In this document: one piece after another, positions 1 to 63,474 of the stretch
Position numbering within the stretch: the stretch's first letter is position 1
How the letters are laid out: each line of letters begins with the position of its first letter
Source of the DNA: Hahella sp. HN01
Lineage (GTDB): Bacteria > Pseudomonadota > Gammaproteobacteria > Pseudomonadales > Oleiphilaceae
Length of the DNA stretch: 63,474 nucleotides
Assembly: GCF_018986435.1 (NCBI RefSeq)
Contig: NZ_JAHMIN010000013.1
Coordinates: forward strand, 101,134 to 164,607
Direction of reading: 5' to 3'
The notes under the pieces: model-generated
The model's database searches: none
The model's input: only the letters and a program-made list of their open reading frames with translations
What the model was told of the DNA's origin: nothing
Made by a program: the position numbers and the translations under genes

Positions 1-339
<339 letters not shown>

Positions 340-375
340 TCAAAGTGTTATAAGCATATTTTGGAGTTATTTCTT

Positions 376-744
376 ATGCGTAAGCTACATGTGCTGTTAG
401 GCACGCTGTTCGCCCTGCTGATGCCTGCTATTGCTGCGGCTGAGCCAGCTCCGGGTCCTCAAGGACCGAGTGCGGTGATGCAGATCCTGTTCCTCGGCGG
501 TTTCGTGCTGATTTTCTACTTTCTGGTATGGCGTCCCCAGAGCAAGCGGGCCAAAGAGCACAGAGAGCTGCTGGGCGGTTTGAACAAGAACGACGAAGTG
601 TTAGTCAACGGCGGCATTGCTGGAAAAATCGTGCGTGTGAAGGACGACTTCCTGGTAGTTGAGATTGCTGACAAAGTGGAAATCAAAGTGCAGAAAATGG
701 CGGTGACCGCAGCGTTGCCCAAAGGCACTTTGAAAGATATCTAA
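376..744 (+). CDS. yajC: Sec translocon accessory protein YajC
   Basis: Small inner-membrane protein that associates with SecD and SecF. The protein has a hydrophobic N-terminus (LLGTLFALLMPAIAAAEP) and then one membrane segment at about residues 30-50 (ILFLGGFVLIFYFLVWRPQ) followed by basic residues, the classic YajC pattern; the C-terminal part is a soluble domain. I chose ATG 376 rather than TTG 361 because GGAG at 363-366 lies at good distance from it and gives the normal family length (122 aa). It sits 31 nt after tgt and upstream of secD, probably in one operon. Confidence 0.93.
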   Translation: MRKLHVLLGTLFALLMPAIAAAEPAPGPQGPSAVMQILFLGGFVLIFYFLVWRPQSKRAKEHRELLGGLNKNDEVLVNGGIAGKIVRVKDDFLVVEIADKVEIKVQKMAVTAALPKGTLKDI

Positions 745-774
745 GACGGCCGCGCATGCGCGCCGGGCCTGCGT

Positions 775-801
775 CAGGCGTTCAATTTCCGCGAACGCCT
801 G
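775..801 (+). other. Intercistronic hairpin between yajC and secD
   Basis: Perfect 9-bp arms CAGGCGTTC (775-783) and GAACGCCTG (793-801) around a 9-nt loop, in the 111-nt yajC-secD gap. No T-run follows, so an intrinsic terminator is unlikely; an mRNA processing or stability element is possible. Function is inferred only. Confidence 0.4.
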
Positions 802-855
802 CATGGCGCGCCTATTCCCCGGCATAGAGATAAACAATAGGGAGCCTTTTACGGC

Positions 856-2718
856 ATGCTCAATAAATACCCACTTTGGAAAAATCTGCTCGTTGTCATA
901 GTGCTGATGATGGGCTTTATTTACGCCTTACCGAATTTGTATCCTGATGACTACGCTTTGCAGATAAGCGGATCTCGCGGCTCCATCGGGGTTGACGAGA
1001 GCGTGCTGAAAAAAGCCACCGACGCCCTGGACGAAGCGGGCATTGCATACGGCGAAGCGAAAGTCGGCGAGAAGAACATCATCATACGCTTTGCGGACAA
1101 CGATACTCAGTTGGACGCACAGCCTCACGTCAAGAGCGCTTTGGGCAATGACTACGTTGTGGCGTTGAACCTGGCGCCGACAACGCCGGCATGGTTGTCC
1201 AGTTTGGGCGCTGCGCCCATGAAGCTGGGTCTGGATTTGCGTGGAGGGGTGCACTTCCTGATGGAGGTGGATCTGGCGAAAGCGGTCGCCACGACAATGG
1301 AAATTACCCAGGGCGACATTAAAACCAAGCTGAGAGAAGAAGGGTTGCGTTACAAGTCGGTGGATATTCTGCCGCCAAAGCAGATCTCTGTCGGCTTCCG
1401 TGACGAAGATGATCGCGATAACGCATTATCTCTGGCGCGTCGTGAGTTTGGCGACTTTTTGGCGGAAAGCGCTGAAGAGAACGGCTTGTTTATGGTGAAG
1501 CTGACCCTGCTGGAAAGCCGGGCGAAAGAAATTGAAGACTACGCCATTTCCCAGAACTTAAGCACCTTGCGTAATCGGGTTAACGAGCTGGGCGTCGCCG
1601 AGCCTTTGGTTCAGCGTCAAGGACGCGGGCGTATCGTTGTGGAATTGCCGGGCGTGCAAGACACGGCGGAAGCCAAGCGTATTTTGGGCTCCACTGCTAA
1701 CCTGGAGTTCCGCCTTGAGGCGCGTCCAGATGCTTCGGCGGGTTCTATTGAAAAGTTTGAGTTCCGCTCAGAGCCCCGCACTGCAAGCTTGGAGCGCGAC
1801 ATCATTATTACTGGCGGCAGCGTCGCCAATGCGCAGCAGTCCTTTGACCAGAATGGTCGTCCTGAAGTTAACATTAAGCTGGACTCCTTGGGCGGCAACA
1901 AAATGTTCCACATCACCAAGGATGCTGTGCAGCGCAATATGGGCGTGCTCTTCGTTGAATACAAAGAAGACGTGGATACCAAGTCCACAACTGGACAGCC
2001 CAAGAAGCGCCGCTACGTAGAAAAGAAAATCATCAGTCTCGCCACCATACAGTCGCCGTTAGGAAACAGCTTCCGTATAACGGGGCTGGACTCTGTATTT
2101 GAAGCCAAAGAACTGGCTTTGCTGTTGCGTTCCGGCGCATTGGCGGCTCCAATCTATTTTGTTGAAGAGCGTACTGTCGGTCCCAGCTTGGGGCTAGAGA
2201 ACATTAAAGACGGCGCCACTTCCGTAGCTATTGGCTTCGTGCTGGTCATGCTGTTTATGATCGTTTACTACCGTGTATTCGGTATCGTGGCCAATATCGC
2301 TTTGGCGGCCAACGTCTTTATTCTGATTGCGGTCATGTCCTTGCTGTCGGCGACGCTGACTCTGCCGGGTATTGCGGGTATCGTATTGACGGTGGGGATG
2401 GCGGTCGACGCCAACGTGCTGATCTACGAACGAATTCGTGAAGAGTTGCGTAACGGGCTGCCGCCTCAGTCGGCGATTCATGCTGGTTATGATCGCGCAT
2501 TTGTGTCTATTTTTGACGCCAACGTGACCACTTTGATTGCTGCGCTGATCTTGTTCGCAATCGGCACAGGCCCGGTCAAAGGTTTCGCTGTTACGCTGTC
2601 TATCGGGATTCTGACCTCCATGTTTACTGCGATTACCGTAACTCGCGCAGTAGTCAATATGATTTACGGCGGCCGCAATATTGGCAGTTTGTCCATTGGT
2701 GGCGTCAAGCAAGGTTAA
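856..2718 (+). CDS. secD: Protein translocase subunit SecD
   Basis: 620-residue inner-membrane protein that with SecF uses the proton gradient to help complete secretion of preproteins through SecYEG. It has an N-terminal membrane segment (about 10-27), the conserved LGLDLRGGVHF signature after it (about 124-134), a large periplasmic region and a C-terminal block of five membrane segments (about 450-600) with the GMAVDANVLIYERIREE motif typical of SecD. A GGGAG ribosome site lies upstream of the ATG. Length matches the E. coli protein. It is 12 nt upstream of secF. Confidence 0.97.
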   Translation: MLNKYPLWKNLLVVIVLMMGFIYALPNLYPDDYALQISGSRGSIGVDESVLKKATDALDEAGIAYGEAKVGEKNIIIRFADNDTQLDAQPHVKSALGNDYVVALNLAPTTPAWLSSLGAAPMKLGLDLRGGVHFLMEVDLAKAVATTMEITQGDIKTKLREEGLRYKSVDILPPKQISVGFRDEDDRDNALSLARREFGDFLAESAEENGLFMVKLTLLESRAKEIEDYAISQNLSTLRNRVNELGVAEPLVQRQGRGRIVVELPGVQDTAEAKRILGSTANLEFRLEARPDASAGSIEKFEFRSEPRTASLERDIIITGGSVANAQQSFDQNGRPEVNIKLDSLGGNKMFHITKDAVQRNMGVLFVEYKEDVDTKSTTGQPKKRRYVEKKIISLATIQSPLGNSFRITGLDSVFEAKELALLLRSGALAAPIYFVEERTVGPSLGLENIKDGATSVAIGFVLVMLFMIVYYRVFGIVANIALAANVFILIAVMSLLSATLTLPGIAGIVLTVGMAVDANVLIYERIREELRNGLPPQSAIHAGYDRAFVSIFDANVTTLIAALILFAIGTGPVKGFAVTLSIGILTSMFTAITVTRAVVNMIYGGRNIGSLSIGGVKQG

Positions 2719-2730
2719 GGAGGCATAACT

Positions 2731-3648
2731 ATGTCTGATGAAAAAGTTTATAACTTTATGGGCATAGCGAAGCCTGCGCTGGCTTTGTCTGTGATAATGA
2801 TCATTGTATCTATCGTGTCCATCGCTACTCGCGGCTTGTCTTTCGGGTTGGATTTTACCGGCGGTACGCTGGTAGAGGTGGAGTACGCCAAAGCGCCGCA
2901 AATCAATGATGTGCGGCATCAGCTTGAGGCTCACAAATATGAAAACTTCGTTGTGCAGAAGTTTGGTTCTGACACCAGCATCCTGGTTCGTTTGCAGCAA
3001 GAGCACAGCGAGTCCATCGGAACGGAAGTGGTGAATGCGCTGTCTGCGGACGGGGCACAAGTGAGTCTGAGTCGTTCCGAGTTCGTTGGATCTCAGGTCG
3101 GCGAAGAGTTGCGCGAACAGGGTGGATTGGGCCTGCTGCTGGCGCTTGGCGTCATCATGCTCTACATCGCTTTTCGCTTTCAGTTCAAGTTCTCTGTTGG
3201 CGCTGTATTGGCGTTGGTGCATGACGTCATTATCACGGTAGGGATGTTCTCGCTGTTTCAGTGGGACTTCGATTTGAACGTGTTGGCGGCGGTGTTGGCG
3301 GTAATCGGTTATTCATTGAACGACACCATCGTTGTGAGCGACCGCGTGCGTGAGAACTTCCGCCGCCTGCGTGAGGAAACGCCGGTAAGCATCATTAATA
3401 TTTCTTTGACGCAAACCCTGTCCCGTACAATCGTTACTGGCCTGACTACTTTGCTGGTTCTGGTGGCGTTGTTCTTGTTCGGCGGTCCTGCGCTTAAAGG
3501 GTTCTCGACGGCGTTGATAGTAGGTATTGTTGTCGGTACCTATTCCTCAATATATGTTGCGAGTAACCTGCTGCTGATCATGAATATCAGTAAAGAAGAT
3601 TTGATGATTCCTGTGAAAGAAGGTGCTGAGTTGGATGATCGCCCTTAA
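2731..3648 (+). CDS. secF: Protein translocase subunit SecF
   Basis: 305-residue partner of SecD. The sequence shows an N-terminal membrane segment, the GLDFTGGTLVEV signature at about residues 38-49, a periplasmic loop and five further membrane segments including the SLNDTIVVSDRVREN motif characteristic of SecF. The ATG follows a strong AAGGAGG site, and the gene is 12 nt after secD, so translation is probably coordinated. It ends in a small hairpin overlapping the stop codon and is then insulated from suhB by a bidirectional terminator. Confidence 0.97.
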   Translation: MSDEKVYNFMGIAKPALALSVIMIIVSIVSIATRGLSFGLDFTGGTLVEVEYAKAPQINDVRHQLEAHKYENFVVQKFGSDTSILVRLQQEHSESIGTEVVNALSADGAQVSLSRSEFVGSQVGEELREQGGLGLLLALGVIMLYIAFRFQFKFSVGAVLALVHDVIITVGMFSLFQWDFDLNVLAAVLAVIGYSLNDTIVVSDRVRENFRRLREETPVSIINISLTQTLSRTIVTGLTTLLVLVALFLFGGPALKGFSTALIVGIVVGTYSSIYVASNLLLIMNISKEDLMIPVKEGAELDDRP

Positions 3649-3655
3649 GGCGATC
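3637..3655 (+). other. Palindrome over the secF stop codon
   Basis: GATCGCC (3637-3643) and GGCGATC (3649-3655) pair around the TAA stop of secF, followed by TTCTTCTT. It may act as a weak terminator or as a 3'-end stabilising hairpin. rlmN has a similar palindrome over its stop codon. Confidence 0.35.
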
Positions 3656-3707
3656 TTCTTCTTGGTGTAAGCTGTCAGCCCTATTCAGGACGGGGCAAAT
3701 ACCAAAT

Positions 3708-3736
3708 AAAAAGCCGGTCATATGACCGGCTTTTTT
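3708..3736. terminator. Bidirectional intrinsic terminator between secF and suhB
   Basis: AAAGCCGGTCAT and its exact complement ATGACCGGCTTT form a perfect palindrome, with A-run on one side and T-run on the other, between two convergent genes. This is the expected form of a terminator working on both strands. Confidence 0.9.
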
Positions 3737-3776
3737 GTGAGCTCTTGTGATGTAAAAGAGCTTTTGGGGCTGTTTG

Positions 3777-4574
3777 TTATTTCAATAGCTCAGCCAATTT
3801 GTGGGCTTTTTGTGAGACGGGCTTAAGCATTTTAGGATTGCAGCAAATAATGGAGCGGCTTCTTTCATTTAGCGGGTTGCCGCGGACATCGCTGTGCAGA
3901 GCTCCGGCTTCTTTGGCGATAAGTAAACCAGCTACCGTCTCAAGCGGGTTGATGTTGTTCAGAATCGCAACGTCGATTTTTCCGGAAGCCAGGTAGGCCA
4001 GCTCCTGTGGGATGCAGTGTGCGCTTCTTACGCCGAAGCAGCTCTTATCCAGTTCCGCATAAGCTTCCAGCAAGGTTGCAGGCTCTTCTCTTTTGCCAAC
4101 GCCTTCTAAAATGTTGGTGGACAGTACGGATAGCTCCAGCTCTTTTGTGCCGGAAACGCGGATGCGCTTGCCGTTTAGAGAAGCTCCGCCGCCCCGGCTT
4201 GCCGTGTATTCGTCGCCGGTTACAGGGAAAATAATGATGGCGTGTTCGGTCTGATCATTCTTTTTGCAGACAAGTGAAAAACACCAGTCGGATAGGCCGC
4301 GTACGAGGCTGGCGGTGTTGTGTACAGGCATGATGTGCCAGCTGACGCTTTTCGGGGCGCCTTTCAAATCGCCTTTTTTGTTGATTTGATGGGTCGGGTA
4401 GGCCCGTTGTAGGGCGCGGGACAAATTATCGTAGAAAGCGGCGTCAACGCGTGCAATGACTCTCTTTAGCTTTTCCGGATCGGTAAAAGACAACTCTTCA
4501 CGTTCAAGAATCATGTTGATTTGCTCATTGGACGAGCGAATTGCGCGCAAGGCAATATTAATCATTGGCTGCAT
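3777..4574 (-). CDS. suhB: SuhB-family protein with degenerate inositol-monophosphatase active site
   Basis: The N-terminus MQPMINIALRA and the overall alignment (for example EYTASRGGGASLNGKRIRVSG at about 122-142, written here only by position) place this in the SuhB/IMPase family at normal length (265 aa). However, the metal site is gone. The family GEE motif reads KKG (66-68). DPxDGT reads MPVHNT (82-87). WDxAAG reads LETVAG (211-216). Known family roles are inositol-1-phosphatase and, in E. coli, a NusA-associated rRNA antitermination factor that does not need catalysis. I infer a non-catalytic protein that keeps the regulatory role. The start is unambiguous. It is convergent with secF and divergent from trmJ. 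Confidence 0.85.
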   Translation of the reverse strand: MQPMINIALRAIRSSNEQINMILEREELSFTDPEKLKRVIARVDAAFYDNLSRALQRAYPTHQINKKGDLKGAPKSVSWHIMPVHNTASLVRGLSDWCFSLVCKKNDQTEHAIIIFPVTGDEYTASRGGGASLNGKRIRVSGTKELELSVLSTNILEGVGKREEPATLLEAYAELDKSCFGVRSAHCIPQELAYLASGKIDVAILNNINPLETVAGLLIAKEAGALHSDVRGNPLNERSRSIICCNPKMLKPVSQKAHKLAELLK

Positions 4575-4791
4575 GGTTTGATCACTACTTTGTAAAGAAC
4601 GGTTTTAAAAAGGGCGCTAATGATAGCAACTCCGTCGTGTAAACACACCCAGAAATCTACTTACGAGTTAAATTATAGAAAAGGTCGCGGAGCGCGCCAG
4701 AAAGCGGAGTCATGGCGATGTTTCAGTCTCAGTGGGGGAGGCATTTGCATACAATTCTGCTACCATTGCGCACTTTTAAAAAGGTGTAAAA

Positions 4792-5565
4792 ATGCTGGAA
4801 AACATCCGTATTGTGCTGGTCAACACCTCTCATCCCGGTAATATCGGCGCTACGGCGCGCGTGATGAAAAACATGCGGCTGTCTCGATTAGTGCTGGTGG
4901 AGCCAGATCGATTTCCAGATGATGATGCTATAAGCCGTGCATCCGGAGCCTTAGATGTTTTGGATGGCGCTCAAGTGGTTGCGAGTTTGGATGAGGCTAT
5001 CGCTGGTTGTGTCCTCGTGGTGGGAACCAGCGCAAGAGGCCGGAGTATTCCCTGGCCAGTGAGAAATCCGCGAGATTTGGCGGATGATGTCTATGATCAT
5101 ATTGCGACGACCCAGGGCGAGGTGGCGATTGTATTTGGGCGGGAAGAGCGGGGGCTCACCAACGAAGAGCTGCAACGCTGTCATTTGCATGTTCATATTC
5201 CGTCAAATCCTGATTACTCATCTTTAAACGTTGCGATGGCGGCGCAAGTGATTTGTTACGAGCTCCACATGCGGTGGCTGCTTGAAAACGAAGAGAATCA
5301 ATCATATATCCAGAGGTTGGACGGTCCTGGCGATACAGGGTGGGATGTCGAAGCCGCGACGGCTGATGAAGTTGAGCGCTATCTGGTCCACTTGGAGCAA
5401 ACGCTCATCGATATCGACTTCCATGATCCGGAAAATCCAAGGCAATTGATGTCGCGACTGCGGCGACTGTATCAGCGTGCGCGTTTGGATAAGATGGAAA
5501 TTAACATTCTGCGAGGCATTCTACGATCCACGCAGAAAGTGGCGGGAACTTGGCAAAAGAAATAA
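4792..5565 (+). CDS. trmJ: tRNA (cytidine/uridine-2'-O-)-methyltransferase TrmJ
   Basis: 257-residue SPOUT methyltransferase that 2'-O-methylates position 32 of several tRNAs. The N-terminus VLVNTSHPGNIGATARVMKN carries the family motif 1, GREERGLTNEEL is motif 2, and IPSNPDYSSLNVAMAAQ contains motif 3 and the trefoil-knot cofactor pocket. The C-terminal helical extension fits TrmJ rather than TrmL. ATG follows AAAAGGTG. cysE starts 12 nt downstream, and the trmJ-cysE-iscR order is the one seen in pseudomonads. Confidence 0.93.
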   Translation: MLENIRIVLVNTSHPGNIGATARVMKNMRLSRLVLVEPDRFPDDDAISRASGALDVLDGAQVVASLDEAIAGCVLVVGTSARGRSIPWPVRNPRDLADDVYDHIATTQGEVAIVFGREERGLTNEELQRCHLHVHIPSNPDYSSLNVAMAAQVICYELHMRWLLENEENQSYIQRLDGPGDTGWDVEAATADEVERYLVHLEQTLIDIDFHDPENPRQLMSRLRRLYQRARLDKMEINILRGILRSTQKVAGTWQKK

Positions 5566-5577
5566 TCGGGGCGAATC

Positions 5578-6339
5578 ATGTTAGCACAGTTAAAAGAGGA
5601 CATAAGAAGTGTCTTTCACCGGGACCCGGCGGCCAGAAACGCCTTTGAGGTGCTGACTTGCTACCCCGGCCTGCATGCGTTGCTGGCGCATCGCATTAGT
5701 CACTGGTTGTGGAAAAAGGGATTGAAGTGGTTGGCGCGCTTTCTCTCCACATTTAGTCGTTGGATGACCGGGATTGAAATACATCCGGGTGCGAAGATTG
5801 GTCGCCGTTTTTTCATCGATCACGGCATGGGAGTGGTGATTGGGGAAACTGCGGAAATCGGTGACGATGTGACCCTTTATCAGGGGGTGACTTTGGGAGG
5901 AACCAGCTGGAATGCGGGCAAACGTCATCCTACGCTGGGAAATGGCGTGGTCGTTGGCGCTGGCGCCAAGATTCTGGGGCCATTCACTGTTGGGGATAAC
6001 TCGAAAGTGGGTTCCAATGCTGTGGTCACCAAGGAGGTGCCGTCTAATGCCACAGTGGTGGGTATTCCGGGGCGCGTGATAGTCAAGAAGACAGAGCCGG
6101 AAGCTGATCGCCGTAAAGCCATGGAAGAGAAAATGGGCTTTGACGCATATGGATTGAGTGAAGAGATGCCAGATCCGGTGGCGCGCTCCATTCGCGCAAT
6201 GTTGGATCATATGCAGGCGGTGGACGATCGTCTGGAGTCAATGTGCAAGTGCCTGCATAAGTTGGACGTGGAATATCGAAATGGTGAACTGCCCCCTTTG
6301 AAGAGTGAGGATTTTGAATGTGTCCGCGAAGATAAGTAG
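5578..6339 (+). CDS. cysE: Serine O-acetyltransferase
   Basis: First enzyme of cysteine biosynthesis: acetyl-CoA plus L-serine gives O-acetylserine. The 253-residue protein has a short N-terminal helical domain and left-handed beta-helix hexapeptide repeats from about residue 60, with the conserved [15 protein letters not shown] catalytic segment, GETAEIGDD and TLGGTSW motifs. This is the short form common in pseudomonads rather than the longer E. coli type. Location just upstream of iscR-iscS couples cysteine synthesis to cysteine desulfuration. Confidence 0.94.
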
Positions 6340-6362
6340 TCTGCCGACATAATCCGTAATAC

Positions 6363-6391
6363 TTGATCAGTTTGCAGGGTCATTTCATAAT
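6363..6391 (+). promoter_or_regulatory. Candidate sigma70 promoter of iscRS
   Basis: TTGATC (6363-6368), a 17-nt spacer and CATAAT (6386-6391) precede iscR. ATACTTGA (6359-6366), which matches half of the IscR type 1 operator as I recall it, overlaps the -35 box. This suggests autorepression by clustered IscR. Confidence 0.5.
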
Positions 6392-6413
6392 GCCCTAAAT
6401 TATTTAGGGGTTT
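6389..6413 (+). promoter_or_regulatory. Candidate IscR type 2 operator or hairpin in the iscR leader
   Basis: A perfect palindrome, CCCTAAAT and ATTTAGGG (6393-6409) around one base, lies between the -10 box and the start codon. It fits the type 2 IscR consensus (CC, A, T, GG at the expected distances) with two mismatches in the flanking W positions. It also overlaps the GGGG ribosome site at 6407-6410, so an RNA hairpin would mask it. Confidence 0.4.
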
Positions 6414-6417
6414 GATC

Positions 6418-6897
6418 ATGCGCTTGACCACCAAAGGCCGCTATGCGGTGACCGCCATGCTGGATTTGGCGCTGCACGGTGATGGCGGCCCTGTCAGTCT
6501 GGCGGATATCTCGGCGCGTCAGGGCATCTCGCTTTCATATCTTGAGCAATTGTTCGCCAAATTGAGGCGTAATCGTCTGGTGTCCAGCGTCAGAGGGCCT
6601 GGTGGCGGTTATAAGTTGGCGCGCCCGCTCGGCGAAACCGCGGTAGCTGAAATTATTGAGGCGGTTAACGAGTCAATAGATGCGACAAGGTGTGGACGGA
6701 AAGGGGACTGTCAGGGTGGCGAAATTTGTCTAACCCATCATTTGTGGCAGGACCTCAGCGAACGTATTCATGATTATCTCAGTAGTATCAGTCTGGAGGA
6801 GCTTGTCTCCAGTCGGGCGGTGCGGGAAATCGCCGAGAGGCAGAGCGAAAGAAAACGAGCGGGCGAGACAGGCATCTCTTTAGTTGATATTGGTTAA
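6418..6897 (+). CDS. iscR: Iron-sulfur cluster regulator IscR
   Basis: Rrf2-family winged-helix repressor that senses iron-sulfur status. The 159-residue protein starts [18 protein letters not shown], has the HTH at about residues 28-52 and the cluster ligands C92, C98, C104 and H107, which match the E. coli positions. I chose ATG 6418; the upstream in-frame TTG adds only two residues and is too close to the GGGG site. It is followed 74 nt later by iscS. No SufBCD or IscU genes are nearby. Confidence 0.94.
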
Positions 6898-6971
6898 CCT
6901 GATTTCTCTCGTGTCACTGTTAAAGCAGGCGCGGGGAGCGCTGAAGTACTTGGATATGGATAATTGAAATA

Positions 6972-8153
6972 ATGAAGAAACCTATATATCTCGACTATGC
7001 CGCCACTACCCCGGTGGACCCCAGGGTCGCCGAGGCGATGAGCAACTGTCTGACGTTGGATGGCGTCTTCGCTAACCCGGCGTCCCGCTCGCATATATAC
7101 GGCTGGCGCGCAGAGGAGATGGTGGAGAAAGGGCGTCGCCAAGTGGCGGATCTAATTGGCGCCGATCCTCGGGAGATTGTTTGGACTTCCGGCGCCACGG
7201 AGGCGGATAACCTCGCTATTAAAGGTGTGGCGAGTCGCTATGCTGAAAAAGGTCGTCATATCATTACCAGTGCGATTGAGCACAAAGCTGTGCTGGACCC
7301 TTGCGCCTACCTCGAAAAGCAGGGTTATGACGTGACTTATCTGAAACCAGATAAAGATGGAGTCATCAGCCCGGAGTCGGTTAAGAATGCGCTGCGCGAC
7401 GATACTATTCTCGTTTCTCTGATGCACGCCAATAATGAACTGGGTAGCGTTAACGATATTCAGGCCATTGGTGAGCTGTTGCGTGGGCATCAAGCTTTTT
7501 TTCATGTGGATGCGGCGCAGTCTGTGGGCAAGTTGGTCGTTGATATGAAAACCATGCCTGTCGACCTGTTGTCCTGTTGTGCGCATAAAATTTACGGGCC
7601 TAAAGGCATAGGGGCGCTCTACGTTCGAAGAAACCCATTTGTCGGCGTAGACGCTCAGATCCATGGTGGCGGCCATGAGCGGGGCATGCGCTCCGGTACG
7701 CTGCCAACTCATCAAATTGTTGGTATGGGTGTGGCTTTCGAGCTGGCTGGAGAAAGCCTGGCGGAAGAAGCTGAGCGACTGGCAGGGTTGCGCGACAGAT
7801 TGTGGCGGTCGCTGTCTGTATTGCCAGAGATCCATTTGAACGGTTCCGAATCCAATAGGCTACCGGGTACGTTGAATATTAGTTTCGGGTATGTCGATGG
7901 CGAGTCGCTACTGATGGCTATGCGAGACCTTGCGGTCTCAACCGGCTCGGCATGTACCTCCGCTTCGCTTGAGCCCTCCTATGTGTTGAGGGGGGTTGGC
8001 GTGCCGGATGAGTTGGCGCTCAGCTCTCTGCGTATTTCTATGGGGCGTTTTACTCAGGAAGAAGATGTTGATGTCGCCGCGGATGTCATTATCACTGCAG
8101 TGAATAAATTGCGCGAGTTGTCGCCGGCGTGGAAGGCGAAGCTGGGCAATTAA
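6972..8153 (+). CDS. iscS: Cysteine desulfurase IscS, short C-terminus
   Basis: PLP enzyme converting cysteine to alanine and a persulfide used for Fe-S clusters, thiamin and tRNA thiolation. The PLP lysine is K206 in [11 protein letters not shown], and the persulfide cysteine is C328 in [14 protein letters not shown]. The 393-residue protein ends [11 protein letters not shown]. coli IscS (404 aa) continues with a tail ending in EWAHH that contacts the scaffold IscU. The next gene is ndk: iscU, iscA, hscB, hscA, fdx and iscX are absent here. The missing tail and missing scaffold gene agree, which suggests that this IscS mainly serves other acceptors. Confidence 0.93.
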
Positions 8154-8402
8154 TGCGGTAAGACCCTGGTGGAGGGCGCTTTCTTTATTCTTGTTAACAA
8201 AATTTAAATCTGCGTCTGATGCAATTTTAAGCTGAATGCATCGGGCGTCCGCTGTCGCAATTGCCGCTCGTTTGACACTTATGTCGCGGGCGTCTTTTTC
8301 GTGTTAGGAGCGGAGTGTAACTTTCCCTGGAACATGCGTATAATCGCCTGTTCAGAATATAAACCTAAAGTTGTTATAACCCTGATTTTGGAGAGCATAT
8401 CG
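8154..8402 (+). other. Gap in place of iscUA-hscBA-fdx; ndk promoter region
   Basis: 249 nt with no recognisable remnant of the rest of the isc operon in any frame. The right part holds a perfect TATAAT (8339-8344) about 60 nt before ndk, without a good -35 box, and a clear GGAG ribosome site. The left part is featureless. Confidence 0.5.
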
Positions 8403-8831
8403 ATGGCCGTAGAACGTACGCTGTCAATCATCAAGCCCGACGCAGTGGCTAAAAATGTAATCGGCGAAATCTATTCGCGTTTTGAGAAAGCCGGTCTGCG
8501 TGTTGTGGCTGCAAAAATGCTGCACCTGTCGCAAGAGCAGGCTGAAGGCTTTTATGCTGAACACAAAGAACGTGGGTTTTTCCCAGATCTAGTTGCTTTC
8601 ATGACTTCCGGTCCTGTTGTTGTTCAAGCGCTGGAAGGTGAAAACGCCATCGCTCTGAACCGTCAACTGATGGGCGCAACCAACCCTAAAGAAGCTGAGC
8701 CAGGCACTATTCGCGCAGACTTCGCTTCCTCTATTGACGCGAACGCGGTGCACGGCTCCGACTCTGCAGCGTCTGCAGAGCGCGAAGTGGCTTATTTCTT
8801 CAGCGAGAACGAAATCTGCCCACGCAGCTGA
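8403..8831 (+). CDS. ndk: Nucleoside diphosphate kinase
   Basis: Housekeeping enzyme transferring phosphate between nucleoside tri- and diphosphates. The 142-residue protein has the usual start [17 protein letters not shown] and the active-site histidine in [11 protein letters not shown] 8403 is preceded by TTGGAGAG at proper spacing; the longer upstream frame is not needed. In pseudomonads ndk follows the complete isc operon, so its place directly behind iscS marks where the missing genes would be. Confidence 0.96.
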
Positions 8832-8901
8832 TATAAACTTATCAGTCAAGGCAATTAATCGAGTGCAGCACTATCGCTGCACTCTTTTTAAGAGGTATAG
8901 C

Positions 8902-10038
8902 ATGTCAGGCGCCAACGCTAAAATTAATTTACTGGGAATGAATCGTTCCGATCTCGAGTCTTTTTTCGAGTCGTTGGGAGAGAAAAAATTCCGCGCCACT
9001 CAGTTGATGAAGTGGATGTATCACCTTGGCGTATCTGACTTTGACCTCATGACGAATATGAGTAAGGCGCTACGGGAAAAGCTGAAAGAAGTAGCTGAAG
9101 TTTCCGTGCCAGAAGTTATTTATGAAGATATTTCTGCTGACGGCACCCGTAAGTGGGTTATGCGATTGGCCGGCGGCAACAGTATTGAAACCGTTTATAT
9201 TCCGGATAATGGCCGGGGTACATTGTGTGTTTCTTCTCAGATAGGATGCTCCCTCGATTGCAGTTTCTGTTCTACTGGAAAGCAGGGATTCAACCGTAAT
9301 TTAAACTCCGCTGAAATAATCGGTCAGTTGTGGATAGCAGCGAGATCTTTCGGCGATTATGATCTTTCCAAAGAGCGCTACGTCACCAACATTGTCTTTA
9401 TGGGAATGGGCGAGCCCTTATTGAATTTCGACAACGTCGTGCGCGCCTGCGATGTCATGATGGATGACTTCGGCTTCGGTATTTCCAAGCGCCGACTGAC
9501 CGTCAGCACTTCTGGACTTGTTCCCGCCCTTGATAAGCTGGGCGATGTGACGGATGTCTCTCTCGCCATTTCCTTGCATGCGCCAAATAATCCGTTGCGA
9601 GATGTGCTAGTTCCAGTCAATAAAAAGTATCCGATAGAAGAGCTGTTGGCGGCCTGTCATCGTTATTTGAGCAAACTGTCCGATAAGCGTCGAATTACAG
9701 TGGAGTACACTCTGATTGCAGGTGTAAACGACAGTGAGACGCACGCAGGTGAATTGCGTGACTTATTGCGCGACCTGCCATGCAAGATTAACTTGATTCC
9801 ATTCAACCCGTTCCCCAACAGCGGTTATGAGCGTCCTTCTCGAAACGCGACATTAAGGTTCCAAAAAATACTGAGCGATGCGGGCTATGTCGCCACCGTT
9901 CGTACTACACGTGGCGATGATATTGATGCCGCTTGCGGCCAGTTAGTGGGACGCGTTGAGGATCGGACGCGGAGAAGCCAGAAGTATATCCCTTTGCAAA
10001 ACATTAATGTTTCCCCTGACGGTAGAGCTTCTGCTTAA
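8902..10038 (+). CDS. rlmN: Dual-specificity 23S rRNA/tRNA adenine-C2 methyltransferase RlmN
   Basis: Radical-SAM enzyme that methylates A2503 of 23S rRNA and A37 of some tRNAs. The cluster motif CSLDCSFCS, the [13 protein letters not shown] segment and the C-terminal catalytic cysteine in DAACGQL are all present. ATG 8902 follows AAGAGG and matches the family N-terminus ([15 protein letters not shown]); a longer frame reaching into ndk is spurious. 378 residues is normal. ndk-rlmN-pilF-rodZ-ispG-hisS is a conserved order. Confidence 0.95.
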
Positions 10039-10047
10039 TTAAGCAGA
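10030..10047 (+). other. 18-nt perfect palindrome over the rlmN stop codon
   Basis: TCTGCTTAATTAAGCAGA includes the TAA stop of rlmN. There is no T-tract, so termination is doubtful; 3'-end protection or a protein site is possible. Confidence 0.4.
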
Positions 10048-10137
10048 TTAGTCGGTGGTGGAGGGGAGTTTCCTGAAAAAGAAAGGCTGTTTATAACCTT
10101 GAAAATATCGCTGGCATTGATAGTTAAGTTGAGAAAA

Positions 10138-10926
10138 ATGGAAAACCTCAGGCACGCTTTTAAAACAGCACTAATGTTAGTCTTAATATCCGGTGCTGTT
10201 GCAGGGTGCGTAACTACTGTAACTGGTCCCTACACTAAAAAGGCTTCAGAAGAGAAGGCCGCCCAACAATATGTCCAACTTGGACTGGCGTATTTTCAGC
10301 AGGGAGATATGGAAAGCGCTTTATTAAAGCTTCAACGAGCTTTGGAGATAAAGCCTGATAATGCGGAGGCATTGGCGGCGATGGGACTGGTTTATCAGCG
10401 CCAAAAAGAACCATTTTTGGCGGAAAAACAATTTAAATCCGCACTTCGCTCTGATGCGGATTTTACCAGAGGGCGCACTTATTATGCGGCTTACCTGTAT
10501 GAGCAGGGCCGCTTTAAGGAGGCCGTGGAGCAGTTTGAAAAAGCCTCTAGCGATGTGAACTATGAGGGGCGCGCTCAAATATTTAGTAATATAGGTTTGA
10601 TACGTTTAAGGCTGGGAGATATTGACCAGTCTATTAAAGCGTATGAGAAGTCACTAACTCTGAGGCATGGTCAGCCCAATGCTGTGCTCGCATTATCATC
10701 TTTATATTTTGAAAAGCGTGAGTTAGAGAAAGCGGACAAATTATATGGCGCATTCTGGGAATCAGTGCGCAGAGGCGGGGCTTCACACTCGCCCGCGAGC
10801 TTGGCGTTGGGAATTAAAATCGCCAGGGAGAAGAAGGATTTGAATGAGGAAGCATCTCTGATGTTGTTGCTGAAGAATATGTTTCCCGACTCCGCTGAAT
10901 ATAAAACGATGAAAGGAAGTAGTTGA
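10138..10926 (+). CDS. pilF: Type IV pilus assembly lipoprotein PilF/PilW
   Basis: Outer-membrane TPR lipoprotein acting as pilotin for the PilQ secretin. The N-terminus is a lipoprotein signal with lipobox VAGC, followed by TPR repeats (for example YVQLGLAYFQQGDMESALLK) through most of the 262 residues. I prefer ATG 10138; a TTG at 10099 would give a longer, less typical signal peptide, and neither has a strong ribosome site. Position between rlmN and rodZ is as in Pseudomonas. The gene ends one base before rodZ. Confidence 0.88.
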   Translation: MENLRHAFKTALMLVLISGAVAGCVTTVTGPYTKKASEEKAAQQYVQLGLAYFQQGDMESALLKLQRALEIKPDNAEALAAMGLVYQRQKEPFLAEKQFKSALRSDADFTRGRTYYAAYLYEQGRFKEAVEQFEKASSDVNYEGRAQIFSNIGLIRLRLGDIDQSIKAYEKSLTLRHGQPNAVLALSSLYFEKRELEKADKLYGAFWESVRRGGASHSPASLALGIKIAREKKDLNEEASLMLLLKNMFPDSAEYKTMKGSS

Positions 10927-10927
10927 T

Positions 10928-11923
10928 ATGTCGTCCGAGGCCGCATCCAACCCCGCCGCTAATGATCGACCGGGCAGCCGATTGCGTCAGGCCCGGGAGA
11001 GTTTGGGCTGGAGCATCCCGGAGACAGCCGAACGGCTGCATGTTATTCCACGTTATGTGAAGGCCATCGAGGACGGCGAGCACAGTCAGTTGCCTGGCTT
11101 AGTGTTCTTGAAAGGGTATGTTAGAGCTTACGCCCGTTTGGTCAATCTGTCTGAGGACAGGGTGATCGAAGATCTGGAGCAAGAATTATCTCTGGAAGAC
11201 GGTGGTTTTACGGAAGAAAGATCAGCTTCTACGCCATCCTTTGAGGAAAAGCCTAAGAGTGGCGGAGGGTTGTGGCTGATAATACTGGCGTTGGCGGTTG
11301 CGGCGGGACTCATTTACTTCTTCCTCTCGGGGCGAGAGTTAGTGCCCTCGGAGAAAGCTGAATCGACGGTCCAGGAAGCGGAAACTTCAGTCAAAAATTT
11401 GGCTGTGTCTGGCGACGACAGCGGAGATGTAGTTGAGCCGCTGGTCCCAGCTGATGAACAAGATACCTCCGGCACGGAGGCTGAACCAATGCAGCTGGAC
11501 AGTTCAAGTCGCGAGGAAGATGATCAGGAGCCGTCCCCTGAAGATTTTATACAGCCAGAAGATGTTGGCGCTTCTGAGCCCTCGACAAGTGAGCAGCCTT
11601 TGGTGGCGACTGAGGTCCCTGTTGCAGCCGAGCCAGCTCCCTCTGCAGCGTCCGAGTCCCCGGCTCCTCAAACAGCGATTGGTAAAGTTGCTGTTCGGGC
11701 TACATTTATTGGGGATTGCTGGTTTGATTTGAGAGATAAGAGCAACAACCGCGTTGTGGGCTTATACCGCCAGGGCGATGTGGTTGATTTTCAAGGGGAG
11801 TACCCTTTGCGCTTTATTATCGGCGCGGTGGACGCTGTGAAGTTGGAGGTAAATGGCAATCCTCTGGATTTCGGGCAATACCGAGTACGCAATAACCGTG
11901 TTGAAATGACCTTGGAACGTTGA
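10928..11923 (+). CDS. rodZ: Cytoskeletal cell-shape protein RodZ
   Basis: Bitopic membrane protein linking MreB to the elongasome. A cytoplasmic Cro/C1-type HTH (about residues 15-80) is followed by a single membrane helix (WLIILALAVAAGLIYFFLS, about 115-133), an acidic, Pro- and Ser-rich linker, and a C-terminal periplasmic beta domain (about 250-331, DUF4115). The 331-residue length is normal. It is followed 12 nt later by ispG, the usual pairing. Confidence 0.92.
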   Translation: MSSEAASNPAANDRPGSRLRQARESLGWSIPETAERLHVIPRYVKAIEDGEHSQLPGLVFLKGYVRAYARLVNLSEDRVIEDLEQELSLEDGGFTEERSASTPSFEEKPKSGGGLWLIILALAVAAGLIYFFLSGRELVPSEKAESTVQEAETSVKNLAVSGDDSGDVVEPLVPADEQDTSGTEAEPMQLDSSSREEDDQEPSPEDFIQPEDVGASEPSTSEQPLVATEVPVAAEPAPSAASESPAPQTAIGKVAVRATFIGDCWFDLRDKSNNRVVGLYRQGDVVDFQGEYPLRFIIGAVDAVKLEVNGNPLDFGQYRVRNNRVEMTLER

Positions 11924-11935
11924 GGTTCTGTTTTT

Positions 11936-13048
11936 ATGCATTTTGAGTCACCGATAAAAAGGCGACGTTCGCGCCAGATTATGGTTGGCGCTGTGCCGGT
12001 TGGTGGAGATGCGCCTATCGCTGTACAGTCAATGACGAACACTGAGACCTGTGATGTTGATGCGACTGTAGCGCAGATTGAAAAGCTGCAGCAAGCCGGG
12101 GCGGATATTGTCCGAGTATCGGTTCCAACTATGGATGCGGCGGAAGCCTTTGCTGCTATCAAGCAAAGAGTTACTTTACCTTTGGTGGCGGATATCCACT
12201 TCGACTACAAGATTGCGCTTCGGGTTGCTGAGGTGGGAGTCGACTGCCTCCGTATCAACCCGGGAAATATTGGCAGGGAGGACCGCGTGCAAGCAGTTAT
12301 CAGCGCCGCCAAAGATAACGGTATCCCGATTCGTATTGGAGTTAATGCCGGGTCGCTGGAAAAAGACTTACAGAAAAAATATGGGGAGCCTACGCCGGAA
12401 GCCCTGGTGGAATCCGCGATGCGCCATATCGATATTCTTGATCGTCATGACTTTCAGAACTTTAAGGTGAGTTTGAAAGCGTCAGATGTTTTCATGACTG
12501 TAGCGGCTTATCGCCAGATTGCAGGCCAGATCGAGCAACCACTTCATCTTGGCATTACCGAGGCGGGTGGGTTCCGTTCTGGCGCCGTCAAATCCGCCAT
12601 TGGGTTGGGAATGCTTCTGATGGATGGGATTGGCGATACGATTCGTGTTTCTTTGGCGGCGGACCCAGTCGAAGAGATTCGGGTCGGCTACGATATTCTC
12701 AAGAGCCTTAAGCTGCGCACTAAGGGGATTAACTTTATCGCCTGCCCCAGTTGCTCCAGGCAGAATTTCGACGTGATCAAGACAATGAACGAGCTTGAGC
12801 GTCGCCTTGAGGACATCAGCACGCCGCTAGACGTGGCAGTCATTGGCTGTGTCGTCAATGGACCTGGAGAAGCGAAAGAGGCGGACGTAGGTTTGACCGG
12901 TGGTTCACCTTCCAACCTGATTTATGTGGGCGGTAAGCCAGACCACAAACTGAATAATGATGAGTTGGTTGAGCGTTTTGAGTCGTTAATCCGCAGCAAG
13001 GCCGCGGCTAAGCAAGAAGAGCTGGACGCGTTGATCGCAAAAGGGTAA
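11936..13048 (+). CDS. ispG: 4-hydroxy-3-methylbut-2-enyl-diphosphate synthase IspG (GcpE)
   Basis: Penultimate step of the MEP isoprenoid pathway, an iron-sulfur enzyme. The sequence has [15 protein letters not shown] near the N-terminus, the TIM-barrel core and the cluster cysteines CPSC (about 270) and GCVVNGPGE (about 305). Length of 370 residues equals the bacterial norm. As a [4Fe-4S] enzyme it needs cluster supply, notable because the scaffold genes are missing from the nearby isc locus. Confidence 0.96.
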
Positions 13049-13114
13049 TTATCTCCCCCGCGACATCATTTGCTCAAAGGTTCGAGCCTTTAAGTCATTA
13101 GCACAAATTTGAAC

Positions 13115-13141
13115 ATTGTCGGAGCGTCAATATCCGACAAT
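13115..13141 (+). promoter_or_regulatory. Inverted repeat in the hisS leader
   Basis: Perfect 9-bp arms ATTGTCGGA (13115-13123) and TCCGACAAT (13133-13141) around a 9-nt loop, 29 nt upstream of the TTG start of hisS, with a short T-run (CTTTTTAG) 7 nt downstream. It could be an operator or a leaky attenuator. No His-rich leader peptide was seen. Confidence 0.4.
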
Positions 13142-13170
13142 CAGGAAACTTTTTAGTTAGAGGTAATATT

Positions 13171-14445
13171 TTGGCGCGTATTCAGGCTATTCGGGGCATG
13201 AACGATGTGCTGCCAGAGCAAACGCCAGTCTGGCGTTATCTGGAAGAAACAGCACGTTGCCTGTTTGAACAATATGGCATTGAAGAAATCAGAATGCCGA
13301 TTGTCGAGCAGACGGATCTGTTCAAGCGCTCAATTGGCGAAGTGACGGATATCGTCGAAAAGGAAATGTACACCTTTGAAGATCGCAACGGCGACAGCCT
13401 GACCTTGCGTCCAGAGGGAACGGCTGGGTGCGTGCGCGCTGGAGAAGAGCATGGGTTGTTGTTTAATCAAACCCGCCGTCTCTGGTATAGCGGTCCCATG
13501 TTCCGTCATGAACGGCCTCAAAAAGGCCGCTATCGTCAGTTTCATCAAATTGGCGTGGAGTGTTTCGGCTTTAATGGTCCGGACATCGATGCCGAGCTGA
13601 TCATCATGACAGCCAGATTGTGGAAGAAGCTTGGACTTTCTGAGCATGTCCAGCTGCACATCAACTCTATTGGTAGTGCGGACGCGCGAGCGGAATATCG
13701 ACAGGCTTTGGTTGCATATCTAAGCCAATTTGAGGACCAGCTTGACGAGGATAGTCGGCGTAGGCTGTCCACCAATCCTCTGCGTATATTGGATAGCAAA
13801 GACGCCAAGACTCAGGAAATTCTCAAAAATGCGCCTCTATTCAATGACTTTTTGGATGCGGAGTCCGCCCAGCATTTTGCTGGACTTAGAGCGTTTCTGG
13901 ACAGGGCTGGTTTGAGCTATACCGTAAACCCGAAACTGGTGCGTGGGCTGGATTATTACGGCAAGACCGTTTTTGAATGGATCACTGATTCGCTTGGAGC
14001 GCAAGGCACTGTTTGCGCTGGCGGCCGCTATGATGGTCTGGTTGCGCAATTGGGTGGCAAAGGTACGCCTGGAGTCGGTTTCGCCATGGGCGTTGAGCGT
14101 TTGGTATTGATGCTGGAAACCTTAAGTCTGACGCCCGCCAGTCTGCAGGATCGCGCTGATTTCTTTATAGCAGCGCTTGGTGGCGAAGCTGAGGCGTATG
14201 CTTTCGACGTCGCTGAACAGCTGAGAGACCTGCAGCAGAACGTCCGTGTCGTTATGAATTGCGGCGGCGGCAGCTTTAAAGCCCAGATGAAGAAAGCGGA
14301 CAAGAGCACGGCGGCTTATGCGCTCTTGTTAGGCGAGAACGAAGTAAATCAGCGTGAGGTAACGATCAAGCCTCTTCGCACTGATCAGGCACAAAAAACG
14401 CTGTCGCTGGAAGAGTTTATCCAGCGCGCGCCACAAATGATTTAA
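13171..14445 (+). CDS. hisS: Histidine-tRNA ligase
   Basis: Class II aminoacyl-tRNA synthetase. The N-terminus [14 protein letters not shown], motif 2 [17 protein letters not shown], the histidine-specific [15 protein letters not shown] and motif 3 [11 protein letters not shown] are all present, followed by the anticodon-binding domain. The start is TTG 13171, preceded by AGAGGTAA; no ATG lies in the right place. 424 residues is normal. An inverted repeat sits just upstream. Confidence 0.96.
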
Positions 14446-14482
14446 TCACAGTTATTGATGCTTATTGTTGAGGAGAAGACAA

Positions 14483-15136
14483 GTGGATTCATTGCGCACA
14501 GAAGAAGAACAAATCGCCGCCATTAAGAATTGGTGGAAGGAAAACGGCAATGCGCTCTTGATTGGCATCGGGTTGGCTCTGGCTGCGATTTTTGGCTGGA
14601 AGGCTTATCAGCAGAACGAAATACAAAAGAAAGAAGAGGCGTCGCAGATGTACCAGGAACTGGTGCAGGCGGCTGGCGCGGCGCAAGTCTCTGACGACGA
14701 AAAGTCACAGGCTAACATCTCATTCCTGGCGACTGAGCTTCAGACTAAATTTCCAGGCACAACTTATGCGCTTTATGCAAAGTTGTTTGAAGCGCAGCAA
14801 GCGGTAGAGAAAAAGGATTTCGCTGGTGCGGAAACCGCATTAAAGACAGCCGCGTCGGAGACGGAAGACGAGGCGCTCAAGCGCGTAGTGTCTTTGCGTT
14901 TGGCGCGCGTATTGGCGGCGCAGCAGAAATTTGATGATGCGCTGGCTGCCCTGAAAGTACAGAAAGGCGATGCGTTTTACTCTCACTTTCAGGAGCTCGC
15001 TGGAGATATTCTGAAGATGAAGGGAAGTCGTGCCGAAGCTAAAGCGGCCTATGAGCAGGCGCTGGCTGACGCAAAAGAGCATGAATTGCCGACTGAACTA
15101 TTGCAGATTAAGTTGAACGATTTGGCGGACGTATAA
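14483..15136 (+). CDS. yfgM: YfgM-like periplasmic TPR protein (ancillary SecYEG translocon subunit)
   Basis: 217 residues with a short cytoplasmic N-terminus (DSLRTEEEQIAAIKNWWKENG), one membrane helix (ALLIGIGLALAAIFGWKAY) and periplasmic TPR-like repeats. In E. coli the homologue binds SecYEG and PpiD. GTG 14483 follows GAGGAGAAG and is better than the upstream start. Position between hisS and bamB is conserved across gammaproteobacteria. bamB starts 7 nt later. Confidence 0.9.
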   Translation: MDSLRTEEEQIAAIKNWWKENGNALLIGIGLALAAIFGWKAYQQNEIQKKEEASQMYQELVQAAGAAQVSDDEKSQANISFLATELQTKFPGTTYALYAKLFEAQQAVEKKDFAGAETALKTAASETEDEALKRVVSLRLARVLAAQQKFDDALAALKVQKGDAFYSHFQELAGDILKMKGSRAEAKAAYEQALADAKEHELPTELLQIKLNDLADV

Positions 15137-15143
15137 ATCTATC

Positions 15144-16298
15144 ATGAAGTTCCGAATTCAATGGCGCCCGTTAGGGGCGCTTTTTTTCGTTATGGCAGGG
15201 TTACTGAGCGGTTGCGGCAGCGACGATGTGCGTCCCGATCCCGCTGAGCTGAAATCCTTTACTCCCGAGGTAGAGCTGAAGCGTCTATGGTCCCGCTCTA
15301 TTGGAGACGGGCAGGATGAGCAGTTTTTGAAGTTCGCGCCTTTTGTCGTCGATGACAAAATATACGCTAACGATATTGACGGCGAAGTCTATGCGATTGA
15401 ACTGGAAAGCGGTAAACGTCTGTGGGATATCGACCTGGATGAGCCGTTGGTTGGCGGCGTAGGCGGCGACTATCGGAGAGTTTTCGTCGCCACCCTTGAC
15501 GGCGAGCTGTTGGCGTTGAACCGGGAAAATGGAGAGATACTGTGGCGCGCGCCTACTTCCAGTGAAGTGTTGGCTCCGGCTGTATCCGGTTCAGGCAAGG
15601 CCATTGTGCAGACACTGGATGGAAAATTGGCCGCCTATGACGTAGAAGACGGCAAGAAGCTGTGGGAATTCGCCAGCAATGAGCCTGCACTGACTCTTCG
15701 GGGCACCGCGAAACCGGTGTTGCTGCAGGACGGCGTCATTTCCGGTATGGCGAATGGTTCCGTCGTCGCCGTCAGCGTTAACGATGGTCAGCTATACTGG
15801 GAACAGCGCTTAGCGACGCCGAAGGGGCGTACTGAGCTTGAGCGTCTTGTGGATATTGATGGCGATGTATTGGTTCAGGATGGCGCACTGTTCGCGGTTT
15901 CCTATCAGGGCCAGCTGTCACGTCTGAGTCCGATGAACGGCAAGGAAGAGTGGTCCATGCCCATGTCCAGCTATGTGACGCCTGGCATTGGGTTCACCAA
16001 TATCTACGTCTCCACGACTGAAGGAGATGTGGTCGCCGTAGACAGAAATTCCAAAAAGGAAATTTGGCGGCAGTCTGATTTGTCCTATCGTGAGCTGTCT
16101 TCTCCTGTCGTTTGGGGTAACTACCTGGCGGTGGGTGATCTGGAGGGCTATGTGCATATATTGTCGCAGGTGGATGGCCGCATGCTGGCGCGGATTCATC
16201 CTGCCGGCGAACCCATAAACGCCGCTCCGCTGATTTATGGTAATCATTTGATTATTCTGGGCAGCGACGGCGATTTGAGCGTTTGGGACATTAAGTAA
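15144..16298 (+). CDS. bamB: Outer-membrane assembly lipoprotein BamB
   Basis: BAM-complex lipoprotein with an eight-bladed beta-propeller. The signal ends in lipobox LLSGC (Cys at about residue 24), and PQQ-like blade repeats such as GEVYAIELESGKRLW and GELLALNRENGEILW follow through residue 384. Between yfgM and der as in E. coli and Pseudomonas. Confidence 0.95.
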   Translation: MKFRIQWRPLGALFFVMAGLLSGCGSDDVRPDPAELKSFTPEVELKRLWSRSIGDGQDEQFLKFAPFVVDDKIYANDIDGEVYAIELESGKRLWDIDLDEPLVGGVGGDYRRVFVATLDGELLALNRENGEILWRAPTSSEVLAPAVSGSGKAIVQTLDGKLAAYDVEDGKKLWEFASNEPALTLRGTAKPVLLQDGVISGMANGSVVAVSVNDGQLYWEQRLATPKGRTELERLVDIDGDVLVQDGALFAVSYQGQLSRLSPMNGKEEWSMPMSSYVTPGIGFTNIYVSTTEGDVVAVDRNSKKEIWRQSDLSYRELSSPVVWGNYLAVGDLEGYVHILSQVDGRMLARIHPAGEPINAAPLIYGNHLIILGSDGDLSVWDIK

Positions 16299-16371
16299 TT
16301 TTGATGCGCGGCGGTTTAAGTCGCGTTTCTTGTATAAGTTGTAACCGTATTATTTAGAGATATCCGCGATC

Positions 16372-17790
16372 ATGAAACCGGTAATCGCCCTCGTGGGGCG
16401 GCCAAATGTTGGCAAGTCCACGCTGTTTAATCGCATGACCCGCAGCCGCGACGCGATCGTCGCTGACCTGCCGGGCCTGACCCGCGACCGTAAATACGGC
16501 GAAGGCGAGTTGGAAGGTAAACACTATATTGTCGTTGATACCGGGGGGATTACCGGGGAAGAGCAGGGCATAGACGCCGCCATGGCGGGGCAGTCATTCA
16601 CCGCCATGAACGAGGCGGATGTGGTGCTGTTTGTGGTGGACGCGCAAGCAGGCGTTACGCCCGCAGACGAAATGATCGCCAAAGAATTGCGCGTACGTGG
16701 CAAGCCCACCATTTTAGTGGTGAACAAAATTGATGGTATGCAGCCGGAAGTGGCGGCGGCGGACTTTTTCGCGATGGGTTTTCAGGAGTACATGTACACG
16801 GCTGCCTCACATAACCGCGGCGTGCGTTCATTGCTCGAAAAAGCGTTAGAGCCGTTTCCGGAGCAGGAGTCGCTGGAAGGCGAAGATGACTCAGGTATCC
16901 GCATTGGCATTATCGGTCGCCCCAACGTTGGTAAATCAACATTGGTGAACCGTTTGTTGGGTGAAGATCGCGTTGTGGTATTCGATCAGCCCGGCACCAC
17001 CCGGGACTCTGTCTATATCCCCTACGAGCGATTGGGCGAGCGTTATACCCTGATTGATACAGCAGGGGTGCGTCGGCGTAAGAACGTCAGCGAGGCGGTG
17101 GAAAAATTCTCCATAGTGAAGACCTTGCAAGCGATCAAGGACGCGCATGTAGTTATGCTGGTCCTGGACGCTCGTGAAGGCATTGTTGACCAGGATTTGC
17201 ATTTGCTTGGTTTCGCCATTGAAGCCGGGCGCGCTTTGGTTCTGGCGATCAACAAGTGGGACGGTATGTCTCAGGACGACAAGGATAACGTGCGTCGTGA
17301 GATCGATCGACGCATGGGGTTTGTGGAATACGCGCAGATCCACTTTATTTCCGCGTTGCATGGCACCGGCGTTGGGCATTTGTACGAGTCAGTGCATGAG
17401 TGCTTTGACAGCGCTATGGCCAAGTGGTCCACCAACCAGTTGACCACACTGTTGGAAGACGCTGTTTCCCAGCATCAGCCGCCAATGGTCAACGGACGTC
17501 GCATCAAGTTGCGTTATGCGCACCAAGGCGGCTCGAATCCCCCGCTTATCATTGTGCATGGCAACCAGACTGACGCTCTGCCAAACAGCTATAAGCGTTA
17601 TCTGGAGAACACTTTCCGCAAAGTGCTAAAAGTGGTCGGTACGCCGATTCGTTTTGAGTTCCGTAGCGGCGAGAACCCCTTTGCAGGCAGAAAGAACAAG
17701 CTTTCGCCACGTCAGCAGAAGAAAAAAGAGCGCTTGATGAAGCACGTTAAGAAGCTCAAGCATAAGCAGAAACGCAAGAAATCCCGCTAA
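16372..17790 (+). CDS. der: Ribosome-assembly GTPase Der (EngA)
   Basis: GTPase with two tandem G domains required for 50S maturation. Walker A motifs [12 protein letters not shown] (about residue 8) and [12 protein letters not shown] (about 182), NKxD motifs (NKID, NKWD) and the KH-like C-terminal domain are visible. The C-terminus is very Lys/Arg-rich, as is usual. 472 residues fits. A GC-rich hairpin with T-rich tail follows the gene. Confidence 0.96.
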
Positions 17791-17809
17791 CATCGTTTCT
17801 TGCGTTAAG

Positions 17810-17843
17810 CGTCGCCGGAGTCCCGGCGACGTCTCTTAATTTT
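17810..17843 (+). terminator. Terminator after der
   Basis: CGTCGCCGG (17810-17818) and CCGGCGACG (17823-17831) pair around a 4-nt loop and are followed by TCTCTTAATTTT. It lies between the convergent der and pta genes. Confidence 0.65.
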
Positions 17844-19983
17844 CCATTACTTCTGTGTTTTGCGTCGCCTGAACTGCTGTCAGCGCGATGGTGTAGACGA
17901 TATCCTCCACCAGCGCCCCACGAGACAGATCATTAACCGGCTTCTTTAAACCCTGTAGCATCGGGCCCATGCTGATGACATTGGCGCTGCGCTGCACTGC
18001 CTTGTAAGTGGTGTTGCCGGTATTCAAATCAGGGAATACGAATACGGTCGCCTTGCCCGCTACTTTGCTGTCCGGGGCTTTGGTCTTGGCTACGTCCTCA
18101 ATAGCTGCTGCGTCATATTGCAGGGGGCCATCCAAAGGTAGATCCGGACGTTTCTCGTGGGCAAGTTTTGCGGCGGCTCTAACTTTATCAACATCGCTGC
18201 CGGTGCCTGAATCGCCAGTGCTGTAGCTGAGCATCGCCACACAGGGTTCGATGCCGAATAGGACGGCGGAATCAGCGCATTGGAGGGCGATGTCGGCGAG
18301 TTCCTCGGCATCTGGGTCCGGGTTTATGGCGCAATCGCCATACACAAGAACTTGTTCTGGCAGACACATAAAGAAGACCGAAGACACAATACGGCATCCC
18401 TTACGGGCTTTGATAAGTTGTAGAGCCGGGCGCACTGTATTGGCGGTGGTATGTACGGCGCCGGACACTAATCCATCCACTTCGCCAAGCGCCAGCATCA
18501 TGGTGGCCAGCACGACATTATCTTCCAGTTGCGCCTCCGCCATTTGCGGCGTCAATCCTTTGTGCTTACGCAGCTCCACCATGGGCGAAATGTATTTCTC
18601 TCTGACTTGATCCGGCTCGATGATCTGAATGGCGTCTGGCAATTGCACGCCCTGAGCTTCGGCGACGGCAAGTATTTCCTGGCGCTTGCCTATCAAGATG
18701 CATTTCGCAATGCCGCGCTCATGACAAATGGTGGCGGCTTGTATGGTTCGCGGTTCATTGCCTTCGGGAAGAATAATCGTCTTGTTGGCTTCCTTCGCTC
18801 GTTTCGATAGCTGGTAGCGAAAGGCCGCTGGCGACATGCGAGGCTTGCGCGGCAGGCTGACGGATTGCTTGAGCCATTCAGGGTCAATATGGCCGGACAC
18901 GCTGGCGATAACGGACTCGATACGCTCCAGGTCGTCCAGGGGCACTTCGGTGTCCATGCGTGACACCATGCTGGCAGTAACGTAGGTGTCCTTACGGGTG
19001 CTTAGCACGGGAAGACCGGTATCCAGTGCGGACTGGCATAATTTCAGCGTGCGTGGGTCCGGTTTCAAGCCGCCGGTCAGCAATAGGCCCGCCAGGGGGA
19101 TGCCAGTCAGGGCGGCGGCGCAACTGGTAACGAAAATATCTTCACGATCACCTGGCGTGATAATCAAGGCACCAGGCTTCAGGCGGCTGACCATATTGGG
19201 GATGGTGCGGGCGCACACGGTCGTGTGGAGCACTCTGCGTTGCCTGGATTTACCTTCGTTCAAATACTCCGCTTCCAGCTCCTCAACAATGTCTGAGGTC
19301 CTGGGCGCTACCAGATCGGTGCGCCAAGGAATGCTGGCGATGAGGCGGAAATGAGATTGCCGGAATACGTTGCACTCTTTTCCATAATCATGTCTTTCGG
19401 TTGGAATCTCGTCCTCATCTCCGTCGTCGCTAAAGGGCGGCTCGTCGCCGTGAGGGGCATGAACCTTGTTGAGCACACAACCGACTACATCAGGGTCCGA
19501 CGGGTCCGCAAATAGTCGGGCGGCAAGAGACAGGTGATCGTCCAGATCTTGCGGAGGCATGCCATCAGGAGCGGCGACCAGGATGACTTCAGCGTCGAGG
19601 TTGCGCGCCACTTCTACATTCAGGCGGGCTGAGTAATCGTCGCCGGGTGGAGGCGCGACGCCTTCCACGATGACGACGTCGGCCTCTGTATCCACTTTGT
19701 GAAATAGCGCGATGGTTTGCTCCATCAGCAGAGGCGTTTGCTGCTGGCTCATCAGACTGTGGGCGTAGCGTAATGGCATGGGATCAGGGACTGTTAAGCC
19801 CATTTTTTCCCGGGTGAATACAATTGAACGATCCGTTTCATGATGATTATCGCGGGGTTGTGCGAATGGTTTGAAAAACGCGACGCGCAGCCCCACGCTA
19901 TCGTAGGCCCTGAGTAAGCCAAGGCAGACGGAGGTCAAGCCTACCGCGATGGAGGCGGGGGCGATAAAGAGAACTTTGGCCAC
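17836..19983 (-). CDS. pta: Phosphate acetyltransferase, long (three-domain) form
   Basis: Interconverts acetyl-CoA and acetyl phosphate. The 715-residue protein starts with a P-loop-like dethiobiotin-synthetase-type domain (MAKVLFIAPASIAVGLTSVC), then a DRTGG domain (about 215-330), and ends with the catalytic PTA_PTB domain (about 390-710, DGLVSGAVHTTANTVRPALQ). This is the E. coli-type architecture at its normal length. It lies 60 nt downstream of ackA on the same strand, so the pair forms an acetate-overflow operon. Confidence 0.95.
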   Translation of the reverse strand: MAKVLFIAPASIAVGLTSVCLGLLRAYDSVGLRVAFFKPFAQPRDNHHETDRSIVFTREKMGLTVPDPMPLRYAHSLMSQQQTPLLMEQTIALFHKVDTEADVVIVEGVAPPPGDDYSARLNVEVARNLDAEVILVAAPDGMPPQDLDDHLSLAARLFADPSDPDVVGCVLNKVHAPHGDEPPFSDDGDEDEIPTERHDYGKECNVFRQSHFRLIASIPWRTDLVAPRTSDIVEELEAEYLNEGKSRQRRVLHTTVCARTIPNMVSRLKPGALIITPGDREDIFVTSCAAALTGIPLAGLLLTGGLKPDPRTLKLCQSALDTGLPVLSTRKDTYVTASMVSRMDTEVPLDDLERIESVIASVSGHIDPEWLKQSVSLPRKPRMSPAAFRYQLSKRAKEANKTIILPEGNEPRTIQAATICHERGIAKCILIGKRQEILAVAEAQGVQLPDAIQIIEPDQVREKYISPMVELRKHKGLTPQMAEAQLEDNVVLATMMLALGEVDGLVSGAVHTTANTVRPALQLIKARKGCRIVSSVFFMCLPEQVLVYGDCAINPDPDAEELADIALQCADSAVLFGIEPCVAMLSYSTGDSGTGSDVDKVRAAAKLAHEKRPDLPLDGPLQYDAAAIEDVAKTKAPDSKVAGKATVFVFPDLNTGNTTYKAVQRSANVISMGPMLQGLKKPVNDLSRGALVEDIVYTIALTAVQATQNTEVMEN

Positions 19984-20043
19984 GATGATTCCTCTTGGTT
20001 AGGGCGGTGAAAACACGGCGACGTTCGATGACGTCAACAGCAA

Positions 20044-21246
20044 TTATTTGTTGCGCCTAATCAACGCCAGGGTGTCTCTGGCGATAAGAAGTTCCTCGTT
20101 GGTGGGAACGACCATGATGTTTAGCGTGTCGTCCTTGGATATGCGTCCCTGGCTTTCTTCTCCGTGGCGGTGGTTCGCCTCGTCATCCATGTCGACGCCC
20201 AGGGGCTTGAGCCAGGCGCATACCTTGGCGCGTACGGGCGCTGCATTTTCGCCGATGCCCCCGGTGAAAATAATGGCGTCCAGCGGCGCTGTCGCCAGAT
20301 AGTAGCCGGCGATCGTTTTCGCCAGCCGATAGCAGAAAATATCGATCGCCAGGGTTGCCTGCTGATGGCCTTCATCACTGAGACGCAGCAGCTCGCGCAT
20401 ATCATTGCTGACTTCCGAGACGCCAAGCAGTCCACTCTCCTTGTTGAGCAGGTGCGATAGCTGATCGGGTGTGTAATTCAGCGTCTGCGTCAAATGCAGG
20501 ACCAGGCCGGGGTCGAGATCGCCGCAGCGGGAACCCATTACCAAGCCTTCCAGGGGCGTCAGCCCCATACTGGTGTCGACCGAGACGCCGCCTTTAATGG
20601 CGGCGGCGCTACACCCATTACCGAGGTGGGCGCTGATAAAATTGCAATCGTTCAGCGATTTGCCAAGCAGGTCGGCGGCGCGCCCAGCGACAAAACGATG
20701 GCTGGAACCGTGAAATCCGTAGCGCCTGAGTCCGTGCTCTCGATATAGCTCATAGGGGAGGGCGTAAGTGTATGCGTACTCCGGCAGGGTCTGATGAAAA
20801 GACGTGTCGAATACCGCGACTTGATTTAGGTTCGGATACTTCTGCGCAATCGCCTTGATGCCCAGCAAGTTTACCGGGTTGTGCAAGGGCGCCAGCTTGG
20901 CGCACTGTTCAATCTGGGCGATGACCTGCTCATCAATGATGGCTGAGTCGCGAAAAGTCTCGCCGCCATGCACGACTCGGTGTCCGACGCCTGTCAGGTC
21001 CTTAGCGTCGATATCATGTTCATGCATATGTTGGAACAGTTGGTCTATGACGCGGCCATGGTCTGCGTTGGGGCAAGGTTGGCGCTTGTCTTCTTCGTGA
21101 CGCCAGCGCATGCGAAAATTGGCTTCGGCGGAGCCCAGACGTTCGGCGATGCCGGTGAGTAGGGGAGCGTCTTGCTCGGGGTCGATAATGGCGAACTTGA
21201 GTGAGGAACTTCCACTGTTCAACACCAGAATAAGTTTTCCTGTCAT
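20044..21246 (-). CDS. ackA: Acetate kinase
   Basis: ASKHA-fold enzyme converting acetyl phosphate and ADP to acetate and ATP. Signatures LVLNSGSSSLKFAI at the N-terminus, VGHRVVHGGE and TGGIGENAAPVR are present; length is 400 residues as in E. coli. It is upstream of pta in the same direction. The next gene upstream is the frameshifted GGDEF-EAL gene, ending about 105 nt before it. Confidence 0.96.
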   Translation of the reverse strand: MTGKLILVLNSGSSSLKFAIIDPEQDAPLLTGIAERLGSAEANFRMRWRHEEDKRQPCPNADHGRVIDQLFQHMHEHDIDAKDLTGVGHRVVHGGETFRDSAIIDEQVIAQIEQCAKLAPLHNPVNLLGIKAIAQKYPNLNQVAVFDTSFHQTLPEYAYTYALPYELYREHGLRRYGFHGSSHRFVAGRAADLLGKSLNDCNFISAHLGNGCSAAAIKGGVSVDTSMGLTPLEGLVMGSRCGDLDPGLVLHLTQTLNYTPDQLSHLLNKESGLLGVSEVSNDMRELLRLSDEGHQQATLAIDIFCYRLAKTIAGYYLATAPLDAIIFTGGIGENAAPVRAKVCAWLKPLGVDMDDEANHRHGEESQGRISKDDTLNIMVVPTNEELLIARDTLALIRRNK

Positions 21247-21352
21247 GCCTGCCTTGGATGCTTGTTTTCCGGTGACTTAAAAGCCGGGGCGATGATTCGC
21301 CCCTCAAGTATGGCTCATGATGACGACTGGCGCCGGTGAGCGCAAGGGGCGT

Positions 21353-23772
21353 TTAGGTGGCGTAGGCGCGCCGGTTTTCCGATATCCAGTTGCAGAAGTC
21401 GCTTTCCGCCACAGGTCGGTTGTAATAGTAACCCTGTGCGTAATCGCAGCCTTTGGAGCGCAGGAACTGCATCTGCGCCGCATCTTCCACGCCTTCGCCG
21501 ATGACTTTGAGGCCCAGGCTGTGAGCCATGGTGATGATCGCTGTCACCAGGGCCGCGTCTTCCGCCTCGGTGTTGACATCTTTGACAAAGGAGCGGTCAA
21601 TTTTCAGGGAGTCAAATGGGTAGCTCTTCAGGTAGCTGAGGGCGGAATAACCGGTGCCGAAGTCGTCCACGGACAGTTTTACGCCCATTGCGTCCAGCTT
21701 GTGCAAGATCTCAAAGGTCTCTATTGAGTCATCCAGCAACAGTCTTTCCGTGATTTCCAGCTCCAGGTACTCGCCCGCCAGGTCATTGACCTCCAGCGCT
21801 TTCTGCACGGTATCGATAAATTTGAGATCGCGGAATTGACGCGGCGAGACGTTGACGGCGATCGTCAGTTTCAGTCCGGTATCCTCATGCCACTTTTTCA
21901 CGTCTCGACAAGCGGTATGCAGCACCCATTCGCCGATGGAAGTGATCAGCCCGGTTTCTTCCGCCAGTGGGATGAATTTGTCTGGGGCCACCAGTCCCAG
22001 CAAGGGGTTATCCCAACGAATCAACGCCTCTGCGCCGACCAACTGCCCGCTGGCGGTTTCTACAATCGGCTGGTAATACAGCAGCAATTCGTCTTGCTCA
22101 AGGGCCTTACGCAATTGCGTCTCCAGCTTGAGGCGTTCTCTGGATTGCTGGTTAAGGTCCGGGGTGAAGCGGTGGTAGGCGCTTTTGCCTTTGTGCTTGG
22201 CCTGATACATGGCCGCGTCAGCCTGTTGCAGCAAGGTGCTTGAGTTTTCACTGTCCGTTGGATAAATGGCGATGCCGATACTGGTGCTGACGAATATTTC
22301 CTGATTGTTGAGCAGGAAAGGTGAGGAAAACGCCTGCAGAATGCGAGCGGCGACCAGCTCGGAATCTTCGGGCGACTCCAGCGACGGCAGAATGATCAGG
22401 AACTCATCTCCACCCAAACGGGCTACTGTGCTGTTGCCGCGCAGAGATGAAGCGATGCGGCGCGAGGCCTCAATCAGCAGGGTGTCGCCATTGTCGTGGC
22501 CGAGGGTGTCGTTGATGTGCTTGAAGTTATCCAAGTCCAGAAACATCAGGCCCACCTGCGATTTGTCGCGGCGGGATTGCGCCAGCGCCAATTTGAGACG
22601 ATCCAGCGCCAACATTCGATTTGGCAGGCCGGTCAGCAGGTCATAGTTGGCTTGCCGCAGTAATTGCTGTTCATAGCGCTTACGTACGCTGATGTCCTCG
22701 CCCAGAATCAGGTACTGAGACGACTCGCCATCGGTGTCGCGAATGGGAGTGATCACTACTTGTTCCCAGAACTTCTCGCCGCCATGACGGGTGCTGTGCA
22801 TTTCCCCCTGCCACATGCCAGCGCGCTCAACCTGAATCTCAATGTTGTGCCAGAGCTGTTCATTCTGAGACTCATCCGGGCTGATATGCGTCAGAGTTTT
22901 GGGGTGCTTGCCGATAATCGAGTTCAAATTGTGGCCGGTCAACTGGCTGAATTTCTGGTTGGCGTAGGTAATTTTCCAGCGCTTATCGCAGATCAATACA
23001 GAGGAGGGGCTTTGCTCAATGGCCAACGACAACTTACGGATTTCCGCCGCGTCCAGCTTTTGCTTCTCAATATCGTTCAGCAAGGTGAGGCGCATCTCGT
23101 TGATGGCGTCCGTGACACGCTGCAGCTCATCCGGCGGTTGGCCGCTCTTTTGTGAACGATCCAAGGCTAAGGGCGTGTCCAGCTGGTGAATATTAAGGCC
23201 GCGGGCGTAATTCGCCATTTTGGATAGATGGCGCGTCACTAGATACTGAAATATCCATAGGATCAGTACGGAAATGAAAAAGGTTTTAAACGCCTGGGTT
23301 GTCATGATGACGAAGATGCGCTGCCGCAACTGGCGATAGATATCGTCAAGGCTGGCGGTGATGGTCAGTTCACCCAGCTCATATAAATCGTCGGAAGAGT
23401 GCTGCAGCTTGATTTTTGCTTGATCGTCGGAATCCGCGGAGGGATCTCGCCCATCTCGATTTCCGAGTCCGGATAAATCTGTAGATGCAGGTGCACGATG
23501 TCGGGCAGGTTCAATATGCCCTGCATTTGCACGCGCAGTAATTTCTGGTCGAGAGACCATAGGCTGCGCGCCAGTGAGGACTGGTAACTGGTTTCGATCA
23601 GATTCATGCGCTGATCGACCAGCGAAACGTCTTTCCGATAGTCCGCATAAACCTGGATGCCTGTGGCGAACAGCGTAAACAGGGAGCTACATACAAGGAT
23701 GTAGCCCAACATGCGAAAAGAAAGCGGAGAGGTCTCGCGAAAATTCCAGACTTTGCGAAACAGGTTACTCAT
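21353..23772 (-). CDS. GGDEF-EAL membrane sensor protein interrupted by a frameshift
   Basis: Reading from 23772, the first frame gives an N-terminal membrane helix (MLGYILVCSSLFTLFATGIQ), a periplasmic sensor segment up to SEIEMGEIPP, and then stops near 23365. The rest continues in another frame open to 21353: second membrane helix (FFISVLILWIFQYLV), PAS (about 190-310 of the second frame), GGDEF with intact GGDEF, and EAL with intact EAL. Joining the frames near 23420-23430 restores a single protein of about 806 residues and needs one extra base. Both c-di-GMP active-site motifs look competent. The break may be a real mutation or a sequencing error. Confidence 0.85.
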
Positions 23773-24003
23773 TATTCGCGGGTGCTCTTTTTTCTTTCAT
23801 GTAGGTAAAAAAGCAGCTCAAAGTCTTTTCATGGCGCAACAGACCGGCAGCATTGGAATATATTAAACATTATAAACTTAGCCCAGCTTTCCACCTCGCG
23901 CAAAGCGTCAAACAAGGCAAAATTGGATTATTGACTCAGGTTGCAATTGTTCTGTTCAAAATATAACCACTTTGTGCAATACTTAGGAATGGAGGTGCGT
24001 TCT

Positions 24004-24381
24004 ATGGCTGATAATACTGTAAACAGTTTGGCGACCAGTTCTTTGCAGCAACTTGATGCAGGTCGGTCGCGAGAACGTGAGCAAACCCGTCAGAATGTCG
24101 ACAATGCGCAAACCCAGGCCCGGGAGACGACGCCCGCCGTTGAGGTGGAGCTTTCTCAGGAAGGCCGGGAATTGAGTCTGGCGAACAGTCAACAGGTTAA
24201 CGCCTCGACTGAGACGGAACGGACTCAAGGCGCTGCTGAAAACGCCGCACCAACGGCGAATTTGGCTGAAACGGAAGAGGATCAATCACCGCCTCCCCGT
24301 GAAAGCGCTTCGCAGACGACTCGACAGTTTGACCGGACCGCTAACGAGGCATTGGGCACCGTTATCGATATCCGATCCTGA
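24004..24381 (+). CDS. Small hydrophilic protein of unknown function
   Basis: 125 residues, rich in Gln, Glu, Thr, Ala and Arg, predicted to be mostly disordered. A short conserved-looking stretch is VELSQEGRELSLANSQQ at about residues 40-56. No signal peptide or membrane helix. ATG 24004 is preceded by GGAGGTG at ideal spacing. It is divergent from the GGDEF-EAL gene and convergent with tatD. I do not recognise the family. Confidence 0.6.
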   Translation: MADNTVNSLATSSLQQLDAGRSREREQTRQNVDNAQTQARETTPAVEVELSQEGRELSLANSQQVNASTETERTQGAAENAAPTANLAETEEDQSPPPRESASQTTRQFDRTANEALGTVIDIRS

Positions 24382-24428
24382 CGAGTTCCCGCTGACGCGG
24401 AACCGCATTGCGGACAATTCGCCGCCGC

Positions 24429-25211
24429 TTAACCCGTTTGGAACAGGCGGCGGGCGTTTTCCGCGGTGTAGCTGCGCACGTCTTCTTCCGTCTCACCACG
24501 ATACTGCGCCACTATACGAATCACTTCCTGCACAAACCATGGGAAATTGGTGTTATTGCGCGGACGCGGTTTAATACTTCTCGGCATAAGAAACGGACTG
24601 TCCGTTTCGACGAGAAGTCTATCGCGAGGAACCTCTTTTACTAAATTCACCAGATCGCCCGCTCTACGCTCGTCGCATATCCAGCCTGTGACGCCAATGT
24701 GTAACCCCAGATCGAGATAGCCAAATAGCGCCTCCCGGGTTCCGGTGAAACAGTGCGTCACGCCGTGCTCGAAGCAATTCCTGTGCGCTTTGAGTATCTC
24801 CATTTGACGCGTGTAGGCGTCTCTTTCATGGAGATAAAGCGGTTTCTGGAATTCGCGATTCAATTCTAGCTGAGCCGTGAACGCCCATTCCTGATCTTCG
24901 GGAGTGGAAAAGTTGCGATTGAAATCCAGCCCCATTTCACCCACGGCGACGACATGAGGTTGTTGGAGCAGCGACTTCAAGGTATCCAAGCCTTTCTGAT
25001 CTAGCGTTTTGGCGTCGTGAGGATGCACGCCTGCAGTGGCGAAGACATAACCAGGATGTTCTTCGGCAATTTTTGCAGAGGCGACGCTTTCTTTAACGCT
25101 GGTTCCAATGGCGATCATACCCTCGACCCCATGGTCGCGGCTGTCGTCCAGCAATTGCTGTAACTTTCCTTTATAGCGGCCGTTGGTCAAGTTGACGCCG
25201 ATATCAAACAT
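24429..25211 (-). CDS. tatD: TatD-family metal-dependent hydrolase / 3'-5' exonuclease
   Basis: 260-residue amidohydrolase-fold protein starting MFDIGVNLTNGRYKG, closest in my reading to E. coli TatD itself. Metal-binding signatures are the N-terminal region, AGVHPHDAK, GEMGLDFNRN, HERDAY, HCFTG and LLVETDSPF. Known family role is DNA repair or degradation by exonuclease activity; it is not part of the Tat translocase here, as no tatABC is nearby. Confidence 0.9.
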   Translation of the reverse strand: MFDIGVNLTNGRYKGKLQQLLDDSRDHGVEGMIAIGTSVKESVASAKIAEEHPGYVFATAGVHPHDAKTLDQKGLDTLKSLLQQPHVVAVGEMGLDFNRNFSTPEDQEWAFTAQLELNREFQKPLYLHERDAYTRQMEILKAHRNCFEHGVTHCFTGTREALFGYLDLGLHIGVTGWICDERRAGDLVNLVKEVPRDRLLVETDSPFLMPRSIKPRPRNNTNFPWFVQEVIRIVAQYRGETEEDVRSYTAENARRLFQTG

Positions 25212-25298
25212 GCTTAATGAAATCCTTCAAATCAAAGCGCCCATATTAAGCGTCGAAGCAGGATTTTTCCATGTGTGAAGAGGATGGAGGGAGCTGGG

Positions 25299-26510
25299 TC
25301 AGGCTCTAAAAGCGGATTGCTCGTTAGCCCACAGAATCGCCTGGCGATAGGTGGCGCTGATTTCTCCGCTATTAATATTCATTTTTTCCAGCAGGTTCCA
25401 ATGGATGGTGTCCAGTTTGCAACGCTCGTATTGCAAGGTGGTGTGTAACGCCAGCCCGGGTTTTCCTTTCATTTTTACCAGCGCATCACTGACTCTCTCG
25501 GAAAGAGGGAGTTTGTTCAGAATTTCTTCTATGGGCATGTCAAAAAAAGCTTCCAGGCAGGAAAACAGGCCGACGGTAAAATAAAGGTCGGCGGCCTGGG
25601 GTTCAATCGACTGGGCAATAAGCTCACACATGCGGGCGCGGATCAAGGCGATGGTGATCAGCGCTTTAGGTTTGTCCTCAATGTTGGACAGCGCCAATAA
25701 GGTCGCCCAAGACTTGATGCGGCTGATCCCCAGCAGCATGACCGCCATATGAATGGATTCGATGGTGCGCGGGCGCCGGTAGGCGGCTGAGTTCACCAGT
25801 TGCAGCAGCTTGACGCTTAGAGAGGGATCGCTGGTGATGGTTTTGATGATTTGGTCAATCGACAGCGCCGGGTTTTGCACTTTGGCGATCAATTCCATCA
25901 CCGCCATTCGGTTATGCGCCAGTTTGCGTCCGGTGACAATTTCCGGCTTGCTGAAGAAATACCCCTGAAACAGGTCGCACCCTAAGTCACGACAGTATTT
26001 AAACTCCTCATGGGTCTCCACTTTTTCCGCCAGCAGGGTGATGTTCAGGCCCTTTAGATGCGTGACCGTCTGTTCCAACCTGTCCTTTGAAATGGCGGGA
26101 ATTTCAAGCTTAACGATAGAGACGTACGGCAGGAGTTCGTCGTACTTGGTGCCTGGGACATAGTCGTCGAGAGCAAGGGTGAAGCCATTCTTGCCGAGGC
26201 GGATGATCGCCGTCACGATCTCATCGGTTAGCTCTATGGTCTCTAGTATTTCAATGACCAGAAGTTCTTTAGAGAAGGGGGGCGGCTGCATTAAAAGCGT
26301 TTCGGTGAAGTTTACAAACGCTTTTGCTCCGCCGGTTACCTCTCCGATAGGTATTTCTGTAAAGGCGTTGAGCAAAACCTGAGAGGTGGCCGCATTGCCG
26401 TCGAAGTGAGCCGGCTGTTCGTTTGAGCGAAACAACAGCTCATAACCTACTATCTCTTTTGTTGCGTTAACAATTGGCTGGCGGGCCAGAAGAATCTGCT
26501 CAACGGTCAT
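25299..26510 (-). CDS. EAL-HDOD signalling protein
   Basis: 403 residues. The N-terminal half is an EAL-like domain, but the signature reads ELL (YELLFRSN) and several metal-binding residues of active phosphodiesterases look absent, so it is probably catalytically dead. The C-terminal half, from about residue 200, is an HDOD domain (PALSIDQIIKTITSDPSLSV). This is the YuxH-type architecture found in several bacterial signalling proteins. It may work as a c-di-GMP-related adaptor; that is inference. Confidence 0.85.
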   Translation of the reverse strand: MTVEQILLARQPIVNATKEIVGYELLFRSNEQPAHFDGNAATSQVLLNAFTEIPIGEVTGGAKAFVNFTETLLMQPPPFSKELLVIEILETIELTDEIVTAIIRLGKNGFTLALDDYVPGTKYDELLPYVSIVKLEIPAISKDRLEQTVTHLKGLNITLLAEKVETHEEFKYCRDLGCDLFQGYFFSKPEIVTGRKLAHNRMAVMELIAKVQNPALSIDQIIKTITSDPSLSVKLLQLVNSAAYRRPRTIESIHMAVMLLGISRIKSWATLLALSNIEDKPKALITIALIRARMCELIAQSIEPQAADLYFTVGLFSCLEAFFDMPIEEILNKLPLSERVSDALVKMKGKPGLALHTTLQYERCKLDTIHWNLLEKMNINSGEISATYRQAILWANEQSAFRA

Positions 26511-26701
26511 TCATCGCTCCCAAAGCGGGTACGTCATAAAACAGGGAAACCTATTTGAAGTGTAGACTAAATGCCGCTGCGGCTGCGTAAATTTACCCGC
26601 CACTGTCGTTGCTATAGGAGACTGTTCGCACAGAAGAGCAGGTGGGATGGTCGGAAATTGAAATAAAATCGCCCCCTCATGAAAAAATTAGAAATTAGTG
26701 T

Positions 26702-26730
26702 TTGACAGGTATGGGCGGCTTCCATAGAAT
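26702..26730 (+). promoter_or_regulatory. Promoter of tRNA-Glu copy 1
   Basis: TTGACA (26702-26707), a 17-nt spacer and TAGAAT (26725-26730), 28 nt before the tRNA. The same promoter, with four changes in the spacer, precedes copy 2. Confidence 0.85.
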
Positions 26731-26758
26731 GCGCGCCATCTCACCGATATGGTGTTCC

Positions 26759-26834
26759 GTCCCCTTCGTCTAGAGGCCTAGGACACCGCCCTTTCACGGC
26801 GGTAACAGGGGTTCGAATCCCCTAGGGGACGCCA
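26759..26834 (+). tRNA. tRNA-Glu (UUC), copy 1
   Basis: 76-nt cloverleaf with acceptor GTCCCCT pairing AGGGGAC, anticodon loop CTTTCAC (anticodon TTC), T-loop GTTCGAATC and encoded 3' CCA. It is preceded by a consensus promoter and followed by an intrinsic terminator, so it is a single-gene transcription unit. Confidence 0.98.
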
Positions 26835-26839
26835 TATTT

Positions 26840-26873
26840 AAAAGCCCTGCATCGCAAGATGCGGGGCTTTTTT
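26840..26873 (+). terminator. Terminator of tRNA-Glu copy 1
   Basis: AAAGCCCTGCATC and GATGCGGGGCTTT arms around GCAA, ending in a run of six T, directly after the tRNA. Confidence 0.9.
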
Positions 26874-26911
26874 ATGCCCTTCGAAAAGTCCGCGCTATCC
26901 TCTTTATTAAG

Positions 26912-27059
26912 TTAAGGATCCTCTGAAAAACATTCGCGAGGCCGCCAGTGTAAGGAAAAAGTCGTCGAAAAAGCGCAGTTTATTGTGAATAAATGAGCAT
27001 TTTGAGCCGACTTTTGACGCAGCAATGGCAACGCAGGTAGTTTTTCAGAGATTCCTTAA
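26912..27059. mobile_element. MITE-like element between the two tRNA-Glu genes
   Basis: Terminal inverted repeats TTAAGGATCCTCTGAAAAAC (26912-26931) and its complement (27040-27059) agree at 18 of 20 positions. The outermost TTAA is on both sides and can be a 4-bp target duplication, which fits IS5-type (YTAR) insertion. Internal arms AAAAGTCG (26957-26964) and CGACTTTT (27008-27015) form a second inverted repeat. About 140 bp, with no transposase, so a non-autonomous element. Confidence 0.7.
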
Positions 27060-27093
27060 GTATCTATCCCTATCAGCTTTTATTCATACGCTA

Positions 27094-27114
27094 AGCCCAT
27101 TTTCGTTATGGGCT
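27094..27114 (+). other. Hairpin AGCCCAT / ATGGGCT
   Basis: Seven-bp arms with a 7-nt loop followed by CTTTCG, in the spacer between the tRNA copies. It looks like a relic terminator without a gene upstream. Confidence 0.3.
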
Positions 27115-27190
27115 CTTTCGCTTCGCTGCCTATCGAGCTGCTTAGAGGCGCTCGCATCCACATGCCCGCAAACAATAGTAAGATTAGTGT

Positions 27191-27219
27191 TTGACATGCG
27201 TGAGCGGCTTCCATAGAAT
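27191..27219 (+). promoter_or_regulatory. Promoter of tRNA-Glu copy 2
   Basis: TTGACA (27191-27196), 17-nt spacer, TAGAAT (27214-27219); second copy of the duplicated unit. Confidence 0.85.
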
Positions 27220-27247
27220 GCGCGCCATCTCACCGATATGGTGTTCC

Positions 27248-27323
27248 GTCCCCTTCGTCTAGAGGCCTAGGACACCGCCCTTTCACGGCGGTAACAGGGG
27301 TTCGAATCCCCTAGGGGACGCCA
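27248..27323 (+). tRNA. tRNA-Glu (UUC), copy 2
   Basis: Identical over 76 nt to the copy at 26759-26834, with the same anticodon TTC and encoded CCA. It lies in a second 182-bp unit (27183-27364) that also repeats the promoter and the terminator. Confidence 0.98.
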
Positions 27324-27328
27324 TATTT

Positions 27329-27362
27329 AAAAGCTCTGCATCGTAAGATGCGGGGCTTTTTT
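27329..27362 (+). terminator. Terminator of tRNA-Glu copy 2
   Basis: Same hairpin as copy 1 with two base changes (AAGCTCTGCATC, loop GTAA), ending in six T. Confidence 0.88.
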
Positions 27363-27547
27363 ATTTCCTTTCCAAAAGATCTGTATTCCCCTCTTCTAGA
27401 GCGTGCCTGCTTATACCTGGTGAGGGTAAGTAGTTGGATTTGCTTGTGTCGAATGGCATTATCCCGGTTCAGTCGCTGTCATCTTGTCAGCCCATTGCGA
27501 ATTGATGTTGGCTGCAGGGTTTCTCTACAACGCCAAGGCGAAAGGAT

Positions 27548-28504
27548 ATGTCGCACTCAAGCTCTCATCAGCATGATCATCACGCTGGTCATGCGCATCA
27601 CCATGGCCATTTTCACGGACCGTCCTCGGCCCCGAACTATAACAAAGCCTTTGCCTGGGGTGTGGCCCTGAATTTTGGGTTTGTCGTGGTGGAGGTGATT
27701 TATGGACTTATCGCCGACTCATTGGCGCTGATCACTGATGCAGGGCACAACTTAAGCGATGTGCTGGGTTTACTTCTGGCCTGGGGCGCCTCTTATCTAG
27801 CGACGCGTACGCCGACCTCCCGACGTACTTACGGTTTTCGTCGAGGAACGATTCTGGCTTCCCTGTTGAGCGCGATTCTTTTACTGCTGGCATTGGGAGC
27901 GATCGCCTGGGAGGCCGCCCACCGAATCAATCAACCTGTCAGGGTGGATGGCGTGACCGTAATTGTCGTGTCGCTCATTGGCGTGGTTATCAATACCGCG
28001 ACTGCGTTGATGTTTCTGAGTGGTCAAAAGCACGATCTCAATATCAAAGGCGCCTTTTTACACATGGCGGCGGATGCCGGCGTTTCATTTGGCGTGGCGG
28101 CGGCGGGAGTCGTTATCATGTTTACCGGCTGGTTGTGGCTTGATCCGGTGATCAGTCTGGTCATTGTCGCCATTATCCTGTTTGGAACCTGGGGGCTATT
28201 TCGGGATTCGCTCAATCTCGCCATGGACACAGTGCCTTCTCATATCAACCCTGATGAAGTGGAGGCGTTCTTGCGCAGCTATGCCGGCGTGACGGATATT
28301 CACGATCTTCATATCTGGGCGATGAGCACCACGGAAGTTGCGCTAACCGTTCATTTACTTATTCCCAATCAATCTGTGGATGACGCCTTTCTCGGCGAAT
28401 TGGCGCTTCAATTGAACGAGCGCTTCCGTATTGGCCATAGCACCGTCCAGGTCGAAAGAGGGGACGGAGCGTCCTGTCATTTGGCTCATCCTGGAAGTCT
28501 GTAA
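27548..28504 (+). CDS. Cation diffusion facilitator (Zn/Co/Cd exporter, CzcD/ZitB type)
   Basis: 318-residue inner-membrane antiporter. The first 25 residues are His-rich (HQHDHHAGHAHHHGHFHG). Six membrane helices follow, with the metal-site pairs ITDAGHNLSD in helix 2 and LHMAADAGVSFG in helix 5 (the usual HxxxD residues), and a C-terminal cytoplasmic domain (about 230-318). ATG 27548 follows GAAAGGAT. A possible promoter TTGGAT-N17-CATTAT lies at 27434-27462. The metal is not determinable from sequence; zinc is most likely. Confidence 0.92.
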   Translation: MSHSSSHQHDHHAGHAHHHGHFHGPSSAPNYNKAFAWGVALNFGFVVVEVIYGLIADSLALITDAGHNLSDVLGLLLAWGASYLATRTPTSRRTYGFRRGTILASLLSAILLLLALGAIAWEAAHRINQPVRVDGVTVIVVSLIGVVINTATALMFLSGQKHDLNIKGAFLHMAADAGVSFGVAAAGVVIMFTGWLWLDPVISLVIVAIILFGTWGLFRDSLNLAMDTVPSHINPDEVEAFLRSYAGVTDIHDLHIWAMSTTEVALTVHLLIPNQSVDDAFLGELALQLNERFRIGHSTVQVERGDGASCHLAHPGSL

Positions 28505-28879
28505 CTCCCCACAGAAATCACCTTTCTATTTTCACTCGTAAGGTCTAGGCCAAAGAGGTTCGCCTACAAGTCCTAGCTTATTTGGGTGATATTCATCCTT
28601 TCAGACCAGTGATAAGTTCTTCCGTATCACGACGGCATCCCGACTGCGCGAGTGTTGTTATGTGTTCTTGCGGCAGATTTCCGAGTGCATCCCCCCGTTC
28701 ACTTTGGTTATCTGCCCGCTTTGAATCATAAGATGAAAGCGCTTTCATAAAAGCGGATGTGACGTGCGTCGCAAATTTTTGATTTAAAAGGTTTTTGGTC
28801 CTGTACCGCAAGCCTCCCGACGGGGAGGCGTCGTCATTTCGGTTACAGGCTGTGCGCACTGATCAGGAGTCAATCGACC
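28505..28879 (+). other. Intergenic region before the prodomain-protease operon
   Basis: 375 nt without a supported gene. It holds a hairpin GCCTCCC (28812-28818) GACG GGGAGGC (28823-28829) followed by GTCGTCATTT, about 50 nt before the next start codon. The hairpin may end transcription from upstream or act as a leader element. Confidence 0.35.
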
Positions 28880-29704
28880 ATGAAAAAAACACAATTATTA
28901 GTTTGGGGCGCGGTAATCGGCGGTTTATGCGCTGTGACATACCAATTCATGCCAGGCGGGGAAAGCGCGTCGACGACGCAGGAGCAACAAGCCGCCGCCG
29001 GCGCTCAAAATTCCGCTGCAGCGTCGCCCGCGCAATCAGTTCAATCCCCACAACAGACGGCCTCTAAATCAACCCCTGGCGCAGCGAAGGACTCCGAACC
29101 GGAGCTCCCCGATTACGCCATGAACAACGAAGAGTATCCCTCCATTGAATTTCGCATGACGGAAATTGAAGCACGCCGCGATGGTCGCGCTTTTGATCAG
29201 GAAGAAGTCGTACGTGCGATGTGGGAGCCCTCTGCATGGAAGAGCGATGACGGTATCGCCGACCAGCTCGAATTGAGCGATGCGGATCGTTTCGACGGTC
29301 GGGAGTTTATTCGCTTCAGCCCGATGAAGCTGGAGTCCCTGATGCCAGGGGATGAGATGGAAGTGCCTGTGCTGCCGCAAAACGCGACTTATCAAATGGT
29401 GGTGGATCGGGTGGAGTCCCATGGCGACGGCAACGTCACCTGGTACGGACATCTGAAGGATTTCGAACAGGATAATCAGGTTTCTTTTACCCGCGGAGAA
29501 AATCTTACCTATGGCGGCGTCACCACCCCGGAAGGGCTGTATGTCGTTGAGGCCCGTGGCGACAAAGGATGGATCGTCAACAGCGGCACCTTATTCAAAG
29601 GTGAAGATTTACACGTTGAAGTACCCGAATTGGCGGATGTGAACAAAGCCGATGAAGGAACGGCGTCTCCGGATCAAAGCACCGGCGGGCCTATCGCTCA
29701 ATAA
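28880..29704 (+). CDS. Membrane-anchored protein resembling a metalloprotease prodomain
   Basis: 274 residues: a signal anchor (about 5-25), a low-complexity Gln/Ala/Ser/Pro linker (about 28-80), and a globular domain (about 85-252). The domain contains PGDEMEVPVLPQ, NVTWYGHLKDF, GGVTTPEGLYVVE and GWIVN. By pattern this resembles the N-terminal propeptides of bacterial reprolysin-type (M12/M72-like) proteases. The next gene, 80 nt downstream, encodes such a protease without a propeptide. I therefore infer a free-standing, inner-membrane-tethered prodomain or foldase for that enzyme, organised like the lipase foldases. This is inference from pattern, not from a search. Confidence 0.55.
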   Translation: MKKTQLLVWGAVIGGLCAVTYQFMPGGESASTTQEQQAAAGAQNSAAASPAQSVQSPQQTASKSTPGAAKDSEPELPDYAMNNEEYPSIEFRMTEIEARRDGRAFDQEEVVRAMWEPSAWKSDDGIADQLELSDADRFDGREFIRFSPMKLESLMPGDEMEVPVLPQNATYQMVVDRVESHGDGNVTWYGHLKDFEQDNQVSFTRGENLTYGGVTTPEGLYVVEARGDKGWIVNSGTLFKGEDLHVEVPELADVNKADEGTASPDQSTGGPIAQ

Positions 29705-29784
29705 GGATAAGCGTTATCGCCCGGGGTAGGAGGCCAGGTCGCACAGTGGCTGGCTAAAAAAAACAGACAGAGAGAGTAATAACG

Positions 29785-31260
29785 ATGAAAAGGAAATTAA
29801 CCGGAAGTATGTCTAAATGGTTGTCCTGCTTGACTCTGGCGGCTGCTCCCCTGGGCGCGCAGGCGGTGACAGTGGATATTATGGTGGTGTACGACGCCTA
29901 TTCCGCAGGACGCTTTGGCGGCGAACCGGCAACGGCCATTCGTAGCTGGGTGGACCAAGTTAACGCCATGTATCAAAACAGCCAGGTAGACGTGCAACTG
30001 CGTTTGGTCGGCGCTTTCGCTCACGAAGAAAGCGGTTCCAGCATGGGAGAAGTGCTTGGAAACCTGCGTGTGGATAACTGGGTTATCCAGAAGCGTGAGG
30101 AAGTCGGCGCGGATTACGTTACGCAAGTACATAAAACCGGTTCCTGCGGCGTTGCATACGTCGCTGTACATAAGGATTGGGCGTTCAGCGTCACAGGTCC
30201 AGATTGTGGGCCTCAAGTACTGGCTCACGAAGTCGGACACACCATGGGTCTTAACCACTCCCGTCGTCAGGGCGATCAAAGCGGATCGCGTTATCGCTAC
30301 GGCCTCGGCCATGGCGTTGACGGCGCTTTCGGCACCATTATGACGTATGAGTGGTTGTTCAACGCCCCGAAAGTCGCCAAATTCTCCAACCCGAGAGTGC
30401 AGTGCAACGGGCTTCCCTGCGGCGTTCCTGCCGGTCAGGCGCAAGAGGCGGATGCGGCTCAGGCGATCAACAATGTGCGTAATGAGATTGCTGCGTTTAA
30501 ACCGACTAAAACTGACGGCGGCAACACTTCCGGCGACAAAGTGTCTGTATTCCAGCATTACAACTACGCGGGTTACAGCGCGGCGTTGGGCGAAGGCCAG
30601 TATCGCCTGAGCGACTTGACCTCCCGCGGCGTTCGCAATGATGATCTTTCCTCAGCCCGCGTGCCTTCCGGCATGGTCTTGGAACTGTATCAGCACGATA
30701 ACTTCGGCGGCGCAAAGACCGTTTATACTTCAGATGTATCCGGCTTCCCGCTATCCGGCGTGAATGACACGACTTCCTCGATTATCGTCAAGAAAAGCAG
30801 CGGCGGCGGTCAGAGCGGAGCTCAACCAGTTGATAACGGCGTATACATGCTGCAGGCCAAACACTCCAGCAAGTGCGCAGATGTATACGGCGGCAAGCAG
30901 GAAGCGGGTACGCCTGTCATTCAGTGGAGCTGTCACCAGGGTAACAACCAGCGCTGGAACTTCACCCATATCAAAGATGGATACTATGAAGTCAAAGCGG
31001 CGCATAGCGGCAAATGTCTGGACGTCTCCAACTCAAGCAGAAGCAACGGCGCCACGGTGCAACAATGGTCCTGTAATGGCAGCGCAGCTCAGCAATGGAA
31101 AGCAGTGGACAACGGCGACGGCACGTTCCGTCTGGTGTCTGGCGTGAGCGGCAAAGTGTTTGATGTTAAAGAAGTCTCAACGGCTAGCGGCATGGCTATC
31201 CATCAGTGGGACTGGGTTGGCGGCGACAACCAACGCTGGTATCTGAAGCGCGTGAAGTAA
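29785..31260 (+). CDS. Secreted metzincin metalloprotease with beta-gamma-crystallin and ricin-type domains
   Basis: 491 residues. Signal peptide 1-27 (cleavage after GAQA), then the catalytic domain starting at once with VTVDIMVVYDAYS. Zinc site HEVGHTMGLNH at 148-158 and Met-turn IMTYE at 185-189. A beta-gamma-crystallin module follows (about 252-338) with calcium-type motifs NDDLSS and NDTTSS. Last is a ricin B-like beta-trefoil (about 345-491) with three QxW repeats (NNQRW, AAQQW, DNQRW). No propeptide is present, unlike most relatives. It is co-directional with the putative prodomain gene and ends at a good terminator. A secreted enzyme that binds carbohydrate or matrix is likely. Confidence 0.88.
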   Translation: MKRKLTGSMSKWLSCLTLAAAPLGAQAVTVDIMVVYDAYSAGRFGGEPATAIRSWVDQVNAMYQNSQVDVQLRLVGAFAHEESGSSMGEVLGNLRVDNWVIQKREEVGADYVTQVHKTGSCGVAYVAVHKDWAFSVTGPDCGPQVLAHEVGHTMGLNHSRRQGDQSGSRYRYGLGHGVDGAFGTIMTYEWLFNAPKVAKFSNPRVQCNGLPCGVPAGQAQEADAAQAINNVRNEIAAFKPTKTDGGNTSGDKVSVFQHYNYAGYSAALGEGQYRLSDLTSRGVRNDDLSSARVPSGMVLELYQHDNFGGAKTVYTSDVSGFPLSGVNDTTSSIIVKKSSGGGQSGAQPVDNGVYMLQAKHSSKCADVYGGKQEAGTPVIQWSCHQGNNQRWNFTHIKDGYYEVKAAHSGKCLDVSNSSRSNGATVQQWSCNGSAAQQWKAVDNGDGTFRLVSGVSGKVFDVKEVSTASGMAIHQWDWVGGDNQRWYLKRVK

Positions 31261-31285
31261 GCGTTTTGATATTAAGTTATTGAAG

Positions 31286-31325
31286 AAATCCCCTGGCGCG
31301 CTTTGACTGGCGGCTGGGGGATTTT
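31286..31325 (+). terminator. Terminator after the first metalloprotease
   Basis: AAATCCCC (31286-31293) and GGGGATTT (31317-31324) enclose a 23-nt loop; the right arm ends in a T-run. Confidence 0.6.
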
Positions 31326-31366
31326 CGTTATGGAGTGTGCGTTTATCTGATTGTTCGAAATGGGAG

Positions 31367-32050
31367 TTACTTTCCAATTAGCTGGATGTCCATCGAGTTT
31401 GCGAAGGTCGCAAGAGTGGCTTTGCATCCAAACTGAGAAAACAACATGAGGGCGATGTCACTCGCACTGGCCGATTTTAAGCTTGCTGGAATAGTGTAAG
31501 GCCAGGGGCTGTTCAGGGCGTGGGCCATTATCAGGGAGTGAATGTTTTGCCTGAGCAGGTTGGGATCATCTGTATCCGCCGCCACAATGCGATCGAGTAC
31601 TAATTCTGAACCGGTGTTCTGATAGTGGACCTTGTACATGAGAACAGAGGTCCAGCTCCTTACGAAATAAAACCACTCGCCGAAAGCATAAATATCCCAT
31701 TTCACGTCCATGGACTCGGCTTTCGACACAATTCCTTCGAGCTGTTCTCCGCCATGTCGGTAGTGGATGTCACAAGGAATTTCTTTGCCGCCTTCGATAA
31801 CTTGGTCAATGTACCGCCTGCCATCGTCGGCACGGCTGGCTACATAGTTTTCCGCGATGGATTTGTCGGCGGTAGTGGCGATAATTTTTAAAGTGATGCA
31901 GCGAATATCCAAAATAGGCGCGTCAAATGGATTACCTTCGCCTACTTCGATCCATACCGGCTGTTCAAGAGAGCGGGTATCGACATGCTCGGCTTCACTC
32001 TTTTTCTCCGGCTGTTTCTTTGTACTTTTGCGTTTAAAGAATTCGAACAT
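31367..32050 (-). CDS. Conserved-looking hypothetical cytoplasmic protein
   Basis: 227 residues, basic N-terminus (MFEFFKRKSTKKQPEKKS), then a mixed alpha/beta protein without signal peptide or membrane helix. The motif ALNSPWPYTIPASLKSASAS lies in the C-terminal third. I chose ATG 32050; a longer start at 32083 adds a less typical N-terminus. It sits between the two protease paralogues on the opposite strand, so it was probably inserted between or retained after their duplication. Function unknown. Confidence 0.6.
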   Translation of the reverse strand: MFEFFKRKSTKKQPEKKSEAEHVDTRSLEQPVWIEVGEGNPFDAPILDIRCITLKIIATTADKSIAENYVASRADDGRRYIDQVIEGGKEIPCDIHYRHGGEQLEGIVSKAESMDVKWDIYAFGEWFYFVRSWTSVLMYKVHYQNTGSELVLDRIVAADTDDPNLLRQNIHSLIMAHALNSPWPYTIPASLKSASASDIALMLFSQFGCKATLATFANSMDIQLIGK

Positions 32051-32513
32051 AGTTAGTACGCCTTTTATCCATATTTTAACCAACCAGTACTTGTCATTAT
32101 AGGTCGATGCGTCTGGTTAGCGTTTACTCAAAAGCATCACTATCGATCGGGTCTAAGTCGCGTCGTTTTGTCTAAAAAAACGGCAAATACTTATTATTTG
32201 TGATTGTCTCCTCAATTTAACGATTTTACTGACTATTATATAACGTAAATATTAATAGGCCTATGTAGGTTTATGTGATTTATTTCATTGTTAATCAATA
32301 GTTTGAATTATTCGTAGGCTCTAAGTACTAGCTGCTTTAGGCGATGGTGGATAAAAGGCTCAAATGATAGATTTTCTGCGCCGTTGACGTTCCGTCGAGT
32401 TCTGGTTTGTGATCTATTTTCCGTTTTCCACGCTGCGGAAGTCCTATCCGGATAATAACGAAGTTCGTTATCGGGAAACTCCCATAAATGGAGCAGGAAA
32501 GTTGGTATAAAAA
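32051..32513. other. AT-rich intergenic region upstream of the second metalloprotease
   Basis: 463 nt, clearly AT-rich in its left two thirds. A possible promoter is TTGACG (32384-32389), 18 nt, TGTGAT (32408-32413). No supported gene lies within it. Confidence 0.4.
32455..32471 (+). promoter_or_regulatory. Inverted repeat in the leader of the second metalloprotease
   Basis: ATAACGAA (32455-32462) and TTCGTTAT (32464-32471) around one base, 42 nt before the ATG. It has the size of a dimer operator; the regulator is not known. Confidence 0.4.
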
Positions 32514-33737
32514 ATGAAAAACAGCCTCAAAAAAATTCTGGCCGCTGGCGTTCTCGCGACGGCTGCATCCACTTCCCAAGCCGTCACTGTCGATCTGATG
32601 GTGGTGTATGATTCTTATACCTCAAGCTATTTCAAAGGCGATGTAAACACCGCTGTGCGTAACTGGGTTAGTCAGGTGAACAATATGTACACCAACAGCC
32701 AGATTGACGTGCAATTGCGCCTGGTTGGCGCATACGCCCACGAAGAGACTGGCTCAAACATGACGGAAGTGTTGGGCAACCTGAGAGTGGACTCATGGGT
32801 AAACCAGAAGCGTCAGGAAGTGGGTGCGGACTATGTGACTCAATTGCATCGCACCGGCTCTTGCGGCGTGGCTTATGTCGCTGTCGACCGTAACTGGTCA
32901 TACGGCGTGGTTGGACCCAGCTGCGGACCCACTACGTTGGCGCACGAACTCGGCCACACCATGGGCCTGAACCACTCCCGCCGTCAGGGCGACCAGAGCG
33001 GGTCGCGCTATCGTTACGGCCTGGGTCATGGCGTTGATGGCGTATTCGCCACGATCATGACTTATGAGTGGCTGTTCAACGCTCCTAAAATCGCCAAATT
33101 CTCTAACCCCAACCTGCAATGCAACGGTTTGCCTTGTGGTGTTGCGGCGGGCAACTCCAACGAAGCGGACGCAGCACGCGCTATCAATAACGTGCGTAGC
33201 GAAATGGCGGGCTTCATGCCGACAAAGGTCGGCGGCGGCAACCCCGACGGCGGCGATAACAATGGTGGGGACAATAATAACGGCGGCGACAACAACAATG
33301 GCGGCTCCAATATTTACACCATGAAAGCCAAAAACTCCGGCAAGTGCGCCGATGTCTACGGCGGCGATCGTCGTGATGGCGCTTCCGTCATCCAGTGGAG
33401 CTGTCACGGCGGCAACAATCAGCGCTGGCAGTTTATTCACCTGGGTAATGGCGTTCATCAGATCAAATCTGTGAACAGCGGCAAGTGTCTCGATCTGTTC
33501 GGCGCCAGCCAGTATAACGGCGCGTATGCGGGTCAGTGGACCTGTAACAACTCCAACAATCAGAAGTGGCAGGCGTTCAAGAACAGCGACGGAACTTATC
33601 GTCTGATCGCGGTTCACAGCGGCAAAGCGCTGGACGTAGACGCTGCGGGCGGCACCTACAATGGCGCAAGACTGCGTCAGTGGGATTGGGTTGGCGCTAA
33701 TAACCAGCGTTGGATTATTACCAGCGCAGGCCAATAA
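32514..33737 (+). CDS. Secreted metzincin metalloprotease with ricin-type domain (paralogue)
   Basis: 407 residues, paralogue of the protease at 29785. Signal peptide 1-23 (STSQA), catalytic domain starting immediately, zinc site HELGHTMGLNH at 144-154 and Met-turn IMTYE at 181-185. The sequence around the zinc site (144-176) is almost unchanged between the two enzymes while the codons differ. Instead of a beta-gamma-crystallin it has a Gly/Asn/Asp linker (about 240-265) before the ricin-type trefoil (266-407, repeats NNQRW, NNQKW, NNQRW). It has no propeptide either, so it would depend on the same trans-acting prodomain if that model is right. Confidence 0.88.
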   Translation: MKNSLKKILAAGVLATAASTSQAVTVDLMVVYDSYTSSYFKGDVNTAVRNWVSQVNNMYTNSQIDVQLRLVGAYAHEETGSNMTEVLGNLRVDSWVNQKRQEVGADYVTQLHRTGSCGVAYVAVDRNWSYGVVGPSCGPTTLAHELGHTMGLNHSRRQGDQSGSRYRYGLGHGVDGVFATIMTYEWLFNAPKIAKFSNPNLQCNGLPCGVAAGNSNEADAARAINNVRSEMAGFMPTKVGGGNPDGGDNNGGDNNNGGDNNNGGSNIYTMKAKNSGKCADVYGGDRRDGASVIQWSCHGGNNQRWQFIHLGNGVHQIKSVNSGKCLDLFGASQYNGAYAGQWTCNNSNNQKWQAFKNSDGTYRLIAVHSGKALDVDAAGGTYNGARLRQWDWVGANNQRWIITSAGQ

Positions 33738-33759
33738 GCTTCATCTGGCTAAGCCTTAT

Positions 33760-33790
33760 AAAAAATCCCCGCGAATGCGGGGATTTTTTT
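33760..33790. terminator. Strong terminator after the second metalloprotease
   Basis: AAATCCCCGC GAAT GCGGGGATTT with six A before and seven T after; symmetric, so it can serve both strands. Confidence 0.92.
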
Positions 33791-33822
33791 GTCTTAAGCA
33801 AAGCAACCCGATTGATAAACGC

Positions 33823-34614
33823 TTAGTCCAGAAAGCGCGCCAGAATCAGATCGTTGATTTCCGCCACATGAGTAATCGGCGCCATATGGCCCCAGGGCGT
33901 CTGCTTGAATTCAAGGTTGGGCAGACTTTCCTTCATGCGTTCACTGATGCGCCGGGATGACAGCGGGCTTTTCTCTCCCGCCATCAGATAGGTGTTGAAT
34001 GGAAAGCTGGCGTAATCTTGCAGTCGTGTGGGTTCTTCTATCAGCGCTTTGAAGTCCAGCGCTACTTTTCTAATTTGTCCGCTTAGCGCGTTACGAATAT
34101 CCGAAGGATAACGTTTGAATGCGCCCGGGCCGGACCAGTAATCAATAAACTGCTGAGTCGCCGACATCTCGTCGTTTTGCGCGAGGGTCCGCTCCAATCC
34201 TTTTACGACGTCCACAATCTCCAGAAATGCCGGCTCCTCGGGCGAAAGCAGATGAAACGCGACCGGCTCGTAGATGGTCAGGCTGAGAATGCGTTCGGGG
34301 TATTGCGTCGCAAATCTCAACGCAGTGGCGGCGCCATAGGAGTGGCCGACTACATGCAGCGGGGCGTTGTCCTGCTGCTCCTGCTCCAATACAGCAAGGA
34401 CGCGATCCACTTCGTCCTGCAGGCGGAAGCGCTCCGCCAGATGGGCCGGGTAGGGGGCTTCGCCGTATCCCCATAGATCCACCGCCAGGGTGCGGTAGTT
34501 TTCCTGCAGTTGGCTGGTGAGCATTTTCCATTGAGCTTTGGAGCTCATTGAGCTGTGCAGGAGCAATATAGGCTGGCCTTCACCGCCAACCTTGTATCCA
34601 GTCAAAGACTGCAT
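33823..34614 (-). CDS. Alpha/beta hydrolase
   Basis: 263 residues with oxyanion-side motif LLLHSSMSS, nucleophile elbow GHSYGAATA (Ser at about 93), and the catalytic histidine in WGHMAP near the C-terminus. No signal peptide, so cytoplasmic. The substrate cannot be told from sequence; single-gene unit on the minus strand, convergent with the protease gene and sharing its terminator. Confidence 0.85.
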   Translation of the reverse strand: MQSLTGYKVGGEGQPILLLHSSMSSKAQWKMLTSQLQENYRTLAVDLWGYGEAPYPAHLAERFRLQDEVDRVLAVLEQEQQDNAPLHVVGHSYGAATALRFATQYPERILSLTIYEPVAFHLLSPEEPAFLEIVDVVKGLERTLAQNDEMSATQQFIDYWSGPGAFKRYPSDIRNALSGQIRKVALDFKALIEEPTRLQDYASFPFNTYLMAGEKSPLSSRRISERMKESLPNLEFKQTPWGHMAPITHVAEINDLILARFLD

Positions 34615-34935
34615 AGTGACCTCGCAATTTCCACAATGTTTTATATTTATTCAATCTCGGGTTCTATCCATGAAAATTCCGCGTATATTACCTATCTGTA
34701 AGGAAATATTGATAGTTAAAACATTATCTCCCGAGTATTACGTGTTACGGTAATTAATACATAGGATTTATTCGGAAGTGCAGGTTTTTAAATGAATTTC
34801 CGGATTATTTCCAGATTAGAGGACGCGGTTGAACGCGCTATGAACGGCATAAACATCGTTCCCATGGCGGATATATAACCCATCCCGCCGGCGTTCAGTC
34901 CTTGGTTGAGTTCGCAAAACCCCAAGGAGGAGAAC
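34615..34935. other. Divergent intergenic region upstream of fadE
   Basis: 321 nt between the hydrolase and fadE starts. AT-rich in the left half. I saw no clear FadR- or PsrA-type operator, only a very strong AAGGAGGAG ribosome site next to fadE. Confidence 0.3.
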
Positions 34936-37365
34936 ATGACCGTTTTGCTTCTGTTATTGGCGGCGTTGGCGTTGGCTTATTTCGGCGCTGGCGCGTTGTC
35001 CTGGACAGTCCTTTTCACTATCGCCGCTCTGGCTTTCTCGTTCACCGATCCGGGCTTCGCCGGTTTGTTGGTCGTCTGGGGGCTGTTTATCGCGGCGGCG
35101 GTGCTGCTTAACTCCTCTTCGATACGACGGCGCTGCGTCACTGCGCCGATTCTCGCCTGGGTGGGCAAGACGCTGCCGGGGATTTCCGATACCGAGAAAG
35201 AAGCCATCGAAGCGGGCACCGTTAGTTGGGACGGCGACTTGTTCACCGGCATGCCCGACTGGAACAAGCTGCTCGCGATGAGCAAACCTACCCTGACCAA
35301 AGAAGACAAAGCCTTTATCGACGGACCGGTGGAGCAGTTGTGCGAAATGCTTAACGACTGGGAGATCACGCACCAACGCTATGATCTGAGTCCGTCGACT
35401 TGGAAATTCATCAAGGAAAATGGCTTCTTTGGGATGATCATTCCCAAAAAGTATGGCGGGCTGGAGCTATCCGCGCTGGCGCATTCTACTGCGGTGATGA
35501 AAGTCGCTACCCGCAGCATCACTGGCGCAGTGACGGTCATGGTGCCCAACTCGTTGGGTCCTGGCGAGCTTCTGCTGCATTACGGCACAGAGGAGCAGAA
35601 GGATTATTACTTGCCCCGTCTGGCCAAAGGTGAAGAAATTCCCTGCTTTGCGCTGACGGCGCCCAAGGCGGGTTCAGATGCCGGCGCTATCACCGACAAA
35701 GGCATTGTCTGCAAAGGCGAGTGGGAAGGTAAGGAAGTCATTGGTCTGCGTCTGACCTGGAACAAGCGATACATCACTTTGGCGCCGGTAGCCACTGTGT
35801 TGGGATTGGCGTTTAAAGTGTATGACCCGGACCATCTGATTGGCGACGAAGTCGAGCGGGGTGTTTCCTGCGCTCTGATTCCCACCAGCACTCCGGGCGT
35901 AAAAACCGGCGCGCGCCACTTGCCCCTGAACACCGTGTTTATGAATGGGCCGACCTGGGGCGAAGATGTCTTTATTCCCATGGACTTTCTGATCGGCGGC
36001 GAGAAATACATCGGTAAAGGCTGGGCGATGTTGATGAACTGTCTCTCCGTGGGACGCGCTATTTCGTTGCCGGCATTGAGCGCCGGGGCTGGCAAACTGT
36101 CCAGCCTCACCAGCGGCGCCTATGCCCGTATTCGTGAGCAGTTCAACCTGCCGGTCGGGTACTTCGAGGGCGTTCAGGAAGCCTTGGCGCGAATTGGCGG
36201 GCTGACTTATTTAATGGATAGCGCCAGAGTGATGACGGCGGGGTTACTGGATAATCACGAAAAACCTGCGGTGCCTTCTGCCATCTTGAAATATCACAAC
36301 ACTGAAAAAATGCGCGCTGTGGTCGGCGCGGCGATGGACGTGCACGCCGGACGGGGCGTTATCAAGGGGCCGCGCAACTACATCGCGCGGGTGTATCAGG
36401 CGATTCCCATCAGTATCACGGTGGAGGGCGCCAATATCCTGACGCGCAGTCTGATGATCTTCGGGCAGGGCGCCATTCGAGCGCACCCTTATCTGTTGCA
36501 GGAAATGGAAGCGGCGCAGAATCCGAACAAAGAAAAAGCATTGGATGACTTTGATCATCTCTTCTTCAAGCATGTGCGGCGCAACATGCAGCTCACGGCG
36601 CGATCTTTGGTGCTGGCTTTTACTGGCGGCACGGTTGCATCAGCGCCTGAATCGGCGAGGGAAACCAGACCCTATTTCCGTGATATGACGCGTCTGGCGG
36701 CGGCGTTTGGTCTGGTCAGCGACGTGACGCTGGCTTCCCTGGGGGGAGAACTGAAGCGGCGCGAGATGATTTCAGGGCGTCTGGGCGACTGTCTAAGCTA
36801 CCTCTATCTGGGCTCAAGTGTCTTGAAGCGTTTTCATGATGATGGCTGTCCTAAATCGGATGCTCCGCTGATGCACTGGGCGATGCGCTACTGCCAATAT
36901 GAAATTCAGAATGCGTTGCATGAAGTGCTGCGCAACTATCCGGTGAAGGCGCTGGGTCTGCTGTTGAGACCGCTGGTGTTTCCTTTGGGACGCCACTTCG
37001 AGCGCGCTGACGACGCTATTTGCCGTGAGATTGCGGAGATGTTGCTACAACCCTCTGAAGCGCGCGACAGATTGGTGGACGGCGTCTACCGTAATACCCG
37101 TCCGGATGATCCGGTAGGTCGAATCGAAAACGCCTTCCTGAAGAAAGTCGGTGTGGCCAACCTGGAGAAACGCATCAAGAAGGCGATTAAAGCCGGAGAT
37201 ATCCCGGATAACGATTTATACGCCATGCTGGAGGCGGCGGTGAACAAGAAAATTCTCACTACAGACGAGGCGGAGCGATATCGCGAAGCGGAGGAAGCGG
37301 TGGACGACGCCATTCAGGTCGACCATTTTGACCCTCACGAACTGCCCGTAACGCAATCCGACTAA
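34936..37365 (+). CDS. fadE: Acyl-CoA dehydrogenase FadE
   Basis: 809-residue membrane-associated acyl-CoA dehydrogenase of the E. coli FadE type, first step of fatty acid beta-oxidation. Two or three hydrophobic N-terminal segments (about 2-55) anchor it, the FAD-binding dehydrogenase core spans about 120-560 (for example PKKYGGLELSALAHS, ALTAPKAGSDAGAI, VEGANILTRSLMIFGQGAIR), and the DUF1974 C-terminal extension follows. ATG 34936 is preceded by AAGGAGGAG. Length matches E. coli FadE (814). Confidence 0.95.
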   Translation: MTVLLLLLAALALAYFGAGALSWTVLFTIAALAFSFTDPGFAGLLVVWGLFIAAAVLLNSSSIRRRCVTAPILAWVGKTLPGISDTEKEAIEAGTVSWDGDLFTGMPDWNKLLAMSKPTLTKEDKAFIDGPVEQLCEMLNDWEITHQRYDLSPSTWKFIKENGFFGMIIPKKYGGLELSALAHSTAVMKVATRSITGAVTVMVPNSLGPGELLLHYGTEEQKDYYLPRLAKGEEIPCFALTAPKAGSDAGAITDKGIVCKGEWEGKEVIGLRLTWNKRYITLAPVATVLGLAFKVYDPDHLIGDEVERGVSCALIPTSTPGVKTGARHLPLNTVFMNGPTWGEDVFIPMDFLIGGEKYIGKGWAMLMNCLSVGRAISLPALSAGAGKLSSLTSGAYARIREQFNLPVGYFEGVQEALARIGGLTYLMDSARVMTAGLLDNHEKPAVPSAILKYHNTEKMRAVVGAAMDVHAGRGVIKGPRNYIARVYQAIPISITVEGANILTRSLMIFGQGAIRAHPYLLQEMEAAQNPNKEKALDDFDHLFFKHVRRNMQLTARSLVLAFTGGTVASAPESARETRPYFRDMTRLAAAFGLVSDVTLASLGGELKRREMISGRLGDCLSYLYLGSSVLKRFHDDGCPKSDAPLMHWAMRYCQYEIQNALHEVLRNYPVKALGLLLRPLVFPLGRHFERADDAICREIAEMLLQPSEARDRLVDGVYRNTRPDDPVGRIENAFLKKVGVANLEKRIKKAIKAGDIPDNDLYAMLEAAVNKKILTTDEAERYREAEEAVDDAIQVDHFDPHELPVTQSD

Positions 37366-37510
37366 CCTTTCTCCATACCAGGTCCCAGGCCGGCGTACCT
37401 TGCGCCGGCTTTTCTCAGGCTTCCGCTATGTCTTGAACGTTATTTCCTTGGATAGTCGCTCTGCGTTTGTTATGAATACCGTGTTCCTTCAACGCAACAG
37501 AGAGACGAGT

Positions 37511-38161
37511 GTGAAAACCTACGAAGATATCCTCGACGCCATGTACGCGTTATACAGCGATGCATTCTCCAATTCGCTTCCCGTCAAAGAAAGCATGAGA
37601 AGCTTATGGAGCGAACCTGACAGACTTGACTGGATTGCGATAGGTCAAGAACAGGAGAGTTGGTATCTGAACTTCGCCTGCGGGGAGGCTATCGCAGAGC
37701 ACACGTCCGTTCGCGGCTATCTGGCCAACGCAGCGGAATACCTGAATAAGGACAGATCCCGCGGTGACAAACTATTGGACATGATCCGCTACGAGCTGAT
37801 TGACTGGACGCCATTTGAAGAGGAAGACGACGTCAGCGACGACCAGGGAGAAATGAATGAGTTCATCATCTATAGCGCCCTACACTTGGTCGCCGCAAAG
37901 CTGCGCAAAGAAAGATTGCCGCAACTCTCCGTCACCCTGGCGGACCCACTGGAAGTGACCGTATTCGACGATATCGAAGCCTCCAACTTCGACGCATCCA
38001 CACCTCAGTACAATGGCGCAGAACTGACCAGAAAAGACCTGCTGGAAATGTTGCCAACGCTCTGCCGAGAACAACCACACAGAGACTACCTGACGACGCT
38101 ACTCAAACTTGATCGCAAAAACCGTGAGAATGCGCTTGCGATTGCTGAGAGGTTTGTTTGA
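37511..38161 (+). CDS. Hypothetical protein
   Basis: 216 residues from GTG 37511 (KTYEDILDAMYALYSDAF), an acidic soluble protein with EEEDDVSDD in the middle. Other in-frame starts upstream (37400 TTG, 37472 ATG) lack ribosome sites and give an atypical N-terminus, so the start is uncertain. I do not recognise the family. It overlaps nothing and is followed 43 nt later by a small secreted protein gene. Confidence 0.5.
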   Translation: MKTYEDILDAMYALYSDAFSNSLPVKESMRSLWSEPDRLDWIAIGQEQESWYLNFACGEAIAEHTSVRGYLANAAEYLNKDRSRGDKLLDMIRYELIDWTPFEEEDDVSDDQGEMNEFIIYSALHLVAAKLRKERLPQLSVTLADPLEVTVFDDIEASNFDASTPQYNGAELTRKDLLEMLPTLCREQPHRDYLTTLLKLDRKNRENALAIAERFV

Positions 38162-38204
38162 CCGTGTGTCCATCAAAATTTGTACTCAAGAAGGATATTT
38201 CAGC

Positions 38205-38612
38205 ATGTGGTTCAGATATCTAGGGGCTTTAGCGTTAATCGCAATGTCTTTCGTAGCGAGGGGAGACATCTTGTGCTCAGCGACAGCAGAAAATATCAAA
38301 GGGTTTAATGATGGCAACGTGTTCAGCAAGGAGGCGGTGCTCGATGGCGTGCAAGGAACCCAGAATGGCCACGTTAAACTTCATAGTGAAGCCGGTTATG
38401 AGTTCTGGCTGGTGTCCGCCGCTACAGTAAATAGCAATGGGAAGACGCAGCGTAGTTTCTATACGGAACTGCATTTGCCTACGGGCTTGATAGTGCGCTC
38501 TCCCAGTGCGCTTAATTCTGATGAAAAACGGGCCCGAATTGAGTTGATAACCTATCCCCAAAACAGCTACTTATACGACAGTATGCTGCTGTTTACGTGC
38601 GTGCAGTACTAA
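38205..38612 (+). CDS. Small secreted hypothetical protein
   Basis: 135 residues with a clear signal peptide (MWFRYLGALALIAMSFVARG) and a mature part of about 115 residues with two cysteines, one near each end (ILCSAT and FTCVQY), which may pair in the periplasm. ATG 38205 follows AAGGA. No family recognised. Confidence 0.65.
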   Translation: MWFRYLGALALIAMSFVARGDILCSATAENIKGFNDGNVFSKEAVLDGVQGTQNGHVKLHSEAGYEFWLVSAATVNSNGKTQRSFYTELHLPTGLIVRSPSALNSDEKRARIELITYPQNSYLYDSMLLFTCVQY

Positions 38613-38624
38613 ATGCGCGACCAA

Positions 38625-39581
38625 TCACCGTTGCCGATAGGGGATCTGGCAGTAGGTGATGCCGTGTTTTGGGCTCAGGCGGTGTTTGGTCAGGAACATA
38701 TTGAGTGAGTTCATGGACAGGTTGATGTTGGGCGTCGGCCCAAGATAAATGTGTTCGAGGTAGTGGTTGTCGTTGCTGCGGGTGGTCAGGTTGAACTCGA
38801 AGTAGGGCACCAGCATGGAAGCGCCTTCCCGAAACTTCACTGGCGAGTTCAGGTAGTCCGTCACGCCGGGGGAGACAATGCGCCATTCCTCCTCTTCCTG
38901 AAAGGAAGGGTGTTTTAATATCGCGGCGATGCGCAACAGGTCTGATTCGATCATCTCAAACACGCCATGGTAAGACTGCGATGGCGGAAAATGTGTGGGG
39001 CCTGCATGTTCGCCGTGTTGCTCAGCCAGCGCCTCCACCACATCCATCACCTGGCGAATGAGAGTCGTTTGCTCCTGGTGGCTGTAAATGCACTTGCCTA
39101 CTTGAAACGATTGCTGACTGGCGCACTCCAGAATATGCGCGGCGGGAAAGCCCACGCTGACGCCTTTGCCCATGGAGCTATAGCCGCGCCACTGGCTCAG
39201 CAGATTGCCGTTGGAGCGAAACGAAGCCCCGAACAGCATATGTCCGTTAGTGATGCGATGAGCGATCCAGTCCCGGAACTGGTGCAACAGGCCGGGTTTG
39301 GGATGACTGTCGGCGATGCGGCGATCTACTTCGGCGCTGATTAAGTCGGCGGTATGCTTCAACTCGGCGGAGTCGTTCATATAGCGAATATCGCTGGCCC
39401 ACAGATTACCGCTTTCCACTATGCCCAGCAGGCCGGAGAACGTGGTGTAGTGGTACAGCGTGTCGACGGGTATGTCTGAGTACAACTTGGCGGTGATGTC
39501 CTGAATCATGGCGCTCGCTTCGGTCTTTGTTTTCGTTGCAGTGGAATACGTGGGGACGGTGTCCGGGTCAAACCCAGACAT
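38625..39581 (-). CDS. DUF2971 family protein
   Basis: 318 residues with the family hallmark [17 protein letters not shown] followed by [15 protein letters not shown] and later [20 protein letters not shown]2971 proteins are of unknown function and are often found in accessory or defence-like DNA. I chose ATG 39581 because GGAGG lies 5 nt upstream of it, which makes it overlap the end of the cupin gene by 14 nt; the next ATG (39509) has no good ribosome site. Translational coupling with the cupin gene is likely. Confidence 0.8.
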
Positions 39582-39933
39582 TATCCTCCGCCGTTCGCTC
39601 TCCGCCAGCGTCGCCGGTATTCGCCACGCCTCTGGGCTCAATCAGCATGGCCCGACACTCATTCTCTGCGAAAGGCTTATGCTCCACGCCCGCCGGTACG
39701 ACAAACATTTCTCCCGCCTCCAGTTTCACTTTTCCATCTCGAAATTCAATGCACATCTCACCTTCGATCACCATAAACACCTCATCCGTGTCTTCATGGC
39801 GATGCCACACAAACTCACCCTGGATCTTAACTACCTTGAATTGATAGTCATTCATCTCCGCAATCACCCGCGGCGACCAGCGTTCACTGAACTTGGAGAA
39901 TTTTTCTTTTAAATTGATGGCGGTATGGTTCAT
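39568..39933 (-). CDS. Single-domain cupin protein
   Basis: 121 residues, one cupin barrel with motif 1 [15 protein letters not shown] (metal-binding His, His, Glu) and motif 2 [10 protein letters not shown]. Small cytoplasmic cupins of this kind bind a metal and a small ligand; the ligand is unknown. The 3' end overlaps the DUF2971 gene by 14 nt, so the two form an operon. Confidence 0.85.
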
Positions 39934-40214
39934 TTTTCACACGCTTGAGTACAGTCATACAATCTTTCAATCTAAGTCGATGTGAGAGTGCGGTCAAATG
40001 CCTTTGGTGAAAAATGTCAATACGACGTAGTCGACTCAATAGATTGCAGGTAGCTAGCACAATAGCAGGGACCACTCTTGGAAGGAGTTAGATATGAAAT
40101 TCGCCATGAATCTCGTATAGGTTGAAAGTGCACTAGTGCTAATGGATGATTTAAAATATTCATTACGCATTTGGTATTTGAAGGTGGTTCAAGCCTTTAT
40201 ATAGGGATAGCTAA

Positions 40215-41102
40215 GTGAAAGAGTATTTGAAACGTATACATACGCTTGAGGATGCGGCCAAAAGCTCAGGTTATAACACTGCTCAAATAATTACCGCATT
40301 TCGGAAAATTTACTACGATTCTACGACCGCTTCCAAAAATTATGCAGGGAGCGCCATCGGTGGTGGAACATGGAATATCCTGATTCCTGGCGCCAATGCC
40401 AGTCCTGCCATATGGAGTAGACTAGCAGCCGAAAGGCAATATGTTGCTATGCACAAAGAGGTTTCTGTGGGTGGAAAGCCTGTTGACATGGGGCATGTGT
40501 TTTGTGGCTTGGATGCGGATAATCATTTTTCAGTGATTGCGTTGGCCCATCTGATAAAAATGAGTTCGAACAAGGAGGCTGTCACCTTCGTGGGGGATTT
40601 AGGGAGCGTGGTGGTCGAATATTTACATGGTGCTTCAGGTAGTTTTTATAATGTCGCTAGAATAAAGAATATAATTGAGCTTGTCCGCTTCTATGATGGA
40701 CCTAATGGTTTTATTAGTGATGCAGATATGGCGGGAAATGCGGATGCATACGCGATTGATATAAAGACAGGTGAGTCGATTTACGGAGCATTTTCAAGGT
40801 ATTATATGGGTGGTTATTACACGAGTCGTTATAGTCAGTTTCGTCGCAAAATTAATGCTGATAAGACGGGAATTCATACATACTTGACCAACGAAGTTAT
40901 GAATGTTGCACTAGCTTATGCAGCATCGAAACCAAAATATCGGCAAGATGTGGTTACTGTGACTTCTGAGCCGGAATTTGGGGCTAAGTTTTCAATTTTT
41001 GGGATTGACATAGGTTCACCCACTTGGTGGGAAGCATATTTTAATATTTCTGGTTGGACCGTAGAGTTGTTTTTAAAACGCATAGCTTCAAAAAGTTACT
41101 AA
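40215..41102 (+). CDS. Unknown 295-residue protein, possible secreted effector
   Basis: Starts at GTG 40215 behind AGGGAT. Noticeable motifs are GGGTWNILIPGANASPAIW (about 49-67) and VDMGHVFCGLDADNHF (about 90-105), rich in His and Asp residues of the kind used in catalysis, but I do not recognise the family. No signal peptide. The DNA is AT-richer than the neighbours. A lipoprotein gene starts 9 nt downstream, as in effector-immunity pairs. That role is inference. Confidence 0.6.
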   Translation: MKEYLKRIHTLEDAAKSSGYNTAQIITAFRKIYYDSTTASKNYAGSAIGGGTWNILIPGANASPAIWSRLAAERQYVAMHKEVSVGGKPVDMGHVFCGLDADNHFSVIALAHLIKMSSNKEAVTFVGDLGSVVVEYLHGASGSFYNVARIKNIIELVRFYDGPNGFISDADMAGNADAYAIDIKTGESIYGAFSRYYMGGYYTSRYSQFRRKINADKTGIHTYLTNEVMNVALAYAASKPKYRQDVVTVTSEPEFGAKFSIFGIDIGSPTWWEAYFNISGWTVELFLKRIASKSY

Positions 41103-41110
41103 CTAAAGAT

Positions 41111-41599
41111 ATGAAAGAATTGATTAGAAAAGCAGCGACTCAATTTTGTGCGTTATTATGTGTTGTTTCCCTTCATGCTTGTAACAACGAAGTCTCAATG
41201 TCAAATAATGAGCAGAAGCTTTCTCTGCCAATAGCGATTAACTGCGCTGAAGTTGCAGTGCCGGATTCCAGCAATTTGCCCGTTTTGCAGACGCTCAATC
41301 AGGTGGCCGCTCTTGAGCGCGCCCGCGAGTACTTAGCTTACACGTCTTGCCAGAAGCAGTTCCCTGAAGGATTCTTGATGTCTCCGTACTTTTTTGCTCC
41401 AGAAGACTTGGGGACAACTTTCACTGCTGTGGAGTTTAGCGAAGGCTTCAATAAACAACCGAGTTCATTGAAAGTCGAGACGGATACCGGCATGGCGCTG
41501 CTGTTTTGTTTTAACAAGATGGTTATCAACTGTAATGTCTCGGCACAGTGCGAGTGTCCCTACGACTTCAATAGCGAGCCGAAAGTCAGCGGAGGCTGA
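41111..41599 (+). CDS. Small cysteine-containing lipoprotein, possible immunity partner
   Basis: 162 residues from ATG 41111: basic start MKELIRK, hydrophobic core CALLCVVSL and lipobox LHAC with Cys at about 24. The mature part has several further cysteines (CNVSAQCECPY near the end). It starts 8 nt after the preceding gene, so the two are cotranscribed. Placement in the envelope fits a guard against a periplasm-acting partner; this is inferred from arrangement only. Confidence 0.65.
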   Translation: MKELIRKAATQFCALLCVVSLHACNNEVSMSNNEQKLSLPIAINCAEVAVPDSSNLPVLQTLNQVAALERAREYLAYTSCQKQFPEGFLMSPYFFAPEDLGTTFTAVEFSEGFNKQPSSLKVETDTGMALLFCFNKMVINCNVSAQCECPYDFNSEPKVSGG

Positions 41600-41693
41600 G
41601 CCGTAAGGGCGTTATCCAGGACCAGGTGCTTTGCCGTGAAGGCTGAGATATTATCAGCGGCATTCTTTTCATGACTTCAAAGGAATAAAAACA

Positions 41694-42131
41694 ATGAATT
41701 TTGAAGACTTTAAAAAGTGTGTTTGTGAGGCGAAAAGCGCGCATCCTTTTTGGTTTGATTTTGAGCCGGACGACGCGCCGGATCAGGATAGTCTTATTCG
41801 CGCCGAGCAAATGCTGGAAGCCCGGTTACCGCAGGAGTACAAAGACTTTTTGCTGCAGTATGGCGGCGGCTATTTCGCTTTCGGCAATGTCTTTTCCCTG
41901 GAGGAAGGCAGTGAGTGGAATCTGATTGATATCAATGCTGAATTCGCCCATCTTCGCGCAGGCCGCGTGTTGATTTCAGAGAACAGTAATGGGGACTTCT
42001 TCGGTTTTGATGTGCGGGACGGCGTATGTCAGTCAGAGCTGTGTTTCTGGGATCATGCGCAAGAGTGCTGGCAAAGCAGCGGCTACACGAATCTATTTGA
42101 GTACTTGAGTAAAGTCGCTCTCACCAATTAA
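41694..42131 (+). CDS. SMI1/KNR4 (SUKH-1) family protein
   Basis: 145 residues with the SUKH pattern: RAEQMLEARLPQEYKDFLLQ, then GGGYFAFGNVFSLEE, and NGDFFGFDVRDG followed by FWDHAQE. SUKH proteins are common immunity proteins of polymorphic toxin systems. ATG follows AAAGGAAT. No recognisable toxin gene is adjacent, so it is an orphan or the partner of the 40215 product. A hairpin terminator follows. Confidence 0.8.
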   Translation: MNFEDFKKCVCEAKSAHPFWFDFEPDDAPDQDSLIRAEQMLEARLPQEYKDFLLQYGGGYFAFGNVFSLEEGSEWNLIDINAEFAHLRAGRVLISENSNGDFFGFDVRDGVCQSELCFWDHAQECWQSSGYTNLFEYLSKVALTN

Positions 42132-42140
42132 AGCGGGACA

Positions 42141-42176
42141 AGGCCAACTTGGCGTTGGCCTCTTGTACCTCTTTTC
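42141..42176 (+). terminator. Terminator after the SUKH gene
   Basis: AGGCCAA (42141-42147) and TTGGCCT (42155-42161) around a 7-nt loop, followed by a T-rich stretch ending TTTTCT. Confidence 0.6.
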
Positions 42177-42200
42177 TACAAACCTGCTACGACAAAACCG

Positions 42201-43475
42201 CTATAGCGTCGCCTGCGCCAATGCCTGCTCCAGGTCCGCGATGATATCGTCCTTGTGCTCGATGCCGATGGATAGGCGCACCATATCCGGAGAGACGCCG
42301 GCTGCGGCCTGTTCTTTTTCATCCAACTGCCGGTGTGTGGTGGTCGCGGGGTGACAGGCGAGGGTTTTTGCGTCGCCGATGTTCACCAGTCGCTTGACCA
42401 TCTGCAAGGCGTCGATGAAACGGCCGCCGGCTTCTTTGCCGCCCTTGATGCCGAAACTCAGTACAGAGGAAGGTTTGCCGCCCATGTACTTCTGCGCCAG
42501 CTCGTAATAAGGACTGCTCTCCAGACCTGGATACTTCACCCAGCTGACGCTGGGGTGGGACGCCAGAAACTGGCATACCGCCATGGCGTTTTCCACGTGT
42601 CTCTCCATCCGCAGCGACAGGGTTTCGACGCCTTGCAGAATCAGGAACGCGTTGAATGGCGACAGGGCAGCGCCCATGTTGCGCAATGGCGCGACCCGTG
42701 CGCGACCGATAAAGGCGGCGTCGCCCAGGGCTTCGGTATACACCACGCCGTGGTAGGAGGGATCAGGCTCGTTGAGCTGCGGAAAGCGGGGGTTGTCCTT
42801 CCAGGGAAAACGGCCTGAATCTATGATCACGCCGCCGATGGTGGTGCCATGGCCGCCGATGTATTTGGTTAATGAGTGCACCACGATATCGGCGCCGAAA
42901 TCGAAAGGGCGGCACAACACGGGAGTGGCGACGGTGTTATCGACAATCACTGGTATGCCGTGTTTGTGGGCGATTGCGGCGAGTGCTTCAAGATCGGCCA
43001 CATTTCCGGCGGGGTTGCCGATGGACTCGCAAAAAACCGCTTTGGTGTTTTCATCGATCAACGCTTCCATGGAGGCGGGATCGTCGCTGTTGAACATGCG
43101 CGCGGTGACGCCGGATTGCGGCAGGGTGTGAGCAAACAGGTTGTAGGTGCCGCCATAGAGCTGATTGACGCTGATGATATTGTCGCCGGCGCGGGTCAGC
43201 GTTTGAATTGTGGCGGTGATCGCCGCCATACCTGAGGCCATCACCAAGGCCCCGATACCGCCTTCCAGCTGCGCCATACGCTGCTCCAATATGGCGTTGG
43301 TCGGGTTCATGATGCGGCTGTAAATATTTCCTTCCACCTTCAGGTCGAACAAATCAGCGCCATGCTGAGTGTTGTCGAAATAATAGGAGGTGGTCTGATA
43401 GATCGGCGCCGCGACGGCATGCGTGGTGGGGTCGCCGGCAAAGCCGCCGTGAATGGCGATGGTCTCTTGTTTCAT
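42201..43475 (-). CDS. metY: O-acetylhomoserine sulfhydrylase (aminocarboxypropyltransferase)
   Basis: 424-residue PLP enzyme of the Cys/Met metabolism family that makes homocysteine from O-acetylhomoserine and sulfide. Family signatures: AAPIYQTTSYYF, YSRIMNPTNAILEQRMA, ASGMAAITATIQ and the PLP lysine in HSLTKYIGGHGT. Length and N-terminus (MKQETIAIHGG) fit MetY rather than MetB. An inverted repeat CGTTG-N7-CAACG lies upstream at 43572-43588. Confidence 0.92.
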   Translation of the reverse strand: MKQETIAIHGGFAGDPTTHAVAAPIYQTTSYYFDNTQHGADLFDLKVEGNIYSRIMNPTNAILEQRMAQLEGGIGALVMASGMAAITATIQTLTRAGDNIISVNQLYGGTYNLFAHTLPQSGVTARMFNSDDPASMEALIDENTKAVFCESIGNPAGNVADLEALAAIAHKHGIPVIVDNTVATPVLCRPFDFGADIVVHSLTKYIGGHGTTIGGVIIDSGRFPWKDNPRFPQLNEPDPSYHGVVYTEALGDAAFIGRARVAPLRNMGAALSPFNAFLILQGVETLSLRMERHVENAMAVCQFLASHPSVSWVKYPGLESSPYYELAQKYMGGKPSSVLSFGIKGGKEAGGRFIDALQMVKRLVNIGDAKTLACHPATTTHRQLDEKEQAAAGVSPDMVRLSIGIEHKDDIIADLEQALAQATL

Positions 43476-43756
43476 GGATCTCTCCGCTGCGCGTAAGGAA
43501 TGGGTTTGCTCTGTGCTTGTTCGCGTCAGCCCCCGTAGAGACGGGCTAACTATTTGTATCGTTTAGAGAATCGTTGATATTAACAACGGCCCGCAACAGA
43601 GTGTACCGCTCGTTGGCGCAGGTCAATATGCCTGGCGTCTGAATTTGCCTTGCATCCTATTTGAAACTAGCATTGGCCTTGTAGACCTCCTGAAAACGAG
43701 CTGGCTGCCGTTTTGCGGAGCTTCCTGAATTTCAATTGCTGGATGACTGGCGCGAC

Positions 43757-44161
43757 ATGCGTAAACAATCTCTTCACATACTGCTGGTCGTCGTTGGCTG
43801 GACTTCCGTTGTGCTTGGCGTCATTGGTATTGTGTTGCCGTTATTGCCCACCACGCCCTTTATTCTGCTCGCCGCCGCCTGCTTCGCGCGTTCTTCGCCG
43901 AAATTCCATCACTGGCTGGTGTCTCATCGCCATTTGGGACCAATCGTAAAGAACTTTGAGTCAGGGCGCGGCGTCACCCGCAAGGTGAGATTGCGGGCGT
44001 TGATCTGTCTGTGGCTGGGACTCGCCATTTCCATGGTGGTCGTCGGCAAATTATGGAGCCTGATCATGCTCAGCGGCATTGGCGCCTGCACTACCTTATA
44101 TCTGTGTCGTCTGCCGACCTGTGAAGAGGACGCGGGCGAGCCCGAATCCCAGGTTAACTAA
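43757..44161 (+). CDS. DUF454 (YbaN-like) inner-membrane protein
   Basis: 134 residues with about three membrane segments: LLVVVGWTSVVLGVIGIVLPLLPTT is represented here by its core GVIGIVLPLLPTTPFILLAA, the hallmark of the family, and CFARSSPKFHHWL follows. ATG 43757 is preferred to TTG 43736. Function in the family is unknown. It is convergent with the ABC exporter gene, 11 nt apart. Confidence 0.85.
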   Translation: MRKQSLHILLVVVGWTSVVLGVIGIVLPLLPTTPFILLAAACFARSSPKFHHWLVSHRHLGPIVKNFESGRGVTRKVRLRALICLWLGLAISMVVVGKLWSLIMLSGIGACTTLYLCRLPTCEEDAGEPESQVN

Positions 44162-44172
44162 CCGGCCGCGAA

Positions 44173-45957
44173 TTACTCGACGACCGGCTCTTCCCATTCC
44201 GTATTGAATTGCAGATCCGCCAGACGTGCGTAGAGTTCGCTGTCGCGGATCAGTTCGCTATGAGAGCCCAAAGCTTCCAGGCGACCATGATTCAACACGG
44301 CGATGCGGTCCGCGTTTTTCACCGTCGCCAGACGATGAGCGATCACCAGCGTTGTGCGTCCTTCCATCAGACGTTCCAGAGCCTGTTGCACCAGATATTC
44401 GCTTTGTGCGTCCAACGCGCTGGTGGCTTCGTCCAACAACAGAATGGGAGCGTCGGTGAGTATGGCGCGGGCGATGGCGATGCGCTGCTTCTGACCGCCG
44501 GATAAGCCAAGACCAGCGTCCCCCAGACGGGTTTTGTAGCCCTGTGGGAGCGCGGCGATAAAATCATGTGCGTTCGCGGCTTTGGCGGCGGCCTCGATTT
44601 CCTCCTGCGTGGCGTCTGGTTTGCCGTAGCGTAAATTGTCTTCTATAGAGCCGAAAAACAGGGCTGGCGTTTGCGACACCAGGGCGAAGCAGCGGCGTAA
44701 ATCTGTAGGCTCAAGCTGTCGAATATCCACGCCTTCCAGACGGATTTCTCCAGCTTTGCAATCAAAAAAGCGTAGCAGCAGGTCAAACAGAGTGGATTTG
44801 CCAGCGCCGGATGGGCCGACCAGCGCCAGGGTTTCTCCCGGCGCAACATCCAGATTCAGGTGATCGATGGCGTTGGCGTCCGGCCGCGCCGGGTAGGAGA
44901 AACTGACGTCGCGAATAGACAGATTGCCGGGGATCAGCTCAGGAAGGCTCTTCACGCCGAACTGCGGCGCAGTGATTTCATTCTTCGACTGCAGCAGCTC
45001 CACGATGCGTTCCGCTGCGCCTGCCGCCCGTTGCAATTCGCCGATGACTTCACTGACGGAGCCTACCGCTGCGCCCACTAACACGCTGTAGAACACGAAC
45101 GCCGCCAGTTCGCCGCCGCTGATGCGTCCTTCGATGACATCCAGCCCGCCGATCCAAAGCATGGCGCCGACCGCGCCCAGCACCAGAACGATGACAACCG
45201 TCACCAGGATGGCTCGTTGCACGATACGCTCCTTGGCGACGTTGAAGGCGTCTTCAACGTGCTCTGAAAAGCGTTGTTTATCCAACTTTTGATGGTTGTA
45301 GGCATGAACGGTTTTTATCTGCCCAAGCACTTCGCCGATATAAGAGCCGACATCCGCCACTTTGTCCTGACTGCGCCGAGACAAACCGCGTACTCGTCGC
45401 CCGAATATCAGAATGGGAGACACCACCAGGGGCACGGAAATCATGACAATGGCGGTGAGTTTTGCATTCGTGATGAATAGCCAGATGATCCCACCGATCA
45501 TCATGATGATATTGCGCAGCGCCACCGAGACGGAGGAACCAATAACCGATTGCAGCAGCGTGGTGTCAGCGGTCAGGCGGGATTGAATCTCCAGCCCGCG
45601 ATTGCTTTCAAAAAAGCCGGGATGCAGCTCAATCAGGTGATCGAACACCTTGCGTCGGATATCCGCCACCACACGCTCGCCGAGCCAGGTCACCCAGTAG
45701 TAACGGGTGAAGGTGCCGAGCGCGAGTGCGACGATCAGACCCAGGAAGATAAGCACATAGCGGGACAGCATTTGCTCAGACTGAGTCGCCAGGCCCTGAT
45801 CGATAAGCAGTCGCACGCCTTGTCCGATGGACAGAGTGATGCCGGCGGTGAAAAACAGCGCGCAGAGTGCGAATACAATTTGTCGTTTGTAAGGAAGAAT
45901 AAACTCAAACGTGGCTTTGAGCGCCCCGATGCGGGCTGTAGAAACGTCTTGCTGCAT
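44173..45957 (-). CDS. ABC transporter, fused permease-ATPase (MsbA/ABCB type)
   Basis: 594-residue half-transporter with six N-terminal membrane helices (about 25-310) and a C-terminal ATPase with Walker A GPSGAGKST, signature LSGGQKQR, Walker B ILLLDEATSALD and H-loop IAHRLAT. Homologues export lipids, peptides or drugs; the substrate is not determinable. It is downstream of ppiC on the same strand, separated by a hairpin. Confidence 0.92.
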   Translation of the reverse strand: MQQDVSTARIGALKATFEFILPYKRQIVFALCALFFTAGITLSIGQGVRLLIDQGLATQSEQMLSRYVLIFLGLIVALALGTFTRYYWVTWLGERVVADIRRKVFDHLIELHPGFFESNRGLEIQSRLTADTTLLQSVIGSSVSVALRNIIMMIGGIIWLFITNAKLTAIVMISVPLVVSPILIFGRRVRGLSRRSQDKVADVGSYIGEVLGQIKTVHAYNHQKLDKQRFSEHVEDAFNVAKERIVQRAILVTVVIVLVLGAVGAMLWIGGLDVIEGRISGGELAAFVFYSVLVGAAVGSVSEVIGELQRAAGAAERIVELLQSKNEITAPQFGVKSLPELIPGNLSIRDVSFSYPARPDANAIDHLNLDVAPGETLALVGPSGAGKSTLFDLLLRFFDCKAGEIRLEGVDIRQLEPTDLRRCFALVSQTPALFFGSIEDNLRYGKPDATQEEIEAAAKAANAHDFIAALPQGYKTRLGDAGLGLSGGQKQRIAIARAILTDAPILLLDEATSALDAQSEYLVQQALERLMEGRTTLVIAHRLATVKNADRIAVLNHGRLEALGSHSELIRDSELYARLADLQFNTEWEEPVVE

Positions 45958-46087
45958 GGGCGGACCGTTGTGGGGTGGTCGGATAAAGGGTTGAAGTTAT
46001 TTATGGAGGGAAAGTCGGGAAATTTAAAGAGGGAAAGTGGAAAAAGAGACGCTGATTACAGAATAAAGAAGGTGGAGGGGGAGAGAA

Positions 46088-46110
46088 GGGCGACGTTATG
46101 AACATCGCCC
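46088..46110 (-). terminator. Terminator downstream of ppiC
   Basis: On the minus strand, GGGCGATGTT and AACGTCGCCC pair with one mismatch around a 3-nt loop and are followed by a pyrimidine-rich tail (TTCTCTCC). The plus strand shows a long purine tract here. Confidence 0.45.
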
Positions 46111-46119
46111 TCGGCGCTC

Positions 46120-46401
46120 TTAGTCAGTGCGCTTGGTGACTTCCAACAGGTGGTAGCCGAACTGAGTCTTGACTGGACCCTGAACAGTGCCGACTTCCGC
46201 ACTGAAAACCACTTGATCGAATTCTTTAACCATTTGACCTGGGCCGAATTCACCCAGCTCGCCGCCATTGCGGCCGGAGGGGCACTGAGAGTGTTCTTTG
46301 GCCAGAGCGGCGAAATCCGCTCCGTCTTCGATCTGCTTTTTCAGATCGTTACACTGATCTTCGCTGTTTACCAGGATGTGACGCGCGCTAGCCCGTGCCA
46401 T
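46120..46401 (-). CDS. ppiC: Peptidyl-prolyl cis-trans isomerase PpiC (parvulin)
   Basis: 93-residue single-domain parvulin without signal peptide, as in E. coli PpiC. Key segments are ARHILV at the N-terminus, HSQCPSGRNGGELGEFGPGQM and TQFGYHLLEVT. A cytoplasmic folding enzyme. The start MARASARHILV is unambiguous. Confidence 0.93.
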   Translation of the reverse strand: MARASARHILVNSEDQCNDLKKQIEDGADFAALAKEHSQCPSGRNGGELGEFGPGQMVKEFDQVVFSAEVGTVQGPVKTQFGYHLLEVTKRTD

Positions 46402-46614
46402 GGCAGTCTCCTCATATTTACGTGGGTTTAAACGGGCGCATTAAAGCACAGGAAATGCCTGAATGCGAGGCTAAACGCCTGCGGCCTCATTTTGCCGATT
46501 TAAATAGACGTTAACCCGGCATTAACCACTTGATTCCTAGCCTTTCGCTTTCTTATTCGGCGAATACGCTTTGCCGTACAGGAGCGCTAAAACCACGTAA
46601 CTAAGGAAACTGAT

Positions 46615-47475
46615 ATGCACAGTATTATTATTTGGGTATTGGCGGCGACACTGATGACCGGTGATGTCGAGGCGGCGGAAGTCGTTAAGTTGAAGCAGGG
46701 CGCTTACGCAATTTCTGAAGCGGGCGTCACCAGCCTGGCGTTGCTCTCCGAGGATGGCGTGTTAATCACCGATCCCGCCAATCCTGAAAGAGCGAAGGTC
46801 CTGCAAGCCGAAATCGCCAGGCTGACTTCTCGCCCGGTGACCCGCATCGTCCTATCCCATGAGCATTTGGACCATGTCGGCGGTACGGAGGTGTTTCCCG
46901 GCGCGGAAGTGATTTGTCACATTTCCTGCAAAGCCTTGTTTGATCTGGATGTCACAGGCGCTGCCCCGAAAAAGGTGCATGCGGTATTCGATGACCGACA
47001 TAGTTTCCAGTTTGGCGGACGCAAAGTGACGCTGATCCACGTCGGACCTGCAGACGGCTTCGCATCAACCATCATTCACCTGCCCGAAGACGGTATTGTC
47101 TACAGCGCGGATCTATATGCAGACCGGTACATTATCCCCGGCGTATGGATGGACAACGACAATTATCTGGGCGTGCTGAAAGCCCTCAAACTGATGCAGG
47201 ACCTGAAACCGCAGATCGCGGTCAACGCACACTCAACTTCCACCTCCGTGCAGGCCCTGCAGGAAAACGTAACCTTCGTGGAAGATCTCTTTCAACTGGT
47301 CTCTGCGCAGATTAACAGAACCATGACCACCAAAGCCCCCGGAGCGGTCATGGACAATATCCCCCGCTGGTCGCAAGAACTGAAACTGGACCAATACAAA
47401 GACTGGAGCAACTACGCCACGGAATTTCCAGCTCATGTGCGCCGTATGGCGTTGTCTATTTATCATGGCGGGTGA
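46615..47475 (+). CDS. Periplasmic metallo-beta-lactamase-fold hydrolase
   Basis: 286 residues with a signal peptide (MHSIIIWVLAATLMTGDVEA) and the zinc motif SHEHLDHVGG (about 80-89), then HVGPADGFAS and YSADLYADRY supplying further ligands, and NAHSTS near 205. The MBL fold covers many hydrolases; nothing shows beta-lactamase activity, and relatives of this type act on diverse substrates. Single-gene unit. Confidence 0.82.
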   Translation: MHSIIIWVLAATLMTGDVEAAEVVKLKQGAYAISEAGVTSLALLSEDGVLITDPANPERAKVLQAEIARLTSRPVTRIVLSHEHLDHVGGTEVFPGAEVICHISCKALFDLDVTGAAPKKVHAVFDDRHSFQFGGRKVTLIHVGPADGFASTIIHLPEDGIVYSADLYADRYIIPGVWMDNDNYLGVLKALKLMQDLKPQIAVNAHSTSTSVQALQENVTFVEDLFQLVSAQINRTMTTKAPGAVMDNIPRWSQELKLDQYKDWSNYATEFPAHVRRMALSIYHGG

Positions 47476-47625
47476 TATCAGGCTTTGAGCTTTGCAATGT
47501 TTGGAATGGCGCTAGTTTGGACTGTGTAAACCGACTACTTGATAATCGACACTATCTGCAAATTGAATATTGTGGTCCAGGGTGTTCAAATTTGAGTTTG
47601 ACGCGAAGATGGAATAGAGCAATAA

Positions 47626-47898
47626 ATGAGTGAATATAGTATCGAGGATAAAATAGAGGGAGTTATAGGAAAAACCTTCCCAATAGGAGACGGTGACAGG
47701 TGTGGGAGTTTCAGGGAACTCAGTTCCAGTGACTATGAAAAGGTATCAAGCTTGGTAGCTATTAATAAAACACTAGCGGTATATTACCTGAAAAGGAAGC
47801 TGATTGGTTTTGATGTCAGCACAATACTGGACTTTATTGAATGTGTTGTTTGTGAAGGCGAAGATATAAGGAGGTGGGAGGAAGAAAGATATGAGTAG
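47626..47898 (+). CDS. Small unknown protein, paralogous to part of the 48487 product
   Basis: 90 residues, AT-rich gene. Its segment FIECVVCEGEDIRRWEEE resembles FVEDVICEGKDHKVWGN in the protein encoded at 48487-49215, so the two share a domain or one is a truncated copy. No signal peptide. Start ATG 47626 behind GGAATAGAG. Probably an immunity-type or remnant gene; unproven. Confidence 0.5.
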   Translation: MSEYSIEDKIEGVIGKTFPIGDGDRCGSFRELSSSDYEKVSSLVAINKTLAVYYLKRKLIGFDVSTILDFIECVVCEGEDIRRWEEERYE

Positions 47899-48042
47899 CT
47901 TGAAATGTAGGGGGACACTCAAGACGTTTAACGGAGATTAGGGTGCTAGACTATATTGAGTAAGATTAATGCTGGACTCTCTGGACATAGATGATCATGA
48001 GGGAGTGGGCCATTACGTGATATAAAATAATAAAGTGAGGCT

Positions 48043-48372
48043 GTGAGCGAAATTTTATCAGTGCCAAGGCTTAAGAGGAGGAACGAAAATGTTCCTGGGC
48101 TTTTTCTTATAGGAAAAATAACGAACCCAGAAGATCCAGAGCGAGATATTCTGTTCTATAAGTACGGAAGTATGTTGGTCATATTTATAGGAAGTATTTG
48201 GAAGAATAAAAAAACAGGTGCTGAAAGATATATCAGCTATCAGGCGTGCTTCCCTATGGCGGCGTTGACTTGGGTTTGTAAGGCTCTAAGCCATTTTATG
48301 ACTCCCCCTAAGGATGGTGGGCTAGCTCCTGGGAGAATAGCGGTAGAGGATGAAGTGGGCGGTGAAAACTGA
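48043..48372 (+). CDS. Small unknown protein
   Basis: 109 residues from GTG 48043, preceded by AGTGAGG. Contains IGKITNPEDPERDILFYKYG, a short hydrophobic stretch (MLVIFIGSIW) and a C-terminal half with FPMAALTWVCKALSHF. Base composition is AT-rich like its neighbours. Not recognised. Confidence 0.5.
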   Translation: MSEILSVPRLKRRNENVPGLFLIGKITNPEDPERDILFYKYGSMLVIFIGSIWKNKKTGAERYISYQACFPMAALTWVCKALSHFMTPPKDGGLAPGRIAVEDEVGGEN

Positions 48373-48486
48373 TGTTTAATCGAGGCGTGTGTGTAGGCGG
48401 GCCAGATCATGGAGGATATACTCTAACTAATTTGAGCAGGACTAATTACGGTGAGGCTGGCGTTAATCGTTAGATGATTTTAACCT

Positions 48487-49215
48487 ATGTTGAAAGTCGA
48501 AAAAATTCTTGAGGAAATGAGAGGGTTGCCTTGTATTTCTGACTTAAGGTTACTCCCGGATGATATTGTTGGCGATTTACGCCAGATTTCCAAGAATACC
48601 TCAGTTGTTACCATATGCAAGTATTTGAGGCGCTTTTGTGATCAAGCTCAGTTAATTCATTTAGAAGGATTTGTTGAAGATGTTATCTGTGAAGGTAAAG
48701 ATCATAAGGTATGGGGTAATATAGTGAATTTAGCAGTCGATCTTCCACTAGATAAGCTCGTTACAATAGGCAGTGATGAGATTGTTGAGTTATTAGTGGG
48801 TTATGGAAATGTTTCTGATATTGTACGTGTATCACCTAAAAAAGCTCGGATTTATAGTCCTGTTTCTTCAGGTGGAGCTCTGATTTATACAAAAAAAGAC
48901 CATGATTATCGCGAGCTTCCACCGAAAGGTTTTGTAATAGTTGGTGATAAAGCTGTTGAGCCTGTATCGGACATAAATATAGCCTACCGAAGAAACCTTG
49001 CGGCTCGGCTGTACAATAAGATTTCTGGATCTGGTTCTTTTGATAAAGTGCTTACCGGTTTGGATTTACTCAGATTTTCATTTCCTGGCATAGACGACAG
49101 GGCATTCTCTATTGATGCAGTAAAGGCTGCCAACGGATTAATGACTGAGATTCGTGAAGGTCTGGGAGAAAATGATATTGCTGGTTTCACTGCGACGGAC
49201 GCTCAATATAGGTAA
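48487..49215 (+). CDS. Unknown 242-residue protein of the low-GC stretch
   Basis: The N-terminal half is helical and contains FVEDVICEGKDHKVWGN, shared with the 90-residue product at 47626. The C-terminal half has KKDHDYRELPPKGFVIVGD and a helical end. No signal peptide or membrane helix, and no strong ribosome site before ATG 48487. I do not recognise it. It stands 130 nt upstream of the first copy of the direct repeat. Confidence 0.5.
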   Translation: MLKVEKILEEMRGLPCISDLRLLPDDIVGDLRQISKNTSVVTICKYLRRFCDQAQLIHLEGFVEDVICEGKDHKVWGNIVNLAVDLPLDKLVTIGSDEIVELLVGYGNVSDIVRVSPKKARIYSPVSSGGALIYTKKDHDYRELPPKGFVIVGDKAVEPVSDINIAYRRNLAARLYNKISGSGSFDKVLTGLDLLRFSFPGIDDRAFSIDAVKAANGLMTEIREGLGENDIAGFTATDAQYR

Positions 49216-49346
49216 TCCTGTTTAAGGTGTGAGTTTGGCGTTCAAAGCTTTTAACCCCCTCACGGATTAGGCTGGGATGAGTTCTGAGATGGCCTGGAAG
49301 TTGTTCGAAAAAGCCTTTTAGCGCATAGGGTTGGCTAATCTGAATC

Positions 49347-49504
49347 TGACAGACCCGCTGTGAGAGACTAATAGCTGGTCTAATTTGCTTTTCCCCAATG
49401 ACCATCTAAGAATAGGGTGTGCGTAAGCATGCGTGGTCGCTCAGGATGATGGCGACGGTCTCGGTTATGACAATAATACATCACAAAGAGATTGGCTCCC
49501 CTGA
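49347..49504 (+). repeat. Direct repeat, copy 1, upstream of a small gene
   Basis: From TGACAGACCCGCTG to GAGATTGGCTCCCC the segment closely matches 49902-50060; the last 85 or so bases differ at only a few positions. It ends 14 nt before the start codon of the 49519 gene and contains no convincing gene of its own. Confidence 0.8.
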
Positions 49505-49518
49505 TATAAGGAAGCTGT

Positions 49519-49835
49519 ATGAAATACTGGCCGAAAAAATTTGATGAGGCAGTGGTAGCTTTTATTGATAGTTTGAATGAAAGCGAAAGAAGCCATTTTT
49601 TAAGTATTAATGGTTATAATCCGCACTCGAGTGAGTCGGCAAAATATTGGAATATACTGAACCTATATGGGATTAAAGGGCAAGAGAATGTGGACTATTG
49701 CGTGATATAGAAAAGTGTAATCCAGACAAAGCTATAAGCATGGACTTTTTGGCTGATTTGCCTGATGAGATTTATGCAGTGGATATTATTTTGGAGAAAG
49801 CTAAAGAGGTGCTTATAAAAGATAGTAAATTATAA
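49519..49835 (+). pseudogene. Small gene broken by a frameshift
   Basis: ATG 49519 behind AAGGAAG opens a 63-residue frame ending at 49710 (VDYCVI). Just before that stop another frame continues with RDIEKCNPDKAISMDFLADL and ends DSKL at 49835. Joined, they make one protein of about 105 residues. The shared composition supports one original gene. The size and setting suggest an immunity-type protein, but no family is recognised. Confidence 0.5.
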
Positions 49836-49901
49836 TGGAACGTTAAGTTTGTAACTGCTGGTGAGTCTTCAGAATTTTGAGCATCCCCGTTCTCTCGAAT
49901 A

Positions 49902-50060
49902 TGACATGCCCGCTGCAGAGAGACTAATTGCTGGGCCAATTTGCTTTTCCCCCAATCGCCATCTAAGAATAGGGTGTGCGTAAGCATGCGTGGTCGCTCA
50001 GGATGATGGCGACGGCCTCGGTTATGACAAGAACACATCACAAAGAGATTGGCTCTCCCT
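49902..50060 (+). repeat. Direct repeat, copy 2, upstream of a lipoprotein gene
   Basis: Second copy of the element at 49347-49504. It ends at GGCTCTCCC, directly before the ATG of the lipoprotein gene at 50062. The two downstream genes are unrelated, so the repeat is a shared 5' module. Confidence 0.8.
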
Positions 50061-50061
50061 T

Positions 50062-50532
50062 ATGAAACGGATCTATTTCATTTCTATTTTGGCGGCGTCT
50101 CTGTCGCTGAATGCATGTCATGCGGATGTTGAGTTGAAGGCGGACGCCACCAAAGCGAAAGCGGCTCTGGTGGGCGTTTGGCAGGGCGACGGCAGTGCGG
50201 ATGATGAGGGCAATTATTCAGGCCTGGAGGAGTATTGGAAAATCACGCGGACAGCGGATGGTCGTTTTGAACAGGAATATCTGTCCATGGATATGTCTGC
50301 GAAAAAGTACACGCTGGTGCTTGAGAAAGGCGCATGGGATTACGAAGGCGGCATGTATCTGGAGACGCATGACGACGGCAAGTCCAACTCGTTCCGGGTG
50401 ATTTCCATTACCGAGAACACCTTTCAATATAATTTCCCGCAGGACAGCGATGATTTCTTTATTGAAGAAGGCAAAGCTGACAGCGGTTTTGAGTTGATCA
50501 AGCCGCCGTCGGAGTTCGCCAAAGCGGATTAA
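50062..50532 (+). CDS. Small lipoprotein of unknown function
   Basis: 156 residues: MKRIYFISILAASLSLNAC gives a lipoprotein signal with lipobox LNAC (Cys 19). The mature part is a small beta-rich domain (VGVWQGDGSADDEGNYSGL, WKITRTADGRFEQEYLS) of lipocalin-like appearance. The start lies immediately after the direct repeat, with no strong ribosome site. Its stop codon overlaps the convergent dioxygenase stop on the four bases TTAA. Confidence 0.65.
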   Translation: MKRIYFISILAASLSLNACHADVELKADATKAKAALVGVWQGDGSADDEGNYSGLEEYWKITRTADGRFEQEYLSMDMSAKKYTLVLEKGAWDYEGGMYLETHDDGKSNSFRVISITENTFQYNFPQDSDDFFIEEGKADSGFELIKPPSEFAKAD

Positions 50533-51494
50533 GCCGGCTCGACATAACTCTCGCGCCAGGACTTCAGGCCCAGCAGCTTCTCGCCAAGCGGCGTTAGCTG
50601 GGCTTGCGGATAGCGCGTTTTCTCCCACTCTCTGGGATCGCCGGGAAATGCGAATCCCTGCGGAGGCGTGTGCTCACGCCATGAGGTCACTCGCCACTGC
50701 CGCATCTCTTCATCGGATTCATTCGCCGGCGCCATAGATATGTACTGGGCCATACGCACCCGGTCAGACTGGTTGGGGCGAATGCCATGGGCCAACAGGC
50801 TGTTGAAGATAAGCAGGTCTCCAGCGCGCATAGGAATGAACTCCGGCTCATAGCCTGTCAGATCGGGAACCCAGGGATCGCGGCCGGCAGGTTGGTTTTG
50901 TTTCCATTGCTCAAAGTCATGAAAAAGTTGCGGTACGCACTGAAAGCCGCCGCAATGCTCATCCGTATCGGACAGCGCCAACACGCCTTGCACGCCAATA
51001 GGAGGCGGGTTCATTGTCGAGTCTGCATCCCAATGAATGAACCCGCTGAATTGACGTCCGTCGCGGTTTGGCGTGTTCAGGTTGGCGCGGTCAATGGTGA
51101 CCCATAAATCTTCGCGGTCCCATATATCTACGAATGCGTCATAAACACGCTGCGTCTGACGGCTGTCCCATAGCGTCTGATGGTGGTAGCACTCCACCAT
51201 TCCGCTGTTGTTGAGTTCCTTCATTTCATGCTGACGCAATTGCGGTTTACTCCAGGTGGCGGCGTCCTTCGGGTCCATTTCCGTAAACTCCCAAAGCAAT
51301 GACTGCACCGCTTGCACCTGTTTTGCATCCACTGCATTGGGGATGATGATGTACCCCCAGGTGCGCCAGAACGCAAAATCAGATTCACTGAGCACGCGTA
51401 AAGGAAGCTGTTTGCGGATATCTTTCAACTGCACGCCGCCGGGATCGGAAACGCTGCGATTACCGGGAGCTTTATACTCATAACGCTGGTTCAT
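50529..51494 (-). CDS. Phytanoyl-CoA dioxygenase (PhyH) family protein
   Basis: 321-residue Fe(II)/2-oxoglutarate oxygenase-fold protein. The facial triad is HWD (FIHWDADST, about 162-167) and a distal His in LLAHGIRPN, with an Arg in SDRVRMAQYIS for 2-oxoglutarate binding. Substrate unknown; several relatives hydroxylate small metabolites. It is divergent from an AraC-type regulator gene, which probably controls it. Confidence 0.85.
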   Translation of the reverse strand: MNQRYEYKAPGNRSVSDPGGVQLKDIRKQLPLRVLSESDFAFWRTWGYIIIPNAVDAKQVQAVQSLLWEFTEMDPKDAATWSKPQLRQHEMKELNNSGMVECYHHQTLWDSRQTQRVYDAFVDIWDREDLWVTIDRANLNTPNRDGRQFSGFIHWDADSTMNPPPIGVQGVLALSDTDEHCGGFQCVPQLFHDFEQWKQNQPAGRDPWVPDLTGYEPEFIPMRAGDLLIFNSLLAHGIRPNQSDRVRMAQYISMAPANESDEEMRQWRVTSWREHTPPQGFAFPGDPREWEKTRYPQAQLTPLGEKLLGLKSWRESYVEPA

Positions 51495-51696
51495 ATTGTT
51501 ATCTCCTGTTCTTGCCTGCGCTGATGCTGATTGGGTACAGGATTATTCTGCTTGGCGTAACCGGGGGCAGGTTGTGGAAATAGGGCGGAGAATGATACTT
51601 TTCGGTCATTCTTATCGATTCTGTGGCCAGAATAGTATGACTCTGATGAGGGTTTTGCGATGATGGCTAAACAGTTCGGCGGTGCGGCGAAAGGCT

Positions 51697-52563
51697 ATGA
51701 AAGCATTCTATGAAAAAGTCAGATATCCGGAAGACGCGTCCTGGCGCTTTTTTCTGCGTCAACTGGACGAACTGCCTTTTCAGTGGCATTACCACCCTGA
51801 GTATGAGCTTACCTACACCCTGAACAGCGCCGGCCAGCGTTATGTGGGCGATCATGTGGATCGCTACGAATCCGGCGATCTGGTGTTGATAGGTCCCAAT
51901 CTGCCCCATAGCTGGCGCTCCTCACAGCGTCCTGACGAAAAAGCGCCGCATACGGTGTATGTGTTGTGGTTCAATCAGCAGTGGGTGGATCGCTTGTTGG
52001 AGAGCTTTCCCGAGTATAGCGATCTGGGCGAGATACTGAGACAAAGTCGACGTGGCTTGCGTTTTCGGCCAACTGACTACACGGCGGTAGATCGACTGTT
52101 TACAGGGCTTCCAGAGCAAGACCCACGGCGCCGTCTACTTACGTTACTCTCATTATTGGGAGATCTGGCGCAGACGCCTTATCGTCCGCTGGCGTCGGCG
52201 AATTTTTATTCCGGCGCCACTAATCGGCGTGAACAGGATATTCTGGATGGCATTTTGGACGCTGCTCATCAGGCCTTCGCCGATAAGCTGACGGTCGAGG
52301 ACATGGCGCGACGGCACAACATGAGCGTCAGTAAGTTCAGTCGCTTTTTCAGCAAGCATATGAATCAAAGCTTTAATCAGTATTTGACCCAGATTCGCCT
52401 GGGGCAGGCCTGTTCAAAACTGATCAACAGCGAAGCGCCGATAGCGCTCATCGCGGAACAGACCGGGTTTAATAATCTTTCCAACTTCAATCGACTGTTC
52501 AAGAAGCATAAAGGCGTGACCCCGCAAGGGTTTCGCAAAAGTTTTATTGCAGCGGGGCAATGA
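51697..52563 (+). CDS. AraC-family transcriptional regulator
   Basis: 288 residues. N-terminal cupin-like sensor (FQWHYHPEYELTYTLNSAG, GDLVLIGPNLPHSWRSS) and C-terminal double HTH (about 190-285, LTVEDMARRHNMSVSKFSRF and IALIAEQTGFNNLSNFNRLF). Divergent from the PhyH gene with a 202-nt shared upstream region, the usual layout of a local activator. GTG 51682 is the alternative start. Confidence 0.88.
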   Translation: MKAFYEKVRYPEDASWRFFLRQLDELPFQWHYHPEYELTYTLNSAGQRYVGDHVDRYESGDLVLIGPNLPHSWRSSQRPDEKAPHTVYVLWFNQQWVDRLLESFPEYSDLGEILRQSRRGLRFRPTDYTAVDRLFTGLPEQDPRRRLLTLLSLLGDLAQTPYRPLASANFYSGATNRREQDILDGILDAAHQAFADKLTVEDMARRHNMSVSKFSRFFSKHMNQSFNQYLTQIRLGQACSKLINSEAPIALIAEQTGFNNLSNFNRLFKKHKGVTPQGFRKSFIAAGQ

Positions 52564-52564
52564 C

Positions 52565-52757
52565 GTGCGTATAGCATTTGATCTGGATGACACCTTGATT
52601 CCCACCACTGGGCCCTTTGCGGTTGGAGAGCATCGACTAGGACCGCCGGCAGGCTTATGGTTCCGTGAAGCCTTGCGTGCCGGTGCGCCGACGCTCCGTG
52701 ATCGTGGCTCCTGACGATCCGGAGTGGGTGGAAAAGGTACTGGTCAGTGTCCAATAG
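52565..52757 (+). pseudogene. Remnant of a HAD-type hydrolase gene
   Basis: A frame from GTG 52565 reads RIAFDLDDTLIPTTGPFAVG, with the HAD motif DLDDT, and stops after 49 residues at 52714. Another frame then gives IVAPDDPEWVEKVLVSVQ before TAG at 52757, which looks like a natural C-terminus. The central part of the gene has been lost. It lies right behind the AraC gene. Confidence 0.7.
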
Positions 52758-52820
52758 TGTCATTGAAGCGTGCGTTGAAAGAATCTGGATAGAATAAATA
52801 ATAAACAGGCGATTATAACT

Positions 52821-53333
52821 ATGAAGGTATTGGAGACAGAGCGTTTAACGCTCCGCTGGCTGCGGCTGGAGGATGACCATTTCATTCTGGCGCTGTTGAA
52901 CGACCCATCATGGATACGTTTTATCGGCGACCGTGGGATAAGAACGCTGGAGGGCGCGCGTCAGTATATCCAAAAGGGTCCGTTGGCGATGTATGACAGG
53001 GAAGGGTTCGGGCTCTATCTGGTTGAACTTAAGCAGGATGGCGCTCCAGTGGGCATGTGCGGATTGATCAAGCGCGAAGGGCTGGACGATGTGGATATCG
53101 GGTTCGCGTTCATGCCGCAATTTCGTTCGCAGGGATACGCCTACGAGGCGGCCAAGGCGGTGCTGGATTTTGGCGCGACTAAACTGGGTATGAGCCGCAT
53201 TGTCGGCATTGTGAACCAGAGCAACGCCAGCTCAATTCGGCTTTTAGAGAAGATCGGTATGGCGATGGAGAAGACCACCCGACTTCCCAATGACGATGTT
53301 GATTTGTTTTTGTATGGGGTTAACTTTACCTGA
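52821..53333 (+). CDS. GNAT-family N-acetyltransferase (RimJ/RimL type)
   Basis: 170 residues, start LETERLTLRWLRLEDDHFI typical of the family, acetyl-CoA loop in FRSQGYAYEAAKAVL, and C-terminal NASSIRLLEKIGM. The acceptor is unknown; the type acts on N-termini of ribosomal proteins, amino acids or drugs. Single gene. Confidence 0.88.
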   Translation: MKVLETERLTLRWLRLEDDHFILALLNDPSWIRFIGDRGIRTLEGARQYIQKGPLAMYDREGFGLYLVELKQDGAPVGMCGLIKREGLDDVDIGFAFMPQFRSQGYAYEAAKAVLDFGATKLGMSRIVGIVNQSNASSIRLLEKIGMAMEKTTRLPNDDVDLFLYGVNFT

Positions 53334-53356
53334 AGCGTCCAGTGCTCCAGTCCGTC

Positions 53357-54238
53357 TCAGGTAAGCTGGCGACATAACTCCAGCCAGTTCTCGATACCGG
53401 CGCTGCGGTACTTTTCTTTATGCAGAATAAAGTAGAAGCGGCGCTGGAAATTTCGATGCGGCGCTTCCAGCGGCGCCAGACTGCCGCGCTTGAAGGCGTC
53501 CACCAGGGTCACCCGCGACAGGCAGCCAATACCCAGGTTGGCCTCTACAGCCCGCTTTATCGCCTCGGTGTGCTGCAACTCAATGGACACTTTCAGGTCG
53601 GGAAGAATGCCGTGCATTGCCCATTCGAACGCTTGTCGGGTTCCCGAACCCCGCTCTCTTAATATCCAACTGGCGCGCACCAGATCTGAGTCGCTCAGGA
53701 CTTTCTTTTGCGCCAGCGGGTGGTCGGGCGCGCAGAAGATTTTCAGTTCATCATCGCGCCAGGGGATCACTTCCAGCTCATTGTGATTGATTTCCCCTTC
53801 CACCAAGCCCACATCTAATTCAAAATTAAGCACCTTGCCTGCGATAGTGGTGGTGTTGGCCACCTCCAGGGATACCTTGGCGCCGGGATGTTGCTGCATG
53901 AAATCCGCCATGATTCTGACCGCCAGATAATTACCGATGGACAGCGTGGCGCCCACTTTCAGTGATCCGATATCCGTATGCTGTTGAAAGTCCAACTCCA
54001 GGTCGCGAGCGCGCTCTATCAGCGCTTCCACCCGGGGACGCAGCATGCGCCCCAGTTCGTTGAGCTGGAGGCTTTTGCCGATACGGTCGAACAATTGAAT
54101 ATTGAATTGGGACTCCAGATTGCGCAGCGCGTCACTGGCGGCGGATTGAGACATGGACAGGCTTTTGGCGGCCTGGGTGATGTTCTCGAAGTGAGCGGCG
54201 GCCAGAAATATTTCCAATTGTCGCAGGGTGTAGTGCAT
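53357..54238 (-). CDS. LysR-family regulator, FinR-like
   Basis: 293 residues: HTH (LRQLEIFLAAAHFENITQAA) followed by the substrate-binding domain. It is divergent from the ferredoxin-NADP reductase gene fpr; in pseudomonads the LysR regulator FinR is divergent from fprA and activates it. The same role here is inferred from this arrangement. An inverted repeat begins at its start codon. Confidence 0.85.
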   Translation of the reverse strand: MHYTLRQLEIFLAAAHFENITQAAKSLSMSQSAASDALRNLESQFNIQLFDRIGKSLQLNELGRMLRPRVEALIERARDLELDFQQHTDIGSLKVGATLSIGNYLAVRIMADFMQQHPGAKVSLEVANTTTIAGKVLNFELDVGLVEGEINHNELEVIPWRDDELKIFCAPDHPLAQKKVLSDSDLVRASWILRERGSGTRQAFEWAMHGILPDLKVSIELQHTEAIKRAVEANLGIGCLSRVTLVDAFKRGSLAPLEAPHRNFQRRFYFILHKEKYRSAGIENWLELCRQLT

Positions 54239-54256
54239 TATCGATAAATCCGATAA
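54238..54256. promoter_or_regulatory. LysR-type operator candidate between finR-like gene and fpr
   Basis: TTATCG (54238-54243) and CGATAA (54251-54256) are perfect arms with a 7-nt centre. It lies at the regulator start codon and upstream of fpr. The fpr -10 candidate TATACT (54290-54295) has no good -35, as expected for an activated promoter. Confidence 0.5.
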
Positions 54257-54353
54257 GAGTTATTGAATAATCCTGTTTTACAGATAGATTATACTCGGGT
54301 TAAATATCGATCAATGAAAACTTTAGCGCCTTTATCAGGAGTCAATGCAGATT

Positions 54354-55130
54354 ATGTCAGGAATGCGTAAAGAAACGGTCACCAGCGTGCGTCATTGGAA
54401 CGACACTCTGTTTAGCTTTACCACCAGTCGCGATCCGTCTTTCCGTTTTAAAAACGGACATTTTATTATGATTGGCCTGGAGCAAGACAGCGGCCGTCCG
54501 CTGATGCGCGCATACAGCATCGCCAGCGCCAACTACGAAGAAGAACTGGAATTCTTCAGCATCAAAGTGCCAGACGGTCCTTTGACTTCCCGTTTGCAGA
54601 AAATCAGCGTCGGCGATGAGATCATCATGAGCCGCAAGCCCACTGGCACTTTGGTCGTGGACCATCTGTTGCCGGGGCGCAATTTATACCTGATCAGCAC
54701 CGGCACCGGCCTGGCTCCATTCATGAGTATTATCAAAGACCCGGAAACCTATGAGCGCTTTGATAAAGTCATTCTGACCCACGGTGTGCGTTATGTTTCC
54801 GAACTGGCTTATCAGGAGCTGATTCGCGACGAACTGCCGCAGAACGAATTCTTCGGTGAACTCGTGCAGGAAAAACTGATTTATTACCCCACCGTTACCC
54901 GTGAAGATTATCCCACGCAGGGCCGTATCACAGACTTGATGGAAAGCGGCAAGCTGTTTTCCGACATCGGTCTGCCGGAGATGGACCCTGAATATGATCG
55001 TTTCATGGTGTGCGGCAGCCCCAGCATGTTGAAAGACACCTGCACCATCCTCGATTCCCGCGGCTTCACTGAAGCTCGCCAAGGCGATCTTGGACACTAT
55101 GTTATCGAGCGGGCGTTCGTCGAAAGCTGA
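54354..55130 (+). CDS. fpr: Ferredoxin/flavodoxin-NADP reductase
   Basis: 258 residues from ATG 54354, which aligns with the pseudomonad FprA start; ATG 54345 would add three residues. FAD site RPLMRAYSIASANYEE, NADP site STGTGLAPFMSI and the C-terminus ERAFVES are all present. Supplies or balances electrons between NADPH and ferredoxin, often for oxidative stress or Fe-S repair. Ends at a strong terminator. Confidence 0.93.
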   Translation: MSGMRKETVTSVRHWNDTLFSFTTSRDPSFRFKNGHFIMIGLEQDSGRPLMRAYSIASANYEEELEFFSIKVPDGPLTSRLQKISVGDEIIMSRKPTGTLVVDHLLPGRNLYLISTGTGLAPFMSIIKDPETYERFDKVILTHGVRYVSELAYQELIRDELPQNEFFGELVQEKLIYYPTVTREDYPTQGRITDLMESGKLFSDIGLPEMDPEYDRFMVCGSPSMLKDTCTILDSRGFTEARQGDLGHYVIERAFVES

Positions 55131-55213
55131 TCCATCCCCTTAGAAAAGCGATTTACGCAGCCTTCGGGCTGCGCCTTATTAGCCGCTCCGTACGTTAGTC
55201 CGGTTCTGCTATA

Positions 55214-55253
55214 GGGGCCGTCTGTTAGTGACCGCAGACGGCCCCGCCTTTTT
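55214..55253 (+). terminator. Terminator after fpr
   Basis: GGGGCCGTCTG (55214-55224) and CAGACGGCCCC (55235-55245) with a 10-nt loop, followed by GCCTTTTTC. Confidence 0.85.
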
Positions 55254-55569
55254 CTGCACAGTATATTTTCCTTCCTACATGTCTATCTTCCCTGCTTAGA
55301 GCCGTTCAGTCCGCCTACGAATGCGATTGCTGGCGTTTCGATATGCTCTCTCACGTCCACGTCCACGTCCACACCCAGGCTCATGGGATTCTCTCGCTTC
55401 ACCCATAATTGCAGTGGGTTTGTAAGCTTTACATGTGATCGCCTCGACTTGCCTCTTCCATTAACGCCTCATTTTTAATTTAATTCGTTGATAAATAAGA
55501 TAAAAAATAAAGTTGGTCCAAGTTATGAATATTACCTGTTGAGTTCGGAAACAAGTAAGGAGAAAGGAT
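55254..55569. other. Intergenic region upstream of the DUF1328 gene
   Basis: 316 nt without a supported gene. A short tandem repeat of CACGTC-type units lies at about 55352-55371. Nothing else was noted except AT-richness toward the right end. Confidence 0.3.
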
Positions 55570-55740
55570 ATGTTGTATTGGTCAATTGTATTTTTTGTCG
55601 TAGCGCTGGTAGCAGGCGTACTTGGATTCACCGGCATTGCAGCAGCGACTGCCGATATTGCACAGATTCTGTTCGTTATCTTCCTGGTGCTTTTCGTAAT
55701 CAGCATCATCGCCGGAGGATTCCGCAGAAACCGATTGTAG
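55570..55740 (+). CDS. DUF1328 small membrane protein
   Basis: 56 residues, two membrane helices: [20 protein letters not shown], then a short Ala-rich turn ([10 protein letters not shown]) and a second helix ending GGFRRNRL. This is the DUF1328 (YtjA-like) family, common near stress-induced small proteins. ATG 55570 follows AGAAAGGA. The lipoprotein gene 84 nt downstream is probably in the same transcript. Confidence 0.88.
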
Positions 55741-55824
55741 AGCTGTAATTGAGAACCAGAGGAAAGGCAGCGGTAGGACGCCGCCAATGAAACAAAACAA
55801 CTGTTAGGAAACGAGGAGATGACA

Positions 55825-56028
55825 ATGACTACATTCACCAACCTGTTGAAAGCAATGGTTATAGCCGCCCCGTTGGCTTTTTCACTGACCGCTTGTGATG
55901 CGGGTGATGGCGAAGCGGAGCAAATCGGCGAAGAGGTGGATAGAGCTCTGAATGACGCCGGCAACAGACTGGAAGACGCCTGTGAAAGTGTTAAAGAGGG
56001 CGTCAATGCAAGAGACCAGGATTGTTAA
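55825..56028 (+). CDS. Small entericidin-like lipoprotein
   Basis: 67 residues, signal MTTFTNLLKAMVIAAPLAFS with lipobox LTAC and a short acidic mature part ending DQDC. ATG 55825 has GAGGAG at 7-nt distance; the in-frame ATG 55819 is too close. Resembles entericidin-type stress lipoproteins; the identification is by size and pattern. Confidence 0.6.
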   Translation: MTTFTNLLKAMVIAAPLAFSLTACDAGDGEAEQIGEEVDRALNDAGNRLEDACESVKEGVNARDQDC

Positions 56029-56063
56029 GAGCCCTTGACGTAGTAAAGAGTCCTGGCGGAGTG

Positions 56064-56109
56064 GGGCCGCCGATGAACTCGTAAGCGAGCTGATCGGCGG
56101 CCCTTTTTT
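56064..56109 (+). terminator. Strong terminator after the small lipoprotein gene
   Basis: GGGCCGCCGAT (56064-56074) and ATCGGCGGCCC (56093-56103) with a loop that holds an inner CTCG/CGAG stem, followed by six T. Confidence 0.92.
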
Positions 56110-56158
56110 ATGGTTGTAAAACGGATATGGAATAACGGAATTTTCAGGAGGCGCAACC

Positions 56159-57148
56159 TTGGCGCTATCAATGGTAACCACTATGCAAGTAGCTGAATTC
56201 AAAAAACATAACGTTCCTACGGTAGAGCGTAAGCTAGTGATGCTGGTTAACCTCGGCTCCGGCAAGGGACGTTCTGGAGATTCAATGGCGCAACTGGAGT
56301 CGGCGCCAGCCAGTGTGAGAGATCGGATATTGTCCACGCACAGCATTCGTCAGGGCATAGGCCTGCAGGAAACCATCCGCAGGGCGGCTGAGGAAGCGAA
56401 ACAGAACCAAGCCGTACTGGTCGTGGTTGGCGGAGACGGTACGATTAACGCCGCCTTGCCCCACATCCTGGAGCATCGAGTGACCTTCGCTGTCGTACCC
56501 GGCGGCACCTTTAACCTGTTTGCAAAAGAGCACAAGTTGCCGGAGGACTTTGCGGAGGCCTTGGACATCGCGCTCAATGGCGTGGTTAAGGCGATTCCTA
56601 TATATCAGGTCAACGACATACTGTTTGCGGTAAACGCCAGTTTGGGACTGTATCCCCGCATCATTCAGGCGCGTGAGTCGCATCAGAAACGGTTTGGGCG
56701 TTTTCGCTGGGTGGCGTTTCTGTCCGGCATATGGACCTGCCTGACTCAGGCCAGACCACAGCGAATGAAATTAACCTCAGAAGGATTCTCCCGCGCCATT
56801 AATACGCCGCTGCTGTTTAGCACTATCAGTCGTATGCAGTTGGAGCTGTTAAACCTGCAGGATGAAAAAGCGGCGGATGATCAGGGTTTTGTCGCCATTG
56901 TGCTTAAAGCCAAGGAGCGTCTGCAGTTGATGAAGCTGCTGGGGCGCATGGCGTTGGGCATGCCGGAGAGCCCGGAGTACTATGAACATATGGTCTGTCG
57001 AGAGCTGCAAATTGACTCACATCGCAAGTCGCTGCGGGTCGTAGTGGACGGTGAGATTCGTAATGTTTCGACGCCCGTGAGGATGCGGGCGCTGCCAAGC
57101 GCCGCTCTATTCGTGGCGCCGCCAGACCCAGCTAAAAACGCCAATTGA
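56159..57148 (+). CDS. Diacylglycerol kinase-like lipid kinase
   Basis: 329 residues with the DAGK catalytic motif VVVGGDGTINAAL (about 88-100) and PGGTFNLFAKE that follows. Related to YegS/DgkB lipid kinases. The TTG 56159 start is preceded by AGGAGG at 7 nt; ATG 56171 is the alternative. It is 6 nt upstream of a metallophosphoesterase gene, so the two probably act together on lipid phosphates. Confidence 0.82.
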   Translation: MALSMVTTMQVAEFKKHNVPTVERKLVMLVNLGSGKGRSGDSMAQLESAPASVRDRILSTHSIRQGIGLQETIRRAAEEAKQNQAVLVVVGGDGTINAALPHILEHRVTFAVVPGGTFNLFAKEHKLPEDFAEALDIALNGVVKAIPIYQVNDILFAVNASLGLYPRIIQARESHQKRFGRFRWVAFLSGIWTCLTQARPQRMKLTSEGFSRAINTPLLFSTISRMQLELLNLQDEKAADDQGFVAIVLKAKERLQLMKLLGRMALGMPESPEYYEHMVCRELQIDSHRKSLRVVVDGEIRNVSTPVRMRALPSAALFVAPPDPAKNAN

Positions 57149-57154
57149 TTCGTT

Positions 57155-57982
57155 ATGCAGATTATTCAGCTGTCTGATCTCCATTTTGGTACGGAGGACT
57201 GGAGCGTCCAGGAAGCATTGGTGCAGGCTCTCAATGACATGCGCCCGGAGTTGCTTCTGTTCTCCGGCGATATTACCCAGCGCGCCACACGCCTTCAGTT
57301 CGCCGCCGCAAGGAACTTTTTAGAGAGAATTCAGGCTGATCATGTTTTAGCCGTGCCGGGAAATCATGATATTCCACTGTTTAATCTCTGGACCCGTTTG
57401 ACGGCTCCATATAAAAAATATTGTGAAATTTTTGGGGCGAATCTGGAGCCGGAATTTGAGAACAATCTGGCGCTGGTCGTAGGTGTGAACACCACCCATA
57501 AATATCGCCATGTGGACGGGGAAATCAGTCCGCAAAGAGCTGACGCCGTGGCGCGTCGGCTGGTCTCCGCGCCAGGCAAGCTGCGGGTTGTCGTCGCACA
57601 TCACCCTTGTCAGGTGGTGTTGCCGTCCGACCAGAAAAACCTGCTCATTGGTCGCGAATATGCGTTGAAAGCCTGGACAGAAGCAGGGGTGGATCTGGTG
57701 CTTGGCGGCCACATTCACTATCCCTTCATTTTGCCCCTCCGGGAAAGCTTTCCAGAGGCTCCGTCAGGTGTTTTCGTCATGCAGGCGGGTACGGCGACGT
57801 CGACCCGGGTGCGTAGCGGAAAACCTAATTCTTTCAATCGTATAGTTGTTAAGCGAGACCGTCGTTTAACGCTCCTTGAGCGCTGGGATTATGATGCTGC
57901 AACAGGGCGTTTTCGCGTCGCTTTGAAGTTTTCCCCCTGGGCTAACGAACCTTCCCGTCAGATGCAGGCGACCTCCTGTTGA
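57155..57982 (+). CDS. Calcineurin-like metallophosphoesterase
   Basis: 275 residues: motifs QLSDLHFG (DxH), LLFSGDITQ (GDxx), VPGNHDIP (GNHD), VAHHP and LGGHIHYPF (GHxH). Binuclear-metal phosphatase or phosphodiesterase without signal peptide. Cotranscribed with the lipid-kinase-like gene (6-nt gap). Confidence 0.86.
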   Translation: MQIIQLSDLHFGTEDWSVQEALVQALNDMRPELLLFSGDITQRATRLQFAAARNFLERIQADHVLAVPGNHDIPLFNLWTRLTAPYKKYCEIFGANLEPEFENNLALVVGVNTTHKYRHVDGEISPQRADAVARRLVSAPGKLRVVVAHHPCQVVLPSDQKNLLIGREYALKAWTEAGVDLVLGGHIHYPFILPLRESFPEAPSGVFVMQAGTATSTRVRSGKPNSFNRIVVKRDRRLTLLERWDYDAATGRFRVALKFSPWANEPSRQMQATSC

Positions 57983-58098
57983 ATCAGCTAATATAGATAG
58001 TATTCATACAACCGCTTATAATGGCGCCCGTTATAAAGCCGGCCCCGGTTTTTAATATCTATCTGGTAAGACCGCTGAATCTTAAGGAGTAGAACCAA

Positions 58099-59781
58099 GT
58101 GACGTCTGTATTACCACGCTGGACTTGGTGTTGCATCTTGTCCCTGTGGGTGACGATGACCCAGGCGAGCCCAATCGCAGGCTTGCCGTCGCAATTGTTG
58201 GAGTGGGCCGCCGCCGGCCAGCCATTATCTTTTCCCTCTCAGCAAAAAATGCTGCATCCCGCCGAAGTCCGGCAGATTTACGACATGAGTTTATACAAGC
58301 CCGTTTGGTTTGCGGATGAAACCTTGACGGAGCGCGCCTATGCATTGGTGAGGACGCTTGAGCATACCGATCAGGAAGGCTTGCCGTCGCAAAGATACCA
58401 CACTGCGGTTTTATCAGAGCTGTTGGGTCAATACCAGGCGGGACCTGAAACATTTGGACGCGCGTTTGAGTTGGAGCTGCTGCTGACGGACGCCATGGTG
58501 GCGCTGTCCAGTGATCGCCTGACCGGCCGCTTTGACCCCAGGTCGATCGACTCCGTCTGGCGTGAAGAGCGCACTAGCGGCGAACTGGCTCCTCGTCTGT
58601 ATCAGGCGATTGCCGAGGATCGTCTGTTGGAGGACATGGGCGCCATGGTGCCGACGCCGGAAGTATACCAAGGCTTGTCGCAACTGCTGACGGATCTGCG
58701 CGAAACGGAAGCCCAGGGCGGTTGGCCTATGGTGTCTTACGGTCCGACGCTGCGACCCGGGCAGTCCGATTCGCGAGTCATTGAGTTGCGCCGTCGCTTG
58801 ATCGCCAGCGGCGACATGGAACGGCCTGTGATCGATACCTCCGCGGGGGATGATGAGACCCTTTTTGATGAAGCCTTGGTAAAAGCCGTCCGCTTTTTTC
58901 AGGAGCGTCATGGCCTGAAACCGGACGCTATCGTAGGAAAAGAGACCCTGGCGATGCTGAATACGCCAATTTCCGAGCGTATCGAGCAGGTGCGCAGTAA
59001 TCTGGAGCGTCGTCGCTGGACCCCAACAAATCTGGGCGACCGCTATGTGGTGGTGAATATTGCCGATTACCGCCTGGATCTGGTGGATCACGGCCGCACC
59101 GAATTGAGCATGCGTGTAGTGGTGGGTAAGCCATACCGCCGCACCCCCGCTTTCAGCGGGTTGATGACTTATCTGGTGGTGAACCCTCAGTGGGAGGTGC
59201 CAACCCAGATCGCCGAAGAAGATATGCTGGAGCGTTTTATAGAAGACCCGGAATTCATCAGCAAAATGGGCTTCAGGGTGTACAAAGGCTGGGGACGGGA
59301 AGAGGCCGCTCTGGACCCTGAAACAATCAACTGGGAAGAAGTCAAAGGCGGCAAGTTTCCCTATCGCCTGCAACAGGCGGCGGGCCCGATGAATGCGTTA
59401 GGGCGTATCAAGTTTATGTTTCCCAATGAATTTAATGTGTATCTACACGATACGCCGAGCAGAAGCTTGTTCTATAAATCACAACGGGCCTTCAGCTCAG
59501 GCTGTATTCGCCTGGAGCGGCCCCTGGAACTGGCTGCGGCCTTGATCGGCAGTAAGAGAAAAACCGGCATCGAGCTGGACAAAATACTTGCGTCGGGAGA
59601 GCCGACCACACTGCGTTTACCGAGCCCGGTTCCAGTGCATCTGCAATACTGGACCGCCTGGATGGATGACTCCGGCGTGGCGCAATTCCGTAAGGATGTA
59701 TACGGAAGAGACGCCCGACTGCAAATGGCGTTTGAAGGCAAAACGCTGGCGCCGGAGGATAATGAATGGTTAGAGCACTAA
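58099..59781 (+). CDS. L,D-transpeptidase (YcbB/LdtD type)
   Basis: 560 residues: signal peptide (about 1-23), a helical N-terminal region (about 40-200), a peptidoglycan-binding-like segment (about 215-290), and the YkuD catalytic domain (about 300-510) with H450 in LHDTPS and the nucleophile C469 in SSGCIRL. It cross-links meso-DAP to meso-DAP or attaches substrates to peptidoglycan. The GTG 58099 start follows AAGGAGTAG. Overlaps the next gene by 16 nt. Confidence 0.9.
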   Translation: MTSVLPRWTWCCILSLWVTMTQASPIAGLPSQLLEWAAAGQPLSFPSQQKMLHPAEVRQIYDMSLYKPVWFADETLTERAYALVRTLEHTDQEGLPSQRYHTAVLSELLGQYQAGPETFGRAFELELLLTDAMVALSSDRLTGRFDPRSIDSVWREERTSGELAPRLYQAIAEDRLLEDMGAMVPTPEVYQGLSQLLTDLRETEAQGGWPMVSYGPTLRPGQSDSRVIELRRRLIASGDMERPVIDTSAGDDETLFDEALVKAVRFFQERHGLKPDAIVGKETLAMLNTPISERIEQVRSNLERRRWTPTNLGDRYVVVNIADYRLDLVDHGRTELSMRVVVGKPYRRTPAFSGLMTYLVVNPQWEVPTQIAEEDMLERFIEDPEFISKMGFRVYKGWGREEAALDPETINWEEVKGGKFPYRLQQAAGPMNALGRIKFMFPNEFNVYLHDTPSRSLFYKSQRAFSSGCIRLERPLELAAALIGSKRKTGIELDKILASGEPTTLRLPSPVPVHLQYWTAWMDDSGVAQFRKDVYGRDARLQMAFEGKTLAPEDNEWLEH

Positions 59782-60695
59782 CGGTCATTGCGCTCTGTCT
59801 GCTGATGACCCGTGCTTTTGGATTTGAACCCGGTAAAGTCGACTTCAGTATCAGTTTCAAAGGCGAAACCAGTGATTATCGGGTTATGTCCGCATTTTTG
59901 CAGGCGTCAGAAGAATTTGTCTTCAAAATTAATCTGCCGGAGAGCGAGCAGATTGAAATAAGCGGCCAGGGCGATGTCGCCAAGGAGCCCGGCGATCGTT
60001 ATCGCTGGACCGCTCCTGCGCATCCTGGTGTGAGTCGTTTGACTATTCGCAGGCCTTCCACCGGGGCGCAGATAACCCTGAACCTGTTTGTGTTGGTGCC
60101 GGCGAACCAAGTCGAAGAGGGGATGCTGAGTGGCTATCAGATAGGCCACTATCCCAGTGAAGCTTATCTCAACCAGGCGATCTATCTTCCGCCTCCCGGC
60201 TACCTCGAAGTCACCAAAGATATGCTGGATATCGAGCTGACGCCCAATTACCGTTTGGAGCAGTTTCTATGTCGGCAACCCTCGGAGTTCCCCAAGTTTC
60301 TGGTGCTGCGGGAAAAGCTGCTGCTTAAGCTGGAGTATCTGACGGAGCAGGTGAATGTCGCAGGTGTGCCGGTTTCTTCTTTCGTTATTATGAGCGGTTT
60401 TCGCACCCCGTACTACAACACCTCCATTCGCAACGCGATGTACAGTCGTCATCAATGGGGCGGGGCGGCGGATGTCTTTATCGACGAGGACCCCAAAGAC
60501 GGCAAAATGGACGACCTTAACAAAGACGGCAAAGTCGACAAAGATGACGCGGAGTATCTGGCGCAGCTAATTGAGAAATTTGCTGAAACGCCGGAGTACA
60601 AATCCTTCATCGGCGGGTTGGGCGTATATTCCGCTAATAGTTATCACGGTCCATTTATTCATATAGATGTGCGGGGAGCCATGGTCCGGTGGTAA
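59766..60695 (+). CDS. Secreted M15-like peptidoglycan peptidase
   Basis: 309 residues with a signal peptide (MVRALTVIALCLLMTRAFGF) and a catalytic half with SGFRTPYYN (210-218), SRHQWGGAADV (H229, D236) and IHIDVRG (H299, D301), the pattern of M15/DUF882 peptidases. An EF-hand or dockerin-like loop D250-x-N-x-D-G-x-V-D-x-x-D lies between the ligands. Overlaps the L,D-transpeptidase gene by 16 nt, so the two are cotranslated and likely remodel the same wall. Confidence 0.82.
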   Translation: MVRALTVIALCLLMTRAFGFEPGKVDFSISFKGETSDYRVMSAFLQASEEFVFKINLPESEQIEISGQGDVAKEPGDRYRWTAPAHPGVSRLTIRRPSTGAQITLNLFVLVPANQVEEGMLSGYQIGHYPSEAYLNQAIYLPPPGYLEVTKDMLDIELTPNYRLEQFLCRQPSEFPKFLVLREKLLLKLEYLTEQVNVAGVPVSSFVIMSGFRTPYYNTSIRNAMYSRHQWGGAADVFIDEDPKDGKMDDLNKDGKVDKDDAEYLAQLIEKFAETPEYKSFIGGLGVYSANSYHGPFIHIDVRGAMVRW

Positions 60696-60776
60696 GCCGG
60701 GCCCAGTGTTGTTGTTCAGCATTGGTCTGCCTGAAGTAGACCTGCTTGCTATCCTTCTACTGGCCTTCTACTGGCG

Positions 60777-60807
60777 AAAAAAAGCCCGAAGCCGTGAGGC
60801 TTCGGGC
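60777..60807 (-). terminator. Terminator of the BON-domain gene
   Basis: GCCCGAAGCC GTGA GGCTTCGGGC hairpin with an A-run on its left side that is a T-run for minus-strand transcription. It lies 35 nt after the BON-gene stop. Confidence 0.88.
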
Positions 60808-60841
60808 CCTGCTGATGTCCATGCGCATGGAGTGCGATGAA

Positions 60842-61480
60842 TTAGTTGATCATCAACTTGTTTTCAACGGAATCCACGTCGTCAACATTGCTGGCCAGTT
60901 TTTCCGCCAGATCCTTCTCTGCTTCTGAATCCACCGCGCCATTCAGCGTTACCACACGGCCTTCTGTATCCACATCAATATCAAGACCGGCGACGGACTC
61001 GTTGGCCAGCAGCTTCATTTTTACCTTAGCGGTAATAGTGGCGTCAGCCACGGAGCTTTTAAAGCTGTCGTTCTCCGCGTTTTCCTTCTTGGCGGGTGTG
61101 GAGGCTACCTGCAACTGGTTATCCACATCCTTAACGCCTTCTACGCTTAGAGCTATCTGTTCCGCCAGCTCTTTTTCCACTTCGGAACTGACTGTTCCCA
61201 CCAACGTCGCGTTGGAGCCATTAACGGAAGCGTCAATCTCGAACGTGCTCAGGTTTTCGTTGAACAGAATGGCGGTTTCAATCTTGCCTTCAGTCCAACC
61301 GTCCTTGAAATACTTCTTCGCATCCTGGCTCATTTCTTCCGCCTGCTGGCCGACAGTTTCTTCCTTCTTAACTTTGTCGCCTGCCGCGTAAGCAGGGGCC
61401 ACGGTCATAGCGCCAGCCAGAGTTGCAGCGATCAGGGCAGCATAAGCAGGTTTCTTGATAAAAGTTTTTGGCGTTTTCAT
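60842..61480 (-). CDS. Periplasmic protein with two BON domains (OsmY-like)
   Basis: 212 residues: signal peptide MKTPKTFIKKPAYAALIAAT up to AYA, then two BON domains (about 62-128 and 142-210) with LVGTVSSEVEKELAEQIA and TLNGAVDSEAEKDLAEKLA. BON proteins attach to phospholipid and act in envelope stress. Single gene with its own terminator. Confidence 0.88.
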   Translation of the reverse strand: MKTPKTFIKKPAYAALIAATLAGAMTVAPAYAAGDKVKKEETVGQQAEEMSQDAKKYFKDGWTEGKIETAILFNENLSTFEIDASVNGSNATLVGTVSSEVEKELAEQIALSVEGVKDVDNQLQVASTPAKKENAENDSFKSSVADATITAKVKMKLLANESVAGLDIDVDTEGRVVTLNGAVDSEAEKDLAEKLASNVDDVDSVENKLMIN

Positions 61481-61632
61481 AACGATCTCCTTTTCTATCT
61501 TTTAAAGTCCCGGATCTCTGTCGAGACCGGGTAACAGGTCTCTATGCCTCGTTGTCACTTAAGAGATAGCTAGAAGCGTGCCAAGTTATTTTTACCGAAA
61601 TTAGCGCTTTTTATGCGCATTTTGGCGTAAAT

Positions 61633-61821
61633 TTGTACGTTTTTTCCGTTTGGCTGGTAATCTTGGGTAAAAGGCTTGCAGAACTTACAAAGTATTGGGT
61701 TTTCAGGGAGCAGATTGGAAGGCGGATGCATCTATATATTATTGGAGCTATCAGGTTAGTGCTTGAAAGAATATCCTTGACGCCTCTGGTTCTGGCGAGG
61801 GCATTGTTTAAAGGAGAGTAG
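61633..61821 (+). CDS. Possible short peptide gene, doubtful
   Basis: 62-residue frame from TTG with a basic, hydrophobic C-terminal half (LYIIGAIRLVLERISLTPLV). The only ATG (61726) gives 31 residues behind GGAAGG. It ends 4 nt before the next start, which suggests an operon. It may instead be the 3' end of a lost gene. Confidence 0.25.
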   Translation: MYVFSVWLVILGKRLAELTKYWVFREQIGRRMHLYIIGAIRLVLERISLTPLVLARALFKGE

Positions 61822-61825
61822 AGTC

Positions 61826-62284
61826 TTGAGTAAAGAAACGCTTCTTACTGTCAAAAGGTGGATTTCATGGAAAACTGGTGCAATCAGCAGGGCTGCTTTT
61901 TTTAGGGCGATTGATGATTATATACAGGAAAATGATAGCCCTGAGTACCGATATATAATGCTGGCTCATCACGAAGCTCAAGATGATTATTTTGTTGAGA
62001 AGTATTTTTATGAAAATATTATTGATTTGGACAGTGAAGCGGCGCGCGATGTAACTTTTACCGCAATCATTGAAAGCTATATAGATGGGGTATTGGAAAT
62101 AGATCAAGTGTCAAAAGCCTTAGTAATTTACTTTTTGAATGATGAGTGGGGGGAGTTGGAATCCCCTAGCGATGACATTAATGCTCTATATGGTCAATGG
62201 GTAGGGGGAATCTCGACTCTTGGTGATGTTGAATATTTTGAAACTTTAAAGGCTTTGATTTTGCACTACATGTCTAGAGCTTGA
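61826..62284 (+). CDS. Unknown acidic helical protein
   Basis: 152 residues from TTG 61826, preceded by AAAGGAGAG. All-helical looking, acidic, no signal peptide; the DNA is AT-rich compared with neighbours. Size and composition fit an immunity-type or other accessory protein. No family recognised. Confidence 0.55.
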   Translation: MSKETLLTVKRWISWKTGAISRAAFFRAIDDYIQENDSPEYRYIMLAHHEAQDDYFVEKYFYENIIDLDSEAARDVTFTAIIESYIDGVLEIDQVSKALVIYFLNDEWGELESPSDDINALYGQWVGGISTLGDVEYFETLKALILHYMSRA

Positions 62285-62518
62285 GGTGGGCGATTCAGTA
62301 TTGAATTTGAAGCTAATCTCCCTAAGACGCTTTCCCCTCTGAACTGGTCTGGTGCCAAGTGTCAGCGCCCCTGCTATATTTAGTATCCAGGAAGGCATAT
62401 CGACCGGTTCGATCATTCTTGTCTAGTAGTCAGGCGCTTAAGGGCCGATAAACCAGTCTGTCATGCAATGCCTCCGCATCCCAAGCGCATTTGACGCTAT
62501 CCTGCCAAGAGGGGCTTC

Positions 62519-63304
62519 ATGATAATTAGAAGGTTGGCGGCAAAGCTACTTAAAATGCTCCTTCCGTTTTCTTTCTACTGCGGTTTGCTACAGAACGTAG
62601 AAGCGGCGCAGCGCCAGGTAGTACTGGCCGCGACTGAGTATCCTCCTTATTACGGCGAGCATTTAGAGAGTAAGGGATTTATCTCGGAGATCATCTCTAC
62701 GGCCTTTCAACGAGTCGGGTATGACGTGGAGGTAAAATTTTTACCCTGGAAAAGAGCTTATGGCATGGCGCAGGCTGGCGATTTTGATGGGGTCTACACT
62801 GGGTGGTATCGCAAAAACCGGGAGCAGTGGTTTGAGTTTTCAGATCCTCTTCCAGCCAATGAGTTGGGGTTTTATGCTCTCAGGGAGCGTAATATTTCTT
62901 ATGTCGTACTGAATGATTTACAGCCATACAAAATAGGCGTGGTGCGGGGCTATGTGAATCCGCCTGAGTTTGAACAGGCCAGATTGAATACCATTGAAGT
63001 CACCGAAGACCGCCAGAATATTCTTAGCCTTTCCCGTGGCTGGATTGATCTTGTGCTGATTGATAAGTTTATGGGGCAGTATATTATCAACACGGAATTT
63101 CCCGACTCCGTCAAGAAGTTCATCTGGCTAGACCCTCCGATCAAGGTGGAAAATCAATACCTGATGTTTTCTAAGAAAGCGAAGAATTTTTTGAAAACCT
63201 CACAGGACTTCAATCATGGCTTAAAGCAACTGGCGCAAGAAGGTAAGATTGACGCGATTATTTCCAAACACAGGTCGCTGTGGGTAACCTCAAAAGGAAA
63301 GTGA
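62519..63304 (+). CDS. Periplasmic solute-binding protein, SBP family 3
   Basis: 261 residues with a signal peptide (about 1-29) and the family 3 fold: LAATEYPPYYGEHLESKGF, LPWKRAYGMAQAGDFDGVYT and YKIGVVRGYVNPPEF. No transporter genes are next to it, so it may act as a sensor or orphan amino-acid binding protein. Confidence 0.85.
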   Translation: MIIRRLAAKLLKMLLPFSFYCGLLQNVEAAQRQVVLAATEYPPYYGEHLESKGFISEIISTAFQRVGYDVEVKFLPWKRAYGMAQAGDFDGVYTGWYRKNREQWFEFSDPLPANELGFYALRERNISYVVLNDLQPYKIGVVRGYVNPPEFEQARLNTIEVTEDRQNILSLSRGWIDLVLIDKFMGQYIINTEFPDSVKKFIWLDPPIKVENQYLMFSKKAKNFLKTSQDFNHGLKQLAQEGKIDAIISKHRSLWVTSKGK

Positions 63305-63474
63305 AAGGTGTTCGTCATGGGGCATGCAGGCAAATCGCACTATGTGGCTACATAGTAGCCAGACCCGATAGCACTTTTTTTAAGTAACCATGGTCCCAGC
63401 CCGCTCGTAGCCTCTTAGTTTTTATACCTCCTTTGTCCGTCTTCTCATTCTTCAATAAATTCAACGCCATATGT
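63305..63474. other. Right-end non-coding sequence
   Basis: 170 nt with no supported gene or strong hairpin. Confidence 0.3.

Follow-up and report, generated by a model that had tools for sequence, protein, structure and literature searches.

A putatively anchored, stand-alone prodomain-type protein related to CpaB and BamI is encoded beside secreted metzincins in Hahella sp. HN01

The 63,474-nucleotide stretch analysed here (the window) is part of contig C25 of the 7.1 Mb genome of Hahella sp. HN01. It encodes two secreted metzincins and, before the first of them, a protein designated P0001 (Table 1). This locus raises the question of whether P0001 is a prodomain that acts in trans on metalloproteases lacking one of their own. 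The Mep72 (NF052434) and Reprolysin_5 profiles begin at residue 29 of metzincin 1 and residue 25 of metzincin 2, directly after the apparent signal peptides. Therefore, neither enzyme has a propeptide, in agreement with a preliminary description of the DNA in which both catalytic folds were said to start right after the signal peptide. The two proteases scored 205.1 and 213.8 bits with the Mep72 profile, which aligned with the catalytic domain only and whose cut-off of 645 was missed. The P0001 gene is separated from that of metzincin 1 by 80 bp and both are on the same (+) strand. A gene for a CDF cation-efflux protein lies directly 5′ of the P0001 gene on the same strand, and the open reading frame found between the two proteases had no Pfam or NCBIfam match at E 0.01.

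Table 1. Features of the metzincin locus (positions in the window).
Feature	Position	Strand	Length	Basis
CDF cation-efflux gene, with zinc-transporter dimerisation domain	27548..28504	+		
P0001, putatively anchored stand-alone prodomain-type chaperone/inhibitor, CpaB/BamI-related	28880..29704	+	274 aa	profile and fold matches
P0001 predicted N-terminal anchor helix, residues 9-23	28904..28948	+		AlphaFold model helix; hydrophobic by reading
P0001 low-complexity linker, A/Q/S/P rich, residues 24-77	28949..29110	+		pLDDT <50 at 23-70; sequence
P0001 folded prodomain-like domain, residues 78-242 (barrel core ~136-242)	29111..29605	+		AlphaFold model, fold matches
P0001 candidate switch tail, residues 243-250, with H245-V-E-V-P249	29606..29629	+		alignment
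Metzincin 1, secreted: signal peptide, reprolysin-type catalytic domain (29866-30510), sub-threshold crystallin match, ricin-B lectin domain	29785..31260	+	491 aa	Pfam/NCBIfam profiles
Metzincin 1 zinc motif HEVGHTMGLNH	30226..30258	+		sequence
Inverted repeat AAATCCCC/GGGGATTT, 3′ of metzincin 1	31286..31324			reading
Open reading frame between the proteases	31367..32083	-	238 aa	
Metzincin 2, secreted, possible second client: signal peptide, catalytic domain (32583-33227), N/G/D-rich linker, ricin-B lectin domain	32514..33737	+	407 aa	Pfam/NCBIfam profiles
Metzincin 2 zinc motif HELGHTMGLNH	32943..32975	+		sequence

The structure of P0001 was modelled with AlphaFold2 from a 22-row alignment. 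The model has 137 residues at pLDDT ≥90 and is confident over the domain at residues ~78-242. It is mainly a β barrel, with a small β barrel forming the second half of the domain. The model fits the foldase-like layout of anchor and linker described earlier, the helix at residues 9-23 being followed by a segment with pLDDT <50 (23-70) and then by the confident domain. By analogy with CpaB (PMC4713064), the helix would anchor the protein in the membrane and the C-terminal domain would be periplasmic. The C-terminal tail of the model is of low confidence (residues 243-247 and 251-271 at pLDDT <50). Residues G157, D158, W188, G190, G213 and G230, as well as P249 in the tail, are invariant in 22 of 22 aligned relatives. 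The short segments initially singled out as resembling propeptides all fall within the small β barrel, and their conservation was confirmed in the 22 rows: G157/D158 belong to GDEMEVPVL, W188/G190 to VTWYGHL, G213 to GGVTTPEG and G230 to GWIVN.

Searches with the single sequence proved too weak: P0001 matched no Pfam family, a single-sequence search of the PDB gave no match, and P0001 alone found no relative in a first scan of genome contigs; a second scan, with alignment A1, gave 22 loci. The scores with the NCBIfam models of CpaB (NF033512, 54.4 bits) and BamI (NF052435, 39.2 bits) were below the curated cut-offs of 90 and 180, respectively. P0001 is related to CpaB and BamI, which are characterised partners of metzincins, yet it is not an equivalog of either. 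A profile of the P0001 family matches CpaB at E 2.7e-5. Profile A3, built from 30 stand-alone domains with CpaB absent, recovered CpaB in the PDB with an E value of 2.4e-13 and gave the P0001 domain, itself one of its rows, 138.5 bits. When structures were compared, the P0001 fold matched CpaB far better than anything else. The next matches were the pro-regions of ADAM17 and fragilysin/metalloproteinase-II, with 6-12% identity in the structure alignments; ADAM17 and metalloproteinase-II were also matched in a second structure comparison. These pro-region matches stem from the VIA realignment, and the best 50 Foldseek matches included no ADAM17 or fragilysin entries; Foldseek placed fatty-acid-binding barrels after CpaB. 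The proposal that P0001 is a stand-alone prodomain-type domain, for which a profile and fold search had been suggested, was supported by this ranking of CpaB at the top followed by ADAM17 and other metzincin pro-regions, and by the presence of the same domain in cis before metzincins (see below).

The resemblance to known systems is partial. Acinetobacter CpaB (PDB 6o38) and P0001 share 15% identity in the alignment; CpaA carries four Ig-like repeats (PMC7542363) whereas the metzincins studied here have C-terminal ricin-B lectin domains, and cpaB follows cpaA (PMC4713064) while the chaperone gene comes first in the window. The presence of two metzincins is another difference from CpaA/CpaB. 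The BamI/Mep72 pair of Pseudomonas aeruginosa (PA2782/PA2783) is similar in that a gene for a related domain lies just 5′ of a Mep72-type metzincin, but Mep72 has carbohydrate-binding modules (PMC4334185) rather than ricin-B domains. The ADAM17 and fragilysin pro-regions are part of the protease chain, whereas P0001 is a separate, putatively anchored protein. Lipase-specific foldases (Lif/LipB/LipH) have a membrane anchor, a disordered linker, a dedicated chaperone domain and a neighbour that is a type II secretion client (PMC13381987, PMC4713064), a layout that P0001, with its putative anchor, resembles; however, their client is a lipase and their chaperone domain is helical (PMC13381987), unlike the mainly β-barrel model of P0001. 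A lipase was reported to be active while bound to its foldase (PMC13381987).

A survey of the neighbourhoods of related genes, also suggested in the preliminary description, showed that the association with a metzincin is not due to chance. A frame with the HExxHxxG motif was found within 500 bp of 53 of 64 distinct stand-alone relatives, on the same strand in 53 of 53 cases. The chaperone gene came first in 38 of these pairs and the protease gene in 15; since both orders occur, the link between chaperone and metzincin has been kept despite changes in gene order. Among the remaining 11 relatives, three had a metzincin with HExxHxxS, three had a metzincin-like start without the motif and three were at a sequence edge, leaving two true exceptions (L059 and L065).

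The same domain is also found fused to metzincins. P0001 alone matched 24 of 293 genomes of the order and profile A3 matched 55 of 390 (E up to 1e-3), while across the phylum A3 matched eight of 299 genomes (E up to 1e-4) and the narrower profile A2 matched two of 369 genomes of the class. In the order-level A3 search, 17 matched frames exceeded 400 aa, and the remaining rows listed had frames of 111-316 aa. The motif HExxHxxGxx[HD] was located downstream of the domain in 15 of these 17 long frames; the other two (L161 and L162) have three copies of the domain without the motif. Three long frames from the phylum (A3) and one from the class (A2) were also fused metzincins, for a total of 19 of 21 long frames. 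Together with L079, the domain is N-terminal to the zinc motif in 20 proteins, plus one incomplete frame. L079 was found independently through its protease and matches a 42-row profile of stand-alone domains at 39.7 bits, and L115 matches it at 44.8 bits. Profiles made only from cis and only from trans domains align with 99.5% probability and an E value of 6e-23. A tree of 84 domains, 21 of them in cis, was poorly resolved; the minimum number of cis/trans changes on it was seven, with only one forced by well-supported branches. These observations give good support to reading the P0001 group as split-off prodomains. We also considered, and rejected, a relationship to the pro-regions (~200 aa) found in the stronger Reprolysin_4 proteases, as 14 of 16 fused proteins had no significant pro-region match in a scan that excluded four of 19 loci (L075, L078, L083 and L087), which are without the HExxH pattern. 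These 14 Reprolysin_4-type proteins include L074, from the source genome itself; L084 was the best of them (E 0.0023), yet its match was at 403-458, outside the pro-region.

Some individual loci deserve mention. In Gilvimarinus algae, a cis prodomain-metzincin frame (L109:9555-10453) is located ~4 kb from a trans pair, and the end of the locus precedes the zinc motif. The stand-alone chaperone L170:1099-1761 groups with cis forms in the tree, and a metzincin (1763-3180) is only 1 bp away; this pair is a candidate for a recent split, or for a frameshift. The three tandem prodomain-like copies in L161:3089-4375 (428 aa; 133 bits with the BamI profile) and L162:3225-4523 (432 aa) had no metzincin motif in the flanks examined, and these proteins may be multi-headed inhibitors.

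Just after the domain, many trans members have the motif D-Y-V-I-P, D-F-L-I-P or D-A-I-Y-P, and cis tails have D-F-V-V-P, D-Y-L-I-P or D-F-L-I-P. Using patterns devised after viewing these same tails and representatives less than 50% identical, a cut that is the only correction for relatedness, we found [DH]-x-x-x-P in 12 of 28 trans tails, against a shuffled mean of 0.74 and maximum of 5, and in nine of 20 cis tails (shuffled mean 0.90, maximum 5); at least two of the 12 trans hits (L014 and L130) look misplaced. A slightly narrower pattern was present in 28 of 60 unthinned trans tails (shuffled mean 1.69, maximum 6) and five of 13 cis tails (shuffled mean 0.50, maximum 4). L113, which is incomplete, and L161/L162 were left out of these counts, as was the L109 cis frame from the unthinned one. 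The position of the aspartate is occupied by histidine in P0001 (H245-V-E-V-P), L092, L094 and L098. In the ADAM17 prodomain, a barrel core is followed by a C-terminal loop that occupies the groove and places Cys184 on the zinc (PMC11248996), and fragilysin-3 is reported to have an aspartate switch (PMC9629494). Therefore, considering these precedents and the tail motifs, we propose that an aspartate or histidine switch may be delivered in trans. The tail of CpaB blocks the active site of CpaA (PMC7542363), and by analogy the tail of P0001 may have the same function. The last 12 residues are rich in histidine (at least three, e.g., HQHPH) in five of 62 stand-alone proteins (L093, L102, L104, L107 and L111), which may bind metal; P0001 does not have such a C-terminus.

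P0001 belongs with CpaB and BamI, and it is very probably an anchored, trans-acting prodomain that folds, inhibits and hands over the neighbouring metzincin. The gene layout, the predicted fold, the kinship with CpaB and BamI, the cis/trans homology and the conserved pairing form the basis of this reading. P0001 would be a metzincin pro-region made as its own protein and tethered to the inner membrane by the N-terminal helix and the flexible linker. Once exported by Sec, its domain would bind the neighbouring metzincin in the periplasm, at the catalytic domain, and assist the folding of the latter, and the C-terminal tail would sit in the active-site cleft and keep the enzyme inactive, with His245, the presumed switch residue (Asp in many relatives), probably near the zinc. 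The metzincin would then be passed to the type II secretion system, whose secretin GspD is present in the genome with a score over the cut-off, and would be freed outside without its catch. Chaperoning, inhibition and export by this route are modelled on CpaA/CpaB and Mep72/BamI.

Each half of this activity could also exist by itself. P0001 might be purely a folding and export chaperone with no latency catch, and its likeness to prodomains might reflect a shared small-barrel fold; CpaB has been described as a chaperone on which secretion depends (PMC4713064), the layout is common to lipase foldases (PMC13381987), and fatty-acid-binding barrels follow CpaB in the Foldseek list. We consider this unlikely in view of the fusions of the domain ahead of the zinc motif, the blockage of CpaA by the CpaB tail (PMC7542363) and the relief of Mep72 toxicity by BamI (PMC4334185). 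An immunity-type inhibitor that only shields the periplasm, comparable to AprI with AprA, and takes no part in folding seems slightly less probable still: BamI was named and interpreted in this way (PMC4334185), but secretion of CpaA is abolished without CpaB (PMC4713064), CpaB is by far the best match to the P0001 fold and both proteases are devoid of a pro-region.

The preliminary description had taken a trans-acting prodomain for two metzincins to be a new arrangement, a claim that was not supported. CpaB is reported to be an anchored chaperone required for secretion of CpaA, and in Table 1 of the same source the neighbour of Mep72, printed PA2872, appears as its putative chaperone (PMC4713064); BamI is a binding partner of Mep72 that relieves the toxicity of this protease in E. 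coli (PMC4334185). A 2026 paper recognises two classes of tethered steric foldase, namely lipase foldases and the chaperones of type II secretion proteases (PMC13381987). The arrangement was thus already in print, as was, in one sentence, a zymogen comparison for CpaB. P0001 is a new subfamily member of an already known kind, and its locus is not unusual within the family. In the portion of the literature searched, outside the CpaA-CpaB structure paper, homology of CpaB or BamI to cis prodomains was not found stated. The idea of such cis/trans kinship is useful and can be tested, and it joins two literatures, that of the membrane chaperones of type II-secreted proteases and that of metzincin zymogen prodomains, ADAMs included. 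A broader and tentative proposal, more doubtful than probable, is that CpaB and BamI are prodomains that split off within the ADAM/fragilysin lineage, their domain having moved repeatedly between cis and trans with a zinc-switch tail in both forms, the variant in the window being a reusable, tethered histidine catch for two metzincins. If the cis/trans kinship is right, a covalent single-use catch and a tethered reusable one would be two evolutionary options open to the same domain, and nature would provide fused and split pairs with which to compare them; the short tail is predicted to be the inhibitory element.

Whether P0001 has one client or two is a separate matter. The genome has four Mep72-type metzincins, none with a pro-region as judged by profile start or by reading, and two chaperone domains of the P0001 type at E ≤1e-3, P0001 and a BamI on C65 that is over its cut-off (209 bits) and beside a Mep72 also over its cut-off (799.6 bits). 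P0001 may serve metzincin 1 only, with metzincin 2 being a duplicate that has its own transcript and whose maturation proceeds without P0001 or with the C65 BamI, a possibility that falls just short of an even call. The two proteases are separated by 1253 bp and the opposite-strand open reading frame, and the inverted repeat 3′ of metzincin 1 (Table 1), which the scan did not report, could by reading be a terminator; together, the repeat and the opposite-strand frame suggest that metzincin 2 is transcribed separately. The metzincin on C52 had no chaperone gene of the P0001 type nearby. In a count of 45 loci spanning only ~5 kb on each side, 32 had one chaperone and one metzincin, and one chaperone with two metzincins was found once, in the window itself; ten loci scored zero metzincins because the filter for the catalytic N-terminus is strict and, since nine of those ten (all except L065) do have a metzincin, second metzincins could have been missed as well. 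On the other side, the catalytic domains of the two metzincins are identical at 165 of 215 positions, the genome has two such chaperones for four metzincins, and LipB of P. aeruginosa is reported to serve two lipases (PMC4713064). From these points we infer that P0001 could act on the second metzincin too. The loci of Pseudomonas PIC25 and P. indica (L092 and L094) were considered as further loci at which one chaperone might accompany two metzincins and discarded, as the 727-aa frame is by eye unlike a secreted Mep72-type protein. The nearest relatives of P0001 are in Pseudomonas, Paucimonas and Aquabacterium records, and among the 17 other genomes of the window's family listed only G190 had a match, a patchy spread that is perhaps due to horizontal transfer.
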